Source of the DNA: Desulfonatronospira thiodismutans ASO3-1
Lineage (GTDB): Bacteria; Desulfobacterota; Desulfovibrionia; Desulfovibrionales; Desulfonatronovibrionaceae
Assembly: GCF_000174435.1 (NCBI RefSeq)
Contig: NZ_ACJN02000003.1
Coordinates: forward strand, 450,263 to 514,262
Reading direction: 5' to 3'
Length of the DNA stretch: 64,000 nt
The position numbers were made by a program, and so were the translations under genes. This document shows, one piece after another, positions 1-64,000 of the stretch (positions within the stretch are counted from its first letter, which is position 1; each line of letters opens with the position of its first letter). The notes under the pieces were generated by a model. It searched no databases. It worked only from the letters and a program-made list of their open reading frames with translations, and was not told the origin of the DNA.

Positions 1-82
1 ATAGGATCATGGATTTTTGGAAACAATATGGAAAAGTGCAAAGATTTTTCCGTTAAAAATTAGATAGTTCAACCTGAAAGAC

Positions 83-154
83 GTAAGCATTCTGGGGGTC
101 CTCGATAGTGATAACTGGCACTAGGCTTGATTCCGGCACCCCATGAATGCTTAC
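83..154. mobile_element. 72-bp MITE-like element, 'empty shell'
   Basis: Inverted ends GTAAGCATTCTGGGGGT (83-99) and its near-complement at 138-154 are flanked by a perfect 8-bp direct repeat TGAAAGAC (75-82 and 155-162). GTAA termini with 8-bp duplications are typical of IS66-family ends; no transposase is encoded here, so it would be non-autonomous. Its inside (TGGCACTAGGC, then TTGATTCCGGCACC) aligns with the subterminal parts of the longer element at 1561-1730 but lacks that element's GGGGACAG hairpin. The rest of positions 1-257 shows no gene. Confidence 0.75.
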
Positions 155-257
155 TGAAAGACTACCACAGACGCCGGGCGAAAAATTCCGGAAAGCCCCC
201 CGGTGAAACAGGAAGAAATTTCACTGGACAAGCGCGAAATGTGAATTTAAGACGTTA

Positions 258-1325
258 TTAACTTTTCAGGTTGCGGGAGAATTCAAGCATCCTCTCCACG
301 GCCACCCTGGCCCGGCGGCCTGTTTCAGGATCAACGTGGATCTCGTTTTCTCCGGTTTCCAGGGTATGGGCCAAGTTCTGCAGGCCGTTCATGGCCATCC
401 AGGGACAATGGGCGCAGGCGATGCATTCCACTGTCTCCCCGGCGATGGGGGCTGGAACAAACTCCTTGCCCGGGGCTGCTTGGCGCATTTTGTGAAAGAT
501 TCCCCGGTCAGTAGCCACGATGAATCTTTTGTTGGGCAACTCCTTAGCCGCCTTGATAATCTGGGTGGTGGAACCCACTACGTCAGCCTGCTCTATGACC
601 TCCCGCGGCGACTCCGGATGCACCAGGACTCCGGCATCTGGAATGTCCAGACGCATCTGCTTCAAGGCCTCGGCCTTAAATTCTTCGTGCACTACACAGG
701 CCCCGTCCCAGGATATCAGATCAGCCCCGGTTTGTTGCCGGACATAGTCTCCCAGATACTTATCCGGTGCCCAGAGAATCTTTTCGCCCTTTTCATGCAG
801 GTGTCTGACCACTTTTTCGGCTATACTTGAGGTGACCACCCAGTCTGAGCGGGCTTTCACCTCGGCGCTGGTGTTGGCATAAACCACCACGGTACGCTCC
901 GGATGCTCATCACAGAACGTTGCAAAATCCTCAGCCGGACACCCCAGGTCCAGGGAACAGGTGGCGTCCAGGTCCGGCATGAGCACTTTTTTTTCAGGGT
1001 TGAGTATTTTGGCTGTCTCGCCCATAAAGCGCACCCCGGCCACCACCAGGGTGGAAGCGGGATGTTCGTTGCCGAAGCGGGCCATGTCCAGGGAATCCGA
1101 TGTGAATCCCCCGGTCTCGGCAGCCAGCTCCTGCAGTTCAGCTGAAACATAGTAATGAGCCACCAGAACGGCATCTTTTTCCCTGAGCAGTATTTTTATC
1201 CTGTCTTTCAGTTCCTGCCTGGATTTCGGGGCCATATCCTCTTCAAGCTCTTCAATAGTCTTTCCCTGGGGCAGATATTGCTTGATAACTTCCGAATCCA
1301 GAGCTCTTGCATTCTTTTCAACCAT
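258..1325 (-). CDS. nadA: Quinolinate synthase NadA
   Basis: Condenses iminoaspartate with dihydroxyacetone phosphate to quinolinate in de novo NAD synthesis; a cytosolic [4Fe-4S] enzyme. The 355-aa protein has the family signature AHYY near residues 56-59 and cysteines in the three expected places: ATCSLDLGC (about 123), [10 protein letters not shown] (about 210) and [10 protein letters not shown] (about 300). Length is normal for the family. ATG at 1325 is preceded on the minus strand by a strong AAGGAGG ribosome site. No nadB or nadC lies next to it in the window. Confidence 0.97.
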
Positions 1326-1847
1326 ACTTCCTCCTTAAAGCTGCTGCATCTGACTGAATATAATAATATAGAACCAAACACCATCCCGGTCAACTTGCCT
1401 CAATTCAGGCTCAACAGCCAGAGACAACAGGTTTCGAGAGTGCCTGTCACCAATTGGACAGGCTGGAAAATTATTGCATTTTCGCTGTAGTGCTGAAAGG
1501 GCGCAAAAACCTCCATGGGCCGAATCCAGGAACCTGCAAGAGATGTAAAATGGCTTATTCGTAACCATTCAGGGGGTGCCGTAATCACGCCTCTGGCGTG
1601 ACCGGGGACAGTCCCGCACTTATTTTTTTCTGATGGACAATTTTTGGCTGTTGGCGTTGGAAAAATAAGTGCGGGACTGTCCCCAGGCCTGGTGCCAGCA
1701 ATCAATACCGAGAAACCCCTGAATGGTTACGCTTATTCGGTTCTGTTTGCAGGCTCTAATACTTGCGGTCATGGGTACTTTGCTGTTATCAGATCTGTAA
1801 CAGGCCGCTTAAGGCACTGCCTCAAACCTTTTAACCCACCATTTACC
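1326..1847. other. Non-coding gap with a MITE-like insertion
   Basis: 522 bp between the start of nadA and the likely start of the U32 gene. It holds the element at 1561-1730 and a small hairpin, CCTGTC (1443-1448) with GACAGG (1457-1462). An open frame runs through the element into the U32 gene from 1644, but it reads through repeat sequence and is not likely to be translated. Promoters for the two divergent genes should lie here; none is clear. Confidence 0.6.
1561..1730. mobile_element. 170-bp MITE-like element with hairpin cargo
   Basis: Perfect 15-bp inverted ends GTAACCATTCAGGGG (1561-1575 and 1716-1730) sit between exact 8-bp duplications GCTTATTC (1553-1560 and 1731-1738). Inside is a long hairpin: GGGGACAGTCCCGCACTTAT near 1604 pairs with its complement ending near 1684. 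A second mini-hairpin, CACGCCTCTGGCGTG, lies beside the left arm. The shell matches the 72-bp element at 83-154, and the hairpin matches the one inside 18807-18947, so shell and cargo appear to be separate modules. No coding capacity. Confidence 0.85.
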
Positions 1848-3782
1848 ATGACCAGACCCGAAATCCTGGCCCCGGCCGGGCAAGAGGCCTCGTTTCTGGC
1901 CGCCCTGGCCGCAGGAGCGGATGCAATATACTGCGGGCTCAAACATTTCTCGGCCCGGGCCGAGGCGGACAACTTTTCCCTGTCCCGGCTGGCGGCCCTT
2001 AGACAGCTGGCCGGGGAGCAAAACGTCAGGGTCTACGTGGCCTTGAACACCCTTATAAAGCCCCAAGAGTTAGACAAGGCCGGACGTCTCCTGGACCGTC
2101 TGCAGCGTTTTGTCCAGCCCGACGCGGTCATCTTTTCCGATCCGGGCCTGGTGGATATCGCCCGCCAGGCCGGCCTGGAATGCGAGCTGCACCTGTCCAC
2201 TCTGGGGGCTCTGACCTCGCGCACCGGCCAACGCCGGCTTGCAGACATGGGGGTATCCAGAGCTGTTCTGCCCCGGGAACTGGATATTGATGAAATCAGG
2301 AAAACCGCGGACAAGAGCCCTTTGCAGCTGGAAGTATTCGTGCACGGAGCCCTGTGTTACGGTGTGTCCGGGCGCTGCTGGTGGAGCAGCTACCTGGGAG
2401 GCAAAAGCGGGCTGCGTGGGAGGTGCGTACAACCCTGCCGCAGGAGCTATGATTACAAGGGACAGCGAGGCAATTACTTTTCCTGCCTGGACCTGGAACT
2501 GGATGTACTGGTAAAAACCCTGCTCACCGTGCCCAACCTGTCTGCCTGGAAAATAGAGGGCCGTAAAAAGGGAGCCCACTACGTATTTTATACCACCACT
2601 GCCTACAGGCTTTTGCGAGATAATCCTGATGATGCAGACACCAAAAAAGAGGCCCAGGGTCTTCTGGAGCAGGCCCTGGGCCGCAAGAGCACTCATTACA
2701 ACTTTTTGCCCCAGAGACCTTTTGTGCCCTTAAGCCCTGCCCGGGAGCCGGGCTCCGGAAGACACCTGGGTGTAGTCAAAGGCAGCCGCAGCAAAAGCTA
2801 TATAAATCCGGCCATCCAGCTTTTGCCCGGGGACCTGGTGCGCGTGGGACAGGAAGGCGAGACCGGCCACAAACTGATAAAAATCAAAAAAACCGTACCC
2901 GGCAAAGGCCGCTTTGACCTGCCAGGAAGCTGCAGGCCGGGTTTGCCTGCTTTTCTGATAGATCGCCAGGAAACAGAACTGACAGGGCTGATCCAGGACC
3001 TGGAAAGTAAAATCATTGATCCTGAAATCAGGCCCGGTGCCAGCCGGTTTATATATCAGTTGCCAGCACCGCTAAAAAAGAAAAGTGCCCGGGCCTTAAA
3101 TCTGGAGGTCTTTCGCTTTGCCCCGCGCAAAAAAGGCCCCCTGGGTATTCACTTGAGCCTGGATCCTCAAAGAGGCGTGATCTCCGGCCCGCTCCGGGAC
3201 AACTGGTATTTTCTGCCCCCGGTAATCTGGCCCAGGGAAGAAGAAGAGTGGCAGGAAATCATAACAGGTCTACAAAAAAAAGGCGCCCGGAATTTTGTCC
3301 TGGGGTCCGTGTGGCAGGTGGACATGTTCAAGACACCGGAAAAACTAAATCTCTGGGCAGGGCCTTATGCCAACATCGCCAATCCGGCTGCGCTGAAAAT
3401 ACTGCAGGAACTTGGATTTAAGGGGGCGGTGCTAAGCCCCGAGCTATCCAGGGAAGACTTCATGCAGATGGCCCACAAGGCCTGCATCCAGGTGGGGATA
3501 GTCATCAAAGGGCTATGGCCGGTATCCATCTCCAGGACCTTTGCCGCGGAAGCCAGGCCTTTCCTGCCTTTTATCAGCCCCAAAAAGGAAACCTTCTGGG
3601 CTGCCAAACGAGATGCCAATATTTATATCTATCCCAACTGGGAGATAAATCTAACCGAGTTTGAATCCGACCTGCGCCGGGCCGGCTTCTCCCTGCTCCT
3701 GCACTTAAAAGAGCCTTTGCCCAGAAAAATCACCCTGAAAGACCGCCCCGGGCTCTGGAACTGGGAACAGGGGCTGGTTTGA
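1848..3782 (+). CDS. Peptidase U32 family protein (RlhA/TrhP-like)
   Basis: 644-aa protein of the U32 'collagenase-like' family. Characterised members (E. coli RlhA, TrhP) are RNA hydroxylation factors acting on 23S rRNA or tRNA rather than proteases. The N-terminal half has the U32 core: EILAPAG at the start, then the cysteine set GALCYGVSGRCWW...GRCVQPCR (about residues 165-195) that should bind an iron-sulfur cluster. The C-terminal half is the longer RlhA-like extension. I place the start at ATG 1848 (MTRPEILAPAG), because the in-frame extension back to 1644 is repeat sequence. No clear Shine-Dalgarno site. Which RNA it modifies cannot be told. Confidence 0.85.
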   Translation: MTRPEILAPAGQEASFLAALAAGADAIYCGLKHFSARAEADNFSLSRLAALRQLAGEQNVRVYVALNTLIKPQELDKAGRLLDRLQRFVQPDAVIFSDPGLVDIARQAGLECELHLSTLGALTSRTGQRRLADMGVSRAVLPRELDIDEIRKTADKSPLQLEVFVHGALCYGVSGRCWWSSYLGGKSGLRGRCVQPCRRSYDYKGQRGNYFSCLDLELDVLVKTLLTVPNLSAWKIEGRKKGAHYVFYTTTAYRLLRDNPDDADTKKEAQGLLEQALGRKSTHYNFLPQRPFVPLSPAREPGSGRHLGVVKGSRSKSYINPAIQLLPGDLVRVGQEGETGHKLIKIKKTVPGKGRFDLPGSCRPGLPAFLIDRQETELTGLIQDLESKIIDPEIRPGASRFIYQLPAPLKKKSARALNLEVFRFAPRKKGPLGIHLSLDPQRGVISGPLRDNWYFLPPVIWPREEEEWQEIITGLQKKGARNFVLGSVWQVDMFKTPEKLNLWAGPYANIANPAALKILQELGFKGAVLSPELSREDFMQMAHKACIQVGIVIKGLWPVSISRTFAAEARPFLPFISPKKETFWAAKRDANIYIYPNWEINLTEFESDLRRAGFSLLLHLKEPLPRKITLKDRPGLWNWEQGLV

Positions 3783-3847
3783 ATTACCGGCAATTTATAA
3801 CTTGACCAAAAACCTTTGGATGTTATAATCAAACAAAACAAAATAAA

Positions 3848-4156
3848 GTGAGCATAGAGAAAGTTGTGGATTCGCTGACCACTTTCCATTTGTGTGACCA
3901 TGCTCGTCAAGAAATGCAACGTCGCGGGATTGAATACGAGGTAGTGGTGGAAGTGCTTGCTAACCCTGAACAGGTATTAACAATAAATTCAAGACGAAAA
4001 GTTTATCAATCACGCATGGTTACAGAACATACCAACAGACAATACTTATACAGGATTTTCGTGGATTTTGACCGCAACCCCCCTGTGATAGTCACAGCAT
4101 ACAGAACCGGCAAAATCACAAAGTATTGGAGGCAACAGCATGAAAATAATTTATGA
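3848..4156 (+). CDS. DUF4258-type protein, putative toxin
   Basis: 102 aa with a GTG start at 3848. The sequence (HARQEMQRRGI near the N-terminus, then an RIFVDFDRNPPVIVTAYRT strand and a KITKYWR tail) fits the DUF4258 family of small RelE-like proteins, often paired with DUF2283 partners. The next gene is such a DUF2283 protein and overlaps it by 17 bp, the usual layout of a toxin-antitoxin pair. A possible downstream ATG start would shorten the N-terminus. Toxicity is inferred from family and arrangement only. Confidence 0.7.
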   Translation: MSIEKVVDSLTTFHLCDHARQEMQRRGIEYEVVVEVLANPEQVLTINSRRKVYQSRMVTEHTNRQYLYRIFVDFDRNPPVIVTAYRTGKITKYWRQQHENNL

Positions 4157-4364
4157 CCAGGAAACTGATACTCTGACCCTGATATTTTCTGAAGCAACCA
4201 TTGAAGAGAGTGATGAAGACAAGCCCGGAGTCATTTTGGATTATGACAGCACGGGCAATCTGGTCTCCATGGAAATCCTGGAAGCCTCCAAACGGGTAAT
4301 GAAGCCCTCTGCCATCGAATATCACGTGGCACCTGAAGCAAAACCTGCAACAGTTCAGGGATAA
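4140..4364 (+). CDS. DUF2283 family protein, putative antitoxin partner
   Basis: 74 aa beginning MKIIYDQETDTLTLIFSEA, the DUF2283 signature of a small acidic protein. ATG at 4140 lies inside the end of the preceding DUF4258 gene and has a good GGAGG ribosome site at 4128-4132, so the pair is co-transcribed and probably translationally coupled. No DNA-binding motif is visible, so any repression of the operon would be indirect. It converges on the DUF697 gene, whose stop is about 20 bp away. Confidence 0.75.
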   Translation: MKIIYDQETDTLTLIFSEATIEESDEDKPGVILDYDSTGNLVSMEILEASKRVMKPSAIEYHVAPEAKPATVQG

Positions 4365-4382
4365 TCAGCTTGTTTTTCTACT

Positions 4383-5609
4383 TTATATCGGCCGCACCAT
4401 CCTGCGGGCGTGCCGTCCCAGACGCCAGACCAGAAAGCCGTTCAGGGCGCCTTCCCCGGCTTTGGGCAGGGCATAGCGTGTTGCATCGGCAGCTGCGGAA
4501 ACCCCAGTGGCGAAGGATATCTCCCCGAATATGCTCTCGTAATAATCCCCGAAGGTCTCTACTCCGGCCTCTGAATGTTCCCCGATAATCCCGCTCAGGT
4601 AGGCCTGAATAATGGACCGGGCCAGTATGGTCAGGCTCTGGCCCATGGCCGGGCGCAGGTTGTAGATCTGCAGAAGCTCGCTTATGAGCTTGAGGGATGC
4701 GTAGAGGACAATTAACTGATCAATAAACTTAATGGGCGAGGCAGCCGTACCCAGACCCACATTGCGGCTGTAGAGGCGGATTCTTCTGTTGGCGGCCCTG
4801 TCCAGGGCATGGACAAAGGTTTCATCCATCTGCTTGAGCCAGGTGGCTGAGTCCAGGTGACCGTAACTGTCCAGAAGATTCTGACGGTAAGAATCAATTC
4901 TGGCCAACTCCTGCCTGTCCAGTCCCAGGGTGTCCGCGTCAACATCTTTTACCTTGTAATCCTTGAGATAACCTGCCAGCACCTCCCTGGCTTCATCCTG
5001 CTTCTGCTGGGCCAGCCAGCGGAATCTGCGTCTCTGAGCCAGCATCTTCAGAGCATTTATGTCCACTTTGGATAGACTGCGAAAGGCCAGAAACCTTCCT
5101 GCAAGCTTGATGATCACCATCAGGATCATGGCCGAAAAAAGGGCAAAGCCGGATACAGCCAGGATATTCCAGGGCATGTTCAGTGCAGCCACCTGCCCGG
5201 CGAATCTGACCCCCTGGCTGACCAGGAAAAGCCCTAGAACTGCCCCCAGGAATACCGCCGTCCACAGGGCGGTCCTGTAAATGACCCTGGGAATCCGGAT
5301 ACCGGTACGTTCCAGGTCCAGCATCTTTTCTTCCAGCTGCCTTTTCAGCTTTTCCTGTTCCCGGCGAAGCTCCTGCATTTCTTCAGGCGAAACATCGCGT
5401 ACATCATGATCCCTGCCGGGCTCCGGATCAGGCTGCCCCAGACCGCTGTCGCGCCGGCGATAACCTGCATCGCTGGTTTCATTCCCGGTCTTGCCCGAAC
5501 CTTCTACCTGTCTGGCATCCTGATCTTTTTGCTCCCTGCTTTCCTGTTCCCTTCCCTCAGGAACCTGATCCAGGGGATCACCAATTAGAACTTGTCTTTT
5601 TTTACTCAT
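4383..5609 (-). CDS. DUF697 (YcjF-like) inner-membrane protein
   Basis: 408 aa. Residues 1-75 are polar and disordered-looking (rich in E, Q, D, G, R). A short charged helical stretch follows (EEMQELRREQEKLKRQ), then two hydrophobic segments near residues 112-135 and 145-170. The C-terminal half has the DUF697 pattern with GLGTAASPIKFID and a second hydrophobic region. E. coli YcjF is the best-known relative; its role is unclear. No partner GTPase (YcjX type) is nearby. It stands alone, convergent with the DUF4258/DUF2283 pair. Confidence 0.7.
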   Translation of the reverse strand: MSKKRQVLIGDPLDQVPEGREQESREQKDQDARQVEGSGKTGNETSDAGYRRRDSGLGQPDPEPGRDHDVRDVSPEEMQELRREQEKLKRQLEEKMLDLERTGIRIPRVIYRTALWTAVFLGAVLGLFLVSQGVRFAGQVAALNMPWNILAVSGFALFSAMILMVIIKLAGRFLAFRSLSKVDINALKMLAQRRRFRWLAQQKQDEAREVLAGYLKDYKVKDVDADTLGLDRQELARIDSYRQNLLDSYGHLDSATWLKQMDETFVHALDRAANRRIRLYSRNVGLGTAASPIKFIDQLIVLYASLKLISELLQIYNLRPAMGQSLTILARSIIQAYLSGIIGEHSEAGVETFGDYYESIFGEISFATGVSAAADATRYALPKAGEGALNGFLVWRLGRHARRMVRPI

Positions 5610-5765
5610 TTGCGGGTCCTGTTAAATTTTGTCCTATAAAAAACGAAAACTTATCATTGTCGGCTACTGATTAGACCCGGGACTGTCAATGCTGTAAGTC
5701 TTATTAACCGCTCAACCCACGCTGGAAAGAAGAAAAAAGTCTCTTGGTTTGCTTTACCCTTTTGT

Positions 5766-5793
5766 TTGACATATCCTGTCTTAGTGCTAACAT
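5766..5793 (+). promoter_or_regulatory. Sigma-70-type promoter of the AbrB-like/RelE-like pair
   Basis: TTGACA (5766-5771), a 16-bp spacer and TAACAT (5788-5793), 27 bp before the start codon. Just downstream (5791-5810) lies CATGCATTCATGCAATCATG, a near-palindromic run with repeated CATGCA. It sits where an autoregulating antitoxin would bind. An AGGAGG ribosome site follows at 5811-5816. Confidence 0.6.
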
Positions 5794-5820
5794 GCATTCA
5801 TGCAATCATGAGGAGGATAT

Positions 5821-6072
5821 ATGGGAACAGTTAAAACAATCGGCAAAAGTGGTCAGGTATCACTTGGGAAAAAATTTGCCGGTCAACAAGTCCTGGTGGA
5901 TGAAATAGAAGAAGGAGTCTGGATCTGCAAAGTCGGGCGTTTTATACCTGAAAGCGAGCAGTGGCTTCATGCTCCGAAAATAAAGGAGGAGCTTGACCTG
6001 GCAATCGACTGGGCGGAAAAAAATCCACCCCGGACAAGTGACCTGAGCAGTATTGAAGAGCAAGTAGAGTGA
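5821..6072 (+). CDS. AbrB/MazE-like antitoxin
   Basis: 83 aa. The start MGTVKTIGKSGQVSLGKKFA resembles the swapped-hairpin AbrB/SpoVT DNA-binding fold, and the acidic C-terminal part would be the toxin-binding tail. It is preceded by a clear promoter, a palindrome and AGGAGG, and its stop overlaps the start of the next gene. This is the expected order for a type II antitoxin. Family assignment rests on the short N-terminal pattern, so it is moderate. Confidence 0.6.
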   Translation: MGTVKTIGKSGQVSLGKKFAGQQVLVDEIEEGVWICKVGRFIPESEQWLHAPKIKEELDLAIDWAEKNPPRTSDLSSIEEQVE

Positions 6073-6386
6073 TGTCCCGGCAAGATCATGAACCTGTCAA
6101 GCTGGATCTGAACAACCCCGTATTCCAAAGACATCTCTTCAGACTGCAAAAAAATGAACAGTTGGCTGTTTTAGGAACCTTGCGGAAAATATCGAAAATG
6201 TCCTGGCAGCAAGTATATCAAGACCGGGGTTTAAACTGGGAAGTGATTTCTTCCCGCTCAGGCCCACACGGTGCCAGACTGTATACATTCAGAATTGGAC
6301 AAGGCTTTCGAGGCGTTGCTTTCCATGAGCAAACCTGGCTGCGAATTCTCTCGTTGCACCCGGATCATGACACTGCTTACAAATAG
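6072..6386 (+). CDS. Small RelE-like putative toxin
   Basis: 104 aa from ATG 6072 (an overlapping GTG at 6069 is also possible). The pattern WQQVYQDRGLNWEVIS, then YTFRIGQGFRGVAF and the tail LRILSLHPDHDTAY resembles small RelE-superfamily proteins that pair with antitoxins. Basic and aromatic residues in the last strands fit an RNase-like fold, but I cannot name catalytic residues. The ATG uses the last base of the antitoxin stop region, so the two genes are coupled. Confidence 0.55.
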   Translation: MSRQDHEPVKLDLNNPVFQRHLFRLQKNEQLAVLGTLRKISKMSWQQVYQDRGLNWEVISSRSGPHGARLYTFRIGQGFRGVAFHEQTWLRILSLHPDHDTAYK

Positions 6387-6427
6387 CGGATCTGCCGCGT
6401 TGGACCGGGCCGCGATATTGTGCGCTT

Positions 6428-6601
6428 GTAACCATTCAGGGGGACCTCGGTGGTGGCTGATGGCACAAGGCCAGGGGACTGTCCCCGCTAAGTGATGATT
6501 ATGAAGCTTCACAAAATTTTGCGTCTGTACTTTTCATATTGTGCAGTAAAAGTGTCGCGGGGACTGTCCCCCTGGCCGGTATCAGCCCCCTGAATGGTTA
6601 C
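6428..6601. mobile_element. 174-bp MITE-like element with hairpin cargo
   Basis: Perfect 16-bp inverted ends GTAACCATTCAGGGGG (6428-6443 and 6586-6601) with exact 8-bp target duplications GTGCGCTT (6420-6427 and 6602-6609). Inside, GGCCAGGGGACTGTCCCCGC pairs with GCGGGGACTGTCCCCCTGGCC. Same shell as 1561-1730 but a different hairpin core. The 6610-6750 stretch after it shows nothing recognisable. Confidence 0.85.
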
Positions 6602-6750
6602 GTGCGCTTCATTGCCAAATGGCTGCCATGATGCAGGTGCAAAAAACCGGTGCTTCAGGCTTGAGCCCCTGGCCCTGCCCCGGCAGGGCGGAGCACTGTA
6701 TGTCCAGCTTCAGGACCAGAAACCGAATCCGGCTTCGGGTTTATCTCTGA

Positions 6751-6921
6751 TTATGCCTTCTTCAGATCTTCAATAATCTTTTGCAGCTACCCGCACTGTT
6801 TTGCCGGGTCAGACATCGCCTGAGCCGACGAATTCATGGCATCAGTGTTTTCCCTGGAAATGCGATTCACATCTACCATGCTCTTGTTCAGTTCCTCGCT
6901 GGTAGAGGACTGCTCTTCAAT
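6751..6921 (-). pseudogene. Remnant of a methyl-accepting chemotaxis protein C-terminus
   Basis: Read on the minus strand, this stretch gives EEQSSTSEELNKSMVDVNRI, then SAQAMSD...LQKIIEDLKKA and a stop. That is the conserved signalling-helix tail of chemotaxis receptors, about 57 codons. An in-frame TAG (6789-6787) interrupts it and nothing upstream remains. It joins the stop codon of yifB directly. The 12-bp sequence TCTTCAATAATC occurs at both ends of the remnant (6767-6778 and 6914-6925), which suggests loss of the rest by recombination at short homology. Confidence 0.75.
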
Positions 6922-8449
6922 AATCCTGGCGGTCCAGGCTGCGGTAGTTGATGGCTTCACTCAGGTGGGCTGTACTGATATGCTCCTGGCCTTCCAGATC
7001 GGCAACGGTCCTGGCCAGACGCAGAATCCTGGTATGTGCCCTGGCGGACAGGGCCAGACGCTGAACAGCCACCTCCAGAAATGCATGCTCTTCCTGGCCC
7101 AGGCTGCAGAATTCAGACAGCCATTTGCCCGAAAGCTGGCTGTTGGTCAGAAAAGGCAGGTCCTGGTATCTTTTCTCCTGAATCTGCCTGGCCCTGTTGA
7201 TGCTGGCCTTCATCTCCCCTGAATCCATGGAACTTCTGGCCTTTTTCAACTCTTCATAAGGCACGGAAGGCACTTCTATATGCAGATCAATGCGGTCCAG
7301 AAGAGGACCGGAGATGCGGTAGCGGTAACGCTGGATCTGGGTGGGTGTGCAGGTGCAGGGATGCTGATCATGAGTAAGATACCCACATGGGCATGGGTTC
7401 ATGGCCGCCACCAGCATAAAATCCGCCGGGTAGCGAAGGGACATGGCCGCCCTGGAAATGGTCACTTCGCCGTCCTCCAGGGGCTGACGCAGGACCTCCA
7501 GGACATGTTTTTTAAACTCCGGCAGTTCGTCCAGGAACAGAACTCCCCTGTGGGCCAGGGAGACCTCCCCCGGGCGCGGGTAATGCCCCCCGCCGATGAG
7601 CCCTGCATCAGATATGGTATGATGCGGACTTCTGAAGGCCCGCTGAACTATCATGGCCTGCTGGGGATCCAGCTGACCGGACACGCTGTATATCTTGGTA
7701 ACTTCCAGGGCCTCTTCAAAGCTGAGCCCCGGCAGCACCGTGGGGATTCTCTGGGCCAGCATGGTCTTGCCGCTGCCGGGAGGACCGATGAAAAGCAGGT
7801 TGTGCGCCCCTGCTGCAGCTATTTCAATGGCCCGTTTGGCATTGTCCTGGCCTTTGACTTCGGAAAAATCCACAAGGAAATCGGCACCTCTTTGCCACAG
7901 AGTGTCGATATCAAAGTGCACGGGCTCCTGGTCAATCTCCCCGGAAAGAAATCTCACTGCCTGGCCCAGACTGTCCATGCCGTACACCGGAATGCCCTGG
8001 ACCACAGCTGCCTCCTGGGCGTTGACCGCTGGAACCATTACCGCCCTGGCCTTGTCGTTTCTGGCCTTGAGAGCCAGGGGCAGGGAGCCGTTTATGGCCT
8101 TAAGTTCACCCGTGAGGGAGAGTTCGCCGGACATGAATATATTCTGGATGTTTTCGGCTGGAACAATGCCTGAGGCTGCCAGCAGCCCCAGGGCCAGGGG
8201 CAGGTCGTAACTGCTGCCTTCCTTGCGCACGTCTGCAGGAGCCAGGTTGATGGTTATCCTGGCGGGAGGCAGCTTGTATCCGCTGTTTTTCAGGGCTGAA
8301 AAGACCCTTTCCTTGCTCTCCTTGACCGCACCTTCGGCCAGACCCACCAGGGTAAAGGCAGGCATACCCGCCCTGGAATAGTCCACTTCCAGTTCGATGC
8401 GGATGGCGTCAATGCCTAAAAGCGCTGCAGTGGTAATTTTGGCGAACAT
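6917..8449 (-). CDS. YifB/ComM-type Mg-chelatase-like AAA+ ATPase
   Basis: 510 aa. N-terminal domain with the ChlI-like fold (LLGIDAIRIELEVDYSRAG), a central AAA+ module with Walker A GPPGSGKTML (about 220) and Walker B LFLDELPEF, the zinc-type CPCGY...CTCTPTQI region, and the C-terminal SLDR end. Relatives include ComM, a branch-migration helicase used in natural transformation; most YifB proteins lack a tested role. Length is normal. It lies 18 bp after lepB on the same strand. Its 3' end is joined to a chemotaxis-receptor relic but the reading frame looks complete. Confidence 0.92.
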   Translation of the reverse strand: MFAKITTAALLGIDAIRIELEVDYSRAGMPAFTLVGLAEGAVKESKERVFSALKNSGYKLPPARITINLAPADVRKEGSSYDLPLALGLLAASGIVPAENIQNIFMSGELSLTGELKAINGSLPLALKARNDKARAVMVPAVNAQEAAVVQGIPVYGMDSLGQAVRFLSGEIDQEPVHFDIDTLWQRGADFLVDFSEVKGQDNAKRAIEIAAAGAHNLLFIGPPGSGKTMLAQRIPTVLPGLSFEEALEVTKIYSVSGQLDPQQAMIVQRAFRSPHHTISDAGLIGGGHYPRPGEVSLAHRGVLFLDELPEFKKHVLEVLRQPLEDGEVTISRAAMSLRYPADFMLVAAMNPCPCGYLTHDQHPCTCTPTQIQRYRYRISGPLLDRIDLHIEVPSVPYEELKKARSSMDSGEMKASINRARQIQEKRYQDLPFLTNSQLSGKWLSEFCSLGQEEHAFLEVAVQRLALSARAHTRILRLARTVADLEGQEHISTAHLSEAINYRSLDRQDY

Positions 8450-8467
8450 TGGTCCTGCCGGTGAAAA

Positions 8468-9073
8468 TTACTGGATTCTGCTTCCAATCCTGTCCCAGCG
8501 GATATTGGAGAAGCCTTCCCAGGACCAGTAGATCCTCCAGGCCTTGCCGATGATCTTTTCCCTTTCCACGAAATGATCATCCCAGAACCTGGCATCATAT
8601 GACTGATCCCGATTGTCCCCCAGGACGAAATACTTGCCTTCGGGAACCTCCTTGGGGCCGAAGGTATCACGGCTGTTCATCACCCTCTGGTCAGCGTGCT
8701 GAACATAGTCCTCCTGGACCCTGTCCCCGTTGATATACACTTCTTTATCTTCAATGAAAATCTCATCTCCTGGTGTGCCTATGACTCTTTTGATAAAATC
8801 CTTGGAAGGGTTCTCGGGAAACTCAAAAACTACTATATCCTGAAATTCGGGTCCGTCGAATTCAAATATATATCTGTCCATGAAAGGCATATGTATTCCG
8901 TAGCTGAACTTGGTTACCAGCAGGTGATCTCCGATCTCCAGAGTGGGGAGCATGGATCCCGATGGGATCTTAAAGGCCTGCACAACGAATGTCCTGATGA
9001 ATATGGCCAGAATAAGGGCTATGATCAGGGCTTCTGCATACTCTTTCAAAAGTTTGTGCCATCTGGGGTTCAT
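8468..9073 (-). CDS. lepB: Signal peptidase I
   Basis: Cleaves signal peptides from secreted proteins at the outer face of the inner membrane. 201 aa: an N-terminal membrane helix (about 13-30), the nucleophile motif IPSGSMLPTL with Ser40, the general-base motif FIKRVIGTPGDE, and the C-terminal box GDNRDQSYDARFW. One anchor helix, as in many deltaproteobacteria. It follows lepA in the same direction with 87 bp between, the common lepA-lepB pairing. Confidence 0.97.
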   Translation of the reverse strand: MNPRWHKLLKEYAEALIIALILAIFIRTFVVQAFKIPSGSMLPTLEIGDHLLVTKFSYGIHMPFMDRYIFEFDGPEFQDIVVFEFPENPSKDFIKRVIGTPGDEIFIEDKEVYINGDRVQEDYVQHADQRVMNSRDTFGPKEVPEGKYFVLGDNRDQSYDARFWDDHFVEREKIIGKAWRIYWSWEGFSNIRWDRIGSRIQ

Positions 9074-9160
9074 TTATATTTCCGTCCTGTTGGGATGTTT
9101 TTTGTATGGTTTTGTCTTTGATAAAACAGGCTGCACATGGCGTCCAGGCAGCAACCAGAT

Positions 9161-10963
9161 TTAGTCGTCTGAACTCAGGGCCGCCAGAAAGGCCTCCTGG
9201 GGGATCTCCACGCTGCCCATTTTTTTCATGCGCCTTTTGCCTTCCTTCTGCTTTTCCAGAAGCTTTCTCTTTCGGGTTATGTCGCCGCCGTAACACTTGG
9301 CAGTGACGTTTTTGCGCATGGGCGGAGTTCTTTCCCTGGCAATCACCTTGTTGCCGATGGTGGCCTGGATAATCACCTCGAAAAGCTGCCTGGGTATGAC
9401 CCTTTTGAGCTTGAGGGCCAGGGAGCGGCCTTTGTGATAGGCTTTTTCCCGATGCACAATGACCGACATGGCATCTACGGGTTCCTGGTTTATGAGTATG
9501 TCCATCTTGACCAGGTCAGCCCGGCGAAAGTCCAGGACCTCATAATCCAGGGAGGCATATCCCTTCGTAACGGACTTTAACCGGTCGAAAAAATCAAAAA
9601 CTATCTCGGCAAAAGGTATCTCATAAGTGATGATCACCCGGGTGGATGAGAGATAGCGCAGATCCTTCTGCTGGCCGCGCTTTTCCTCGCAAAGGCTCAG
9701 CACGTTACCCACGAATTCGTTGGGCACATGGATCTCCATGCGCACATAAGGCTCCCGGACCTCGTCTATCTCCTGCACCGGCGGCAAGTTGGCCGGATTG
9801 TCCACTTCCAGCACCTCTCCGTCCACCCTGTGCACCTTGTACACAACCGAAGGGGCAGTGGCTATGAGGCTTACCTGAAACTCGCGCTCCAGCCTCTCCT
9901 GAATGACATCCATGTGCAAAAGACCAAGAAATCCGCACCTGAAACCGAACCCCAGGGCCTGGGAAGTCTCGGCTTCAAACTCCAGGGCAGCATCGTTCAA
10001 CTGCAGCCGCTCCAGGGCGTTCTTGAGGCCATCGTAATCCTCGGATTCCACAGGATAAAGCCCGCAGAAAACCATGGGCTGTACCCTCTTGAATCCCGGA
10101 AACGGGCTGTCAGCAGGGCGCGCCGGGTTGGTGATGGTATCTCCCACCCGGGCCTCCTTGAGGTCCTTGATGCCGGCGCACAGAAAACCCACTTCCCCGG
10201 TGTACAGGCAGTCTGTATCCATGGGTCCTGGCGAAAAAATACCCAGCTTGGCTACTTCAAACCTTTTCCTGTTGGAAAACATCATTATTTCCTGGCCCCG
10301 CTGGATACTGCCGTCCAGGATACGAAAGAGCACCATAACTCCCAGGTAGGAATCATACCAGGAATCAAAGATAAGGGCTTTCAGGGGGTCGTCCTTTTTA
10401 CCCCTGGGAGCCGGTGTAAGGTGGACTATTTTTTCCATGAGGTCCGCCACGCCCTCCCCGGTCTTGGCACTGACCAGAGAGAGATCGGAGCAGTCCAGCC
10501 CCACTATTTCCTCTATCTCTTCAGCTATGCGCAGGGGATCAGCACTTGGCAGATCTATCTTGTTCAGAACCGGGATTATTTCCAGGTCATGGTCCAGGGC
10601 CAGATAGACATTGGCCATGGTCTGAGCCTCCACCCCCTGGGTAGCATCCACCACCAGCAGTGCCCCGTCGCAGGCCGCCAGGCTCCGGGACACCTCGTAG
10701 GAAAAATCCACGTGGCCCGGGGTATCTATCAGGTTCAGAATGTAGTCCTGCCCGTCCCTGGCCCGGTATGGAATGCGCACTGTCTGGGCCTTTATGGTAA
10801 TGCCCCTTTCCCGCTCCAGTTCCAGGCGGTCCAGGTACTGCTCTTTTTTGTCCCGGTCAGTCAAAAGACCGGTCAGTTCCAGTATTCTGTCGGCCAGGGT
10901 GGACTTGCCGTGGTCTATATGCGCGATGATACTGAAATTACGAATATTTTCCTGTTTTACCAT
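9161..10963 (-). CDS. lepA: Elongation factor 4 (LepA)
   Basis: Ribosome-bound translational GTPase. 600 aa with G1 [14 protein letters not shown]3 [12 protein letters not shown] and G4 NKIDLPSA, then EF-G-like domains II, III and V and the LepA-specific C-terminal domain ([17 protein letters not shown], ending [20 protein letters not shown]). Full family length. The sequence just before the ATG, with TTAGTGACTTACTC on the + strand at 10964, matches the leader of the 335-bp repeats further along, so repeat material reaches the start codon. Confidence 0.98.
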
Positions 10964-11122
10964 TTAGTGACTTACTCTTGAAACTTTGCTTGTCACGCCT
11001 CTGGCGTGATAAATTTCCTTCCAATACACAGGGGCCATAAAAAAATTTGTGCTATGGTACTGGAATTTTCCGATGATAAGCGTAAGCACGGACAGTTAAG
11101 TGGCCAGGGGCAACTTGTTCGC
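10964..11122. other. Gap before the tandem repeats, with a small hairpin
   Basis: No gene. It starts with a copy of the repeat leader (TTAGTGACTTACTC) and contains the mini-hairpin TCACGCCTCTGGCGTGA near 10994-11010. The same CACGCCTCTGGCGTG occurs inside the element at 1561-1730. The lepA promoter is not evident. Confidence 0.5.
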
Positions 11123-11814
11123 TTGGGTTGCGGGCATAGCCAGCTTTAGTGACTTACTCCTAAAACCCTGTCATAAAAAACAAGAAACTTAGACAGGATT
11201 AACAGGATTGACAGGATAAGCAATCTGCGGCCCCGGTGAAATCAGCTGCGCTGTCCTTCGGAATTTCACAGGGCAAGCCGGAAGCCGCAGATTGCATTAG
11301 CCATCCAGCACTCACTTTCTTCCGGCACCCATGAATGCAGGAAAAAAGTGAGTGCTGGAGTGATAACCTTTTGGCCTGGCTTCCGGCCAGGACAAAAATG
11401 TTTTTCTCTTAATCAATCTCTTAATCCTGTTAATCCTGTCAAAAAAGCTCTTTTCTTTATTGGGTTGCGGGCATAGCCAGCTTTAGTGACTTACTCCTAA
11501 AACCCTGTCATAAAAAACAAGAAACTTAGACAGGATTAACAGGATTGACAGGATAAGCAATCTGCGGCCCCGGTGAAATCAGCTGCGCTGTCCTTCGGAA
11601 TTTCACAGGGCAAGCCGGAAGCCGCAGATTGCATTAACCATCCAGCACTCACTTTCTTTTTCATGAGTGCCGGAAAAAAGTGAGTGCTGGAGTGATAACC
11701 TTTTGGCCTGGCTTCCGGCCAGGACAAAAATGTTTTTCTCTTAATCAATCTCTTAATCCTGTTAATCCTGTCAAAAAAGCTCTTTTCTTTATTGGGTTGC
11801 GGGCATGGCCCGCG
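11123..11814. repeat. Two tandem copies of a 335-bp multi-hairpin repeat
   Basis: Units 11123-11458 (336 bp) and 11459-11791 (333 bp) are nearly identical, and a third begins at 11792 and runs to the stop codon of the hydrogenase protease gene. Each unit has a core bounded by GACAGGATTAACAGGATT and its complement (11192-11440 and 11529-11772). Inside are hairpins CAATCTGCGGC/GCCGCAGATTG, CCAGCACTCACTTT/AAAGTGAGTGCTGG and TGGCCTGGCTTCCGGCCA. No plausible protein is encoded. Related single copies lie at 20863-21336 and 48775-49083. It could be a MITE or a transcribed structured RNA. Confidence 0.85.
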
Positions 11815-12360
11815 TTAGAGCTTTTGAACCTCACTGTTGACCAGTTGCAATACTTTTGTCTGCACCTCGTCCAGGGCCTTTTGCACCTCGGGGCTTAAGC
11901 CCTCCTGCATTTTTTCCGGAATATGCGCGGCACGGACCACGATGATGCTCAGCTTAATATCCGTGGTTTCCTGCAACTCTTTTAAAAGATTGGTGGTGGG
12001 AAACTGGTGCATGGAAAAATCAGAAATCTTTTTGGGATCCACCCGGGAGATGTCTATTTCCCGGACTTCACCGGGCTTTATGTCATCGTCTGTGGTAGTG
12101 TCGATAATTATTACCTGTTCCGGATGCTTGTCACTCAGGATCAGGTCAAAGAGAAGCGGTCTTATGGAAGTGCCCGCATCAATACAGGCCACTTCTTGAC
12201 CAAGATCCCCCCTGTCCTGAAGTGCCTTGATCGCCAGCGGCCCCATGCCGTCATCACCGTACAAGGTATTGCCGCAACCAAATACCACCACTCTGGCATC
12301 AAACATGCTAGACCAGTCCATTTCCCCTCCGCAACCAAAAAGTTGAGCCGCCTCCACCAT
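11815..12360 (-). CDS. Hydrogenase maturation endopeptidase (HyaD/HycI/FrhD family)
   Basis: Trims the C-terminal peptide from the [NiFe] large subunit after nickel insertion. 181 aa with the family opening VVVFGCGNTLYGDDGMGP and the later ACIDAGTS and QVIIIDTT strands; the acidic residues after GN and in the IDAG region are the known nickel-contacting sites. It is the last gene of the hdrA-mvhDGA operon and most likely processes MvhA. ATG 12360 has AAGGAG 11 nt upstream; an internal Met at residue 14 is an alternative. Confidence 0.88.
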   Translation of the reverse strand: MVEAAQLFGCGGEMDWSSMFDARVVVFGCGNTLYGDDGMGPLAIKALQDRGDLGQEVACIDAGTSIRPLLFDLILSDKHPEQVIIIDTTTDDDIKPGEVREIDISRVDPKKISDFSMHQFPTTNLLKELQETTDIKLSIIVVRAAHIPEKMQEGLSPEVQKALDEVQTKVLQLVNSEVQKL

Positions 12361-12446
12361 TGTGAAGACGGCTCCTTATAAACTATTTGACTTCTCCTGT
12401 CTAACAATACCGCGGCACTATTTTCAAGGAACTGTCAAAAGCTGCT

Positions 12447-13895
12447 TTATGTCCCCATTGTATCCAGGACGTTGCCGCTGGAATCCAGAACCTTGAGCTC
12501 TACGTTTACGCCGCCATCCAGGCGGTGAGTAGCACAGCTCATTCACGGGTCGTAGGCGCGTATGGCCATCTCCACCCGGTTCAAAAGACCCTGATCGTAG
12601 TTTCCGTCCTTGATTACCGCCTTGGCCGCCTGACGCACCGAGAGGTTCATGGGCGCATTGTTGTGAGTGGTGCCCACAATCAGGTTGGCCATAGTCACAA
12701 AGCCATTGTCGTCTGTCTGGTAGTGGTGAATAAGGGTGCCCCTGGGGGCTTCCACACAGCCGACTCCTTCGCCTGCTCTGGGTTGAATATCCTGACACCT
12801 GATCTCCCGGCCGGTGATTTCAGGGTCGTTTAACAGCTCCTCAGCCCGCTCGCAGGCCTGAACCAGTTCGATGAGCCTGGCCCAGTGGTAAAGAAGGGTC
12901 AGGTGCGTGGGACGTCCGAATTCCTTGCGGAAGATGTCCAGTTCCTCCTGGGCCTTGGGAGTGGCCATCTGGTCGCAGACATTGATGCGGGCCAGGGTAT
13001 TGGCCCGGTACACACCCACGGGGTCGTTCTCGTCCAGTTTGAGGTCTCCCCATTTCTTGGCGTAAGGGAACTTGAGATAGGACCATGGCTCGGTATGTTC
13101 GCCAATGTAATTCATATACTCGGAGTACTTGAACTGGTCATACTCACCATTCTGGTCCATGAGCCTCAGTTCTCCATCATACAGTTCCAGGGCTCCGTCA
13201 GATGGACGAACAGTGCCCAGGTAGCCGGAAGGAAATACTCCCAGGACCTTGACTGCATCCAGGTACTTGGGAAAGACCTCTTCCCGGGCAAACTTGATGG
13301 TGAACAGGCTGAACTCTTTGAGTTCCTGGATGCCTTGCAGGATCTCTTTTCGCTCCTCTTCCTTGAGGGGCTTGGAAAAACCGCCCACCACACCTGCAAT
13401 GGGATGAATGACCTTGCCGGCGAACTTTTCCAGCATCATCTGTCCCTTGTAGCGCATGTGCACTACCTTTTTAGCCAGCTCAGGATTGGCCCCCACGATG
13501 CCCACCACATTGCGCACGGAATAGTCCGAGTCAGGTCCCAGGACAAAATCCGGGGCAGCAAGGAAGTAAAAATGCAGGATCTTGTCCGGGATGTAGGCCA
13601 TCATCTGGCACAGTTCCCTTAGCTTTCTGCCCGTGGGAGGCAGTTCCAGCCCCAGACATTCATCTGCAGCCTTGTTGGAGGCCAGGTGATGCTGCCAGGG
13701 GCAGATCCCGCAGATGCGGTTTACGATCCTGGGCACTTCCTCTACGGGACGGCCCAGTACAAATTGTTCAAACCCGCGCAGGGAGAGTACATGCAGCCTG
13801 GCATCGGAAACATTTCCGGTATCATCCAGGTGCACAGCCACGCTGGCATGCCCCTCTATGCGGGTTATGGGAGCTATATTCAGTGTCTTACCCAT
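12447..13895 (-). CDS. mvhA: [NiFeSe] hydrogenase large subunit MvhA, selenoprotein
   Basis: Carries the Ni-Fe site of an Mvh-type (group 3) hydrogenase that feeds electrons to MvhD and HdrA. 482 aa once the in-frame TGA at 12545-12543 is read as selenocysteine (Sec451). The N-terminal nickel ligands are in RICGICPWQHH (L1). The C-terminal motif reads DP-Sec-MSCATH, where non-seleno homologues have DPCxxCxxH. Reading to the next stop (TAA 12449-12447) adds 31 residues, of which the 25 after the His should be removed by the downstream protease. A hairpin 22 nt after the TGA has the bacterial SECIS form. The start lies 2 nt after mvhG, with its AGGAGG inside the last mvhG codons. Confidence 0.93.
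12511..12525 (-). promoter_or_regulatory. SECIS-like hairpin of mvhA
   Basis: In the mRNA, CCGCC-UGGAU-GGCGG begins 17 nt after the UGA, so the loop starts at nucleotide 23. Size, distance and a G-rich loop fit bacterial SECIS elements that recruit SelB. The loop UGGAU and the 22-nt spacing are the same as in mvhD. Confidence 0.75.
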
Positions 13896-13897
13896 GT

Positions 13898-14836
13898 CTA
13901 CCTCCTAACGGGTCTTTTGAGTGTGCCGTGGGCCCCGGAAAAACGGGCCAGGTATCCCCGGCGGTCCGGCATCTTGTTTGGATCAAACCCCACAGAAGCC
14001 AGGGCCCCCATATAATCCACCAGAGGCTTGGCACCTTTTCTCACAGGACCGTAGCATCCCCGGCAGGGCACCCTGGCGGAAATGCACCTGGGAGCCCCTT
14101 CTTTGCCTCCGCATCCTACTCCAGTGACAGGTCCCAGGCACAGAAAGCCCTGCTCCAGCAGGCAGCGCATCTCGTCCAGGGGCTTTTCCGGGTCGAATTC
14201 CGGGGCGGACAGCATGCGCTTTATGTCTGCAAGACCCTTCTTGCTTTCTCTTATGGTGGGACAGGCATCACAGACAGACTTTTCCGGCATCCGGTATTCG
14301 GTCTTGCCTTCCAGAAGGGCCAGGACGGCCCCGGCGATCCAGTCCGGATGCGGCGGGCATCCTGGCAGGTACAGGTCCACCTTGACCAGTTCATCCAGGG
14401 CATAACACTGATCCAGAAGAGGTGGAATATGCTCTGTTGGGTAGTCCGCAGGATCGGTTGTAGGTGAATCCTTGTAGGTGAACTTTTTTAGTTCCTCATC
14501 GGAATACATGTTGATCATTGCCGGGATCCCGCCGTCAGTGGCACAGGTCCCCAAAGCTATAAGGATCTGGCATTTCTTGCGCATCTCCAGCAGAACTTCT
14601 TTGTGCTCCTCGTTTCTGACCCCGCCGGAGACGATGCCCACCACCGCCTCGGGGATGCTCAGATGCTCTTCCTCACCGGTCTGCCCGAAATACTTCTTAT
14701 CCAGGATGACCGGTATATGCACAAAATCCAGGTTGTTTACCAGCAGATCCACCAGGACATCGCCCACGTTCAATATGGCTATTTCACAGCCGGCACAGGC
14801 ATTCAGCCATTCTTCGGCTACTGTTACCTTGGTCAT
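13898..14836 (-). CDS. mvhG: Mvh-type hydrogenase small subunit MvhG
   Basis: Iron-sulfur small subunit that passes electrons from the Ni-Fe site toward MvhD. 312 aa with no Tat signal, as expected for a cytoplasmic group 3 enzyme. Cysteines for three clusters are visible: EEWLNACAGCE (proximal) with ALGTCATDGG and LPGCPPHPDWIAGA, then the GFLCLGPVTGVGCGG and PCRGCYGP sets near the C-terminus. GGAGG lies before ATG 14836. Placed between mvhD and mvhA in the same operon. Confidence 0.94.
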   Translation of the reverse strand: MTKVTVAEEWLNACAGCEIAILNVGDVLVDLLVNNLDFVHIPVILDKKYFGQTGEEEHLSIPEAVVGIVSGGVRNEEHKEVLLEMRKKCQILIALGTCATDGGIPAMINMYSDEELKKFTYKDSPTTDPADYPTEHIPPLLDQCYALDELVKVDLYLPGCPPHPDWIAGAVLALLEGKTEYRMPEKSVCDACPTIRESKKGLADIKRMLSAPEFDPEKPLDEMRCLLEQGFLCLGPVTGVGCGGKEGAPRCISARVPCRGCYGPVRKGAKPLVDYMGALASVGFDPNKMPDRRGYLARFSGAHGTLKRPVRR

Positions 14837-14875
14837 ATAAATACCTCCGTTAAGGAAATGAAAGGACCTTGAGCG

Positions 14876-15310
14876 CTATGCGCTCTGGGTTTCCTTGCTG
14901 ACCCGCAGGGGATTGGGCCCCAGGGACTTGATTTTATCGGTAAATTCATTGACCACCTTGGCGAACCTTGGTGCCTCTGCTGAAGATACCCAGTCCAGCC
15001 TGAACCTCTCGGGATCAATGTCCAGGTCTTCCAATACCAGCTTTATGGCCTGGGCCCTGGCGTATGCCTTGTGATTACCATCCAGGTAATGACATTCACC
15101 AAGGTGTCAGCCCAGGACCAGGACGCCGTCGGCGCCTTTTTCCAGGGCCTCCACCACCAGGTTGGGATGCACCATCCCGGAGCACATGACCCTGATGGCA
15201 CGCATGTTGGGCGGATACTGCAGCCTGGACACGCCGGCCAGGTCAGCTCCGGCATAAGCGCACCAGTTGCAGAGAAATCCCACAATGACAGGTTCTTTAT
15301 GTTCAGCCAT
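14876..15310 (-). CDS. mvhD: MvhD iron-sulfur subunit, selenoprotein
   Basis: Small [2Fe-2S] protein that links the hydrogenase to HdrA. It is 144 aa when the TGA at 15109-15107 is read as Sec68. Just after it the frame continues HLGECHYLDGNHKAYARAQ, the conserved MvhD block, so the family's GCHxGxCHY motif here is G-Sec-HLGECHY. The N-terminal part keeps FLCNWCAYAGADLAG and VMCSG. Without readthrough the protein would stop at 67 aa and lose half the domain. It starts 20 bp after hdrA with AAGGAG upstream and ends 39 bp before mvhG. Confidence 0.93.
15074..15090 (-). promoter_or_regulatory. SECIS-like hairpin of mvhD
   Basis: mRNA stem AUUACC-UGGAU-GGUAAU; its loop begins 22 nt after the UGA, the same distance and the same loop as in mvhA. 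This shared geometry across two unrelated coding sequences supports a real recoding signal. Confidence 0.75.
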
Positions 15311-15330
15311 CGTTATATCTCCTTGGTTTT

Positions 15331-18300
15331 TTAGACATTTTCCAGGACAGCATGTACCTGTGCCCTGAGCTGCTCATTGGTAAAACCGTGCACAAACACT
15401 CCCTGCTTGGGGCAGGTGGCTTCACAGATGCCGCAACCCTTGCACAGGGCCTTGTTGGTTTCGATTTTCTTGTGCTGAACACCCTCCACATCGTAGTCTG
15501 TCAGACCGATGGCCCCGTAAGGGCAGGTGTCCACGCATATGGCGCAACCGTCACAATTTTCCGTAACAAAGGACTTGATGGAGTCCAGGGGCATTACTGA
15601 CCTGGACAGGATTGTGGATGCCCTGGACACTGCGGCCTGGGCCTGGGCAATGCACTCGTCCACAGGCTTGGGGTAGTGGCAAAGTCCAGCCAGGAACATA
15701 CCGTCCACGCTCATGTCCACGGGCCTTAACTTGGCGTGGGCCTCCTGGAGAAATCCCTCGCTGTTGAGTCCGCACTTGTAGAGTTCCACCAGTTCTTTGT
15801 GTTCTGTAGGTACCACTGCTGAAGCCAGCACCAGGTAGCTGGGCCTTATTTCCACGTCCCGGTACAGGATGTGGTCCCTGGCCATCACCACCAGGTCGTC
15901 CCCGTCCTTGCTGACTCTGGGCTTGTTGTCCAGTTCGTACTGGATGAAGATGACCCCCAGTTCCCGGGCCTCTTTGTACAGGTCCTCCCGGGCACCGTAA
16001 GTCCTGATATCCCGGTAAAGAACATATACCGGCATTTTGGGGTTGGCTTTCTTCAGCTTGATGGCCGAATGCATGGTGTGTGTGCAGCACACCCGGCTGC
16101 AGTAGGGCCTGTCCGGCTCCCGTGATCCCACGCACTGAATAAAAACGGCCCCTTTGGCCTTGTCCAGGGCTGGTGCGTGCTCGGACATCTCCCGGTCGAA
16201 TTCCAGGTGGGTAAAGACCCGTTCATCCTGGCCATAGAGGTATTCCTGGGGTTTGTGTTCCTGGCCCCCGGTGCAGACGACAGCTATGCCGTACTTTATG
16301 GCCTTTTTCTCGCCGTTTACTTCTATCTCACTTACAAAATCGCCCACAGCGCCCTTATTGGTCTTGAGCTGGGCGTTTTTATATACTTTTATACTGGAGT
16401 GGTTTTCTACCCTGGAAATGAGCTCTTCCAGATAGGGCTTTATCTGTTCCCCGCGCCAGGTGGAGGCCAGGTTCCAGGCGTTGCCGCCCAGCTTGTCCGC
16501 CTTTTCCAGCAGGATGGTCTCATATCCCTGGTCAGCCAGTCCCAGGGCGCTGACCATGCCTGAGAGACCGCCTCCAACAACCAGCGCGCTCTGGTTGACG
16601 TTTACCGAGAGGTGCTCCAGGGGCTGGAGCATGGAGGCCTTGACCACTGCCATGCGTACCTGGTCCTTGGCCTTGTCCAGGGCCTTTTCAGGCTCCTTGC
16701 CGTGCACCCAGCTGTTCTGGTTGCGGATGTTGGCCATTTCAAACAGATACTCATTAAGCCCGGCATCCTTCATGGTCTCCCGGAAAAGAGGCTCGTGGGT
16801 CCTGGGAGTACAGGCCGCCACCACCACTCTGTTCAGGTTGTGCTCCTGGATCTTGTCCTTGAGCATGACCTGGGTATCCTGGGAGCAGGAAAAGAGATTG
16901 TTTTCCACCATGACCACGTTGGGCAGAGACTTGGAATATTCCACCAGCTCGTTGACATCTATGGTGCCGGCGATATTGATGCCGCAGGAGCACACAAAGA
17001 CGCCCACCCTGGGCTCTTCTCCGGACACTTCTTTTTCCGGTGGGAATGTTCTTTCCTGGGTCAGGCTTCCGCGCTGACTGCTAAGGGATATGGAAGCCGA
17101 AGCAGCGGCGCAGGAGGCATCGGTTACCGACTGGGGGATATCCTTGGGTCCCTGGTAACATCCACTGGCATAAATGCCGGGGACGTTGGTGGCTGACGGG
17201 GTAAAACTGGAACTGTCCGCGAATTTATACTTGTCCAGCTCCACTCCCAGCACCTCTGCCAGGTCAACGGAACTTTTGGAATTTTCCAGCCCAACCGACA
17301 GAACCAGGAGGTCAAACTCCTCCTTGACCCTCTCCCCGGTCTGGTCGTTGAAGTACTCCACCTTTACCCCGCAGCCGTCCTGTCCGGGATAAACTGTGTG
17401 GATACGGCTCTGGACAAAACGCACACCGTTTTCTTTGGCCTGCTCAAAGTACTTGTCAAACTCCTTGCCGTGGGTACGGATATCCATGTAGAAAATGGCC
17501 TGGTCCGTATCTCCGGTGGTATGCTCCGCCGTTACCATGGACTGCTTGATGGCGTACATGCAGCAGACCGAGGAACAGTAGCCGTTGTCGCATTTATTGA
17601 TGTTTCTGGAGCCTACGCACTGCAGCCAGGCTATCTTCTTGGGCTCGCTGCCGTCGGAAGGCCGGGTGAGATGTCCCATGCATGGACCGTTGGAAGAGAG
17701 AAGCCTCTCATATTCCATGCTGGTGACCACGTCCTTGAACTGGGAATAGGCATAGGTATCAAAGGCGGAAGGGTCAAAGGGCTTGAATCCCGGGGTCAAA
17801 ATGACCGAACCGACGTTTATTTCCTTGATTTCGTCCTGGAAATCCTGGTCCAGATCAATGGCCCCGGTGGGGCAGTACTTTTCACAGGCCCGGCATTTGC
17901 CCTTGCCTTTTTCGCCCTTGTTGCCGCCCTTGACAAAAAAGATACATGTCTCCTTTTCAATGGCGTACTTCAAGGGTACGGTCTGCCCGTACTTGATGTA
18001 TGCCGACTTGCGCTTGTCCAGCCCCTCGTTGAACTCGTCCGGAACTTTCTTGGGACACTTTTCCGCACACAGGTTACAGGCTATACATTTGTCCATGTCA
18101 ATAATGCGCGGCTTCTGGCGCACCTTGACGCTGAAGTTGCCTTCCCGGCCGCTGATTCCTTCCACCTCGGCCAGGGTCAAAAGCTCGATATTCAAGTGCC
18201 GACCGCACTCGACCAGTTTAGGCGAAATAATTCACATTGCACAATCGTTGGTGGGAAAAGTCTTGTCCAGCTGGGCCATGGCCCCGCCTATACCGGAAGA

Positions 18301-18411
18301 CTTCTCCAACAGATAGACATAGTATCCAGCGTCAGCCAGGTCCAGGGCTGACTGGATACCAGCGATTCCTCCGCCGACAACCATGACCGCGCCTACTTTT
18401 TCCGCGCTCAT
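15331..18411 (-). CDS. hdrA: HdrA-type flavin/iron-sulfur subunit, selenoprotein, double-length
   Basis: Electron hub related to heterodisulfide reductase subunit A; in methanogens HdrA takes hydrogenase electrons through MvhD and bifurcates them at its FAD. With TGA 18234-18232 read as Sec60 the protein is 1026 aa, against about 650 for usual HdrA. Residues 10-43 are the FAD motif [20 protein letters not shown], followed by NDCAM[15 protein letters not shown], where other HdrAs have Cys. Then come [12 protein letters not shown] and [13 protein letters not shown] clusters. The second half repeats the plan: [18 protein letters not shown], a second FAD motif [18 protein letters not shown], and a two-cluster ferredoxin tail ([28 protein letters not shown]). 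Start ATG 18411 has AGGGGG upstream. No HdrB or HdrC gene is adjacent. Confidence 0.92.
18194..18210 (-). promoter_or_regulatory. SECIS-like hairpin of hdrA
   Basis: mRNA stem GAGUGC/GCACUU closes a loop starting GGUC, the same loop core as E. coli fdhF. The loop begins 27 nt after the UGA, within the range seen for bacterial SECIS elements. Confidence 0.7.
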
Positions 18412-18806
18412 TCTTGACCCCCTTTAGCAAATGGTAATGAATTATTAATATGCTCCATTTCCTTTGAGTTTGTTATAACACGCACAAGCATACATAAGTC
18501 AAGACCTGTTTTAACAAATATTAAACAACAAAAAAACAGTAAAAACAAGTAGTTAAATCAAAATACACAAAATAAAACTGCCATATTTAAAAATTTGATA
18601 AAAATTTCTCACAACGAAGACAAACAAATAAACCCCGGTAACGAGCCGACTTACTACTAATAACTGATATCACTGATTAAAAAATTATCAAGGACAAACC
18701 TGCACAAATCATCCTGCCCTGCCCGGACTGAAAATGCGTAAGGAACTGACGGAACTCATCACTTGCTCTCATGGACATTTTTAAATAATATGGAGTTTGT
18801 ACTGGA
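18412..18806. other. AT-rich gap upstream of hdrA
   Basis: No gene. It includes the candidate hdrA promoter and a long A/T-rich stretch (about 18520-18620) with many A-runs, unlike the GC-richer surroundings. It could hold regulator sites for hydrogenase control, but no defined motif stands out. Confidence 0.5.
18473..18502 (-). promoter_or_regulatory. Candidate promoter of the hdrA-mvhDGA operon
   Basis: On the minus strand TTGACT (18502-18497), 18 bp, then TTATAA (18478-18473), about 62 bp before the hdrA start. Good sigma-70 form. The sequence upstream (18510-18790) is AT-rich and shows no gene. Confidence 0.5.
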
Positions 18807-18947
18807 GTAAAAGCTTAGCCCTTGTTGAGGAAAGCAGGGGACAGTTCCGCGTTTATTTTTTTTCTGATGGACAATTTTCAGCTGTTGGCCCTGGAAAAAT
18901 AAGTGCGGAACTGTCCCCATGCCACATGCAAATGGCTAACCTGTTAC
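18807..18947. mobile_element. 141-bp MITE-like element, partly decayed
   Basis: Ends GTAAAAGCTTAGCCC (18807) and GTAACAGGTTAGCC (complement, ending 18947) are imperfect inverted repeats; the flanks GTACTGGA (18799-18806) and TTACTGGA (18948-18955) match in 7 of 8 bases. The subterminal AGGAAAGCAGGGGACAG and CTGTCCCCATGCCACATGCA are shared with the element at 20899-21049, while the central hairpin matches that in 1561-1730. So its shell comes from one type and its cargo from another. Confidence 0.75.
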
Positions 18948-19142
18948 TTACTGGAAAACAGTTTTCCTGCTGATGAATAATCTGCAACAGCACACCCTGA
19001 ACATGTCTCTTGCCGGTCTTCAGGCCTTGTGCCTCCCCTGCTTGAAGCATAAGCCTGAATCCGTGAAGTATACTTTTTTCGACATATATCCTTGTACAAA
19101 GATTTGGCGGACACCAGCAAAATAAAACACAGGAAGCAAAGT

Positions 19143-19913
19143 ATGAAAAGATCTTTTTTCGGTTACCTGGTCATATTTTTTATCATTTCAGCAGTAGCTC
19201 TGACTGCGGCGTGTTCCCCGCGCAAGGTCTCTCCGCCCACCCCACCCCCCAGGATTGAAGAACCCGAGAGAGAACCAGTCAGACCGGAACCCCCGGAAGA
19301 AAAGCTGGACAGGGCCCGCAAATACACAGTCCTGGGACAGACCTACATCCCTTTGTCCTCATCGGAAGGTTTTGAAGAGGAGGGTATTGCTTCCTGGTAC
19401 GGACCCAAGTTTCACGGCAAAAAAACCGCCAGCGGAGAAGTCTACAATATGTACGAAATAAGTTCAGCCCACAGAATCCTGCCTATGCATACAAAGGTGG
19501 AGGTGACCAATCTGGAAAACGATAAAAGCATCCGGCTCAGGATTAATGATCGCGGTCCTTTTGTAGACGACCGCATCATAGACCTTTCCATGGCAGCGGC
19601 CAAAGAACTGGATATGATAGGGCCGGGCACTGCCCCGGTGAGGGTCAAGGCTGTGGGCAGCGCCCCCAGGGATGAGTTGCCCGGCACTTTCTATGTTCAG
19701 GTGGGGTCCTTTACCACCAGAGAAAACGCCGAAAACAAAAAGGGCCGGGTTCAGGAAAAGGGATACAGCGAGACACGCCTGCAGAAAAATGATTCCGGCG
19801 GCCAGACCGTGTGGCGTGTACAGGCCGGTCGTTTCGAAAACGTCGGCCAGGCGGAAAAAGCCAGGGACAGCCTCAGGGAAAGCTACCCGGAAGCCTTCAT
19901 CATTGCTGATTGA
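19143..19913 (+). CDS. rlpA: RlpA family septal-ring lipoprotein with SPOR domain
   Basis: Peptidoglycan-acting protein: RlpA proteins are lytic transglycosylases for naked glycan strands at division sites. 256 aa from ATG 19143 (preceded by AGGAA): a lipoprotein signal with lipobox LTAAC (Cys24), a proline-rich linker (PPTPPPRIEEPE), a double-psi beta-barrel (GIASWYGPKFHGKKTASGE to DLSMAAAKELDM, about 98-180) with the conserved HRILP and NDRGPF motifs, and a C-terminal SPOR domain (FYVQVGSFTT...RVQAGRF). Its 3' end overlaps the convergent HU-like gene by 14 bp. Confidence 0.95.
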   Translation: MKRSFFGYLVIFFIISAVALTAACSPRKVSPPTPPPRIEEPEREPVRPEPPEEKLDRARKYTVLGQTYIPLSSSEGFEEEGIASWYGPKFHGKKTASGEVYNMYEISSAHRILPMHTKVEVTNLENDKSIRLRINDRGPFVDDRIIDLSMAAAKELDMIGPGTAPVRVKAVGSAPRDELPGTFYVQVGSFTTRENAENKKGRVQEKGYSETRLQKNDSGGQTVWRVQAGRFENVGQAEKARDSLRESYPEAFIIAD

Positions 19914-20190
19914 TCTCTGAGCGGAATTTACGCGACAATCTGAAAACCACTACTTTCCGCCCGGGAAGAATTATAGCCTCGCTGGTCTGAGGGTTGCGGC
20001 CCTTTCTGGGCTTCTTGTCGTAGGTCTCGAACTTGCCGAAACCGCTTATGAGCAGGGAATGGTCTTTTTTTATGGCCTGCTTGATGATATCCAGCAGATG
20101 CTCTATCTGCCCTTTGACCTCTGCACGCTTTCGGTCGCTTTGCTCGTATACCCTGTCCACCAGATCCGACTTGGTTAGGGTGTTGACCAT
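19900..20190 (-). CDS. HU/IHF family DNA-binding protein
   Basis: 96 aa from ATG 20190, which has a strong GAGGAGG just upstream. It has the full HU/IHF fold: N-terminal helices (TKSDLVDRVYEQ), the GFGKFETYDKKPRKGRNPQT arm and the ILPGRKVVVFRLSRKFR end. The arm reads GRNPQTSE, closer to IHF-type and HU-type paralogues of deltaproteobacteria than to classic HU. It should bend and compact DNA. Which paralogue it is cannot be settled. Convergent with rlpA. Confidence 0.93.
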   Translation of the reverse strand: MVNTLTKSDLVDRVYEQSDRKRAEVKGQIEHLLDIIKQAIKKDHSLLISGFGKFETYDKKPRKGRNPQTSEAIILPGRKVVVFRLSRKFRSEINQQ

Positions 20191-20282
20191 AAACCTCCTC
20201 CTGTGTTTTTTCTGCATGAACCTGAAAACCCCTGCCGGCAAAGGCTGTGCTGGTGATACATTACTCCGGGCTGAAACCGGAC

Positions 20283-20696
20283 CTATGAAATAGCCGAAGA
20301 GATTTTCCGGGCAAAATCCTGCATCTCTTCATTATTATCATACTTGTACTGAGGCCAGAGCTGCAGGCCGTCTCCGTGAAAACGGGGGATCAAATGCCAG
20401 TGGGCATGCATTACCACCTGTCCCGCGGCCTGGAAGTTGTTCATGCCGACATTGAACCCGTCGGCCTTTAGACCCTGAATAATACCCCGGCCCACCCTGC
20501 GGATTGCTTCGTGCAAATGGGCTGCCATATCTTCAGGTATTTCCAGGATATTTTCTACGTGCTCCCTGGGAATTACCAGGCTGTGCCCCCTGACAGCAGG
20601 AGCAACATCAAGAAAACAAAGGACTGAGTCGTTTTCATAAACCTTTGCACTGGGGATTTCTCCGCGGACTATTTTACAGAAAATGCAATCCTGCAT
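20283..20696 (-). CDS. HIT family (histidine triad) nucleotide hydrolase
   Basis: 137 aa, HinT-like length. It carries the zinc pair CIFC at residues 4-7, the EIPSAKVYEND opening and the active triad HAHWHLIPR. HIT proteins cleave nucleoside phosphoramidates or adenylates; the in vivo substrate here is unknown. It has its own start (ATG 20696) with repeat-laden sequence upstream. Confidence 0.93.
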   Translation of the reverse strand: MQDCIFCKIVRGEIPSAKVYENDSVLCFLDVAPAVRGHSLVIPREHVENILEIPEDMAAHLHEAIRRVGRGIIQGLKADGFNVGMNNFQAAGQVVMHAHWHLIPRFHGDGLQLWPQYKYDNNEEMQDFARKISSAIS

Positions 20697-20862
20697 GCTG
20701 CCTCCTTGAAAAAGTTGCTGTCTGAAGAATCCTGATCTTTCATCCAGGCTCCAGGCCAGGCCCTCTTGAGATTTTTGCAGTGCCTACTTCGAACTTGTGG
20801 GTGAACAGTTGTCAGTTATTTATTATCAGGTGCTCAGCACAAATTTCCACAGGTACATGTCA

Positions 20863-21336
20863 GTGACTTACTCCTGAAACCCTGTCATAAAAAACAAGGT
20901 ATCTGTTTAGCGCTTTGCATGTGGCATGGGGACTGGCTCTTCCGGGACCCACTTGTCCCAAAAAATGAGATATTTTAAGCACAAAATGATGCTCAAGTGG
21001 GTCCCGGAGTGCCTGTCCCCTGCTTTCCTTAAAAGCGCTAAACAGATACAAAACAAGAAACTTAGACAGGATTAACAGGATGGATAGGATAATCAGCCAC
21101 CGGCCTGATGCCGCTGACTGAATTTACCATCCAGCACTCACTTTCTTCCGACATTCATGAGTGCCGGAAAAAAGTGAGTGCTGGAGTGATTACCTTTTGG
21201 CCTGGCTTCCGGCCAGGACAAAAATGTTTTTCTCTTAATCAATCTCTTAATCTAAGCCTGCCACGCTTCTTGGGCGTGGTTAATCCTGTCAAAAAAGTTC
21301 TTTTCTTTATTGGGTTGCGGGCAAAGCCCGCCTTAG
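20863..21336. repeat. Third copy of the 330-bp repeat, split by an insertion
   Basis: It carries the leader GTGACTTACTCCTGAAAC, the core ends GACAGGATTAACAGGAT (21065) and TTAATCCTGTC (ending 21290), the CCAGCACTCACTTT hairpin, the TGGCCTGGCTTCCGGCCA hairpin and the closing GCGGGCAAAGCCCGC. A 151-bp element sits inside the leader. A mini-hairpin, CCACGCTTCTTGGGCGTGG, is wedged into the right core end. 20697-20862 and 21337-21433 show no gene. Confidence 0.85.
20899..21049. mobile_element. 151-bp MITE-like element inside a 330-bp repeat
   Basis: Inverted ends GTATCTGTTTAGCGCTTT (20899-20916) and the complement ending at 21049. The 8-bp sequence AAAACAAG occurs on both sides (20891-20898, 21050-21057) but only once in the uninterrupted copies at 11176 and 11513, so the empty site is known exactly. 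The core is a hairpin with GGGACCCACTTG and CAAGTGGGTCCC arms between GGGGACTG and CTGTCCCC. Confidence 0.88.
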
Positions 21337-21433
21337 TCTTTATTGTACAACACCCTTTTATTTTTAACTTTTGTCTGAAAGATATCTTATCCAATCAATC
21401 TGCTTTTTGCAACCCCTGATTATATTTAATTTT

Positions 21434-22489
21434 ATGAGCCTCACCAGATTATATTTCAAACACCCTGAGCCGGACAGCTCCAGACAACGCCTCTACCCTG
21501 TGTTTCTGCCTTTTTCCGGATGCCCCTTCAAATGCATTTACTGCTCCCAGGAGGCTCAGACCGGACAACAGCCAACGCCCCATGAAGTGCAGGTCCAAAG
21601 AATCCATCAGGATATATGCACACTGTTTAAAAAAAAACCGGAGCCTTTTTCCCTGGGCTTTTTCGGAGGGACCTTTACAGCCCTTCCTGCAGCCACACAA
21701 AAACTTTTTCTTAAAACAGCCCTGGAACTAAGGAGGGCGGGAGCAGTAAGCCATATTCGCTGTTCCACCAGGCCTGACTGCATAGATCAAGGCCGGATCA
21801 GGTTACTTAGGGACTACGGGGTGGACATGGTGGAACTGGGGATACAAAGTTTTGACAGCCGGGTACTGTCTCTTTCAAAAAGGGGATATGGCGGTGAAGA
21901 GGCCCTGGACGCCTCGATGCGGATAAAACAAAATTCTCTGGAGCTTGGAATTCAGTTGATGCCGGGGTTGCCCGGATCAGACTCCGCAAGCTTTGCAAGG
22001 GACCTGCAGGCTACAGCAGAGATGCAGCCAGCTGTAGTCCGGCTGTACCCCTGCCTTGTACTGGAAGATACTTTGCTGGCCCGGCAATGGTCCAGGGGTG
22101 AATACAGGCCCTGGCCCTTAAACACCACTCTGGCCCTGGTTTCCAATGCCCTGCTCAGGATGTGGCTGGCCGGGATACCGGTAATCAGAACCGGCCTGGC
22201 CCCGGAAGGCTCACTTCTGCCCCGGATAAAGGCCGGACCCTGGCATCCCGCCCTGGGGGCCATATGCCGGGGCAGGGCCCTGGGTGCATACGTGACCGCC
22301 ATGGCCTCGAGACTTGGTGCAGGAGGCCCCCTGCAGGTTCTCGTTCCCCAAAGGTATATAAGTGATTTCTGGGGACATGGAAAAGAAAACGAAAAACTCT
22401 ATCAGCGCAGTAAAATTTTCAGGAAAAACGTGGACACCTGGGATCATGAACTGTTCATGCTGGCCGGATGTGCACCTCAGTTGCCCTGA
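21434..22489 (+). CDS. Radical SAM protein, Elp3-like
   Basis: 351 aa from ATG 21434. The radical SAM cluster motif is CPFKCIYC (about residues 33-40, CX3CX2C), followed by FFGGTFTALP and MVELGIQSFD, the order of SAM-binding motifs in the Elp3/COG1243 group. It lacks the C-terminal acetyltransferase domain of full Elp3, so a tRNA uridine role is only possible. No ribosome site is seen before the start. It converges on thrC with a 13-bp overlap. Confidence 0.82.
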   Translation: MSLTRLYFKHPEPDSSRQRLYPVFLPFSGCPFKCIYCSQEAQTGQQPTPHEVQVQRIHQDICTLFKKKPEPFSLGFFGGTFTALPAATQKLFLKTALELRRAGAVSHIRCSTRPDCIDQGRIRLLRDYGVDMVELGIQSFDSRVLSLSKRGYGGEEALDASMRIKQNSLELGIQLMPGLPGSDSASFARDLQATAEMQPAVVRLYPCLVLEDTLLARQWSRGEYRPWPLNTTLALVSNALLRMWLAGIPVIRTGLAPEGSLLPRIKAGPWHPALGAICRGRALGAYVTAMASRLGAGGPLQVLVPQRYISDFWGHGKENEKLYQRSKIFRKNVDTWDHELFMLAGCAPQLP

Positions 22490-23922
22490 AGACCCAGTAT
22501 ACGCACCATTTCATTCACCGCCGCCCTGGTGAACTCATCTTTGCTCATGCGCTCTTTGTCCTCTTCACTGAGCACACTCTGAGGCTGGTTGATATACTCC
22601 TGCCTGGGGGTAATCCCGTAGCCCGGGGAAAAGGAGCGGTTGAAGTACATTTCCTGAAATCCGCTGAACTTCAGGGCATGGGCTGTGGCATCCAGAATGG
22701 AAAACTCATCAGCACCTACAAGACCCTGATCCCTGGCCTGAATAAGTCCTGCCAGGCATTCCCCGCCCTGGGTACAGGCTATATGGCCATTCTGGTTGGC
22801 CAGCAGCATGGACTCAATTATCTGCTGCTCCTGGACATGCACTACATTGAAGGCATCTTCACCCTGCTCCTGCTGGTACTTCGCCGCCAGTTCACGCACC
22901 CGGGGAAAAGAAACCGGGTTGCCGATCATGGCCGCCTGGGCCACGCTGGGGGTTACTTCAACCGGGGCATAGCTCCTGTCCCCGGGATTTTGCCGGTAAT
23001 AGCGGTAAACCGGGTCCGCGTGAGTGGACTGCACCCCGAAAATCCGGGGCAACTCGTCAATTATATCTAATTTTTTGAGCTTTAAAAACCCGTTCATGAC
23101 CGCTGTAATATTGCCTGCATTGCCTATGGGCACAAACACGCACCTGCCGGCCATATCCCAGTTGCTCCACTGGGCGATCTCAAAGGCATAGCTCTCCTGG
23201 CCCAGGATTCTCCAGGGATTTTTGGAATTCAAAAGGGCCACCCGGAAGTTGTCCGCCAGATACTCCACCACGCGCATGCAGTCATCAAAAACTCCGGGCA
23301 GTTCGATGACCACGGACCCGCTGCCCAGAGGCTGAGACAGCTGCTGCGAAGTGACTTTACCCTGGGGGAGCAGAACAACTGATTTCACCGGTCCATCCAC
23401 ATAGGCGGCATAAAGGGCCGCGGAAGCCGAAGTGTCTCCGGTGGAGGCACAGATGGTCAGGACCTGGTCCCAGTTGTTTTTCTTCACCAGCTGATTCAGA
23501 TAACTAAAGGCACAGGCCATTCCCCGGTCTTTAAATGATGCGCTGGGGTTCTGGCCGTCGTTCTTAAAGGCCATTTTCCGGCCCACATTTTTCTGCAGCC
23601 TGGGGGAAGACTCAATCACCGGAGTATTACCCTCCCCAAGATAGACCACATCTTCCTTATCCACCACCGGGGCGATAAGTTCAAAAAATCTGAAGATGCC
23701 CTGCATCTGGGTCATCTTGCCGGCTGCACGCTGGTCGAATACAGCCCTCCAGTCTTCCCCGGATGTCTTTTTAAGCTCGCTGAAATTATGGTCCTGCAGG
23801 AGAAAAACCCCGCTGCATTCAGGGCAGGTGTAATGCAGTTCGTCCCCGGGATAAACGCTCTTGCACTCCAGGCAGTGATATCTCAGATCTCCCCTGTATG
23901 CTGGAAATTCGTCCATGGTCAT
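22477..23922 (-). CDS. thrC: Threonine synthase
   Basis: PLP enzyme making threonine from O-phosphohomoserine. 481 aa. An N-terminal zinc-ribbon-like part (YHCLECKSVYPG, YTCPECSGVF) precedes the catalytic domain with the PLP lysine in NPSASFKDRGM and the phosphate-binding IGNAGNITA loop. This long form with the ribbon is common in sulfate reducers. ATG 23922 has AGGGG upstream; a second ATG two codons on is equally usable. No thrA or thrB is adjacent. Confidence 0.95.
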   Translation of the reverse strand: MTMDEFPAYRGDLRYHCLECKSVYPGDELHYTCPECSGVFLLQDHNFSELKKTSGEDWRAVFDQRAAGKMTQMQGIFRFFELIAPVVDKEDVVYLGEGNTPVIESSPRLQKNVGRKMAFKNDGQNPSASFKDRGMACAFSYLNQLVKKNNWDQVLTICASTGDTSASAALYAAYVDGPVKSVVLLPQGKVTSQQLSQPLGSGSVVIELPGVFDDCMRVVEYLADNFRVALLNSKNPWRILGQESYAFEIAQWSNWDMAGRCVFVPIGNAGNITAVMNGFLKLKKLDIIDELPRIFGVQSTHADPVYRYYRQNPGDRSYAPVEVTPSVAQAAMIGNPVSFPRVRELAAKYQQEQGEDAFNVVHVQEQQIIESMLLANQNGHIACTQGGECLAGLIQARDQGLVGADEFSILDATAHALKFSGFQEMYFNRSFSPGYGITPRQEYINQPQSVLSEEDKERMSKDEFTRAAVNEMVRILGLQGN

Positions 23923-24002
23923 GAAAACCCCTGTAAAATATTTCTGAAGTTGATCAACAAGTACTTATCTGCCACTTTAGTTCCTGGAAAATCTTATGCC
24001 TT

Positions 24003-24896
24003 TCAGCCACTGACCAGGAAAACATCAGCCAGGACCCCGGCCAGCAGGATTACGGATACAAGGGCATTCAGGGTAAAGAAGGAGACATTGAGCCTTTCCA
24101 GGTTGTCCGGGGAGATGATCCTGTGCTCGATAAAAAGAACCACCGCCACGACAAACCAGGCCAGATAATAGGGCCAGGACGCGGCAAAGGCGATCCCTGC
24201 CAGCAGGAAAAAAAGAGCCGCATTGACGTGGGAGAATCCGGCCAGGGCAAAAGAAGTGGCCGCCCCATGCCTGGCAGGGATGGACTTGAGTCCGTTTTCC
24301 CGGTCAAACTCCATATCCTGTGTGGAGTAAAGTATGTCGAAACCTCCTACCCAGAAAAGCACACCCAGAAACAAAAAGACCGCCGGCAGAGTAAGTTCCG
24401 GTGTATAGGCGATCCACCCGGCCAGGGGAGCCAGACCCAGGACAGAACCCAGAAAAAAGTGGCATATACTGGTCCACCTTTTGGTATAGCTGTACACTGC
24501 AGACCAGGCCAGGGCAAAAAAGGCCAGCAGAAAAACCGGGAGATTCAGAAAGGCGCAGGCCAGGACAAATATAACAGCGCTTGCTGCCAGAAAATAATAA
24601 GCCTGTCGCACCTGGATTTCCCCCGTCACCAGGGCCCTGTCCCTGGTTCTCGGGTTCAGGGCGTCCAGGGGGAGATCGGTAAGCCTGTTGTGGGTCATGG
24701 CAAAGGAGCGCACCATTATCATGGCCAGGGTCAGAAAGATGAAGACCTGCCAGCCGGGCCATCCTTCAGCGGACCAGAAAAGCCCCATGTAGGCAAAAGG
24801 CAGAGCAAATATGGAATGTTCAATGCGGATCATCCTGGCCCAGGCCAGGGTTGCCTGCAACACCCCGGCTGATATTGAACCCGTTTTGCTTGTCAT
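24003..24896 (-). CDS. ubiA: UbiA family prenyltransferase, probably quinone biosynthesis
   Basis: 297-aa integral membrane protein with about eight hydrophobic helices. It shows both aspartate-rich motifs of the family, NRLTDLPLDALNPRTRDRAL (first) and YSTQDMEFDRENGLKS (second), which bind Mg and the prenyl diphosphate. In menaquinone users with the futalosine route this family member (MqnP type) prenylates the naphthoate ring, so the UbiA label is by homology; the true substrate is inferred. It lies between thrC and tyrS on the same strand. Confidence 0.88.
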   Translation of the reverse strand: MTSKTGSISAGVLQATLAWARMIRIEHSIFALPFAYMGLFWSAEGWPGWQVFIFLTLAMIMVRSFAMTHNRLTDLPLDALNPRTRDRALVTGEIQVRQAYYFLAASAVIFVLACAFLNLPVFLLAFFALAWSAVYSYTKRWTSICHFFLGSVLGLAPLAGWIAYTPELTLPAVFLFLGVLFWVGGFDILYSTQDMEFDRENGLKSIPARHGAATSFALAGFSHVNAALFFLLAGIAFAASWPYYLAWFVVAVVLFIEHRIISPDNLERLNVSFFTLNALVSVILLAGVLADVFLVSG

Positions 24897-24909
24897 GTAA
24901 GAGTCCTTG

Positions 24910-26112
24910 TTATTGTACTTTAAGCTTTAAAAACCTTTTTTTGCCCACTTTCAGGGTGTACTCCCCGGCACCGAACACAGCCTCAGGGTCTGTAAGCTTC
25001 TCACCGTTGTAAAGTCCCACTGCCTTTTGTCTGCATAGTCTTTTGGCTTCGCTGCGCGACGGACAAAGCCTGCTCTCCACCAGAATATCAGCCAGCCTCT
25101 TGTTTTCAGCCGGGGAAACACTGAATTCAGGCATATCCTGGGGCATTTCATGGGCCGAAAAGACACGGTTGAAATTCTCCCTCTCCTTTTCTGCTGCCTG
25201 CCTGTCATGAAACCTGGCGGTTATTTCCATGGCCAGTTCTTCCTTGCAGTACTTGGGGTGCAGCCTGCCCTGCTCCACGTTTTCCCGCATGGCTTCAATA
25301 TCATTTAGATTCTTGTCCGAGAGAAGTTCGAAATACCTCCACATGAGTTCGTCGGAGATGGACATGAGCTTGCCGTACATATCCCGGGCCGGTTCTTCGA
25401 TACCCACATAATTATCCAGGGACTTACTCATCTTCTGCACCCCGTCCAGGCCTTCCAGTATGGGCACTGTCAGGATAACCTGCGGTTCCTGACCGTATTC
25501 GCGCTGCAGATCCCTGCCCACCAGCAGATTGAATTTCTGGTCCGTACCGCCAAGCTCCACGTCTGCTTTTAGCTCCACGGAGTCGTATCCCTGTATGAGA
25601 GGATACAAAAACTCGTGTACAGCTATGGAGCGATTTTCCCGGAAACGCTTGTCAAAATCATCCCTTTCCATCATCCTGGCCACTGTATACCTGGAGCAGA
25701 GTTCCACAAAATCCGCTGCATGAAACTTGTCCATCCAGGTGGAGTTGAAAACCAGTTCGGTCTTTTCCGGATGCAGAATCCTGAATATCTGGCGTTTGTA
25801 GGTTTCAGCGTTTTGGATCACTTCCTGGCGGGTAAGTTTCTTACGGGTCTCGGATTTACCTGATGGGTCTCCGATCATGCCTGTAAAATCGCCAATGAGA
25901 AAGAGTACATGGTGTCCCAGTTCCTGAAAATGCTTGAGTTTCTGGATGAGCACGGTATGCCCCAGGTGAAGGTCAGGTGCAGTGGGATCAAAGCCTGCCT
26001 TGACCCTGAGGGGCTTTTTTCTGTCCATTTTTTTCAACAGTTCGGATTCGCTTACAATCTCCACACTGCCACGCCGAATCAAAGCCATGGCCTCCTGATG
26101 ATTCCAGCTCAT
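24910..26112 (-). CDS. tyrS: Tyrosyl-tRNA synthetase
   Basis: Charges tRNA-Tyr. 400 aa, class I fold: [20 protein letters not shown] contains the HIGH-type box (HLGH), KMSKS is in [15 protein letters not shown], and a C-terminal S4 RNA-binding domain ends in [15 protein letters not shown]. Length and motifs match the TyrRS subgroup with a 400-residue chain. GGAG precedes ATG 26112. The stop lies 13 bp before the start of the prenyltransferase gene. Confidence 0.97.
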
Positions 26113-26139
26113 TTCATCTCCGCTTTAATTTGAAATCGT

Positions 26140-26513
26140 GTAACTTTTCCCCATCCGATAAAATTGGTCAATCTATGCGCACCGCTGATATCCAGGGTCC
26201 GGGGGCTTTGCAAACAGGGTCCCGCACTTACTTTCTTAGTTCTGCCCAACTTTCAAAACAAAATTTGCCAGAAAGTAAGTGCGGGATCTGAACGACGTAG
26301 GAAGCGTTAATCAAAACCGTAAGACACCGAATTTGATTTGAAGAATATTATAGAAGTTATTCCAGCTTAAAAACTCGTGTATAGGTTTTGATTTACGCTT
26401 CCTTGGAGCTCGCCCTGTTAAACACCGCATAGCGGTCCTGCTTCGCAGGGTTTATCAGGGTGAAGTTTTTTACGTCCTGTTTGCGAAGTCCCCGGACCCT
26501 GGTGAATAGTTAC
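26140..26513. mobile_element. 374-bp MITE-like element with nested hairpins
   Basis: Short inverted ends GTAACTTTTC (26140) and the complement of GAATAGTTAC (ending 26513) lie between exact 8-bp duplications GAAATCGT (26132-26139 and 26514-26521). Inside are nested inverted repeats: CCAGGGTCCGGGGGCTTTGC with its partner near 26480-26503; the GTCCCGCACTTACTTTC hairpin; and GGAAGCGTTAATCAAAACC with GGTTTTGATTTACGCTTCC. It fills most of the tyrS-rny gap; 26522-26605 shows nothing else. Confidence 0.8.
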
Positions 26514-26605
26514 GAAATCGTTACCTCAAACATACTGTTTTCCCCGGTCCACATGTTCACCAGGCTCCCCTGACCCGGGCACTTGCAGCTTTTCCCCGGC
26601 TTAAG

Positions 26606-28165
26606 CTACTTGGCATAGCCCACTGATCTCTTTTCCCGGATTACAGTCACCTTGATCTGGCCGGGATAAGTAATGCTCTCCTCGATCTTCTGGGCTATAT
26701 CCTTACACATCAGGTGAGTGGCGTCATCGTCCACATGATCGCAATCCACCATAACCCGAAGTTCCCTTCCGGCCTGAATGGCAAAAGAACGATTCACTCC
26801 GTTGAAACTGGAAGCAATCTTCTCCAGTTCTTCCAGGCGGTTGACATAATTTTCCAGGAGTTCCTTCCTGGCCCCGGGCCTGGCCCCGGACAGACTGTCA
26901 GCTGCCTGAACCAGAACTGCAAGAATGCTTGCAGGCTGCACATCCTCGTGGTGTGCTGCTATGGCATGAACAATATCCTTGGATTCGTTGTGCTTTTTGG
27001 CCAGGTCGGCTCCTATGATGGCGTGAGGACCCTCGACCTCATGATCCACCGCCTTGCCCAGGTCGTGCAGCAGACCGGCCCTTTTGGCCTTTTTCTGATC
27101 CAGGCCCAGCTCTGCAGCCATAATCCCGCACAGAAAGGCAACTTCTATGGAATGCTGCATTACATTCTGGGAAAAACTGGTGCGGTAATGCAGGTGGCCC
27201 AGCAGGCGTATCAGTTCTGGGTGTATGCCGTGAACCCCGACGTCAAAGGTTGCCTGTTCCCCGATTTCCCGCAGTTTGACGTCCAGTTCCTTTTTTACCT
27301 TTTCAACAATATCCTCGATCCGGGCAGGGTGAATCCTGCCATCACTTATGAGCCTCTCGAGAGACTGTTTGGCTACTTCGCGCCGCAAAGGACTATAGGC
27401 GGACAGGACTACAGTCTCAGGCGTATCGTCGATGATCAGATCCACCCCGGTGGCGGCTTCGATGGCCCTGATATTGCGGCCTTCCCTGCCGATGATGCGG
27501 CCCTTCATATCTTCGCTGGGCAGTTCCACGGCCGAAACAGTATGCTCGGATACATAATCTCCGGCATAGCGCTGTATGGACAACGCCAGAATCTCTCTGG
27601 CCTTCTTGGAAGCTGTTTCCTGGGCTTCCATTTCGATCTGGCGGATCATCCTGGCCGCCTCATGCCTGGTCTTGCTCTCAATTTCCTGCATCAGGCGGTG
27701 TCTGGCCTCTTCCGTAGTGAGTCCGGATATCTCCTCGAGTTTTTTGCTCTGGTTGTCAATAAGCTCCTGCAGGTGCTCCTCCTTCTCGGCAAAAGTACGT
27801 TCCTGCTTGGTAAGCTGATTTTCCCAGGCGACTACTTCACTTTCCTTTTGAGCCACTTTTTCAAGCTTGTTCTCCAGCCTTTCTTCCTTTTCCTGCAGCC
27901 TCTGTTCCTGTTTCTTTAACTCTTTCTCCCTTTCCCTGGCATCCTCTTCCAGCTCCTTTTTCTGCTTGAAGGCCTCATCCTTGGCCTGAAGAAGGATTTC
28001 CTTTTTTTGTGCTGAAGCTTCTTTCCTGGCTTCATCCAGAATTCTCTGGGCCAGCTCCTGGTTCTCCTGGTACTTCTTGTTGAAAAAAATCTTCTGAGCC
28101 CAGAATCCCGCAACAGCTCCAACTGCCAGGGCGATTAAGGCAGTGATGATTACGGTTGTCCACAT
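26606..28165 (-). CDS. rny: Ribonuclease Y
   Basis: Membrane-anchored endoribonuclease that starts mRNA decay. 519 aa: an N-terminal transmembrane helix ([20 protein letters not shown], residues 4-24), a long coiled coil (about 30-200), a KH domain ([20 protein letters not shown]) and an HD domain with [16 protein letters not shown] and IAAHHEDV. The AAGGAG site lies 7 nt before ATG 28165. Downstream lies the MITE at 26140; upstream the 6S RNA gene. Confidence 0.97.
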
Positions 28166-28440
28166 GGTTTGCTCCTTATATGTAAAGCTCTATTTCTCCG
28201 CGATCCAGCAGGCATTAGCTGCGATCCCGGAAACAAGATGCACAGATGCGCAAGGGGGCGGCTATGGGTGATGCGGTCAGCGTATTTTATTTTCCATAAA
28301 TGGATTAACGGTGATGATACGGCTTCACTTGAAAAAATACACCGTCATCAACATGAGAAGCTGTCGGAGGGTCCGGTAAGCTGCCGTAAAGGCATTGGAG
28401 GCAGGCCGATCCTGGGCAGAAGACGAAACCTGGCAAAAGT
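28166..28440. other. Gap between 6S RNA and rny
   Basis: 275 bp without a gene. It should contain the end of the 6S transcript and the rny promoter. ACGGTGATGATACGG and ACACCGTCATC near 28310-28350 form an imperfect hairpin; no clear terminator was identified. Confidence 0.45.
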
Positions 28441-28620
28441 TATCCCGGCAGGCCGTGTGGAGAATTATCTTGAACCTCGTTTTTACAGGTGGGCGCCAAA
28501 GCAGCTCCTTCAGGCTTCCCCGGACTCTGCGGGGCATGCACACCAGAACTGCGCAGCGGCTCCCTTGAGGTTAATGTTGGCTCAAAATAACTCATCTCCA
28601 TCACGTACCTGCCAGGAATA
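28441..28620 (-). ncRNA. ssrS: 6S RNA
   Basis: A 180-nt structure that mimics an open promoter and binds sigma-70 RNA polymerase. The closing stem pairs UCCUGGCAGG (28617-28608) with CCUGCCGGGA (28452-28443) over all ten positions. Inner pairing of GAGAUGAGUUAUUUUGA with UCAAGAUAAUUCUC continues the 6S arm. The apical part GUGCAUGCCCCGCAGAGUCC and GGGGAAGCCU has the same order as GAGCAUGCUCGGUCCGUCC and GAGAAGCCU of E. coli 6S. It lies 26 bp after zapA, the usual place of ssrS in Proteobacteria. Confidence 0.85.
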
Positions 28621-28645
28621 TTTCTATGCTGACCAAAAAGCCAGC

Positions 28646-28918
28646 TTAATTGTCAGCCTCAAGACTATCTATCTTGTTTACCAGTTCATCTACTCTCTGC
28701 TGTAAATCCGAAAGCCTGATGTCACTTTGAAGGTAATCATCAGCCAGGCCCAGAGCAAGATATATAAGCAATCTTTCCTTGCTCAGCTTGCCGCCCCTGC
28801 TTTGCAGTTCGGTATATCTCTTTTCAAGATATGCCCTTGCCTGCTCGATACGTTCGGGACCCGCATCTGTTTTGAAATTTAAGTCCAACCCCAGTATATT
28901 TAAGTTGTACTCTGGCAT
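28646..28918 (-). CDS. zapA: Cell division protein ZapA
   Basis: Crosslinks FtsZ filaments at the Z ring. 90 aa from ATG 28918: an N-terminal beta part (YNLNILGLDLNFKTDA), the helix with ARAYLEKRYTELQ, then LLIYLALGLADDYLQS and a C-terminal coiled coil (LSDLQQRVDELVNKIDSLE). The ATG overlaps the TGA of the upstream small gene by one base (TGATG), so they are coupled. 6S RNA follows, the same order as in gammaproteobacteria. Confidence 0.92.
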   Translation of the reverse strand: MPEYNLNILGLDLNFKTDAGPERIEQARAYLEKRYTELQSRGGKLSKERLLIYLALGLADDYLQSDIRLSDLQQRVDELVNKIDSLEADN

Positions 28919-29097
28919 CAAAAAGATGTTTCATCTTCAATTTTTTGCAGCAATTCATCAACTTTGGCTGCAACCGTATTGTTCTTCTGTTTCTCAGCCT
29001 CCAGTTCCTGCCTCAAGCTCTGGTTTTCCTGCTCCAGCCTGTTCTTCAGTTCCAGAAGGCGGTCAACTTTTTCCGCCAGTTTTTCTATGGCTTCCAT
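28918..29097 (-). CDS. ZapB-like small coiled-coil protein
   Basis: 59 aa (MEAIEKLAEKVDRLLELKNR at the N-terminus), made almost wholly of heptad-like helix: Leu/Ile spaced with Glu, Lys and Gln, and no hydrophobic core for a membrane. Its position directly before zapA, with coupled translation, and its form suit a ZapB-type Z-ring partner, but the sequence is low complexity and any coiled coil would look alike. The start is 9 bp after the glmU stop. Confidence 0.75.
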   Translation of the reverse strand: MEAIEKLAEKVDRLLELKNRLEQENQSLRQELEAEKQKNNTVAAKVDELLQKIEDETSF

Positions 29098-29106
29098 TTT
29101 AATCGC

Positions 29107-30531
29107 TTAATCGTTATTTTTAAATTTTTTCAAAGGGCTTTTGCCTTCAAGGTTTTTCTGCCTGGACCTGCCTATGCCCAGGCTCTCAACGGGCACATCC
29201 CTGGTTATTGTGGACCCTGCAGCAATCATGCTCTTCTGTTGCAGCACCACTGGGGCCACCAGAGCTGTGTTGCTGCCTATGAACACTTTGTCCTCGATAA
29301 CGGTTCTGTGTTTGGCCCGCCCGTCATAATTGCAGGTGATGGTGCCCGCTCCGACGTTGACCTCCTGCCCCATTGCGGTGTCCCCGATATAAGACAGGTG
29401 ATTTACCTTGCTGCCGGCACCCACTGTTGAATTCTTAATTTCCACGAAATTGCCGGCCCTGGACCCCTTGCTCATTCTGGTTCCCGGTCTCAGCCGGGCA
29501 TAAGGACCAACTTTCGTATCGGTATCTATAACAGATTCTACTATATGTGAAAAGCAAAAAACTTGCCCTCCATCTATAAAACTGTCCTCAATGTAACAAT
29601 TTGCAGAGATGCTGCTGAGCGAAGAGACCCTGCTTTTGCCGTAAATCTCCACCGGACCGGTGATCCGGGCTCCCGGTTCAATACAGACTTCCGGACCAAT
29701 TCGTACAGTCTGTGGGGACCTTATAAAAACCCCCTGTCCCATGAACCGGTTTACTATGCAGGAGCGGACATTCTCCTCCTGCTGAATCAGTTCCCCGGGA
29801 TTATTGACCCCCAGAAGCCCCGGGCACCTGCCGGCATTCACGGCCTCGATCTTCATGCCGGCCTGCCTGGCCAGTGAGATAAGCTGTGTAAGATAAAGCT
29901 CACCCTGTATGTTGTCCGCATCCAGCTCAAAAAGAATACCCTTTAGGGAAGAGGTTTTAAATGCATAAAGCCCTGAGTTTACTTCAGAAACATCCGGACC
30001 GTGTACCCGGGGGTCAAAGTCCCCTGCTTCGACTATTGCTTCGACACTGCCCTCAGCAGAGCGTAGAACCCGTCCATAACCGCCCGGATCATCAAGCTCA
30101 AGACTCATCAGGCCTATATCAGCATCATTGCTGCGGACACTGTTCAAAAGACTGTGAATCTGCTGGCGACTTATTAGCGGAGTATCACCGTTGAGCACCA
30201 CCAGCCAGTCAACCCCGGTCTTTTTGATATGATCCCAGGCCACCTGCAGGGCATGACCGGTACCCAGCTGCTGTTTCTGGAAAATACAATCCACTTCAAA
30301 TTCAGTGCAGGCCTCTTGCACCAGGTCGCTGCCATGACCGGTGACAACCATGGGCCTGGAAGAAAAGCATGTGCCCAGAGTGGTTAAAAGATACCACAGC
30401 ATGGGCTTGTCCAGAAGCTTTTGAAGGACCTTGGGCAGAGGTGAATGCATGCGTGTTCCCTTGCCAGCGGCCAGAACAAGCACGCCTGCCTCAGGAGATA
30501 GTGGTAGTCCTTTCTCTTCATCAAAAATCAT
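29107..30531 (-). CDS. glmU: Bifunctional GlmU (GlcNAc-1-P uridyltransferase / GlcN-1-P acetyltransferase)
   Basis: Makes UDP-GlcNAc for peptidoglycan and LPS. 474 aa. N-terminal pyrophosphorylase domain with LAAGKGTRMHSPLPKVLQKL, GTGHALQVAW and LNGDTPLIS; C-terminal left-handed beta-helix with many hexapeptide repeats (IYGKSRVSSLSSISANCYIE, KVNHLSYIGDTAMGQEVNVG) and the acetyl site YDGRAKHRT. The N-terminus carries about 13 extra residues before the GlmU start. Leads the minus-strand group glmU-zapB-zapA-ssrS. Confidence 0.97.
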   Translation of the reverse strand: MIFDEEKGLPLSPEAGVLVLAAGKGTRMHSPLPKVLQKLLDKPMLWYLLTTLGTCFSSRPMVVTGHGSDLVQEACTEFEVDCIFQKQQLGTGHALQVAWDHIKKTGVDWLVVLNGDTPLISRQQIHSLLNSVRSNDADIGLMSLELDDPGGYGRVLRSAEGSVEAIVEAGDFDPRVHGPDVSEVNSGLYAFKTSSLKGILFELDADNIQGELYLTQLISLARQAGMKIEAVNAGRCPGLLGVNNPGELIQQEENVRSCIVNRFMGQGVFIRSPQTVRIGPEVCIEPGARITGPVEIYGKSRVSSLSSISANCYIEDSFIDGGQVFCFSHIVESVIDTDTKVGPYARLRPGTRMSKGSRAGNFVEIKNSTVGAGSKVNHLSYIGDTAMGQEVNVGAGTITCNYDGRAKHRTVIEDKVFIGSNTALVAPVVLQQKSMIAAGSTITRDVPVESLGIGRSRQKNLEGKSPLKKFKNND

Positions 30532-30621
30532 AATTACGGACCCGGTGGTAATTTTTGCGTAAAATTGCTGCTATTTTTTAAGGCTGATTTTAAAGCAAGC
30601 CTCTTTGCATGTCCAGACAAA

Positions 30622-30737
30622 AAAACCCCGCACCTATTTTATCTGCTTACGCCTGAAGACCCTTCTGTTTCAATGGATACAATATCCACTGTTGAGGATT
30701 TTCTGGAACAAAACAGAAAAAACAGGTGCGGGGTTTA
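30622..30737 (-). terminator. Hairpin with T-run after the ATP synthase operon
   Basis: On the minus strand AAACCCCGCACCT and AGGTGCGGGGTTTTTTT form a strong stem directly followed by seven T residues, 23 bp after the atpC stop. This fits an intrinsic terminator for the atp operon. The loop is unusually long, about 88 nt, and the arms with A/T flanks resemble the mobile hairpin cores elsewhere in the window, so the terminator may derive from one. Confidence 0.6.
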
Positions 30738-30759
30738 GAATATTTTTCTTAGAGATTCA

Positions 30760-31188
30760 TTACATGCTGCAGGTGCCGGCGCTCACAGCGTCATCCCTGC
30801 ATCTGAGTCTGTGCATGGCCCTGGCCATTGCAGCCTTGGCCCGGGCGTAATCGATCTGCTCCTTTTCCTGCTGCAGACGCTGTTCAGCCCTTTCTTTGGC
30901 TTTTCGGGCCCTTTCAATGCTTATCTCATCGGCTTTTTCAGCAACTTCAGCCAGGATGGACACCTTTGTCGGCGTTACTTCTGTAAATCCTCCTGAGACA
31001 AACACAAAGTACTTGCGGCCCTCTTTCTTGTAAAAAAGGCTCCCAATACTTAAAGCGGTCAGGAAGGGGGTGTGATTGTGTAAGACCCCGAATTCACCGC
31101 TGACGCCTGGAGCGCCGACATATTCCACGTCCTCGCTGAGCAGATTCCTGTCCGGCGTGACGATCTCCAATCTTATCAGATTAGCCAT
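30760..31188 (-). CDS. atpC: ATP synthase epsilon subunit
   Basis: Central-stalk subunit that couples rotor and catalytic head and inhibits reverse hydrolysis. 142 aa from ATG 31188 ([20 protein letters not shown]), with AAGGTGG upstream; the longer frame to 31293 has no such site. Beta-sandwich motif [16 protein letters not shown], then the helical tail [14 protein letters not shown]. Last gene of the operon. A 171-bp gap to atpD contains a hairpin (31280-31291 with 31319-31331) that may separate the two messages. Confidence 0.95.
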
Positions 31189-31359
31189 ATTTCCACCTTG
31201 TATCCAGCAGACTGTTGTAAAAGTCCTGTTGCCCGGTCGCCACTGTGATTGAGCCGGGATTGACAGCCTTAACTTGCACGGCGGAGAAAGCACCTGCCTG
31301 GTGGGTCAAGCATTTTGAGCTTTCAGCCGCCGGATTTTTAATTCTCAAGTCCTGTCAGA

Positions 31360-32772
<1,413 letters not shown>

Positions 32773-32786
32773 TTATTGCCCCCTGA

Positions 32787-33662
32787 TTATCCTTGTTTCA
32801 ATGCTTCGGCACCGCCGACTATATCCATCAGTTCCGTGGTAATGGCCGCCTGCCTGGCCTTGTTGTAGGCCAAAGTTAGTTGATCCACCATCTCATCGCA
32901 GTTCTTGGTGGCGTTGTCCATAGCTGTCATCCTGGCTGCGTGCTCGCTGCAGGATGTATCCAGAAGGCCCCGGTAAACCTGGACCTTAATATACCTGGGC
33001 AGAATCTCGGCCAGCAGACCCTCCACAGAAGGCTCAAACAGATATTCGCTCTGCGGCCCTTCCGCCTCTGCAACTTCAGCCTGAACCACCGGAAGCACCT
33101 GGGATGCCGTGGGCACCTGTTTGACCATGGAGTGAAACTCTCCAAAAATCAGGTGCACTTCATCCAGGTCTTTTTCCAGGTAACTGTTGATGACCCTGGT
33201 TCCAATGTCATTGGCCAGCTGAAAATCAAAGTTATTCATGACCTCGGGGTAGGCTTCCAGAAGCTCGTAGCCACGCTTGCGGAAAAAATCCCTTCCCTTT
33301 TTGCCTACACAGAGAAACTTTACCTGCTGGCCCTGGTCTTTTTTTTCCCTGGCCAGGCGGGCACCCATCTGGCAGAGATTAGCATTGAAGCTGCCGCAAA
33401 GACCCTTGTCTGAAGTGACAACGATAATACCTACGTTATTGATCTCCTCCCTCTTTTCCAGAAGAGGATGGATGCTGGAATCCACCCTGGAGGAGAGATC
33501 GGACAGGATCTCGTAGTACTTCTCGGCGTATGGGCGGAAGCGCTCAATGCGCTGCTGCGCCCCGCGCAGCTTGGCCGAGGCCACCATGTTCATGGCCTTG
33601 GTAATCTGCTTGGTCTTTTTGACCGCGCCGATTTTCCTTTGTATTTCCCTGAATGATGCCAT
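32787..33662 (-). CDS. atpG: ATP synthase gamma subunit
   Basis: Rotating shaft of F1. 291 aa. The N-terminal helix begins MASFREIQRKIGAVKKTKQI, the centre has VTSDKGLCGSFNANLC, and the C-terminal helix ends AITTELMDIVGGAEAL with AMDNATKNCDEMV before it, all family hallmarks. Lies between atpA and atpD with short spacers of 12 and 17 bp. Confidence 0.98.
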   Translation of the reverse strand: MASFREIQRKIGAVKKTKQITKAMNMVASAKLRGAQQRIERFRPYAEKYYEILSDLSSRVDSSIHPLLEKREEINNVGIIVVTSDKGLCGSFNANLCQMGARLAREKKDQGQQVKFLCVGKKGRDFFRKRGYELLEAYPEVMNNFDFQLANDIGTRVINSYLEKDLDEVHLIFGEFHSMVKQVPTASQVLPVVQAEVAEAEGPQSEYLFEPSVEGLLAEILPRYIKVQVYRGLLDTSCSEHAARMTAMDNATKNCDEMVDQLTLAYNKARQAAITTELMDIVGGAEALKQG

Positions 33663-33674
33663 GTATTTCTCCCG

Positions 33675-35183
33675 TTAAGCCTTGAAGGTCTTTTTGAACT
33701 CGTCCATGGCAGCGGTGATTCTGTTCTCCAGATCGCTGCTCAGGTCTCCAGTGTCCTTTATTTCCTTGAGGATTTCCGGCTTCTGGCTTCTGAAATACTC
33801 CAGCACCTCGGATTCAAACTTGCTTACGTCTTCCACTGCCAGGTCGTCCAGATATCCCTTGGTTCCGCTGAAAAGGGATATGACCTGTTCTTCAGAGGAC
33901 ATGGGCTGATACTGGGGCTGTTTGAGAAGTTCCACAAGTCTCTCACCGCGGGTCAGGCGCTTCTGTGTGGCCTTGTCCAGATCGGAGCCGAACTGGGCAA
34001 ATGCAGCCAGTTCCCTGTACTGGGCCAGGTCCAGGCGCAGGGTTCCGGCCACTTTTTTGACTGCCTTGATCTGGGCCGCACCACCCACCCGGGATACTGA
34101 AAGACCGACGTTGATGGCCGGCCTGACACCGGCATAGAAAAGGCTCGGTTCTAAGTAGACCTGGCCGTCGGTAATGGAAATAACGTTAGTGGGAATGTAG
34201 GCGGAAACGTCGCCGGCCTGAGTCTCGATGATGGGCAGGGCTGTCAGGGATCCTGCGCCGTGCTCGTCGCTCATCTTGGCTGCCCTTTCCAGGAGCCTGG
34301 AGTGCAGGTAGAAAACGTCTCCGGGAAAGGCTTCGCGTCCAGGCGGGCGCCTCAGAAGCAGGGACATCTGACGATAGGCCACGGCCTGTTTGGAGAGGTC
34401 GTCATACATGATCAGAGCATGCTGGCCTTTGTCCCGGAAATATTCGCCCATGGTGCAGCCGGCGTATGCAGCAATGAACTGCATGGAGGCCGGATCCGAG
34501 GCCGTAGCTGAAATAACAGTGGTAAAGTCCAGGGCCCCGTACTTGCGCAGGGTATCCACAACCTGGGCCACGGTGGATTTTTTCTGCCCTATGGCCACGT
34601 AGATGCAGTGCACATCTGTTTCCCTCTGAGCCAGAATCGAGTCTATGCAGATGGCTGTCTTGCCCACCTGCCGGTCACCAATGATAAGCTCGCGCTGGCC
34701 GCGTCCGATGGGAGTCATGGCGTCAATGGCCTTGAGCCCGGTGTTCATGGGCTCATGCACTGATTTTCTGGGAACGATGCCCGGGGCCTTGACCTCCACC
34801 AGCCTGTGTTCCTTGGCCTCAATGGGTCCCAGTCCGTCCAGAGGGTTGCCCAGGGGGTCTATTACCCTGCCCTGAACAGCATCCCCTACAGGCACCTGCA
34901 CGATGCGGCCTGTCCTTTTGACCATGTCCCCTTCCTTGATGTGCGTGTCCTCACCCAGCAGGGCACAACCAACACTGTCTTCCTCGAGGTTCAGGACCAT
35001 GCCCATAACACCGCCCGGAAACTCCAGAAGCTCCATGGCCATGGCGTTTTCTACGCCGTAGACACGGGCAATGCCGTCTCCAACGGACAGAACCACGCCG
35101 GTTTCGCTCATTTCCACACGCTTTTCGTAATTCTTGATCTGGCCTTCGATGATCTGGCTGATTTCTTCTGCTTTTATTTGCAT
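33675..35183 (-). CDS. atpA: ATP synthase alpha subunit
   Basis: Non-catalytic nucleotide-binding F1 subunit. 502 aa from ATG 35183 ([12 protein letters not shown]). Walker [11 protein letters not shown], the [20 protein letters not shown] stretch, and the conserved [20 protein letters not shown] loop are all present. A GTG four codons upstream overlaps atpH and is less likely. Length matches Desulfovibrio alpha subunits. Confidence 0.98.
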
Positions 35184-35187
35184 AGCC

Positions 35188-35739
35188 CTATTCACCCCTT
35201 TTGATGTTTTCTTTCAAAATTTGCAGTTGAGCCTTTATGCTGGCATCCAACACCTTGTCCCCGACCTTAAGCACCAGTCCCCCAACGATTTCCGGATCTA
35301 CCTTGTAGTCCAGGGTAACCTGCTGACCGGACTGTTTTTCAAGTTTGCCCACGATATCCTGCTTGAGATTGTCCGCCAGCTTGATGGCCGTCACAATTTC
35401 TCCGCGCAGGACACCCTGGTAATCATCCAGAAGCTTGGCGTAATAGACCTGAATCTCAGTAAGGTGATCCAGCCTGCCCTTGTCTGCAAGCAGGTGGCAA
35501 AAATTGGAAATTGTCTTGCTGGGTTTGAGCTTGCCCAGCACCTTGGTTAGAATGCCTTTTTTTTCAGACACGCTGATTACCGGATTGCGGAAAATCCTGA
35601 AAAGCTCGGGTGAGCCCTCGAGAACATCCGCAATACTGGCCAAATCGTCACCGTAAGCCTTGAGCTCCTTGTCTCCCTGCTTCTGGCCCAGGGCGAAAAG
35701 GGCGCGGGCGTATCTCCTGGCTACAATATTACCTATCAA
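35188..35739 (-). CDS. atpH: ATP synthase delta subunit
   Basis: Peripheral-stalk cap joining b subunits to the F1 head. 183 aa. N-terminal helical domain with [12 protein letters not shown] and [19 protein letters not shown]-terminal end [20 protein letters not shown]. The start is a TTG (35739) whose TTGA overlaps the atpF stop by 4 bp, with AAGGGTGGT upstream. The stop is 4 nt before atpA. Confidence 0.95.
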
Positions 35740-36299
35740 TTTAGCACCACCCTTGTTAAGCTGTCGTTAATAAGAGCCTTGTGATCCTCGGCCTTCAACT
35801 TTTTCTTGATCATGGCCTCGGTGGATTCCACCACTTTTTCGGCCAGTTCAGCGCGGATTTCCTGCAGGGCCAGCTTGGCTTCCTGCTGAGCGGAAACCTT
35901 GGCCTGTTCCTTGATCTGCTCGGCCTGGCTCTCGGCCTTGGCCACTATCTGCTGCTTGAGGGTTTCCCCCTGGGTTTTGGCCTGTTCCAGTATCTGGGCC
36001 CGTTCCTGCTCCAGGTTAGAAATACTTTTTTCCACATCCTGAAGCTTCTTTTCAGCCTCCTGGCGTCTTGTTTCCAGGTCCTTGATTTCGGTTTCGATTT
36101 CGTTGCTGCGGCTGGGGAAAAATTCGAAAAGCTTTTTGCCCCCGGCATAATAAATGATGGTCAAAAAGATGATAAAGTTTATCACTCTCCAGATCTGATC
36201 CCTGGCATCATCGGGAAGGGTCAGGGGATCTGCCAGATTGAACAGAGCAGCCGCCAGCAGTACTGCCCCCAGAATAAGCAATTTTGTCTTTGTGTTCAC
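35736..36299 (-). CDS. atpF: ATP synthase b subunit
   Basis: Peripheral stalk. 187 aa: an N-terminal hydrophobic stretch (LLILGAVLLAAALFNLA) that may act as a signal or extra helix, a second membrane helix (VINFIIFLTIIYYAG, about 39-53), then a long charged coiled coil (residues 60-160) of heterodimer b type. It follows a second b-like gene, so the stalk is probably a b/b' heterodimer. Overlaps atpH. Confidence 0.93.
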   Translation of the reverse strand: MNTKTKLLILGAVLLAAALFNLADPLTLPDDARDQIWRVINFIIFLTIIYYAGGKKLFEFFPSRSNEIETEIKDLETRRQEAEKKLQDVEKSISNLEQERAQILEQAKTQGETLKQQIVAKAESQAEQIKEQAKVSAQQEAKLALQEIRAELAEKVVESTEAMIKKKLKAEDHKALINDSLTRVVLN

Positions 36300-36323
36300 C
36301 GCGTAAGCCCCCCTTTTTTCAAT

Positions 36324-36746
36324 TTAGGCCTTGCCCAGAATTCTGTCTGCGGCATGTCCTGCAAATTTATCCACCTGTTTCTTAAGCGCCGTCAGTGCGC
36401 TCTCCTTCTCCTTCCTGGCCTTCTCCCTGGCAGACTGCAGGATAGATGAGGCCTCATCCGAGGCTGCCTGCACAATCTGCTTTTCCGTATCCAGACCCTC
36501 ATTCTTTTTCTCCTGCCTGAGCTCCTGTGCCTTCAGGCGCGCCATTTCCAGCTCCTTTTCATACGTCTTGAGCTTCTCATCCGCCCGTGAATTGAAGCTT
36601 TCGACATCCTCGACCTTCTGGTTCATGATCTCTGCACGCTTGCGGAGCATGCCCCTTATCGGCTTGTACAGGATCAGGTTCAGCAGCAACAGGACAATGA
36701 AAAAATTGACCAATTGAATAAAAAAGGTGATGTCTAAATCAATCAT
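36324..36746 (-). CDS. ATP synthase b' subunit
   Basis: 140 aa with one membrane helix at the N-terminus (FFIQLVNFFIVLLLLNLILY, residues 8-27) followed by KPIRGMLRKRAEIM, the b-family turn, and an uninterrupted coiled coil to the end. First gene of the atp operon. Two b-type genes with the a and c genes elsewhere is the known Desulfovibrio arrangement; atpB and atpE are not in this window. Confidence 0.92.
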   Translation of the reverse strand: MIDLDITFFIQLVNFFIVLLLLNLILYKPIRGMLRKRAEIMNQKVEDVESFNSRADEKLKTYEKELEMARLKAQELRQEKKNEGLDTEKQIVQAASDEASSILQSAREKARKEKESALTALKKQVDKFAGHAADRILGKA

Positions 36747-37058
36747 ACGCCCTCCGGAGAATGTGAATTTTGGTTCAAAGCTGGCTTTGCCTGTAAAATT
36801 TCTATTTGGCTTTAGCCAATTTGCAAACTTGTGTCAAAGGCTTTTTCCACTTTTCCTGTTTCCGGAAAAACCTGCTCTGATCAGTTATTTTCAAGGAATC
36901 AAGGCTGTTGCCCGGCAAAAAAGAAAAAAACATCTAAATAAAATTTACCTGATTCGCGAATATTTTCACATTGTGCCGTCTGTCTTTATCCAGCACTTGA
37001 GTCCTTAGACTTAAGCTCCTTTGCATGATCCATAACTCTTGATTTCTGCCCCCAAACC
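36747..37058. other. Gap between bactofilin and atp operon
   Basis: 312 bp without a gene. It holds the candidate atp promoter at 36809-36837 and an AT-rich stretch (36910-36970). No terminator hairpin with a T-run was found after the bactofilin gene, so partial read-through from the cell-shape operon is possible. Confidence 0.5.
36809..36837 (-). promoter_or_regulatory. Candidate promoter of the atp operon
   Basis: Minus strand TTGACA (36837-36832), 17-bp spacer, TAAAGC (36814-36809), about 63 bp before the b' start. The -35 is perfect and the -10 is weak. Confidence 0.45.
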
Positions 37059-37451
37059 TTAACCCATGCCCCTGTTCTCAAACACCCTCCTCTTTTTCCC
37101 CTCCGGCTTCTGACCTTTTTCATCAGAACCGTTCATATTTATCTCCCCTCTTATCACCGCCCCTTCTTCAACCATGAGGGAAGGAGTATGGATGGTCCCG
37201 TTGATATTGGCCTGTTTGTAAAGGGTAACCTTTGTCAGGGCCTTGACGTCCCCTTCCAGGGCACCGCTGAGCACCAGCTGCCCGACCCTTACGGTTCCCT
37301 TGACCACGGCATCCTGACCAACAATGAGCGTGCCCTCGGAATCTATCTCACCCTCGAACTCCCCGTCCACCCTGACCGTACCCTTGAACGCCAGCTTGCC
37401 CTTGTATGCAGTGCCGGCCCCCATAAAAGCATTTATTTCGTCCTTACCCAT
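37059..37451 (-). CDS. Bactofilin family cytoskeletal protein
   Basis: 130 aa from ATG 37451 (MGKDEINAFMGAGTAYKGKL), chosen because AAAGGAG lies just before it; a 13-codon longer form starts at 37490 with a poor ribosome site. The core is a beta-helix of short repeats (TVRVDGEFEGEIDSEGTLIV, AVVKGTVRVGQLVLSGALEG), with a basic tail. Bactofilins polymerise without nucleotide and help place cell-wall enzymes. Its place after rodA in the mreBCD-mrdA-rodA block supports a role in shape. Confidence 0.88.
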   Translation of the reverse strand: MGKDEINAFMGAGTAYKGKLAFKGTVRVDGEFEGEIDSEGTLIVGQDAVVKGTVRVGQLVLSGALEGDVKALTKVTLYKQANINGTIHTPSLMVEEGAVIRGEINMNGSDEKGQKPEGKKRRVFENRGMG

Positions 37452-37495
37452 CTTTACTCCTTTACCCTTGAATTTGAAAATACCCAGCATAGTTT

Positions 37496-38602
37496 TCAGC
37501 TCTTAAACATGTAGCGACGCATGGAAACATTGAGCACCAGTCCCACCATGATAAAATTAACCAGGGCCGAGGTACCCCCGTAGCTTATAAAGGGCATGGG
37601 TATGCCCACCACCGGCAGCATTCCCAGCACCATTCCCATATTGACCATTATCTGCAGAAAAAAATAAAAAAACACTCCGACACACAGAAGAGAGCCGAAC
37701 CTGTCCTTGGCCTGCTGAGAGGTTGACAGCACCTGGTATAAAAACACACAGAAAACCAGAAGAAGTATCAGGGCCCCGAGAAAGCCCCATTCCTCGCTGA
37801 AAACCGAAAAAGCAAAATCTGTGTGTTTTTCAGGCAAAAACCTGAGCTGGCTCTGGGTCCCTTCCATGAAGCCCTTGCCCCAGAACCCGCCTGAGCCGAC
37901 AGCAATCTGGGACTGAATGACATGATAGCCCGAGCCCAGAGGATCCTGGGCGGGATTCAAAAAACTGAGCAGTCTGGTTTTCTGGTAATCGTGCAGCATG
38001 AACCAGAACAGGGGGGCGATCATGGGCAGGAGCACCAGAAGAGCCTTGACCAGCTTCCTGTCTATGCCCTGATAAACAACAATGCCGGCCAGAAGGAAAA
38101 GTATGACCAGGGCCGAGCCCAGGTCCGGCTGCCTGGCCACCATTATTACCGGTATGATGATAATGATAAGTACCTTGAGCAGATCCTTGAGTTGTAGGGG
38201 ATGTTCATCCCTGGACAGGATATGGGCAGTGAGGATCAGGGCACCGAGTTTCACCAGTTCACTGGGCTGAAAGCTGACAAAGCCCAGGTGCAGCCACCTC
38301 TGGGCACCGTAAATGGAGACCCCCCAGAAAAAAACACAGGCCAGCAGAATCAATGATACTGCGTAAATATACCAGGACATGACCTTGAGGTGCCTGTAGT
38401 CGAAGGACATGACCACAAGCATGGCCAGAAAGCCCGCCCCTCCCCATACAAGCTGTCTGCTGTAGAAATTGTTCAGGGTTGTTCCCTCGCCCATTCTGAA
38501 GGCGCTGGCGGAATAGAGATTGAGAACCCCGGCGGCGAAAAGCAAAGCCACCATAGCCAGTATATACCAGTTTATATGCAGAACCAGCTGTCTGTCGATC
38601 AT
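37496..38602 (-). CDS. rodA: Rod-shape SEDS glycosyltransferase RodA
   Basis: Peptidoglycan polymerase of the elongasome. 368 aa with about ten membrane helices. Family motifs: GAQRWLHLGFVSFQPSELVK, ARQPDLGSALVI and the C-terminal GIPMPFISYGGTS. It overlaps mrdA by 4 bp, so polymerase and transpeptidase are translated together. Confidence 0.97.
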   Translation of the reverse strand: MIDRQLVLHINWYILAMVALLFAAGVLNLYSASAFRMGEGTTLNNFYSRQLVWGGAGFLAMLVVMSFDYRHLKVMSWYIYAVSLILLACVFFWGVSIYGAQRWLHLGFVSFQPSELVKLGALILTAHILSRDEHPLQLKDLLKVLIIIIIPVIMVARQPDLGSALVILFLLAGIVVYQGIDRKLVKALLVLLPMIAPLFWFMLHDYQKTRLLSFLNPAQDPLGSGYHVIQSQIAVGSGGFWGKGFMEGTQSQLRFLPEKHTDFAFSVFSEEWGFLGALILLLVFCVFLYQVLSTSQQAKDRFGSLLCVGVFFYFFLQIMVNMGMVLGMLPVVGIPMPFISYGGTSALVNFIMVGLVLNVSMRRYMFKS

Positions 38603-40398
38603 GGAAGGTCCTCTTGTGCTGCCTTCTCGGAACTGAAGAGATAGTCATAGATGGACTTGACCACCGGGCCGGCTGCACCGGAACCGGATCCGCCGTGCTC
38701 AACCAGGGTGGCCACTGCGTAATTCTCATCTCCCTTTCTGGCAGTACTGATCATCCAGCCGTGATGCCTGAACCAGTAGTCAACCGCCTCGAGTTCGTCA
38801 TCTTCATGTTCAGGCATCAGCCTGACCACCTGAGCCGTACCGGTCTTGCCCCCCACCTCCACATCCCTGGTCCGGAGCCGTCTGGCTGTACCGCGTTCCT
38901 TTTCCACGGTATCCACCATGGCCTGGTAAATAAAATCCAGAGTTTCTTCCTGCCACGGCAAGGGTTGGGGGTCCAGCTTCTTTTCCTCCAGTAGAAGGCT
39001 TGGCCTGTAAAGCGTACCTCCATTGGTTAGTGCCGCGGTAAAAACCGCCATCTGAAGTGGAGTGGTCTGCACAAAACCCTGCCCAATGACCATGTTCAGA
39101 TTGTCCCCGCCTCTCCAGGCCTCGCCTACATTTCTGAGCTTCCAGTCCCTGTCCGGTATGATACCGGCCCTTTCGTGGGGAAGATTGATCCCGGTGGGCT
39201 TTCCCAGCCCGCTTTTTTTTGCAAAGGGGCTCATCTTGTCCACACCCAGCTTGCGGGCCAGTTTGTAAAAATAAGTATCGCAGGACTGGACTAAGGCCTT
39301 GCTCATATCCACATCTCCATGATGATGCCAGCACCTGAAAACCCGGTTACCCAGCCTGTAACGGGCCCTGCAGAAAATCTCCTCTTCCGGATCAAACCCC
39401 TCTTCCAGGCCCAGGGCGGCCATGACAGGCTTGAATACGGAACCCGGGGGATAAGCGTTCTGGATGGTCCTGTTGCGCAGGGGCCTGTGCGGATCTTCGA
39501 TAAGATCCCTCCAGTCAGCATGGGATATGCCGAAAACGAACTTGTTGTTGTCATAACCCGGGGTGCTTACCAGGGCCCTGACCTGCCCGGTATCGGCATC
39601 AAGGACCACCACAGCTCCGCTCTTACCCTGCATCTGGGAATAAATGTGCTTTTGCAGGTCAAGATCTATGCTCAATTGCACGTTCTGACCTGATTCCGGG
39701 TATTGAAGCACCTGTTCCCGCAGGACCCTGCCCGCAGCATCCACCTCCTGCTGCTTGAGCCCTTTGGTCCCCCGCAGAGTCTGCTCCATGGTCAGTTCAA
39801 GGCCGTGCTTGCCCACATTGTCCCCCAGTCGCAGACCGGGGTCCCTTTTGAGCTCCTCCTCGCTGGCCTGGGCCACGTAACCCAGCACATGGGACAGAAC
39901 TTCACCCTGCGGGTATTTCCTCCTGGGCTGCACCATGATTTTCACCCCCGGCCAGTAAGGCACCTCGGTCTCCACCCTGGTCAAAAGCTCATAGGAAAGG
40001 TTGGATACCAGGACCTGCTTTTCAAAAGACCTGACCATGTCCCTGCCCCTTTCAAACTCGGCCCTGATCTGCTCCAGAGGGATGTTGGTCCACCTGCTTA
40101 TCTGCTTCAGAGTCCGGTCTATGTCCGGTGTGTCCTCCCGGACCAGGGCCAGGCTGTATGAAGGCTCGTTCACCGCCAGCAGTCTGCCATCGCGGTCCTG
40201 AAAAAGCCCCCTGGGGGCATAGACCAGCTGCCTGCGCTGCACATTGTCCTGGGCCTTTTCAAAAAAGTAGTCCGCCTTGTAAACCTGCAGGTACCACAAA
40301 CGCACCGCAAAAACACAGAACAGAGCGACCACCAGGAACAGAAGAAAATTGTATCCCAGCTTTTCACGCAGCAGGCTTTTTTCTTCGAACAAGCTCAT
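38599..40398 (-). CDS. mrdA: Penicillin-binding protein 2 (elongation transpeptidase)
   Basis: Crosslinks lateral-wall peptidoglycan; partner of RodA. 599 aa: a membrane anchor near residues 16-36 (NFLLFLVVALFCVFAVRLWY), the dimerisation region with PRGLFQDRDGRLLA, and the transpeptidase domain with SVFK (in NAYPPGSVFKPVMAALG), SCDTYFYKL (SxD) and GGKTGTAQ. Overlaps mreD at its start (35 bp) and rodA at its end. Confidence 0.97.
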   Translation of the reverse strand: MSLFEEKSLLREKLGYNFLLFLVVALFCVFAVRLWYLQVYKADYFFEKAQDNVQRRQLVYAPRGLFQDRDGRLLAVNEPSYSLALVREDTPDIDRTLKQISRWTNIPLEQIRAEFERGRDMVRSFEKQVLVSNLSYELLTRVETEVPYWPGVKIMVQPRRKYPQGEVLSHVLGYVAQASEEELKRDPGLRLGDNVGKHGLELTMEQTLRGTKGLKQQEVDAAGRVLREQVLQYPESGQNVQLSIDLDLQKHIYSQMQGKSGAVVVLDADTGQVRALVSTPGYDNNKFVFGISHADWRDLIEDPHRPLRNRTIQNAYPPGSVFKPVMAALGLEEGFDPEEEIFCRARYRLGNRVFRCWHHHGDVDMSKALVQSCDTYFYKLARKLGVDKMSPFAKKSGLGKPTGINLPHERAGIIPDRDWKLRNVGEAWRGGDNLNMVIGQGFVQTTPLQMAVFTAALTNGGTLYRPSLLLEEKKLDPQPLPWQEETLDFIYQAMVDTVEKERGTARRLRTRDVEVGGKTGTAQVVRLMPEHEDDELEAVDYWFRHHGWMISTARKGDENYAVATLVEHGGSGSGAAGPVVKSIYDYLFSSEKAAQEDLP

Positions 40399-40849
40399 GC
40401 ATTATGTACTTATTAAAAAGATTATATATTAACATCCAGAGGATAAAATGCACAGCGAACTGAACAAGTACTGACTCCGCATCCATGTGCACCGGCTGAC
40501 CAAGATCCTGCATGCCGGCCATGACTAAGACAAGGCCTTTTTTAAAAACAGCAAGAAACAGGAATAAAAAAGCCATGAACAAAACATTTCTGGCCTCAAA
40601 AAACATGCTGGCCAGAGAATACGTCATGATCAGACCTGCATAATAAAGGATTACGGTCCCGAAGGCCAGGTTACCGGTCCCTTCCAGCAGGAGCATCCAT
40701 AAGCACCCCAGCCAGAAGGCTGTATTTATAAATCCGAACTGCAGAAGCACCACCAGTCCAGGAGAGAAGAAGTCCGTGCCGGGCAGGAAAAACTGCCCCC
40801 AGATCCCGACGATGGTGAAAAAAATCCAGAATGCTGTATGTTTGAACAG
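40364..40849 (-). CDS. mreD: MreD, apparently with a CTG start
   Basis: Membrane component of the rod complex. The frame gives a 161-aa, multi-helix protein, the usual MreD length, only if read from CTG 40849, which has AGGGGAA 7 nt upstream; residues LFKHTAFWIFFTIVGIWGQF form the first helix. The first ordinary start codon in frame (GTG 40753) would remove that helix and leave 129 aa. An overlapping frame from TTG 40868 is not membrane-like. The end overlaps mrdA. A sequencing error at the start cannot be excluded. Confidence 0.8.
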   Translation of the reverse strand: MFKHTAFWIFFTIVGIWGQFFLPGTDFFSPGLVVLLQFGFINTAFWLGCLWMLLLEGTGNLAFGTVILYYAGLIMTYSLASMFFEARNVLFMAFLFLFLAVFKKGLVLVMAGMQDLGQPVHMDAESVLVQFAVHFILWMLIYNLFNKYIMHELVRRKKPAA

Positions 40850-40877
40850 AAAAGTTCCCCTGCTTCAAAAACCCTTG

Positions 40878-41792
40878 TTAAAAATCATATCCGCCCCGCT
40901 CGTCCAGCAGCATATCCTCCCCTGAAAAGTCCCGGATAATACCGTCGAAATCCAGGTAATCAGTCCTTAACTTGGTTATATTGTCCAGAACCATGACCTC
41001 TTCCCTGTCCATCGCCGACACCAGCTTTTCAGCCTCCACCAGCTGAAACAGGCGGATTTCGGAACGCTCCACCCTGCTCACCCTGGCCACCGGCAGGCCC
41101 TTGGGGTAAATACCGGCTGTACCGGAAGTTACTAAGTACTCCCCCTCCTGCAGCGGAGCATTCAAATGCACATACTGAACCGCCAGAGGCTTGTTCTGGC
41201 CCTGTCCGGCGATTATGCCCGGGGTCCTGGACCTTGAGCTGACCACAGGTATGCGGCTGTTGGGGTCTGAAAGCAGCAGCACGGTTGAAAAGTTGAGACC
41301 GGTTTTATAGGTCCTTCCAAGAACACCTTCCGGAGCCACCACAGGCATGTTGGAGCTTATCCCCTGCAGCCGTCCCTTGTCCACGATAATGGATTCCAGA
41401 ACACCCAAGGGGCCGTAATTGTGGGCCACGACCCGCAGCCCGCTGCTGCTCCAGCCCGGTGGTGAAGTAAACTCCAGAAGGTCTTCAAGCCTCTCGGCGA
41501 AAGCAGCCTTTTCAGACTTGGCAGCCAGCTCCAGCTTGAGACTGTCCAGTTCACGGCGAAGCTCCCTGTTCTCCTGGTGCACGTCCACCAGATATACATA
41601 GCGCTCCCAGAAATCCTGGGCCATGGAATGGACCCGGACTCCGGGTTTGAGCACCCAGCCCACGAATTCCAGGCCTGTATAGGCCCCCAGGCGATCCAGG
41701 ACTTCAGTGCGGGCATTCCAGGTATAAAGACCCAGGTACAGTGCAACACAGACAAAGAACAGGCCGATAATTTTTTTGGCAGTAATTTCCAG
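40878..41792 (-). CDS. mreC: Rod-shape protein MreC, non-standard start
   Basis: Periplasmic scaffold joining MreB to the wall enzymes. From CTG 41792 (or ATT 41798, 9 nt after AAGGAGG) it is about 304 aa with one N-terminal membrane helix (KKIIGLFFVCVALYLGLY), a coiled coil (ENRELRRELDSLKLELAAK) and the MreC beta domain (ILVAPEGVLGR-like VVAPEGVLGRTY, LLLSDPNSRIPVV). No ATG, GTG or TTG occurs in frame until GTG 41663, which would delete the helix. The start overlaps the mreB stop. Confidence 0.85.
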   Translation of the reverse strand: MEITAKKIIGLFFVCVALYLGLYTWNARTEVLDRLGAYTGLEFVGWVLKPGVRVHSMAQDFWERYVYLVDVHQENRELRRELDSLKLELAAKSEKAAFAERLEDLLEFTSPPGWSSSGLRVVAHNYGPLGVLESIIVDKGRLQGISSNMPVVAPEGVLGRTYKTGLNFSTVLLLSDPNSRIPVVSSRSRTPGIIAGQGQNKPLAVQYVHLNAPLQEGEYLVTSGTAGIYPKGLPVARVSRVERSEIRLFQLVEAEKLVSAMDREEVMVLDNITKLRTDYLDFDGIIRDFSGEDMLLDERGGYDF

Positions 41793-41793
41793 G

Positions 41794-43114
<1,321 letters not shown>

Positions 43115-44077
43115 ATGGATATCTACAATACTCTATCCAGCCACTGGAGAAAAAAGTTCAACACCCGGGTTCAAAAAATCCCCCTGGATGCTGGTTTTGA
43201 CTGTCCCAACAGGGACGGCACCATCTCTGACAAAGGCTGTATATTCTGCAATCCGGCAGGATCCGGAACCGGACTATACTCCTCAGGCATGAGCCTTGAG
43301 CAGCAGTACCAATACTGGCGCACAAAATATCTGTCCAGGCATCCGGAAGCGTTATTTGCTGCTTACCTGCAATCTTTCAGCAATACCTACGGCCCTGCCT
43401 TTAGAATAAAAAACTGCCTCAAAGAGCTTGCCTCTCTCCCGGGCCTGGAAGTTCTGTGCACAGGCACCAGGCCGGACTGCCTGGATCAGGAAAAGATGCG
43501 TATCCTGGCCGGATTCCAGGCAAAAGAGACCTGGCTGGAAATGGGTCTTCAAAGCTCCAGGCCTGAGACCCTAAAGCGCATAAACCGGGGACACACGCCT
43601 GATGATTTTGCCCATGCCTGCCGCATGGCCCACAGAGAGGGCCTGAAAGTGTGCGCTCATGTCATAGCAGGTCTGCCCGGGGAAAACCTGGAGGATTTCC
43701 TGGAAACTGTAGATTTTATAAACCTGCTTCCGGTCCAGGGGATCAAAGTGCATAACATCTACGTCTGCAAAAACACCCCCCTGGCCGGATGGTGGAGACA
43801 GGGGCTTTTCACTCCCCTGTCCCGGGAAGAGTACGTAAACTGGGCCGTGGCGGCCCTGTCCAGACTGAGACCGGACATTGTGGTGCACCGGCTTACCGGG
43901 GATCCTTCCGGGGACGAGCTTCTTACCCCGGAATGGTCCAGAGACAAAACCACTACCATAAACAGCATCAAAAAATCCATGCAAAGCCGGGACCTGAAGC
44001 AGGGAGCAGATTGCCGGCTCAGTGCAGATGTGGCTTCTGCAGACGCCTTGAGTACCTGCGCATCCCGGCAGGAATAA
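43115..44077 (+). CDS. Radical SAM protein, YhcC family
   Basis: 320 aa of the TIGR01212/YhcC type. Cluster cysteines are spaced unusually, C-PNRDGTISDKG-C-IF-C, the mark of this family, followed by FSNTYGP, CTGTRPDCLD and LEMGLQSS. Function of the family is unproven. The C-terminal 30 residues are low in conservation. It starts a short plus-strand run with truA, which follows after 13 bp. Confidence 0.88.
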   Translation: MDIYNTLSSHWRKKFNTRVQKIPLDAGFDCPNRDGTISDKGCIFCNPAGSGTGLYSSGMSLEQQYQYWRTKYLSRHPEALFAAYLQSFSNTYGPAFRIKNCLKELASLPGLEVLCTGTRPDCLDQEKMRILAGFQAKETWLEMGLQSSRPETLKRINRGHTPDDFAHACRMAHREGLKVCAHVIAGLPGENLEDFLETVDFINLLPVQGIKVHNIYVCKNTPLAGWWRQGLFTPLSREEYVNWAVAALSRLRPDIVVHRLTGDPSGDELLTPEWSRDKTTTINSIKKSMQSRDLKQGADCRLSADVASADALSTCASRQE

Positions 44078-44090
44078 CCGGCAGGTATAG

Positions 44091-44834
44091 ATGGATATGC
44101 GTGTAAGACTTACTCTTGCCTACGACGGCACCGGATATAACGGCTGGCAGATCCAGAAAGACGGCCTTACCATCCAGGGGGAGCTTGAAAAGGCCCTGTC
44201 CCGAATTTGTTCCGCAAGTATACGCGTGCACGGTTCCGGACGCACCGATGCCGGAGTGCATGCCCTGGGGCAGGTTGCCCACTTCGATCCACCGCCAAAA
44301 TTTCTCAATGTTCCCTGGAACAGGGCCTTGAATGCCGTTTTACCCCCAGGCATTCGCGTACTTGACTTTGCCCGGACAGACAGAAAGTTCCACGCCCGTT
44401 TTTCGGCCCGGGCCAAGCAGTATTCCTACACCCTGTGGACCCAGGGAGCCTTTTTTTATCCCCAGCGTAGAAACTTTGTCTGGAACACAGGCCCCCTCGA
44501 CCTGGAAGCAATGCAGGAAGCCACCACCTGCCTGACAGGGAGCCATGATTTCAACTGCTTTATGAACAAGGGCACCGAAATTACGGATACCATAAGGACC
44601 GTCCGGAACATCCTCCTGGCACCCGGGTTTACTCCCCAGGAAACAGTGGTCTGGATTCAGGCCGACGGTTTTTTGAAACAGATGGCCAGAAATATTGTCT
44701 CCGCCCTGGTCCAGGTTGGAAGAAAAAAACTATCCCAGGCTGAACTAAAGTCCATTATCCAGGGCCGGGACAGGGCCCTGGCCCCTGCAACCGCCCCGGC
44801 CCGGGGGCTTTGTCTGGAGCATGTTACATATTGA
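44091..44834 (+). CDS. truA: tRNA pseudouridine synthase A
   Basis: Makes pseudouridine at tRNA positions 38-40. 247 aa. The catalytic aspartate is D53 in GSGRTDAGVHALGQ, with AYDGTGYNGWQIQ before it and the SHDFNCF and QMARNIVSALVQVG motifs after. Normal length. ATG 44097 is an equally possible start two codons in. Confidence 0.97.
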   Translation: MDMRVRLTLAYDGTGYNGWQIQKDGLTIQGELEKALSRICSASIRVHGSGRTDAGVHALGQVAHFDPPPKFLNVPWNRALNAVLPPGIRVLDFARTDRKFHARFSARAKQYSYTLWTQGAFFYPQRRNFVWNTGPLDLEAMQEATTCLTGSHDFNCFMNKGTEITDTIRTVRNILLAPGFTPQETVVWIQADGFLKQMARNIVSALVQVGRKKLSQAELKSIIQGRDRALAPATAPARGLCLEHVTY

Positions 44835-44923
44835 TTCCAGTCATGCTTTGTGGTATTAGTTCTCACAATCGGCAAACCTCCGGATTATTGACTTTTAAAC
44901 AAAAAACATTACGCTAAATCGTT

Positions 44924-45238
44924 ATGAGTAAAGAACTTACAGGGACTCTGCCCAGCCCGGGGACAGTGTCTGAGGAAGAAATAAAGGAACCGCAGCGCTA
45001 TAAGGTTCTGCTGCACAATGACGATTATACCACCATGGAATTCGTAGTTCATGTGCTGCAGAAAGTCTTTCACAAGACGGAATCCGAAGCAATGCATATA
45101 ATGCTGAGTGTACACAAGAACGGCACAGGTGTATGCGGTATCTATACCGGGGAGGTCGCAGAAACCAAGGTGGCCATGGTCACCAGCATGGCCAGGAAAA
45201 AAGGTTACCCCCTTAAATGCACAATGGAAGAGGTTTAA
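44924..45238 (+). CDS. clpS: ClpS adaptor
   Basis: Delivers N-end-rule substrates to ClpAP. 104 aa with the conserved YKVLLHNDDYTTMEFVVHVL and the substrate-pocket residues in it, HKTESEAMHIMLSVHKNG and a Met/Ala-containing C-terminal helix. The TAA is followed directly by the clpA ATG, so the two are coupled. Confidence 0.97.
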   Translation: MSKELTGTLPSPGTVSEEEIKEPQRYKVLLHNDDYTTMEFVVHVLQKVFHKTESEAMHIMLSVHKNGTGVCGIYTGEVAETKVAMVTSMARKKGYPLKCTMEEV

Positions 45239-47470
45239 ATGCTAAGTAAAGAATTGGAAAGAATAATCGCCAGGGCCATACGGGAAGTCAAGGTCCGCCA
45301 CCACGAGTACCTGACTCTGGAACATATACTCTACGCCTATCTCATGGATGACAAGGGCAAAGAGGTCCTTTCGGACTGTGGCGCAGACCTGTTTAAGCTC
45401 AAAAATCAGCTGGAAAGGTTTTTCACCGATCATATGGAGGTAATGCCTCCAAGCGGCGACCGCGAAGTGGTCCAGACCATCGGGGTGCAGAGGGTCATGC
45501 ACAAGGCCCTGTCCCAGATACAGTCCTCGGGCAAGAATATGATCCAGGCCGGGGACCTGCTGGCGGCAATGTTTGAAGAAGAAGAGGCCTTTGCTGTCTA
45601 CTATCTGCAGTCCCAGGGCTTGAGCCGCCTGGATATTCTGGAGTACATCTCCCACGGCATGGAAAAGGACCGTCCGGGATCGGCCTGTTCCGGATGCAAG
45701 CCCAAGGAAAAAAACGAAAAAAGCGCTCTGGCCCAGTACACCCAGGACCTGGTGGAAAAGGCCGGCAAAAAGCTCATCGACCCTCTTGTGGGCAGAGAGG
45801 AAGAGCTCAAAAGGGTCATCCAGGTGCTTTTGCGGCGCAGGAAAAACAACCCCATATTTGTCGGCGATGCAGGGGTGGGCAAAACAGCCATGGCCGAAGG
45901 ACTGGCCCTGCAGATATCACAGAAAAAAGTTCCCGAACCTTTTTTCGATACCAGGATTTTCGCCCTGGACATGGGCGCGCTTCTGGCCGGAACCAAGTTC
46001 AGGGGAGACTTTGAAAACAGGCTCAAGGGAGTAATCAAGGAAATAAAAGAGATCCCCGGGGCCATACTTTTCATCGACGAGATTCATACAATAGTCGGGG
46101 CCGGGGCCACCAGCGGTGGCTCCATGGACGCCTCCAACATCCTCAAGCCTGTGCTTGCCTCGGGTGAAATCCGCTGTATCGGCTCCACCACCTATGAAGA
46201 ATTCAAGAACCATTTTGAAAAAGACAAGGCCCTGTCCCGCAGATTTCAGAAGATAGAACTGCCCGAACCAAGCACCAGCGAAAGCCTGGAAATACTCAAG
46301 GGGCTGCAGCCCTACTACGAGGAATTCCACCACGTAAAATACATGCCCTCTGCCCTGAAGGCGGCAGTGGATCTTTCTGCACGCTACATCAACGACCGCT
46401 ATCTTCCGGATAAGGCCATTGATGTCCTGGACGAGGCAGGGTCCATCTTTGTCCTCTCCGGATCCGGCAAGACCAAGAAGCAGATTTCACCCAAGGATAT
46501 TGAACAGGTGGTCTCCAGAATGGCCAAGATCCCCTCCAGGCAGATTTCCTCTTCTGACAAGGAAAAACTTTTCAGCCTGGACCAGCACCTGCAGGACGCC
46601 ATCTTCGGCCAGGACAAGGCCATACAGGCCCTGACCAGGGCTGTAAAACGCTCTCGGGCGGGCCTTCGCGAGGAAAACAAAACCATTGGCAACTTCCTGC
46701 TCATAGGCCCCACCGGAGTGGGCAAGACCGAGCTTTCCAGGCAGATGGCCCAGGTCATGGGCGTGAGCTTCATCCGTTTCGACATGAGCGAATACATGGA
46801 AAAACACGCCGTGGCCAGACTCATCGGAGCTCCTCCAGGATACGTGGGCTTTGACCAGGGCGGCCTGCTAACGGAATCAATCCGCAAGAATCCTTACAGC
46901 ATTCTTCTTCTGGACGAGATCGAAAAGGCTCACCCGGACATGTTCAACATCCTGCTGCAGATAATGGATTACGCCACCCTCACCGACAACAGCGGACGAA
47001 AGGCCGACTTTCGCCATGTGACCCTTCTTATGACCTCCAATGCCGGGGCCAGGGAAATGAGTTCCCCCAGCATCGGCTTCGGGCAGGAGAATCAGGAGGA
47101 CCTTACCGCCAAGGGGGTCAAGGCTGTGGAAAACATGTTCAGCCCTGAATTCCGCAACCGCCTTGATGCAATAATCCCCTTCAACGCTCTGAGCAAGGAA
47201 GTGATGCAGCAGGTTGTGGACAAAAGCATCCGGGAGCTCAATCAGCAGCTCAAGGGCAAGAAGGTCCAGGTCCAGCTGTCTGCGCCGGCCAGGGAATGGC
47301 TGGCTGAAAAAGGCTATGATCCCACTTTCGGGGCCAGGCCCCTGGCCAGGCTGATTCAGGAGCAGATCAAGGATCCCCTGGCGGAAAAGCTTTTGTTCGG
47401 GCAGAATAACAAAAAGTCCGTGGTCAAGGTGGAGCACGACAAAAAAAATGACCAGTTAAAGTTTAAGTGA
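45239..47470 (+). CDS. clpA: ClpA ATPase subunit of ClpAP
   Basis: Unfoldase that feeds ClpP. 743 aa: an N-terminal Clp repeat domain (VRHHEYLTLEHILYAYL), AAA-1 with Walker A GDAGVGKTAM and LVGREEELKRVIQVL, AAA-2 with GPTGVGKTEL, LLDEIEKAHPD and the sensor stretch NRLDAIIPF. No ClpB-type middle coiled coil, which fits ClpA. ClpP is not in the window. Confidence 0.97.
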   Translation: MLSKELERIIARAIREVKVRHHEYLTLEHILYAYLMDDKGKEVLSDCGADLFKLKNQLERFFTDHMEVMPPSGDREVVQTIGVQRVMHKALSQIQSSGKNMIQAGDLLAAMFEEEEAFAVYYLQSQGLSRLDILEYISHGMEKDRPGSACSGCKPKEKNEKSALAQYTQDLVEKAGKKLIDPLVGREEELKRVIQVLLRRRKNNPIFVGDAGVGKTAMAEGLALQISQKKVPEPFFDTRIFALDMGALLAGTKFRGDFENRLKGVIKEIKEIPGAILFIDEIHTIVGAGATSGGSMDASNILKPVLASGEIRCIGSTTYEEFKNHFEKDKALSRRFQKIELPEPSTSESLEILKGLQPYYEEFHHVKYMPSALKAAVDLSARYINDRYLPDKAIDVLDEAGSIFVLSGSGKTKKQISPKDIEQVVSRMAKIPSRQISSSDKEKLFSLDQHLQDAIFGQDKAIQALTRAVKRSRAGLREENKTIGNFLLIGPTGVGKTELSRQMAQVMGVSFIRFDMSEYMEKHAVARLIGAPPGYVGFDQGGLLTESIRKNPYSILLLDEIEKAHPDMFNILLQIMDYATLTDNSGRKADFRHVTLLMTSNAGAREMSSPSIGFGQENQEDLTAKGVKAVENMFSPEFRNRLDAIIPFNALSKEVMQQVVDKSIRELNQQLKGKKVQVQLSAPAREWLAEKGYDPTFGARPLARLIQEQIKDPLAEKLLFGQNNKKSVVKVEHDKKNDQLKFK

Positions 47471-48201
47471 CCATTACCTTCCTCTCCAGGAACCTTGAAT
47501 TCCCGCACCCCGGTCAGGCCGGCCCAGACGGGCTGCTGGCCGTGGGCGGGGATCTCACGCCTGAGCGCCTTATCGCGGCTTACAGCCGGGGTATTTTCCC
47601 CTGGTACGGCCCGGGCTCTCCCATTTTGTGGTGGTCTCCTGACCCCAGGCTTGTTCTCTTTCCCGGCAGCCTGCACATACCAAGAAGCCTGCGCCGGGTG
47701 CTCAACTCCGGAAAATTCACCATAACCGCGGACCAGGCCTTTGAAAAAGTGATAGAATACTGTGCCGGAATCAAAAGAGCCGGTGGTCACGGTACCTGGC
47801 TGGTGCCGGAGATGATCAGCGCCTATATCCGCCTGCACCACATGGGCATTGCCCATTCAGTGGAAGCCTGGCATAGAGGACAGCTGGCCGGAGGAATTTA
47901 CGGCCTGGCCCTGGGCAGCATTTTTTTCGGGGAATCCATGTTCTACAGGGTGCCGGATGCATCCAAGACAGCACTGGTATACCTCTGCAGAATCATGCAG
48001 AATAAAGGATACCTGCTCATGGATTGCCAGCAGACAACAAGGCACATGCTTCGTTTCGGGGCACAGGAGGTATCCAGGGCCTTTTTTCTGGAAGAACTGG
48101 GAAAGGGGAAAAACCAAACCCGGGACAGGACCGAAAAGTGGGACTTTTCGTGTAACCCCTCAGGGTTCTTCATCCCGGAGAATGGGAGGGTGGGCGCTTA
48201 G
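47467..48201 (+). CDS. aat: Leucyl/phenylalanyl-tRNA-protein transferase
   Basis: Adds Leu or Phe to proteins with N-terminal Lys/Arg, making ClpS targets. 244 aa, with GPDGLLAVGGDLTPERLIAA, YSRGIFPWYGPGSPILWWSP, HSVEAWHRGQLAGGIYGLA and FFGESMFYR. GTG start overlaps the clpA stop (GTGA). The C-terminal about 25 residues look unconserved. With clpS and clpA it forms a complete N-end-rule cassette. Confidence 0.96.
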   Translation: MTITFLSRNLEFPHPGQAGPDGLLAVGGDLTPERLIAAYSRGIFPWYGPGSPILWWSPDPRLVLFPGSLHIPRSLRRVLNSGKFTITADQAFEKVIEYCAGIKRAGGHGTWLVPEMISAYIRLHHMGIAHSVEAWHRGQLAGGIYGLALGSIFFGESMFYRVPDASKTALVYLCRIMQNKGYLLMDCQQTTRHMLRFGAQEVSRAFFLEELGKGKNQTRDRTEKWDFSCNPSGFFIPENGRVGA

Positions 48202-48645
48202 GTCGTAAAATCCGTGCACTGCAAAATCCAGGGAATAATTGGGAACCTTATCCAGACGGATACGCCCCATGTTTTCATCTTCTGGCATGTCGGCCAGGGG
48301 AACAACTCCCGACGGAACAGGAAAAGGCAGGGCAGCACTGTTTATGACTGTAAGGCGTCCGGCATACCTGTTCTGCAGGTACTGAACCAGATGGTCGCGC
48401 TCCCTGCGGGTAAAGGCTTCCATAATGGCCCGGACTGCATCCTTTTCACCGTCCTCCATCTCCTGCAGGGATTTGCCCAGTATTTTGGTCCAGTCATAAG
48501 ACTGCAGTTCCTCAGGGTCCCAGTGGCCGCGAAAGAGGTGAACCTCCACGTTTTTACGGCCCTTGAAGGATTTGATGCTCATATTGACCACATAGGCCCG
48601 TTCAAGGGGCAGTTCCTGTTCCGGGGCGACAATATTTAATTCCAT
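48160..48645 (-). CDS. Hypothetical protein
   Basis: 161 aa, not recognised. No signal peptide or membrane segment. It opens MELNIVAPEQELPLERAYVV, has a charged helical centre (EDGEKDAVRAIMEAFTRRER) and a proline-containing part (AALPFPVPSGVVPLADMPED) near the C-terminus. The frame is open over its whole length, but its 3' end overlaps aat by 42 bp in the opposite direction. A perfect 30-bp palindrome lies 32 bp before its start. Codon use looks normal, so I treat it as real with some doubt. Confidence 0.65.
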   Translation of the reverse strand: MELNIVAPEQELPLERAYVVNMSIKSFKGRKNVEVHLFRGHWDPEELQSYDWTKILGKSLQEMEDGEKDAVRAIMEAFTRRERDHLVQYLQNRYAGRLTVINSAALPFPVPSGVVPLADMPEDENMGRIRLDKVPNYSLDFAVHGFYDLSAHPPILRDEEP

Positions 48646-48676
48646 AGGTTCTCCATTGTCCTTACAAGGGCAATCT

Positions 48677-48706
48677 AAGGCGGAAGCCGGTACCGGCTTC
48701 CGCCTT
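48677..48706. promoter_or_regulatory. Perfect 30-bp palindrome
   Basis: AAGGCGGAAGCCGGT and its exact complement meet with no loop. It lies 32 bp upstream of the hypothetical gene at 48160-48645. It has no T-run on the side expected for a terminator on either strand, so a protein-binding site is as likely. The stem GGCGGAAGCCGG resembles the GGAAGCCGCAG arms of the neighbouring repeat. Confidence 0.5.
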
Positions 48707-48774
48707 TAAAAAAATATTTCAGATTTTAGCATCCAATAAACATGTTCTGCCCAATACATCTGTAACTGTAACAA

Positions 48775-49083
48775 ACTAAGGCGGGCTTTGCCCGCAACCC
48801 AATAAAGAAAAGAGCTATTTGACAGGATTAACAGGATTAAGAGATGGATAAAGAAAAAAATCATTTTGTCCTGGCCGGAAGCCAGGCCAAAAGGTTATCA
48901 CTCCAGCACTCACTTTTTTCCTGCATTCATGAGTGCCGGAAGAAAGTGAGTGCTGGATGGTTAATGCAATCTGCGGCTTCCGGCCGCTGATTGCTTATCC
49001 TGTCATCCTGTTAATCCTGTCTAAGGCCTGCCACGCTTCTTAGCGTGGTTATTGTTTTTTATGACAGGATATCTAGAGTAAGT
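48775..49083. repeat. Fourth copy of the 330-bp repeat, inverted orientation
   Basis: Reverse complement of the copies near 11.1-11.8 kb: GCGGGCTTTGCCCGC end first, core 48821-49021 bounded by GACAGGATTAACAGGATT and its complement, then the CCAGCACTCACTTT and GCCTGGCCGG hairpins. The leader (AGTAAGTC) touches the adk stop codon at 49084. A mini-hairpin, CCACGCTTCTTAGCGTGG, lies just outside the core. No gene in 48646-49083. Confidence 0.85.
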
Positions 49084-49755
49084 CTAATCAAGCTGCTTCT
49101 GCAGTGCGTCCTTGACCTCTTCTATACTGCCGCTTCCGTCCAGTTCAATGTACTTGAAGCCTTCCTTGGCTGCCAGGTCTTTGAAGAAATAGGCTGCAGC
49201 CAGGGTCCCGTTCTCGGTATCGTAATAAATATCGTGACGTTTATCGATGGCTTCCTCGTCCTGGTCATCGGACCTGGCCTTGAGCTCTCCTCCGCAGATG
49301 CGGCACTTGTCGCCGTCGGGCATGATGGCTTCCACGTAAATGTTATTGGGATGGTTGGGATCATTGGCACACAGCCTGCGGCCCATGATTCTCTTTTTGG
49401 CCGCATCCCTGGAGAGCTGAACCTCTATGACATAATTGAGCTTCATGCCCTCTTTCTGCAGGGCGTCCCACAGCATCTTGGCCTGGGCGGGATTGCGCGG
49501 GAAGCCGTCCAGGAGCCATCCTCCCTGGCCTTCCTTCTTGAGTGTCTCCAGGACCATGGGAACAGTGATCTCATCAGGGACCAGCTCCCCCTTGTCTATG
49601 TACTCTTTGGCCTTCTGCCCGAGTTCTGTACCCTGCTTGATATGTTCTCTGAAGATGGCTCCCGACTCGATGTGGGCAAGATTATACTTGTTTTTGACCA
49701 GAGAACCCTGTGCACCTTTTCCGCTTCCGTTTGGACCGAAAATTAAGCTGTTCAA
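49084..49755 (-). CDS. adk: Adenylate kinase
   Basis: Balances AMP, ADP and ATP. 223 aa. P-loop is GPNGSGKGAQ rather than the usual GxPGxGKGTQ, with GFPRNPAQAK and the AMP-site SGAIFREHI. The lid has RRLCANDP and CRICGGEL cysteines, so a structural metal is likely; this zinc-type lid is known from Desulfovibrio adenylate kinases. The 3' end meets a repeat element exactly at the stop codon. Confidence 0.93.
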   Translation of the reverse strand: MNSLIFGPNGSGKGAQGSLVKNKYNLAHIESGAIFREHIKQGTELGQKAKEYIDKGELVPDEITVPMVLETLKKEGQGGWLLDGFPRNPAQAKMLWDALQKEGMKLNYVIEVQLSRDAAKKRIMGRRLCANDPNHPNNIYVEAIMPDGDKCRICGGELKARSDDQDEEAIDKRHDIYYDTENGTLAAAYFFKDLAAKEGFKYIELDGSGSIEEVKDALQKQLD

Positions 49756-49973
49756 TTTGGACCTCCTTTTTTAAATACAAATTTACGCCAAAATATCCTC
49801 AACAGTCTTATATGTCAATCAATCCCTGAACATGTTCATAAAACACCTGGCAGGACGATAATAACAGGACTTGGCAACAGAACCTGCATGGGATATACAG
49901 GATGAATTCAGGGTCAAAACATCCCTGTATTAATATCGGGTGCAGCACAAACTTCAAATCTCAAGGTGTTTTC

Positions 49974-51665
49974 ATGAAGACCAAGTTTATTTTCATTACC
50001 GGCGGAGTTCTCTCCTCCCTGGGCAAAGGACTGGCAGCAGCCTCCATTGCCGCCCTGCTCAAGGCCCGGGGGCTCAAGGTGACCCTGCAGAAGCTGGATC
50101 CCTATATAAATGTCGATCCCGGGACCATGAATCCTTTTCAGCACGGAGAGGTTTACGTCACTGAAGACGGGGCCGAGACCGATCTGGACCTGGGACATTA
50201 CGAGCGCTACCTGGATCAGCCCATGAGCCAGTTGAACAACTTCACCTCAGGCTCCATCTATCATTCAGTGATAACCAAGGAACGCCGTGGTGATTATCTG
50301 GGCGGCACCGTCCAGGTTATCCCCCACGTGACCGACGAAATAAAAAACGCCATTTTGAGTGTAGCCACCGATGACGAAGACGTGGCCATCATCGAAATCG
50401 GTGGAACTGTGGGAGACATTGAAAGCCTTCCCTTCCTGGAGGCCATCCGGCAGCTGAGAGGAGACCTGGGCAAGGAAAACGTCCTGTACATACACCTGAC
50501 TCTTGTACCCTACATCAAGGCCGCAGGGGAAATCAAAACCAAGCCCACCCAGCACAGCGTCAAGGAGCTTCGAAGCATCGGCATCCAGGCGGATATCATC
50601 CTGTGCCGCTGTGAAGTTGACCTGGAACAGGATATAAAATCCAAGATCGCCCTTTTCTGCAATGTGGATCCGGATGCGGTTTTCACTGCCCGGGACGTTC
50701 AGAGCATATACGAAGTTCCGCTCATGCTCTACGATGAAGGACTGGACCAGAAAGTGGCCATCCTGCTCAAGCTTCCGGCCAAAAACCCCGGCCTGCAGGC
50801 CTGGGAAAACCTGGTATATCGCCTGAACCACTACAAAAGCGAACTGCATATAGCCATAGTAGGCAAGTACGTAGACCTCAGGGAATCCTATAAAAGCCTG
50901 CATGAGGCATTGATTCACGCCGGCCTGGAAAATGAAACCAGGGTCATACCCAGGTACATAAATTCAGATGACCTGTCTCAAGAAAGCCTTGCCCGGCAGA
51001 TGCAGGGGGTTCACGGGGTTCTGGTCCCCGGAGGCTTCGGGACCCGGGGCATAGAGGGCAAAATTTTGGCCATCAGGTATGCCCGGGAAAACAACATCCC
51101 CTTTTTCGGGATCTGCCTGGGCATGCAGTGCGCGGTCATTGAATACGCCAGAAACGTACTCCAGCTGGAAGGGGCCGACTCCCAGGAATTCAACCCGGAT
51201 ACACCTTACCCGGTAATCTATCTAATGACCGAGTGGTTTGACTTTAGAAACCGTACCACCCAGAAACGCGATACCGGCAGTCACAAAGGGGGCACCATGC
51301 GCCTGGGCGCATACCCCTGCGTTCTCAAGACTGGCACTAAGGCCATGCAGGCCTACAACACCTCCGAGGTATCGGAAAGACACAGGCACAGATACGAATT
51401 CAACATGAAATTCGCCCCGGATTTCAAGTCCCATGGCCTCATCCTCAGTGGTCTTTCACCTGATGAAAAACTGGTGGAGATCGTTGAGCTCAAGGACCAT
51501 CCATGGTTCCTTGGCTGTCAGTTTCACCCGGAATTCAAATCAAACCCCATGCGGGCCCATCCCCTGTTCAGGGAATTTATCCGCGCCGCCGGGCAGTATG
51601 CACTCCCTGAAGAAAAAAATCCGGATAAGGCTTCCGGGGAAAAATCACTTGATAAAGAACCTTGA
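49974..51665 (+). CDS. pyrG: CTP synthase
   Basis: Amidates UTP to CTP using glutamine. 563 aa from ATG 49974 ([20 protein letters not shown]) with AAGGTG upstream; the longer frame to 49902 adds unlikely residues. Synthetase domain with [20 protein letters not shown], and a GATase domain with [26 protein letters not shown] (Cys nucleophile) and the HPEFKS end. Its TGA directly precedes the kdsA ATG. Confidence 0.98.
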
Positions 51666-52487
51666 ATGACCAACACTCCTGATGCTATGAAAGATCTCTT
51701 TGAATCAAGCAGAAAAGACCTGTTTTTCATCCTGGGCCCGTGCGTGCTGGAAAGCAGGGACATGGCCCTGCAGACGGCAGAGAGCCTGGCCGGTATGGCC
51801 GCCAGCCTGGATGTGAACATCGTCTTTAAAAGCTCCTTTGACAAGGCCAACCGCAGCTCCCTTGACGGGTTCCGGGGTCCGGGCATGGAGAAAGGCCTTG
51901 AGTGGCTGCAGGAGATAAAAAAACGCACAGGCCTGCCCGTTATTACGGATATACACGCCCCGCAGCAGGCGGATGAAGCGGCCGGGGTCGCCGACGTGAT
52001 CCAGATCCCCGCCCTTCTTTGCCGGCAGACCGATCTCATCCTGGCCGCTGCTGCCACGGGAAAAATCGTAAACATCAAGAAAGGCCAGTTCATGGCCCCC
52101 TGGGACATGGCCGGGGTGGTGGACAAAGCCGCCTCCAGGAACCCCGGCATATGGCTCACTGAGAGGGGCACAACTTTCGGCTACAACAACCTGGTAGTGG
52201 ACTTCAAGTCCATTGCCATCATGTCCGGGCTTGGATTTCCGGTCATCCTGGACGCAACGCACTCGGTGCAGCTTCCCGGAGGCCTCAAGACCGCCTCCGG
52301 AGGTCAGCGCGAGTTTGTCCCGGTCCTGGCCCGGGCCGGAGTGGCTGCAGGGGCTCACGGCATATTCATGGAGGTTCACCCCCGTCCGGAAATGGCCCTT
52401 TGCGACGGGCCCAACTCCTGGCCTATAGATGAAACCTTTTCTCTGCTGCAAAACCTTTTGAAGATAAGAGACGCCCTGCATGCATAA
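51666..52487 (+). CDS. kdsA: Kdo-8-phosphate synthase
   Basis: Joins arabinose-5-phosphate and PEP, first step to Kdo for lipid A. 273 aa with ILGPCVLESRDMA, KSSFDKANRSSLDGFRGPGM, TDIHAPQQ and GGQREFVPVLARAGVAAG. Starts on the base after the pyrG stop and overlaps kdsC by 8 bp. Confidence 0.98.
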   Translation: MTNTPDAMKDLFESSRKDLFFILGPCVLESRDMALQTAESLAGMAASLDVNIVFKSSFDKANRSSLDGFRGPGMEKGLEWLQEIKKRTGLPVITDIHAPQQADEAAGVADVIQIPALLCRQTDLILAAAATGKIVNIKKGQFMAPWDMAGVVDKAASRNPGIWLTERGTTFGYNNLVVDFKSIAIMSGLGFPVILDATHSVQLPGGLKTASGGQREFVPVLARAGVAAGAHGIFMEVHPRPEMALCDGPNSWPIDETFSLLQNLLKIRDALHA

Positions 52488-53016
52488 CCATCCGGCTCAA
52501 GCCGCGCAAAAAGTAAAACTTCTTGTCCTGGACGCCGACGGGGTGCTTACCGACGGTGGTCTTTACTACGACCCCGATGGACGGATAATAAAAAGGTTCA
52601 ATGTCCAGGACGGGCTGGGGCTTAAGCTGGCCATGGCCGCCGGACTGGAGGTGGCTGTGATAACCGGGCTCAATTCCGGCGCGGTGGAAACAAGAGTCAA
52701 AGAACTTGGAATAAATGATTATTTTTCAGGATCAACCCATAAAATGCCCTTCATCAGGCAGCTTTCCCGGGAAAAAAACCTGTTGTTTTCGCAAATGGCC
52801 TACCTCGGTGATGACTGGGTGGACGCAGGTCCTATGCAGTGCGTAGGACTTCCCATGGCTGTGGCCAATGCCCAGCCGGAAATCAGGAAGCTGGCCGCCT
52901 GGACCAGTACACAAAGAGGCGGCCACGGAGCAGTGCGTCAGGCCGTGCGTTTTATCCTGCAGGCCCAGGGAAGGCTGGAACAGGAGTGGCGCAAATGGGT
53001 CCAGAAACATGCTTAA
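52480..53016 (+). CDS. kdsC: Kdo-8-phosphate phosphatase
   Basis: HAD-type phosphatase releasing Kdo. 178 aa, with the nucleophile motif LDADGVLTDGGLYY, ITGLNSGAVETRVKELG, and the YLGDDWVD metal motif. It lacks a cap domain, as usual for tetrameric KdsC. Start overlaps kdsA and end overlaps lptC, so the whole run is one operon. Confidence 0.97.
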   Translation: MHNHPAQAAQKVKLLVLDADGVLTDGGLYYDPDGRIIKRFNVQDGLGLKLAMAAGLEVAVITGLNSGAVETRVKELGINDYFSGSTHKMPFIRQLSREKNLLFSQMAYLGDDWVDAGPMQCVGLPMAVANAQPEIRKLAAWTSTQRGGHGAVRQAVRFILQAQGRLEQEWRKWVQKHA

Positions 53017-53551
53017 GAAAGCCTTTCCCATAATCCTTACGGTTATGCTCATGTTTTTCCTGCTGAGCATTTTCTGGCGCGAAACCCCGGGGCCGAGACA
53101 AGTTGACTTTGACCAGGACCTGGAAGTTGATTTAAACATCAGGGATCTGACCCTGGTTCAAAGCGGCCGGGACAAAAAAATCTGGGAGCTTGACGCAAAA
53201 CAGGCAGGCTTCATGCGCAAGGAGAACATCTACCTTCTGCAGGAACCTGTCATGACCTATTTCGGAGAGAAAAACGGCGAACCTGTTGAAATCAGGGCTG
53301 CCCGGGGCAGAATAGACCAGGACAGCGGAACCCTTTATATGTGGCCCGACGTAAAGGCCCGTTCAGGGGGCCTTTACACCACTTCAGAAAAGGCTACATA
53401 CAAGGAAGGCGAGGGACATGTCCTGCTGGAAGACAATGTTTCCTTTACGGGCCGGGGCATGAGGGTAGACACCCCCAGGGCCCTTATAATGCTTGAAGAG
53501 GACAAAATCGTGGCCACCCAGGGTGTCAGGACCAGCATCCGGGGAAACTGA
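53009..53551 (+). CDS. lptC: LPS transport protein LptC
   Basis: Membrane-anchored bridge of the Lpt system. 180 aa from ATG 53009, inside the last codons of kdsC. One N-terminal helix (FPIILTVMLMFFLLSIF, about 6-22), then a beta-rich periplasmic part with GRIDQDSGTLYMWPDVKARS. The longer frame back to 52868 overlaps kdsC and looks non-coding there. Sequence similarity is low, as normal for LptC; position between kdsC and lptA settles it. Confidence 0.9.
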   Translation: MLKKAFPIILTVMLMFFLLSIFWRETPGPRQVDFDQDLEVDLNIRDLTLVQSGRDKKIWELDAKQAGFMRKENIYLLQEPVMTYFGEKNGEPVEIRAARGRIDQDSGTLYMWPDVKARSGGLYTTSEKATYKEGEGHVLLEDNVSFTGRGMRVDTPRALIMLEEDKIVATQGVRTSIRGN

Positions 53552-53563
53552 ACAAAACACATC

Positions 53564-54118
53564 ATGAACAGAATACAGGCAATCACAATGCACTGCAGAT
53601 TTTTTCCCTATATCCTGGTCTGTGTCCTGGCGGCCTTATTTCTTTACCCTGCCGGGATCCAGGCTGAAAACGACAAGGGTACGGAGATTACCTCACGGGA
53701 CATGACCTTTAAAGGCGCGGAAAATCTAATTGTGTTTTCCGGTGACGTTTATGTCCGCCGCCCTGATTTCGAGCTCTGGTCAGACAAGCTTTACGTATAT
53801 CTCAGGTCGGATGCGGACATGGATGAGACCGCACCTGAAGCCGGAGAAGATGATGACATAGAGAAAATCGTCGCCCGGGGACAGGTGCGGATCCAGGGAG
53901 AAGGCAGGGAGGGCCGCAGCGGACTTCTGACATATTATCCCGACACAGAGATTGTAGAACTGGAGCAGGACCCCAGGCTTATTGAAGGCAAAAACAGTGT
54001 TGAAGGGGAAAAAATCGTTCTCAACCTCAAAGACAATACATCCCGGGTATACGGCAGCGAGGAAAGAAGGGTCCGGGTAATCTTTCATTCAGACGATTCA
54101 GACGGGGACGGACAGTGA
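53564..54118 (+). CDS. lptA: LPS transport periplasmic protein LptA
   Basis: Forms the periplasmic bridge for LPS. 184 aa with a signal peptide (hydrophobic IL VCVLAALFLYP, cleavage likely after GIQA near residue 34) and the OstA-like beta-jellyroll: ITSRDMTFKGAENLIVFSGD, VRGQ-type KIVARGQVRI. An acidic insert (MDETAPEAGEDDD) is unusual. The end overlaps lptB by 4 bp. Confidence 0.92.
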   Translation: MNRIQAITMHCRFFPYILVCVLAALFLYPAGIQAENDKGTEITSRDMTFKGAENLIVFSGDVYVRRPDFELWSDKLYVYLRSDADMDETAPEAGEDDDIEKIVARGQVRIQGEGREGRSGLLTYYPDTEIVELEQDPRLIEGKNSVEGEKIVLNLKDNTSRVYGSEERRVRVIFHSDDSDGDGQ

Positions 54119-54837
54119 GCACCCTGCAGGCCCTTGACGTTTACAAGCAGTATGGCAAAAAACCCGTGGTCAAAGGAATATCCCTGGACATAAACCGGGG
54201 AGAAATAGTGGGGCTTCTTGGTCCCAACGGCGCCGGCAAGACCACGACCTTCTATATGCTGGTGGGCATCATCCCCCCCACCAAAGGCCGGGTGGCACTG
54301 GCCGGTCAAGATATAACTGGACTTTCGCTGCCCAAAAGGGCAGAGTTGGGGATGAGTTATCTGCCGCAGGAAAGCTCCATTTTTAAAAAACTGAGCGTCT
54401 ATGACAACTTGATGCTTATCCTGGAGTACACCTGCAGGGACAGAAAGCTCCGCCGGGAAAAGGCCGAGTCTTTGATGCACGAACTGGGAATATCTAAGCT
54501 TGCTCATCAGAAGGCCTCCTTTCTTTCCGGAGGGGAAAGGCGGCGTCTGGAAATAGCCAGGTCCCTGATAAAGGACCCTGAATTCATTCTTCTGGACGAA
54601 CCCTTTGCAGGCATTGATCCCATTGCAGTGGATGATATCCAGAAAATTGTGCTTAAGCTAAAGGAAAAAAACATAGGTGTGCTCATTTCAGATCACAACG
54701 TGCGCGAAACCCTGAAAATCTGCGACAGGGCATCCCTCGTATTTGAAGGCCAGGTTATACTGAACGGCACACCAGGGGAAATAGCCCAGGACGCCCGGGC
54801 CAGACAGGTATACCTGGGAGAATCGTTTCAATTGTAA
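54115..54837 (+). CDS. lptB: LPS export ABC ATPase LptB
   Basis: Powers LPS extraction with LptFG. 240 aa with Walker A GPNGAGKTTT, Q-loop, signature LSGGERRRLEIARSL, Walker B FILLDEPFAGIDPIA and SDHNVRETL. GTG start overlaps lptA (GTGA). LptF and LptG are not in the window. Confidence 0.98.
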   Translation: MSTLQALDVYKQYGKKPVVKGISLDINRGEIVGLLGPNGAGKTTTFYMLVGIIPPTKGRVALAGQDITGLSLPKRAELGMSYLPQESSIFKKLSVYDNLMLILEYTCRDRKLRREKAESLMHELGISKLAHQKASFLSGGERRRLEIARSLIKDPEFILLDEPFAGIDPIAVDDIQKIVLKLKEKNIGVLISDHNVRETLKICDRASLVFEGQVILNGTPGEIAQDARARQVYLGESFQL

Positions 54838-54852
54838 GCAGGTTATATAAAT

Positions 54853-56295
54853 ATGTCCCTGGAACTCAGACAACAGCTCAAATTATCACAGCAACTGGTG
54901 ATGACTCCGCAGCTGCAGCAGGCCATCAAGCTGTTGCAGCTTTCCAGGGTGGAGCTGTTGGAGGTGGTGCAGCAGGAACTCATGGAAAACCCCATCCTGG
55001 AGGAGGTCCAGTACCAGGAGGATGAGCAGACGGCCCGGGATGTACACGAAGAAGCCAACCGCAAAACAAGCCTCAACAGCGAAGAACAGTCCATGATCAA
55101 AAATGCGGACTGGGAAAACTATCTGGGCGAATTTTCCAGCAGTTCCAAGCAGTCGGTGCACCATGAAAGGGAGACCCCGGAAGAGATGCAAAGTTTCGAG
55201 GCCAGACACTCTTCCAAGCCCTCACTGGAAGGACATCTCTTCTGGCAGTTGCAGCTGCAGGATTTTTCCGAAGAAGATATGGTTGTCGGCGAAGAGATCA
55301 TCGGCAATCTGGATTCCCGCGGCTATCTCCAGGCCACTTCCCGGGAAATATCCGAATCCACCGGCGCAGAACAGGAGCAGGTGAAAAGAGTTTTAAAACG
55401 TATACAGCATTTCGACCCCATTGGCATAGGTTCCAGAAACATCCAGGAATGTCTTCTGGTACAGCTTGAAGCCTTAAACGAGGACGATCCTGTGCTCACT
55501 TCACTGGTAAAGGAGCACCTGGAAGACATTGAAAAAAACCGCATTGCCCCGCTTCTGAAAAAATTCAAGGTCAGCCGGGAGTACATGCAGGAATACATTG
55601 AGGTCATAAGAAGCCTGGACCCTTTCCCCGGCTCCAGCTACGGCAGCGAGGATGTTGTTTACATCAGCCCGGATATTTATGTTTACAAATACGAAGACGA
55701 TTTTATCATCCTTTTGAATGAAGACGGGTTGCCCAACCTGCAGCTCAGTTCCTTTTATACTGGTGAAAACCAGCTGGTCAAAGACAAGAAAAACAAGCAG
55801 GAGAACGAATACATCCAGGAAAAAACGCGTTCAGCGGTGTGGCTCATGAAAAGCCTGCACCAGAGGCAGCGCACTCTGTACAAGGTTATGCAGAGCATAC
55901 TCAAATTTCAAAAGGAGTTCTTCGAGCACGGAGTAAGCCGGTTAAAGCCTCTTATACTCAAGGAAGTGGCCGAGGACATTGAGATGCACGAGTCAACGGT
56001 GAGCAGGATCACCACCAGCAAGTACGTGTCTACTCCCTACGGCATTTTTGAACTCAAGTTTTTCTTCAACAGCGCCTTGAGCATGGACGGAGGCGGCCAC
56101 GTGGGTTCCGAGAGTGTAAAGGCAGCCATCAAGAAGATGGTTCGCGAGGAAGACCCCAAAAAACCACTGAGCGATGAAGCCATAGCTGCCATTTTGAAAG
56201 AAAACCTGGATGTAAATATCGCCAGGCGTACTGTGGCCAAGTACCGCATGGCTCTGGACATTCCCTCTTCCTCAAAGAGGAAAAAATTCTTCTGA
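54853..56295 (+). CDS. rpoN: RNA polymerase sigma-54 factor
   Basis: Sigma factor needing AAA+ activators. 480 aa. Region I is glutamine-rich with LRQQLKLSQQLVMTPQLQQA, region II is acidic, and region III ends with a helix-turn-helix and the RpoN box ARRTVAKYRMAL near residue 465. Downstream of lptB by 15 bp and followed by hpf, ptsN and rapZ, the conserved rpoN neighbourhood. Confidence 0.98.
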   Translation: MSLELRQQLKLSQQLVMTPQLQQAIKLLQLSRVELLEVVQQELMENPILEEVQYQEDEQTARDVHEEANRKTSLNSEEQSMIKNADWENYLGEFSSSSKQSVHHERETPEEMQSFEARHSSKPSLEGHLFWQLQLQDFSEEDMVVGEEIIGNLDSRGYLQATSREISESTGAEQEQVKRVLKRIQHFDPIGIGSRNIQECLLVQLEALNEDDPVLTSLVKEHLEDIEKNRIAPLLKKFKVSREYMQEYIEVIRSLDPFPGSSYGSEDVVYISPDIYVYKYEDDFIILLNEDGLPNLQLSSFYTGENQLVKDKKNKQENEYIQEKTRSAVWLMKSLHQRQRTLYKVMQSILKFQKEFFEHGVSRLKPLILKEVAEDIEMHESTVSRITTSKYVSTPYGIFELKFFFNSALSMDGGGHVGSESVKAAIKKMVREEDPKKPLSDEAIAAILKENLDVNIARRTVAKYRMALDIPSSSKRKKFF

Positions 56296-56330
56296 CTCCA
56301 AAAGCCATATACAAATCCAAGGAGGCTAGC

Positions 56331-56882
56331 ATGCACATCAAATTCAATTTCAAAAGTTTTGAACCCTCTGATCACCTGAAAAATTACGCCCAGGATCGTT
56401 TTGAAAAATTGTCCAAATATATAACTGACAATGACGACGTTTCTCTGCAGGTAAATATGGAGGTAGAAAAATTCAGGCACATAGCTGAATGCATCCTCAC
56501 TGGTAAAGATCTGCATATCTCTGCCAACGAAGAAACAGAAGACATGTACTCCACCGTGGACCTTAGCCTGGACAAGCTTGAAGCCCAGCTCAAGAAACAA
56601 AGAGATAAGATCAAGGACAAAAAGAAAAAAACACGAGAAAAACAGCAGGTGCGCATGGATGTGGTCAGTTTTTCCCCGGCAGAGGAGGGACAGAGCCGGG
56701 AGCCCCGCATAGTGGCCACGGATCAGTACGAGCCCAAACCCATGCCCCTGGACGAGGCCGCCATGCAGCTGGAAAACCTGGGATACGAATTTTTGGTCTT
56801 TTTAAACGCTGAAACCGAAAGGGTAAACGTGGTTTATCGCCGCAAGGACGGGGACTTCGGCTTTATTGACCCAGGCGTATAG
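56331..56882 (+). CDS. hpf: Long-type ribosome hibernation promoting factor
   Basis: Dimerises idle ribosomes to 100S. 183 aa: N-terminal Ribosomal_S30AE domain (FNFKSFEPSDHLKNYAQDRF), a charged linker (KKQRDKIKDKKKKTREK), and the C-terminal dimerisation domain (PMPLDEAAMQLENLGYEFLV). AAGGAGG precedes ATG 56331. Confidence 0.95.
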   Translation: MHIKFNFKSFEPSDHLKNYAQDRFEKLSKYITDNDDVSLQVNMEVEKFRHIAECILTGKDLHISANEETEDMYSTVDLSLDKLEAQLKKQRDKIKDKKKKTREKQQVRMDVVSFSPAEEGQSREPRIVATDQYEPKPMPLDEAAMQLENLGYEFLVFLNAETERVNVVYRRKDGDFGFIDPGV

Positions 56883-56909
56883 ACAGGTCTGGCATAACAG
56901 AGAGATACA

Positions 56910-57359
56910 ATGCATCTTGCTGATTTTTTAAGCCCGGACCAGATTGTCGCCGGCCTGGTCTCCAGAAACAAGACGGAAGTCCTGGATGAACTGGCCGCCC
57001 CCCTGGTGGAAAAACACGACTTCCTGGACCGCAATGAAGTCAACAATGTGCTCGTGAGCAGGGAGAACCTGGGCACCACCGGCATAGGCGACGGCGTGGC
57101 CATACCTCACGGCAAGATCGCCGGCCTGGATAACATCCTTATCAGCGCCGGTCTGAGCCGGGAAGGTGTGGATTTCTCCGCCCTGGATCACAAGCCGGTA
57201 CACATTTTTTTCCTGGTCCTGGCTCCGGAAAAAAGCGCTGGCAAGCATTTAAAAATCCTGGCTTTTATCTCCAGGCTGCTGCAGGACCCTGACTTCAAGG
57301 ATTGCTTTATAAATGCCCAGTCCAGGGAAGAACTATGGAAACTCATAAACAGGGTTTAA
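56910..57359 (+). CDS. ptsN: PTS IIA-like nitrogen-regulatory protein PtsN
   Basis: 149 aa, EIIA-fructose fold. The phosphorylated histidine lies in GVAIPHGKIAGL, preceded by GTTGIGDG. Such proteins signal carbon/nitrogen and potassium status. rapZ starts inside its last 25 bp. Confidence 0.95.
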   Translation: MHLADFLSPDQIVAGLVSRNKTEVLDELAAPLVEKHDFLDRNEVNNVLVSRENLGTTGIGDGVAIPHGKIAGLDNILISAGLSREGVDFSALDHKPVHIFFLVLAPEKSAGKHLKILAFISRLLQDPDFKDCFINAQSREELWKLINRV

Positions 57360-58267
57360 TCCGGGACGTACCAGGCAGAGAAAAAGAACATGCGGGCTGC
57401 TACCCGGTAATTATTGTCACCGGCCTGTCCGGGGCTGGAAAAAGCACCGCCCTGAACGTCTTTGAAGACCTGGGTTTTTTTTGCGTGGACGGGCTTCCAG
57501 TGACCTTGGCCCCTACGATAATGGAGCTTTTCTCCAGAGAAAACCCCAAAAACTTCCGGGGGCTGGCCCTGGGTATGGACCTGCGCCAGAGCGACTTCGC
57601 CAGGGAATGGTCCAGGGTGAGGGACAGGATGTCCCAGAACAGAATCTGCCTGCAGATAATCTACCTTGAAGCCAGCTCTGGAGTGCTGGTGCGCAGGTAC
57701 GCTGAAACCAGACGCCCGCACCCCATGGAAGGAGAAGGAATCGGCCTGGAACAGGCCCTGGAAAAGGAAAAACAGATCCTGGAACCACTGCGCAGCGATG
57801 CTCACCTGGTGGTGGACACATCGGATTTCAGCATCCACGACCTGCGCCGGGCACTCAAGGAAAAATGGGAATGCCTGGACCAGGTTCTTGCCGGTATACG
57901 GGTGCATATAATTTCCTTTGGATTCAAATACGGCATGCCTTCCGAGGCCGACATGGTCCAGGACCTGCGTTTTCTGCCCAACCCTTTTTTTGAACCAGAA
58001 CTCAAAAGCCTGTCAGGCAGAGATACGGCTATTGCGGATTATGTGCTGGGCAAGCCTCCGGGGTCTTCCTATCTGGAAAAATACAAGGACTTCCTTGGCT
58101 TTATCCTGCCCCTGTTTCAAAAGGAGGGCCGCTACAGGCTGACCATGGCTTTCGGGTGTACCGGGGGCAGACATCGCTCCGTGGCTGTAGCCGAAAACGT
58201 GGCGGATTTTCTGAAAAAAAACGGCTACTTAGTGTCACTGGAACACCGACATTTTCAACTGGGTTGA
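57335..58267 (+). CDS. rapZ: RNase adapter RapZ family ATP/GTP-binding protein
   Basis: 310 aa from ATG 57335 (AGGGAAG upstream). P-loop GLSGAGKSTALNVFEDLG and the C-terminal FGCTGGRHRSVAVAE motif define the family. In E. coli RapZ controls GlmS through GlmZ; in this phylum its target is unknown. Overlaps ptsN. The end is followed by the large repeat array. Confidence 0.96.
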   Translation: METHKQGLIRDVPGREKEHAGCYPVIIVTGLSGAGKSTALNVFEDLGFFCVDGLPVTLAPTIMELFSRENPKNFRGLALGMDLRQSDFAREWSRVRDRMSQNRICLQIIYLEASSGVLVRRYAETRRPHPMEGEGIGLEQALEKEKQILEPLRSDAHLVVDTSDFSIHDLRRALKEKWECLDQVLAGIRVHIISFGFKYGMPSEADMVQDLRFLPNPFFEPELKSLSGRDTAIADYVLGKPPGSSYLEKYKDFLGFILPLFQKEGRYRLTMAFGCTGGRHRSVAVAENVADFLKKNGYLVSLEHRHFQLG

Positions 58268-59378
58268 TTGCTTGCAGCAGTAGATAGCAAATCCCCTCCC
58301 CGGCCAGGAGGGCCGTGGGTGTTGACAGCTTACAATCAACCACCCCCGACCCCTCCTTAACTAAGGAGGGGAGCAGATCGAGGCGTGGCAACACTCTGTC
58401 GCATGCATCTGTATAAATAATTCGTAAGGAAGGGAGTTGATTATCGAACCACCCCCAACCCCTCCTTAACCAAGGAGGGGAGCAGATCGAGGCGTGGCAA
58501 CACTCTGTCGCATGCATCTGTATAAATACTTCGTAAGGAAGGGAGTTGATTATCGAACCACCCCCGACCCCTCCTTAACTAAGGAGGGGAGCAGATCGAG
58601 GCGTGGCAACACTCTGTCGCATGCATCTGTATAAATACTTCGTAAGGAAGGGAGTTGATTATCGAACCACCCCCGACCCCTCCTTAACTAAGGAGGGGAG
58701 CAGATCGAGGCGTGGCAACACTCTGTCGCATGCATCTGTATAAATACTTCGTCTGGATCGTGATTAAACTTCCACCACCCAAGCAAGTCCAAGCCACGGT
58801 TTAGCTCCCCTCCTTGACAAGGAGGGGTCGGGGGTGGTTGTATAAAATCCCTTCCTTAACTGCTCCATTTTTCAAGCAGTAAGAATGGTTACAGGGGAGC
58901 AGATCGAGGCACTGTCGTACTCTGTCGCAGGCATTCAACTATCAGGAATTCCAGATACAAACAAAGAGTACTGAAAAACTTTTTCACAGAAAATATAAAG
59001 TACCTTGCACCTGCGTGAATCCAGGGCACGGTGCAGCTCCCCTCCTTGGTTAAGGAGGGGCCGGGTAAGGAAGGGAGTTGATTATCGAACCACCCCCAAC
59101 CCCTCCTTAACCAAGGAGGGGAGCAGATCGAGGCGTGGCAACACTCTGTCGCATGCATCTGTATAAATACTTCGTCTGGATCGTGATTAAACTTCCACCA
59201 CCCAAGCAAGTCCAAGCCACGGTTTAGCTCCCCTCCTTGACAAGGAGGGGTCGGGGGTGGTTGTATAAAATCCCTTCCTTATCTGCTCCATTTTTCAAGC
59301 AGTAAGGAGAAATCGGGGATGGTTGACAACCAACTTTGAAACATCCCATTTTCAAATTAAACCTGTGACCAGAGCATC
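58268..59378. repeat. Repeat array 1: 109-bp tandem units and inverted partners
   Basis: No gene in 1.1 kb. Four tandem units with period exactly 109 bp (anchor GAGCAGATCGAGG at 58371, 58480, 58589, 58698) carry the palindrome CCCCTCCTTAACTAAGGAGGGG. They end in a distinct unit (58753-58860) whose reverse complement resembles the first type. A complete pair lies at 59069-59281, with outer ends TAAGGAAGGGA and TCCCTTCCTTA. A damaged copy sits near 58895-58935 and a partial palindrome near 59028-59060. The ACCACCCCCGACCCCTCCTT core is a palindromic repeat type seen in many bacteria. Confidence 0.85.
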
Positions 59379-59804
59379 ATGATAGGAATTATATTAGTCA
59401 CTCACGGCGATTTCGGGTCCGGTCTTCTGCATGCGGCGCAGACCATGGTGGGAGAAAGCGGCAACTGCTGCGCCATAGGAGTGGATGTTTCCAGGCCCAT
59501 GCAGGATATCATTGACCAGTTGAAGCAGAAGGTTAAAGAAATAGACACAGGCAGCGGTGTAGTAATCCTTACGGACATGTTCGGGGGAACCCCTACCAAT
59601 ATCAGCCTGTCCCTTTTAAGTCACGGGCATATAGAGGTTATTACCGGGGTGAACCTCCCCATGCTTTTAAAGGCGCTCTCCGGCAGGACCCAGGAACTTG
59701 GAGACCTGGCCCAGGAAATCAAATCTGCCGGCAAACAGGGAATCCTCGTGGCCGGGGACGTGCTCAAAAGGCAGGTGGCCGGCTCCGGAAAAAAGGGCGA
59801 GTAA
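59379..59804 (+). CDS. PTS mannose-family IIA component
   Basis: 141 aa. The phosphorylated histidine is His9 in LVTHGDFGSGLL; TDMFGGTPTNISL is the second family motif. Mannose-type IIA normally passes phosphate from HPr to IIB. Here it stands with IIB and a broken IIC. Start ATG 59379. Confidence 0.93.
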   Translation: MIGIILVTHGDFGSGLLHAAQTMVGESGNCCAIGVDVSRPMQDIIDQLKQKVKEIDTGSGVVILTDMFGGTPTNISLSLLSHGHIEVITGVNLPMLLKALSGRTQELGDLAQEIKSAGKQGILVAGDVLKRQVAGSGKKGE

Positions 59805-59808
59805 GACA

Positions 59809-60273
59809 ATGTTCTGGGTACGCATAGACAATCGCCTGATACACGGTCAGGTCATCGAGACCTGGCTGCCCTATGCGGGTTCAAGCACCATTCTTGTGGT
59901 CAATGATGAACTCGCTGCAGACCCGGTGCGTCAGGAAATCATGGGGCTTGCCGTACCCAGCCACATCGACATAACTTTTGCATCCATCCAGGAAAGCCCC
60001 CGCGTCCTGCATACAACTTTAAAGGACAGACTTTCCTCGGTTTTTATACTCTTCGACAATTGTCCGGACGCCAGGCAGGCCTTTGATCAGGGCCTGAACT
60101 TCGACTGGATCAACATTGGCAATATTCATTACAGCCCGGGCAGAAAACAGGTCTGCGCCCACATCGCCCTGAGCCAGGACGACAGCCTTTGCCTGGAATA
60201 CTTTTACAGGCAGGGGGTAAAGCTGGATTTCAGGTGCGTGCCCCACAAAAGCGTTCAGGTGGATTCATGGTAG
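59809..60273 (+). CDS. PTS mannose-family IIB component
   Basis: 154 aa from ATG 59809, 4 bp after the IIA stop; the longer frame to 59698 is inside IIA. The phosphorylated histidine is in RIDNRLIHGQVIETW, then the VVNDELAADPVRQEIM stretch. Its stop lies within the IIC start (ATGGTAG). Confidence 0.93.
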   Translation: MFWVRIDNRLIHGQVIETWLPYAGSSTILVVNDELAADPVRQEIMGLAVPSHIDITFASIQESPRVLHTTLKDRLSSVFILFDNCPDARQAFDQGLNFDWINIGNIHYSPGRKQVCAHIALSQDDSLCLEYFYRQGVKLDFRCVPHKSVQVDSW

Positions 60274-60976
60274 CCCTGGAAGAAATGAGTATTTTAAACA
60301 CTGTCCTGCTGGGGGGTTTTTTTTTGCCGTCTTTTCCCTGTTTCGTTTTGCTCTTCACCTGGGCCTTCTTGAACGCCCCCTGGTGGCCGGCTTCTTCCTG
60401 GCCCTCATTACCGGTGAAGTCTTCCCGGTTTTGCTCATCGCCGTATTTTTCGAACTGCTGTGGCTGGATCTCATTCCTGCAGGCACCTTCATCCCGCCCA
60501 ACGCCATCTTCTGCGTAACCAGCGTCACATTACTGTATGGGCATTTTCAACTGGAGCACACCGGCCAGATATTTCTGCTCATGCTCCTGAGCATCCCCGG
60601 GGCCTATATCCTTTCGCGCATTGAAGGCTGGTACAGAATCCGGCAGAACAAAAAATACAATCTGATTCTGCGCCAGAGCAGGGACAGGTTCAGCTCATAC
60701 AACCCAGGAAAAATGATCATGCAGTCCCTGGTCGGATCCTTCGGCGTGGGCTTGGTGACAGCCTGTCTGGGCATCTATTTCCTGGCCATAGTATATCCTC
60801 ATTTAAAGGACCTTTTCCAGTTTCAGCGCGAAATGGACTGGTCCCTCATCCTGCTGGCCGCCAGCTTCAGCGCCCTGGCCGGACTCAGAGTCAAAAAAGC
60901 CTATACCTCCCTTGTAGTGGGCATGGTCCTGATAAGCGCAGCCCTGGCCTGGATGCAATGGCCTGTATTGGCCTGA
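60267..60976 (+). CDS. PTS mannose-family IIC component, frameshifted at a T9 run
   Basis: Membrane channel component. From ATG 60267 the frame reads VALEEMSILNTVLLGG, then loses the family pattern after GGGGGG-T9 (60311-60325). With one more T it continues FFFAVFSLFRFALHLGLLER and on through 60976 (GFFLALITGEVFPVLLIAVF...), a normal multi-helix IIC of about 236 aa. So one base is missing in the homopolymer, through a sequencing error, a real inactivation, or a phase-variable or slippage-corrected site. No IID gene follows. Confidence 0.75.
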
Positions 60977-61730
60977 AGGTCAGGAGCTGATTATCGAACC
61001 ACCCCCGACCCCTCCTTAACCAAGGAGGGGAGCAGATCGAGGCATGGCAACACTCTGTCGCATGCATCTGTATAAATACTCCGTCTGGGTATTGATCAAA
61101 CTTCCATCACCCAAGTAAATCCAAGCCACGGTACAACTCCCCTCCCTTAGGAAGAAAGTATGGGTGTATGGGGGTATCCATGTGTGGGTGTAAAGATATT
61201 TTTACTCCCATACTCCCATACGCCCCTACTTCCATACTTCTTAAGGCCGGGGGTGGTTGTATGAACTCCCTTCCTTATAAACATTCCAGAAACCTACAAC
61301 CCAAGCAAGTCCAAGCCACGGTACAGCTCCCCTCCTTAGCCAAGGAGGGGTCGGGGGTGGTTATATGAGATCCCTTCCTTATAAAAATTCCAGAAATCCA
61401 CCACCCAAGTAAGTCCAAGCCACGGTGTAGCTCCCCTCCTTAGCCAAGGAGGGGTCGGGGGTGGTTATATGAGATCCCTTCCTTATAAAAATTCCAGAAA
61501 TCCACCACCCAAGTAAGTCCAAGCCACGGTACAGCTCCCCTCCTTAGCCAAGGAGGGGCCGGGGGTGGTTATATAAAAATCCCTTCCTTATAAACATTCC
61601 AGAAACCTACAACCCAAGCAAGTCCAAGCCACGGTACAGCTCCCCTCCTTAGCCAAGGAGGGGTCGGGGGTGGTTGTATGAACTCCCTTCCTTAACCAGA
61701 CAGAGACACGGCACCCCTGTATGGTTGCGC
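60977..61730. repeat. Repeat array 2: 104-bp tandem units
   Basis: No gene. One unit of the 109-bp type comes first (GAGCAGATCGAGG near 61030), then units of the partner type with anchor AAGCCACGGT at 61123, 61313, 61417, 61521 and 61626, the last four spaced 104-105 bp. Each has GCTCCCCTCCTTAGCCAAGG and GGGGTCGGGGGTGGTT. The unit at 61123 has a different hairpin (about 61150-61245, arms AAGTATGGGTGTATGGGGGT and its approximate complement) in place of its palindrome centre. Confidence 0.85.
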
Positions 61731-62036
61731 CTAATCCTCGCCAGTGCCCAGCACCTGCTCCACAGGCACGACCGCAGCCCGCAGGTGCCTGTGCGCACCT
61801 TTTTTCATTCTAAACTCCTGCAGGCGCTGCATAAGTCCCTCAACCAGGTCGTTTTTTACCAGGGCCTGACACACGGTTACACTGCCGGGAAAAACCTGGC
61901 TGCCGAAATGTTTGCCCTCCTGGTCCTTTCCCTCCACCATGGGATACCTGGCGTAATCCTCTACACCTGAATCATCCAGGATACGCTCCACGTGATCCAC
62001 GTATTCAAAACGAAAGGTGATGTGCACCAGTTTCAT
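61731..62036 (-). CDS. PII-like RND-transporter-associated protein (PG0541 type)
   Basis: 101 aa from ATG 62036 (MKLVHITFRFEYVDHVERIL). It has a ferredoxin-like PII-type layout (beta-alpha-beta), with KHFGSQVFPGSVTVCQALV and a C-terminal LMQRLQEFR helix. Small proteins of this type sit beside RND efflux genes. It follows the efflux gene by 3 bp. Function is unproven. Confidence 0.75.
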   Translation of the reverse strand: MKLVHITFRFEYVDHVERILDDSGVEDYARYPMVEGKDQEGKHFGSQVFPGSVTVCQALVKNDLVEGLMQRLQEFRMKKGAHRHLRAAVVPVEQVLGTGED

Positions 62037-62038
62037 AT

Positions 62039-64000
62039 TCAACCTTTTGCACCTTTGGGTTGTTTCCCAAAAAGTCTGAGAATGTAGTTCTGCAGCTGAT
62101 CATACAGAGTGTAAACCACCGGGATGACAATAAGGGTCAGGGCGGTGGAGGTAAAAAGACCAGCAGCCACGGCAACGCCCAGGGGGACCCTGGCTTCACC
62201 TCCGGCCCCATAGCCCAGGGCTATGGGCGTAATGCCCAGAATGGTGGAGATGGCGGTCATGACCACCGGCCGGAACCTCTCCCGGGCCGCTTCCTGGGCC
62301 GCCTGCACCGGTGGTCTTCCCCGGGCCACCAGGACATTGGTATAATCCACCAGCAAAATGGCGTTCTTGGTTACCAGCCCCATGAGCATTATAAGGCCGA
62401 TAAAGGCATAAACGCTGAAGTTCAGGTTGAGAAGCCACAAAATGCCGAAAGCGCCCACAGTGGCCAGGGGCAGAGCGGTCATGATGCTTAAGGGGTAGAT
62501 GAATGACTCGAACTGGGCCGAAAGCACTAAGTATATAAATATAATGGCAAAAATAAGGGCCAGGGCCAGGTAATAAAACGACTCCTCAAACACCTCGGAC
62601 ATGCCGGCCATGCGGTAGTCGGTCCCTGCAGGAAGCTCAGCCTCCAGATATGTTTCCAGCTCGTCCACTGCATCGCCCAGGGCCACCCCCGGAGGTGTGG
62701 ATGCAGTAACCGAGGCCGAGCGCACCCGGTCGAAACGGTGAATCTCGCTTGGACCTATGGTTTCCTGGATATGCACCAGGTTATCCAGGGAAACCAGTTC
62801 GTCTCTCTGGTTGCGCAGGTATACATGGCGCAGGGCGTCCGGGGTGGTTTCACCGCGGTCCTTTATCTCAGTAATTACATCGTACCTTCGGGCTTCGCGG
62901 TCCACGTGGGAAATGTCCACCTCTCCAAACAAATAGCGCAGGGACTGAGAAATGGCCGTGGCCGATACCCACATCTCGGCCGCCTTTTCCCGGTCAATGC
63001 TTACGTCCACCTGGGGCCTGTCCAGCTCAAGATCGGAGCGCACCCCAACATAGTACTCCGAACGGGACTCCATCCAGTCCACCACCTGCTCCTGCACAAT
63101 ATCCAGTTCCTGCAGGTCCGGGTTCTGCAGGACCACTTCCACCGGGTCACCACCTACTCCTCCAGGGGTGATATCAACGGCGAAGGCACGTCCGTCAGGA
63201 ATTTGAGCCAGTCTTTGCCGGTACTGCTGCATTATCTCAGTCTGATGCTTATCCCGCTCATCCCTGGGTACTAAGGTGACAAAGGCCACCCCCTCATTGG
63301 GATGACCCGGTCCGCCTCCACGGCTAAGGCCGATGCCCAGGAAAGTATGGCTGACGTTGGGATCTTCGGCCAGCATTTTTTCAATTCTGGCCGCAAAACT
63401 GTCTGTTTCCGGAAGCGTGGCCCCCTGGGGGGTCTCAAAGACTATCATCATCCTGGAGCGGTCCTCGTCCGGGGCAAACTCCTTGGGAATATTCATGTAG
63501 GCCATGATGCCCGCACCAAAGGCCAGCAGGGCAATAACCACCACTAAGGCCCGCCTTTTGAAGGCCCGGGCCAGAACCCAGGCATAGATGGCTTCCACAT
63601 GGTTCAGATGTCTTTCAGACATCTTGAAAAACCAGCTTTTACGTTCCTTGTACTTCAAAAGCCTGGAACAGAGCATGGGGGTCAGGGTCAGGGCCACAAA
63701 AGTAGAGGCAAATACAGTCACTGCGACCGTAAGGCCGAATTCATAAAAAAACCTTCCGATTATCCCCCCGGTAAAGGCCACCGGGATAAACACCGCTCCC
63801 AGGGACAAAGAGTTGGCAATGGCCGGAAAAGCCATTTCCGTAGTACCCACCCTGGCCGCAGGCAGGGGATCAGCCCCATGCTCCATGTGTCTGAAATTGC
63901 GCTCCAGGATGACAATGGCGTCGTCAACCACTATTCCGATGACCAGGATAAGGGCCAGCATGGTCAGTACGTTGATGCTGAAGCCCAGGACATTTATGGC
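62039..64000 (-). CDS. RND family efflux transporter permease, partial
   Basis: C-terminal 653 residues of an AcrB/MexF-like pump; the start lies beyond the window. Visible are the transmembrane aspartates in VIGIVVDDAIVILERNFRHM, LTPMLCSRLL, the large periplasmic part with TPQGATLPETDSF, and the second helix bundle with GLVTKNAILLVDY and APLALGYG-like TPIALGYGAGGEARVPLG. HAE1-type drug or hydrophobe pumps share this pattern. A membrane-fusion protein may lie upstream outside the window. The frame remains open to the window edge. Confidence 0.93.
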   Translation of the reverse strand, partial: AINVLGFSINVLTMLALILVIGIVVDDAIVILERNFRHMEHGADPLPAARVGTTEMAFPAIANSLSLGAVFIPVAFTGGIIGRFFYEFGLTVAVTVFASTFVALTLTPMLCSRLLKYKERKSWFFKMSERHLNHVEAIYAWVLARAFKRRALVVVIALLAFGAGIMAYMNIPKEFAPDEDRSRMMIVFETPQGATLPETDSFAARIEKMLAEDPNVSHTFLGIGLSRGGGPGHPNEGVAFVTLVPRDERDKHQTEIMQQYRQRLAQIPDGRAFAVDITPGGVGGDPVEVVLQNPDLQELDIVQEQVVDWMESRSEYYVGVRSDLELDRPQVDVSIDREKAAEMWVSATAISQSLRYLFGEVDISHVDREARRYDVITEIKDRGETTPDALRHVYLRNQRDELVSLDNLVHIQETIGPSEIHRFDRVRSASVTASTPPGVALGDAVDELETYLEAELPAGTDYRMAGMSEVFEESFYYLALALIFAIIFIYLVLSAQFESFIYPLSIMTALPLATVGAFGILWLLNLNFSVYAFIGLIMLMGLVTKNAILLVDYTNVLVARGRPPVQAAQEAARERFRPVVMTAISTILGITPIALGYGAGGEARVPLGVAVAAGLFTSTALTLIVIPVVYTLYDQLQNYILRLFGKQPKGAKG

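Follow-up and report, generated by a model that had tools for sequence, protein, structure and literature searches.

In Desulfonatronospira thiodismutans ASO3-1, the product of mvhA is almost certainly the large subunit of a [NiFeSe] hydrogenase of the Mvh type (group 3c-like), a cytoplasmic enzyme linked to HdrA, with selenocysteine (Sec) at codon 451. The gene was analysed within a stretch of 64,000 nucleotides (the window) located on contig C3 of the 4.1 Mb genome. It lies at 12447..13895 on the minus strand, starts with ATG at 13895, contains a single in-frame TGA and ends with TAA at 12449-12447, giving a [NiFe(Se)] hydrogenase large subunit of 482 aa upon readthrough of the TGA. This TGA (12543..12545, minus strand) is codon 451 and, according to the alignment with the Sec of HysA and the Cys of MvhA relatives, corresponds to the nickel-ligand position of DPUMSCATH. 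The 31 aa between the TGA and the TAA are MSCATHRLDGGVNVELKVLDSSGNVLDTMGT; 25 of them follow ATH and form a C-terminal extension (12450..12524, minus strand), with its length taken from the reading frame and a protease gene adjoining. An earlier note on this DNA had described MvhA as ending in DP-Sec-MSCATH, with a TGA, a 31-residue continuation and a 25-residue tail, and all of these proved exact by coordinates and translation. The same note had placed the TGA at the fourth conserved cysteine, which has to be corrected: it is the first Cys of DPCxxCxxH and the third of the four nickel-ligand cysteines (RICGIC...DPUMSC). Both CxxC motifs of MvhA were identified, RICGIC and DPUMSC, and the fourth ligand cysteine (TGT, in MSC) is unaltered.

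The family assignment was made by profile and structure searches. MvhA matched the VhuA model NF041785 (E 1.2e-144) as well as PF00374. The score against the VhuA equivalog model was 482 bits, under the cut-off of 800, so the protein is a relative of VhuA and not a VhuA equivalog. The closest solved relatives were Mvh/Vhu/F420-type subunits; chain F of 5ODC (MvhA) was matched with E 1.1e-128 and aligns across the active site, and judging from these searches this MvhA is the nearest well-studied structure. Scores of 156 and 147 bits were obtained for the HysA family (NF045518), below its cut-off of 780 bits, and the genome search revealed no HysA above that cut-off and no Sec-HysA. Among named genomes, the nearest relatives are MAGs of Desulfonatronospira (94-96% identity in MvhA).

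The gene belongs to a minus-strand run of five genes identified with NCBIfam and Pfam, in the order hdrA, mvhD, mvhG, mvhA and maturation protease. The first one, hdrA (15331..18411, minus strand; HdrA2 NF040770, E 2e-269), encodes a double-length heterodisulfide reductase subunit A of 1026 aa with an in-frame TGA (Sec60) at 18232..18234 on the minus strand; the codon is TGA in the Sec-type loci holding this hdrA and TGC/TGT in the Cys type. It is followed by mvhD (14876..15310, minus strand; PF02662, E 9.9e-55), which encodes an iron-sulfur subunit of 144 aa and also contains an in-frame TGA (Sec68, in G-U-HLGECHY) at 15107..15109 on the minus strand. At this site all relatives carry TGA or TGC/TGT, and a scan of the own genome gave one TGA. 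Both genes, just upstream of mvhG-mvhA, are thus likewise predicted to encode selenoproteins, a point overlooked in the earlier note, and the TGAs define a hdrA-mvhD-mvhG-mvhA-protease operon with three Sec genes. The remaining members are mvhG, for the hydrogenase small subunit (13898..14836, minus strand; VhuG NF045875, E 5.9e-63; PF01058), and a gene for a hydrogenase maturation protease of the HycI/FrhD type (11815..12360, minus strand; TIGR00072, 104 bits with a cut-off of 47; PF01750). The arrangement of Mvh/Vhu enzymes was therefore found, with mvhD and mvhG adjoining mvhA and a link to hdrA. Neither hdrB nor hdrC is present in the Sec operon, so the operon does not hold the gene set of the Mvh-HdrABC bifurcating complex.

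The alignment with HysA called for in the earlier note was carried out, and it placed the Sec of MvhA in one column with that of HysA sequences of the same order, likewise encoded by TGA. In known [NiFeSe] enzymes, Sec serves as a terminal nickel ligand, and we take this column to be that ligand. Codon 451 was covered by 39 external loci: it is TGA in 22 of them, TGC/TGT in 17, and no other codon was observed. A maximum-likelihood tree separated the Cys rows from all 23 TGA rows (22 external ones plus the window), which formed one group with support of 97/96. The TGA rows come from Desulfobacterota (Thermodesulfobacteriota) lineages and from two MAGs titled only Deltaproteobacteria, and the Cys rows from Planctomycetota, Chloroflexota, KSB1, Neomarinimicrobiota, Actinobacteria and archaea, together with the paralogue of the own genome. 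In other assemblies of the same family as the window genome, each close orthologue covering the site has exactly one TGA, and the paralogues at 45-48% identity have none. The majority of the Sec-type loci carry TGA in all three genes, mvhA, mvhD and hdrA.

Some loci departed from this pattern. In two loci of Syntrophobacteraceae (L040 and L048), TGA was found in MvhA and HdrA together with a Cys codon in MvhD, which indicates that the three sites can switch between Sec and Cys independently. A locus of Fundidesulfovibrio agrisoli (L020, 2892-5803), unlike other Sec loci, consists of mvhG-mvhA(Sec)-protease; no mvhD or hdrA match was detected on its 13-kb contig, and its MvhA sits on a long branch of the tree.

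Comparative pairing revealed a SECIS-like hairpin, CCGCC-UGGAU-GGCGG, in mvhA (12511..12525, minus strand). Its 5-bp stem starts 17 nt past the UGA and its loop, UGGAY among the TGA rows, lies 22 nt past it. All stem cells (100%) are paired in the 23 TGA rows, window included, compared with 45% in 15 Cys rows, a value no higher than that of a control in which the partner was slid. Two pairs of the stem are compensated in the TGA rows, with C-G changing to U-A on both sides. The region also contains a Leu codon that is invariably CTG and a Gly codon that is invariably GGC in the TGA rows, and several codons are used in the Cys rows. The fold of the single sequence only mildly beats shuffles (z -1.65), and the support for the hairpin thus comes from the comparison across rows and not from the single-sequence fold. 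In mvhD, a SECIS-like hairpin (15074..15090, minus strand) has the same UGGAU loop, likewise 22 nt past the UGA. In hdrA, the SECIS-like hairpin (18194..18210, minus strand) has a GGUC apical loop 27 nt past the UGA; the z value of a 49-nt fold was -3.1, and 85% of its cells are paired in Sec rows vs 28% in Cys rows. No SECIS family was matched in the window by Rfam at the gathering threshold, a result of little weight given how short the hairpins are.

The Sec machinery was found in the genome with all family searches above cut-off: selA at 605 bits, selB at 377 bits and selD at 397 bits, the last one having itself an internal TGA. A tRNA-Sec was detected with 81 bits and a TCA anticodon (UCA in the tRNA). 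The marks of a bacterial selenoprotein are thus present, with a SECIS hairpin just past the UGA and selA, selB, selC and selD all in the genome. On these grounds, UGA 451 of mvhA is read as a selenocysteine codon. The suggestion in the earlier note of a [NiFeSe] Mvh-type hydrogenase is borne out by the homology with MvhA/VhuA, the Sec column shared with HysA, the SECIS hairpin, the Sec machinery and the HycI-type protease alongside.

Three other explanations were weighed. It is very improbable that the UGA is a real stop and that MvhA is a shorter protein, ending in its finished form at Pro450 without a maturation cut. Tail-less hydrogenase-like large subunits are known from other systems, but a protein ending at Pro450 would lose both C-terminal nickel-ligand cysteines. 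In addition, seven comparisons gave dN/dS of about 0.2-0.35 for the 31 codons past the UGA, which thus evolve as coding sequence under purifying selection; the hairpin is conserved only alongside TGA, and the protease gene adjoins mvhA. Hardly any credence can be given to a sequencing or assembly error, or a genuine nonsense mutation, that changed TGC/TGT into TGA in mvhA. The genome is an assembly and the codons are one base apart, but the frame continues under selection, two further TGAs occupy known Sec sites of the same operon, and the identical TGA occurs at 22 other loci from independent assemblies of several families; sequencing error, which the earlier note had named as the finding that would overturn its reading, is excluded by these assemblies. 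A genome-wide recoding of UGA (code 4 or 25 type) to Trp or some other standard amino acid would equally leave the frame open past the UGA, but it is scarcely conceivable given that the relatives without TGA always have Cys and never Trp at the aligned residue, that tRNA-Sec, SelA, SelB and SelD are all encoded, and that internal TGA codons are absent from the Cys paralogue genes of this genome.

With UGA 451 read as Sec, a mechanism can be proposed. SelB and Sec-tRNA(UCA) would bind the hairpin just past the UGA and Sec would be inserted at codon 451 in vivo; insertion at this codon is strongly supported by the sequence data. Sec451 would then act as a terminal ligand of the nickel through a Se-Ni bond. 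Once nickel is in place, the 25 residues past His457 are expected to be cleaved off by the HycI-type protease encoded next to mvhA. Judging from the protein families, electrons from H2 would pass from MvhA through the MvhG clusters to MvhD and the HdrA flavin, and these two downstream carriers, MvhD and HdrA, would also contain Sec. The Sec complex may also carry out electron bifurcation.

The basic finding is already known to the field, as the operon was published in 2006, a Sec-containing MvhA2DG in 2009 and a review in 2026. Operons of the order hdrA-frhD-frhG-frhA, with Sec in HdrA, FrhD and FrhA, were reported from archaea and Deltaproteobacteria by Zhang et al. (2006; PMC1794560), who also suggested transfer between both groups. 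The operon of Syntrophobacter fumaroxidans and Desulfotalea psychrophila (PMC1794560) shares with the present one the gene order and the three selenoproteins (HdrA, FrhD/MvhD and FrhA/MvhA), and FrhG/MvhG contains Cys in both cases. In contrast, the bacterial operons of that study also include glpC, which was not seen in the adjacent genes here; their hdrA is doubled or split into separate genes, whereas here it is one fused gene for 1026 aa; and only here does the maturation protease follow. For Desulfobacterium autotrophicum HRM2, Strittmatter et al. (2009; PMC2702500) reported a cytoplasmic selenocysteine-containing MvhA2DG beside Sec-HdrA1, so that in this sulfate reducer, too, a Sec Mvh hydrogenase is encoded in a cluster with Sec-HdrA. 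That enzyme is clustered with HysAB (PMC2702500), unlike in the present genome, where no HysA scored above the family cut-off. The 2026 review counts MvhA, MvhD and HdrA among the established families of selenoproteins and calls the operon of three genes typical (PMC13188914).

The periplasmic [NiFeSe] HysAB of Desulfovibrio and Desulfomicrobium has Sec in the identical column (DPUxxCxxH), but HysA is about 30% identical to the window MvhA and HysAB has no HdrA link. The oxygen-related data stem from these periplasmic enzymes and not from Mvh; oxygen tolerance and fast reactivation, brought up in the earlier note, are extrapolated to the present enzyme. In methanogens, VhuU is the small, separate subunit that contains Sec, and the SECIS lies in the 3' untranslated region. 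The window MvhA differs from the Vhu of Methanococcales in that the large subunit is undivided and the bacterial SECIS is inside the gene. Common to both are the Mvh type, the Sec nickel ligand (UxxC) and Sec in VhuD and HdrA (PMC13188914, PMC2702500). A further likeness is that Vhu is accompanied by a Cys counterpart, Vhc (PMC13188914, PMC2702500), as the present operon is by a Cys set in the genome.

This full Cys set is located on contig C2 (L064, 3800-10806), in the order hdrA-hdrC-hdrB-mvhD-mvhG-mvhA-protease. Its hdrA encodes 670 aa, its hdrC-like and hdrB-like genes were named by reading the sequences and not by family search, and a formate-dehydrogenase-like gene adjoins it. Possibly, this Cys-only operon is the selenium-free counterpart of the Sec operon. 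It may also be, although we consider it rather doubtful, that the Sec complex is a flavin enzyme in its own right, linked to H2 and with an electron acceptor of its own, and that the Sec and Cys sets are switched by selenium supply like Vhu/Vhc in Methanococcus. The idea of a separate enzyme is drawn from Sec at three successive electron-transfer sites, from an operon without hdrBC and from the complete Cys set with hdrBC elsewhere.

An annotation that takes UGA as stop only would truncate MvhA, MvhD and HdrA; read correctly, they would make up a single hydrogenase complex containing three selenocysteines. Of the three large subunits of hydrogenases found in the genome, only the window MvhA has a TGA. 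With only one Sec large subunit and a Cys version in the same genome, the role of selenium in Mvh-HdrA of sulfur bacteria could be tested within one organism.

Two non-coding features of the window were also recorded. A non-coding repeat of ~335 bp is present in two tandem copies at 11123-11818, in the interval that separates the protease gene from lepA; full or partial copies occur at some 40 places of the genome, as in an interspersed element. A 6S RNA (105 bits) was located at 28438-28621 on the minus strand and is ordinary.
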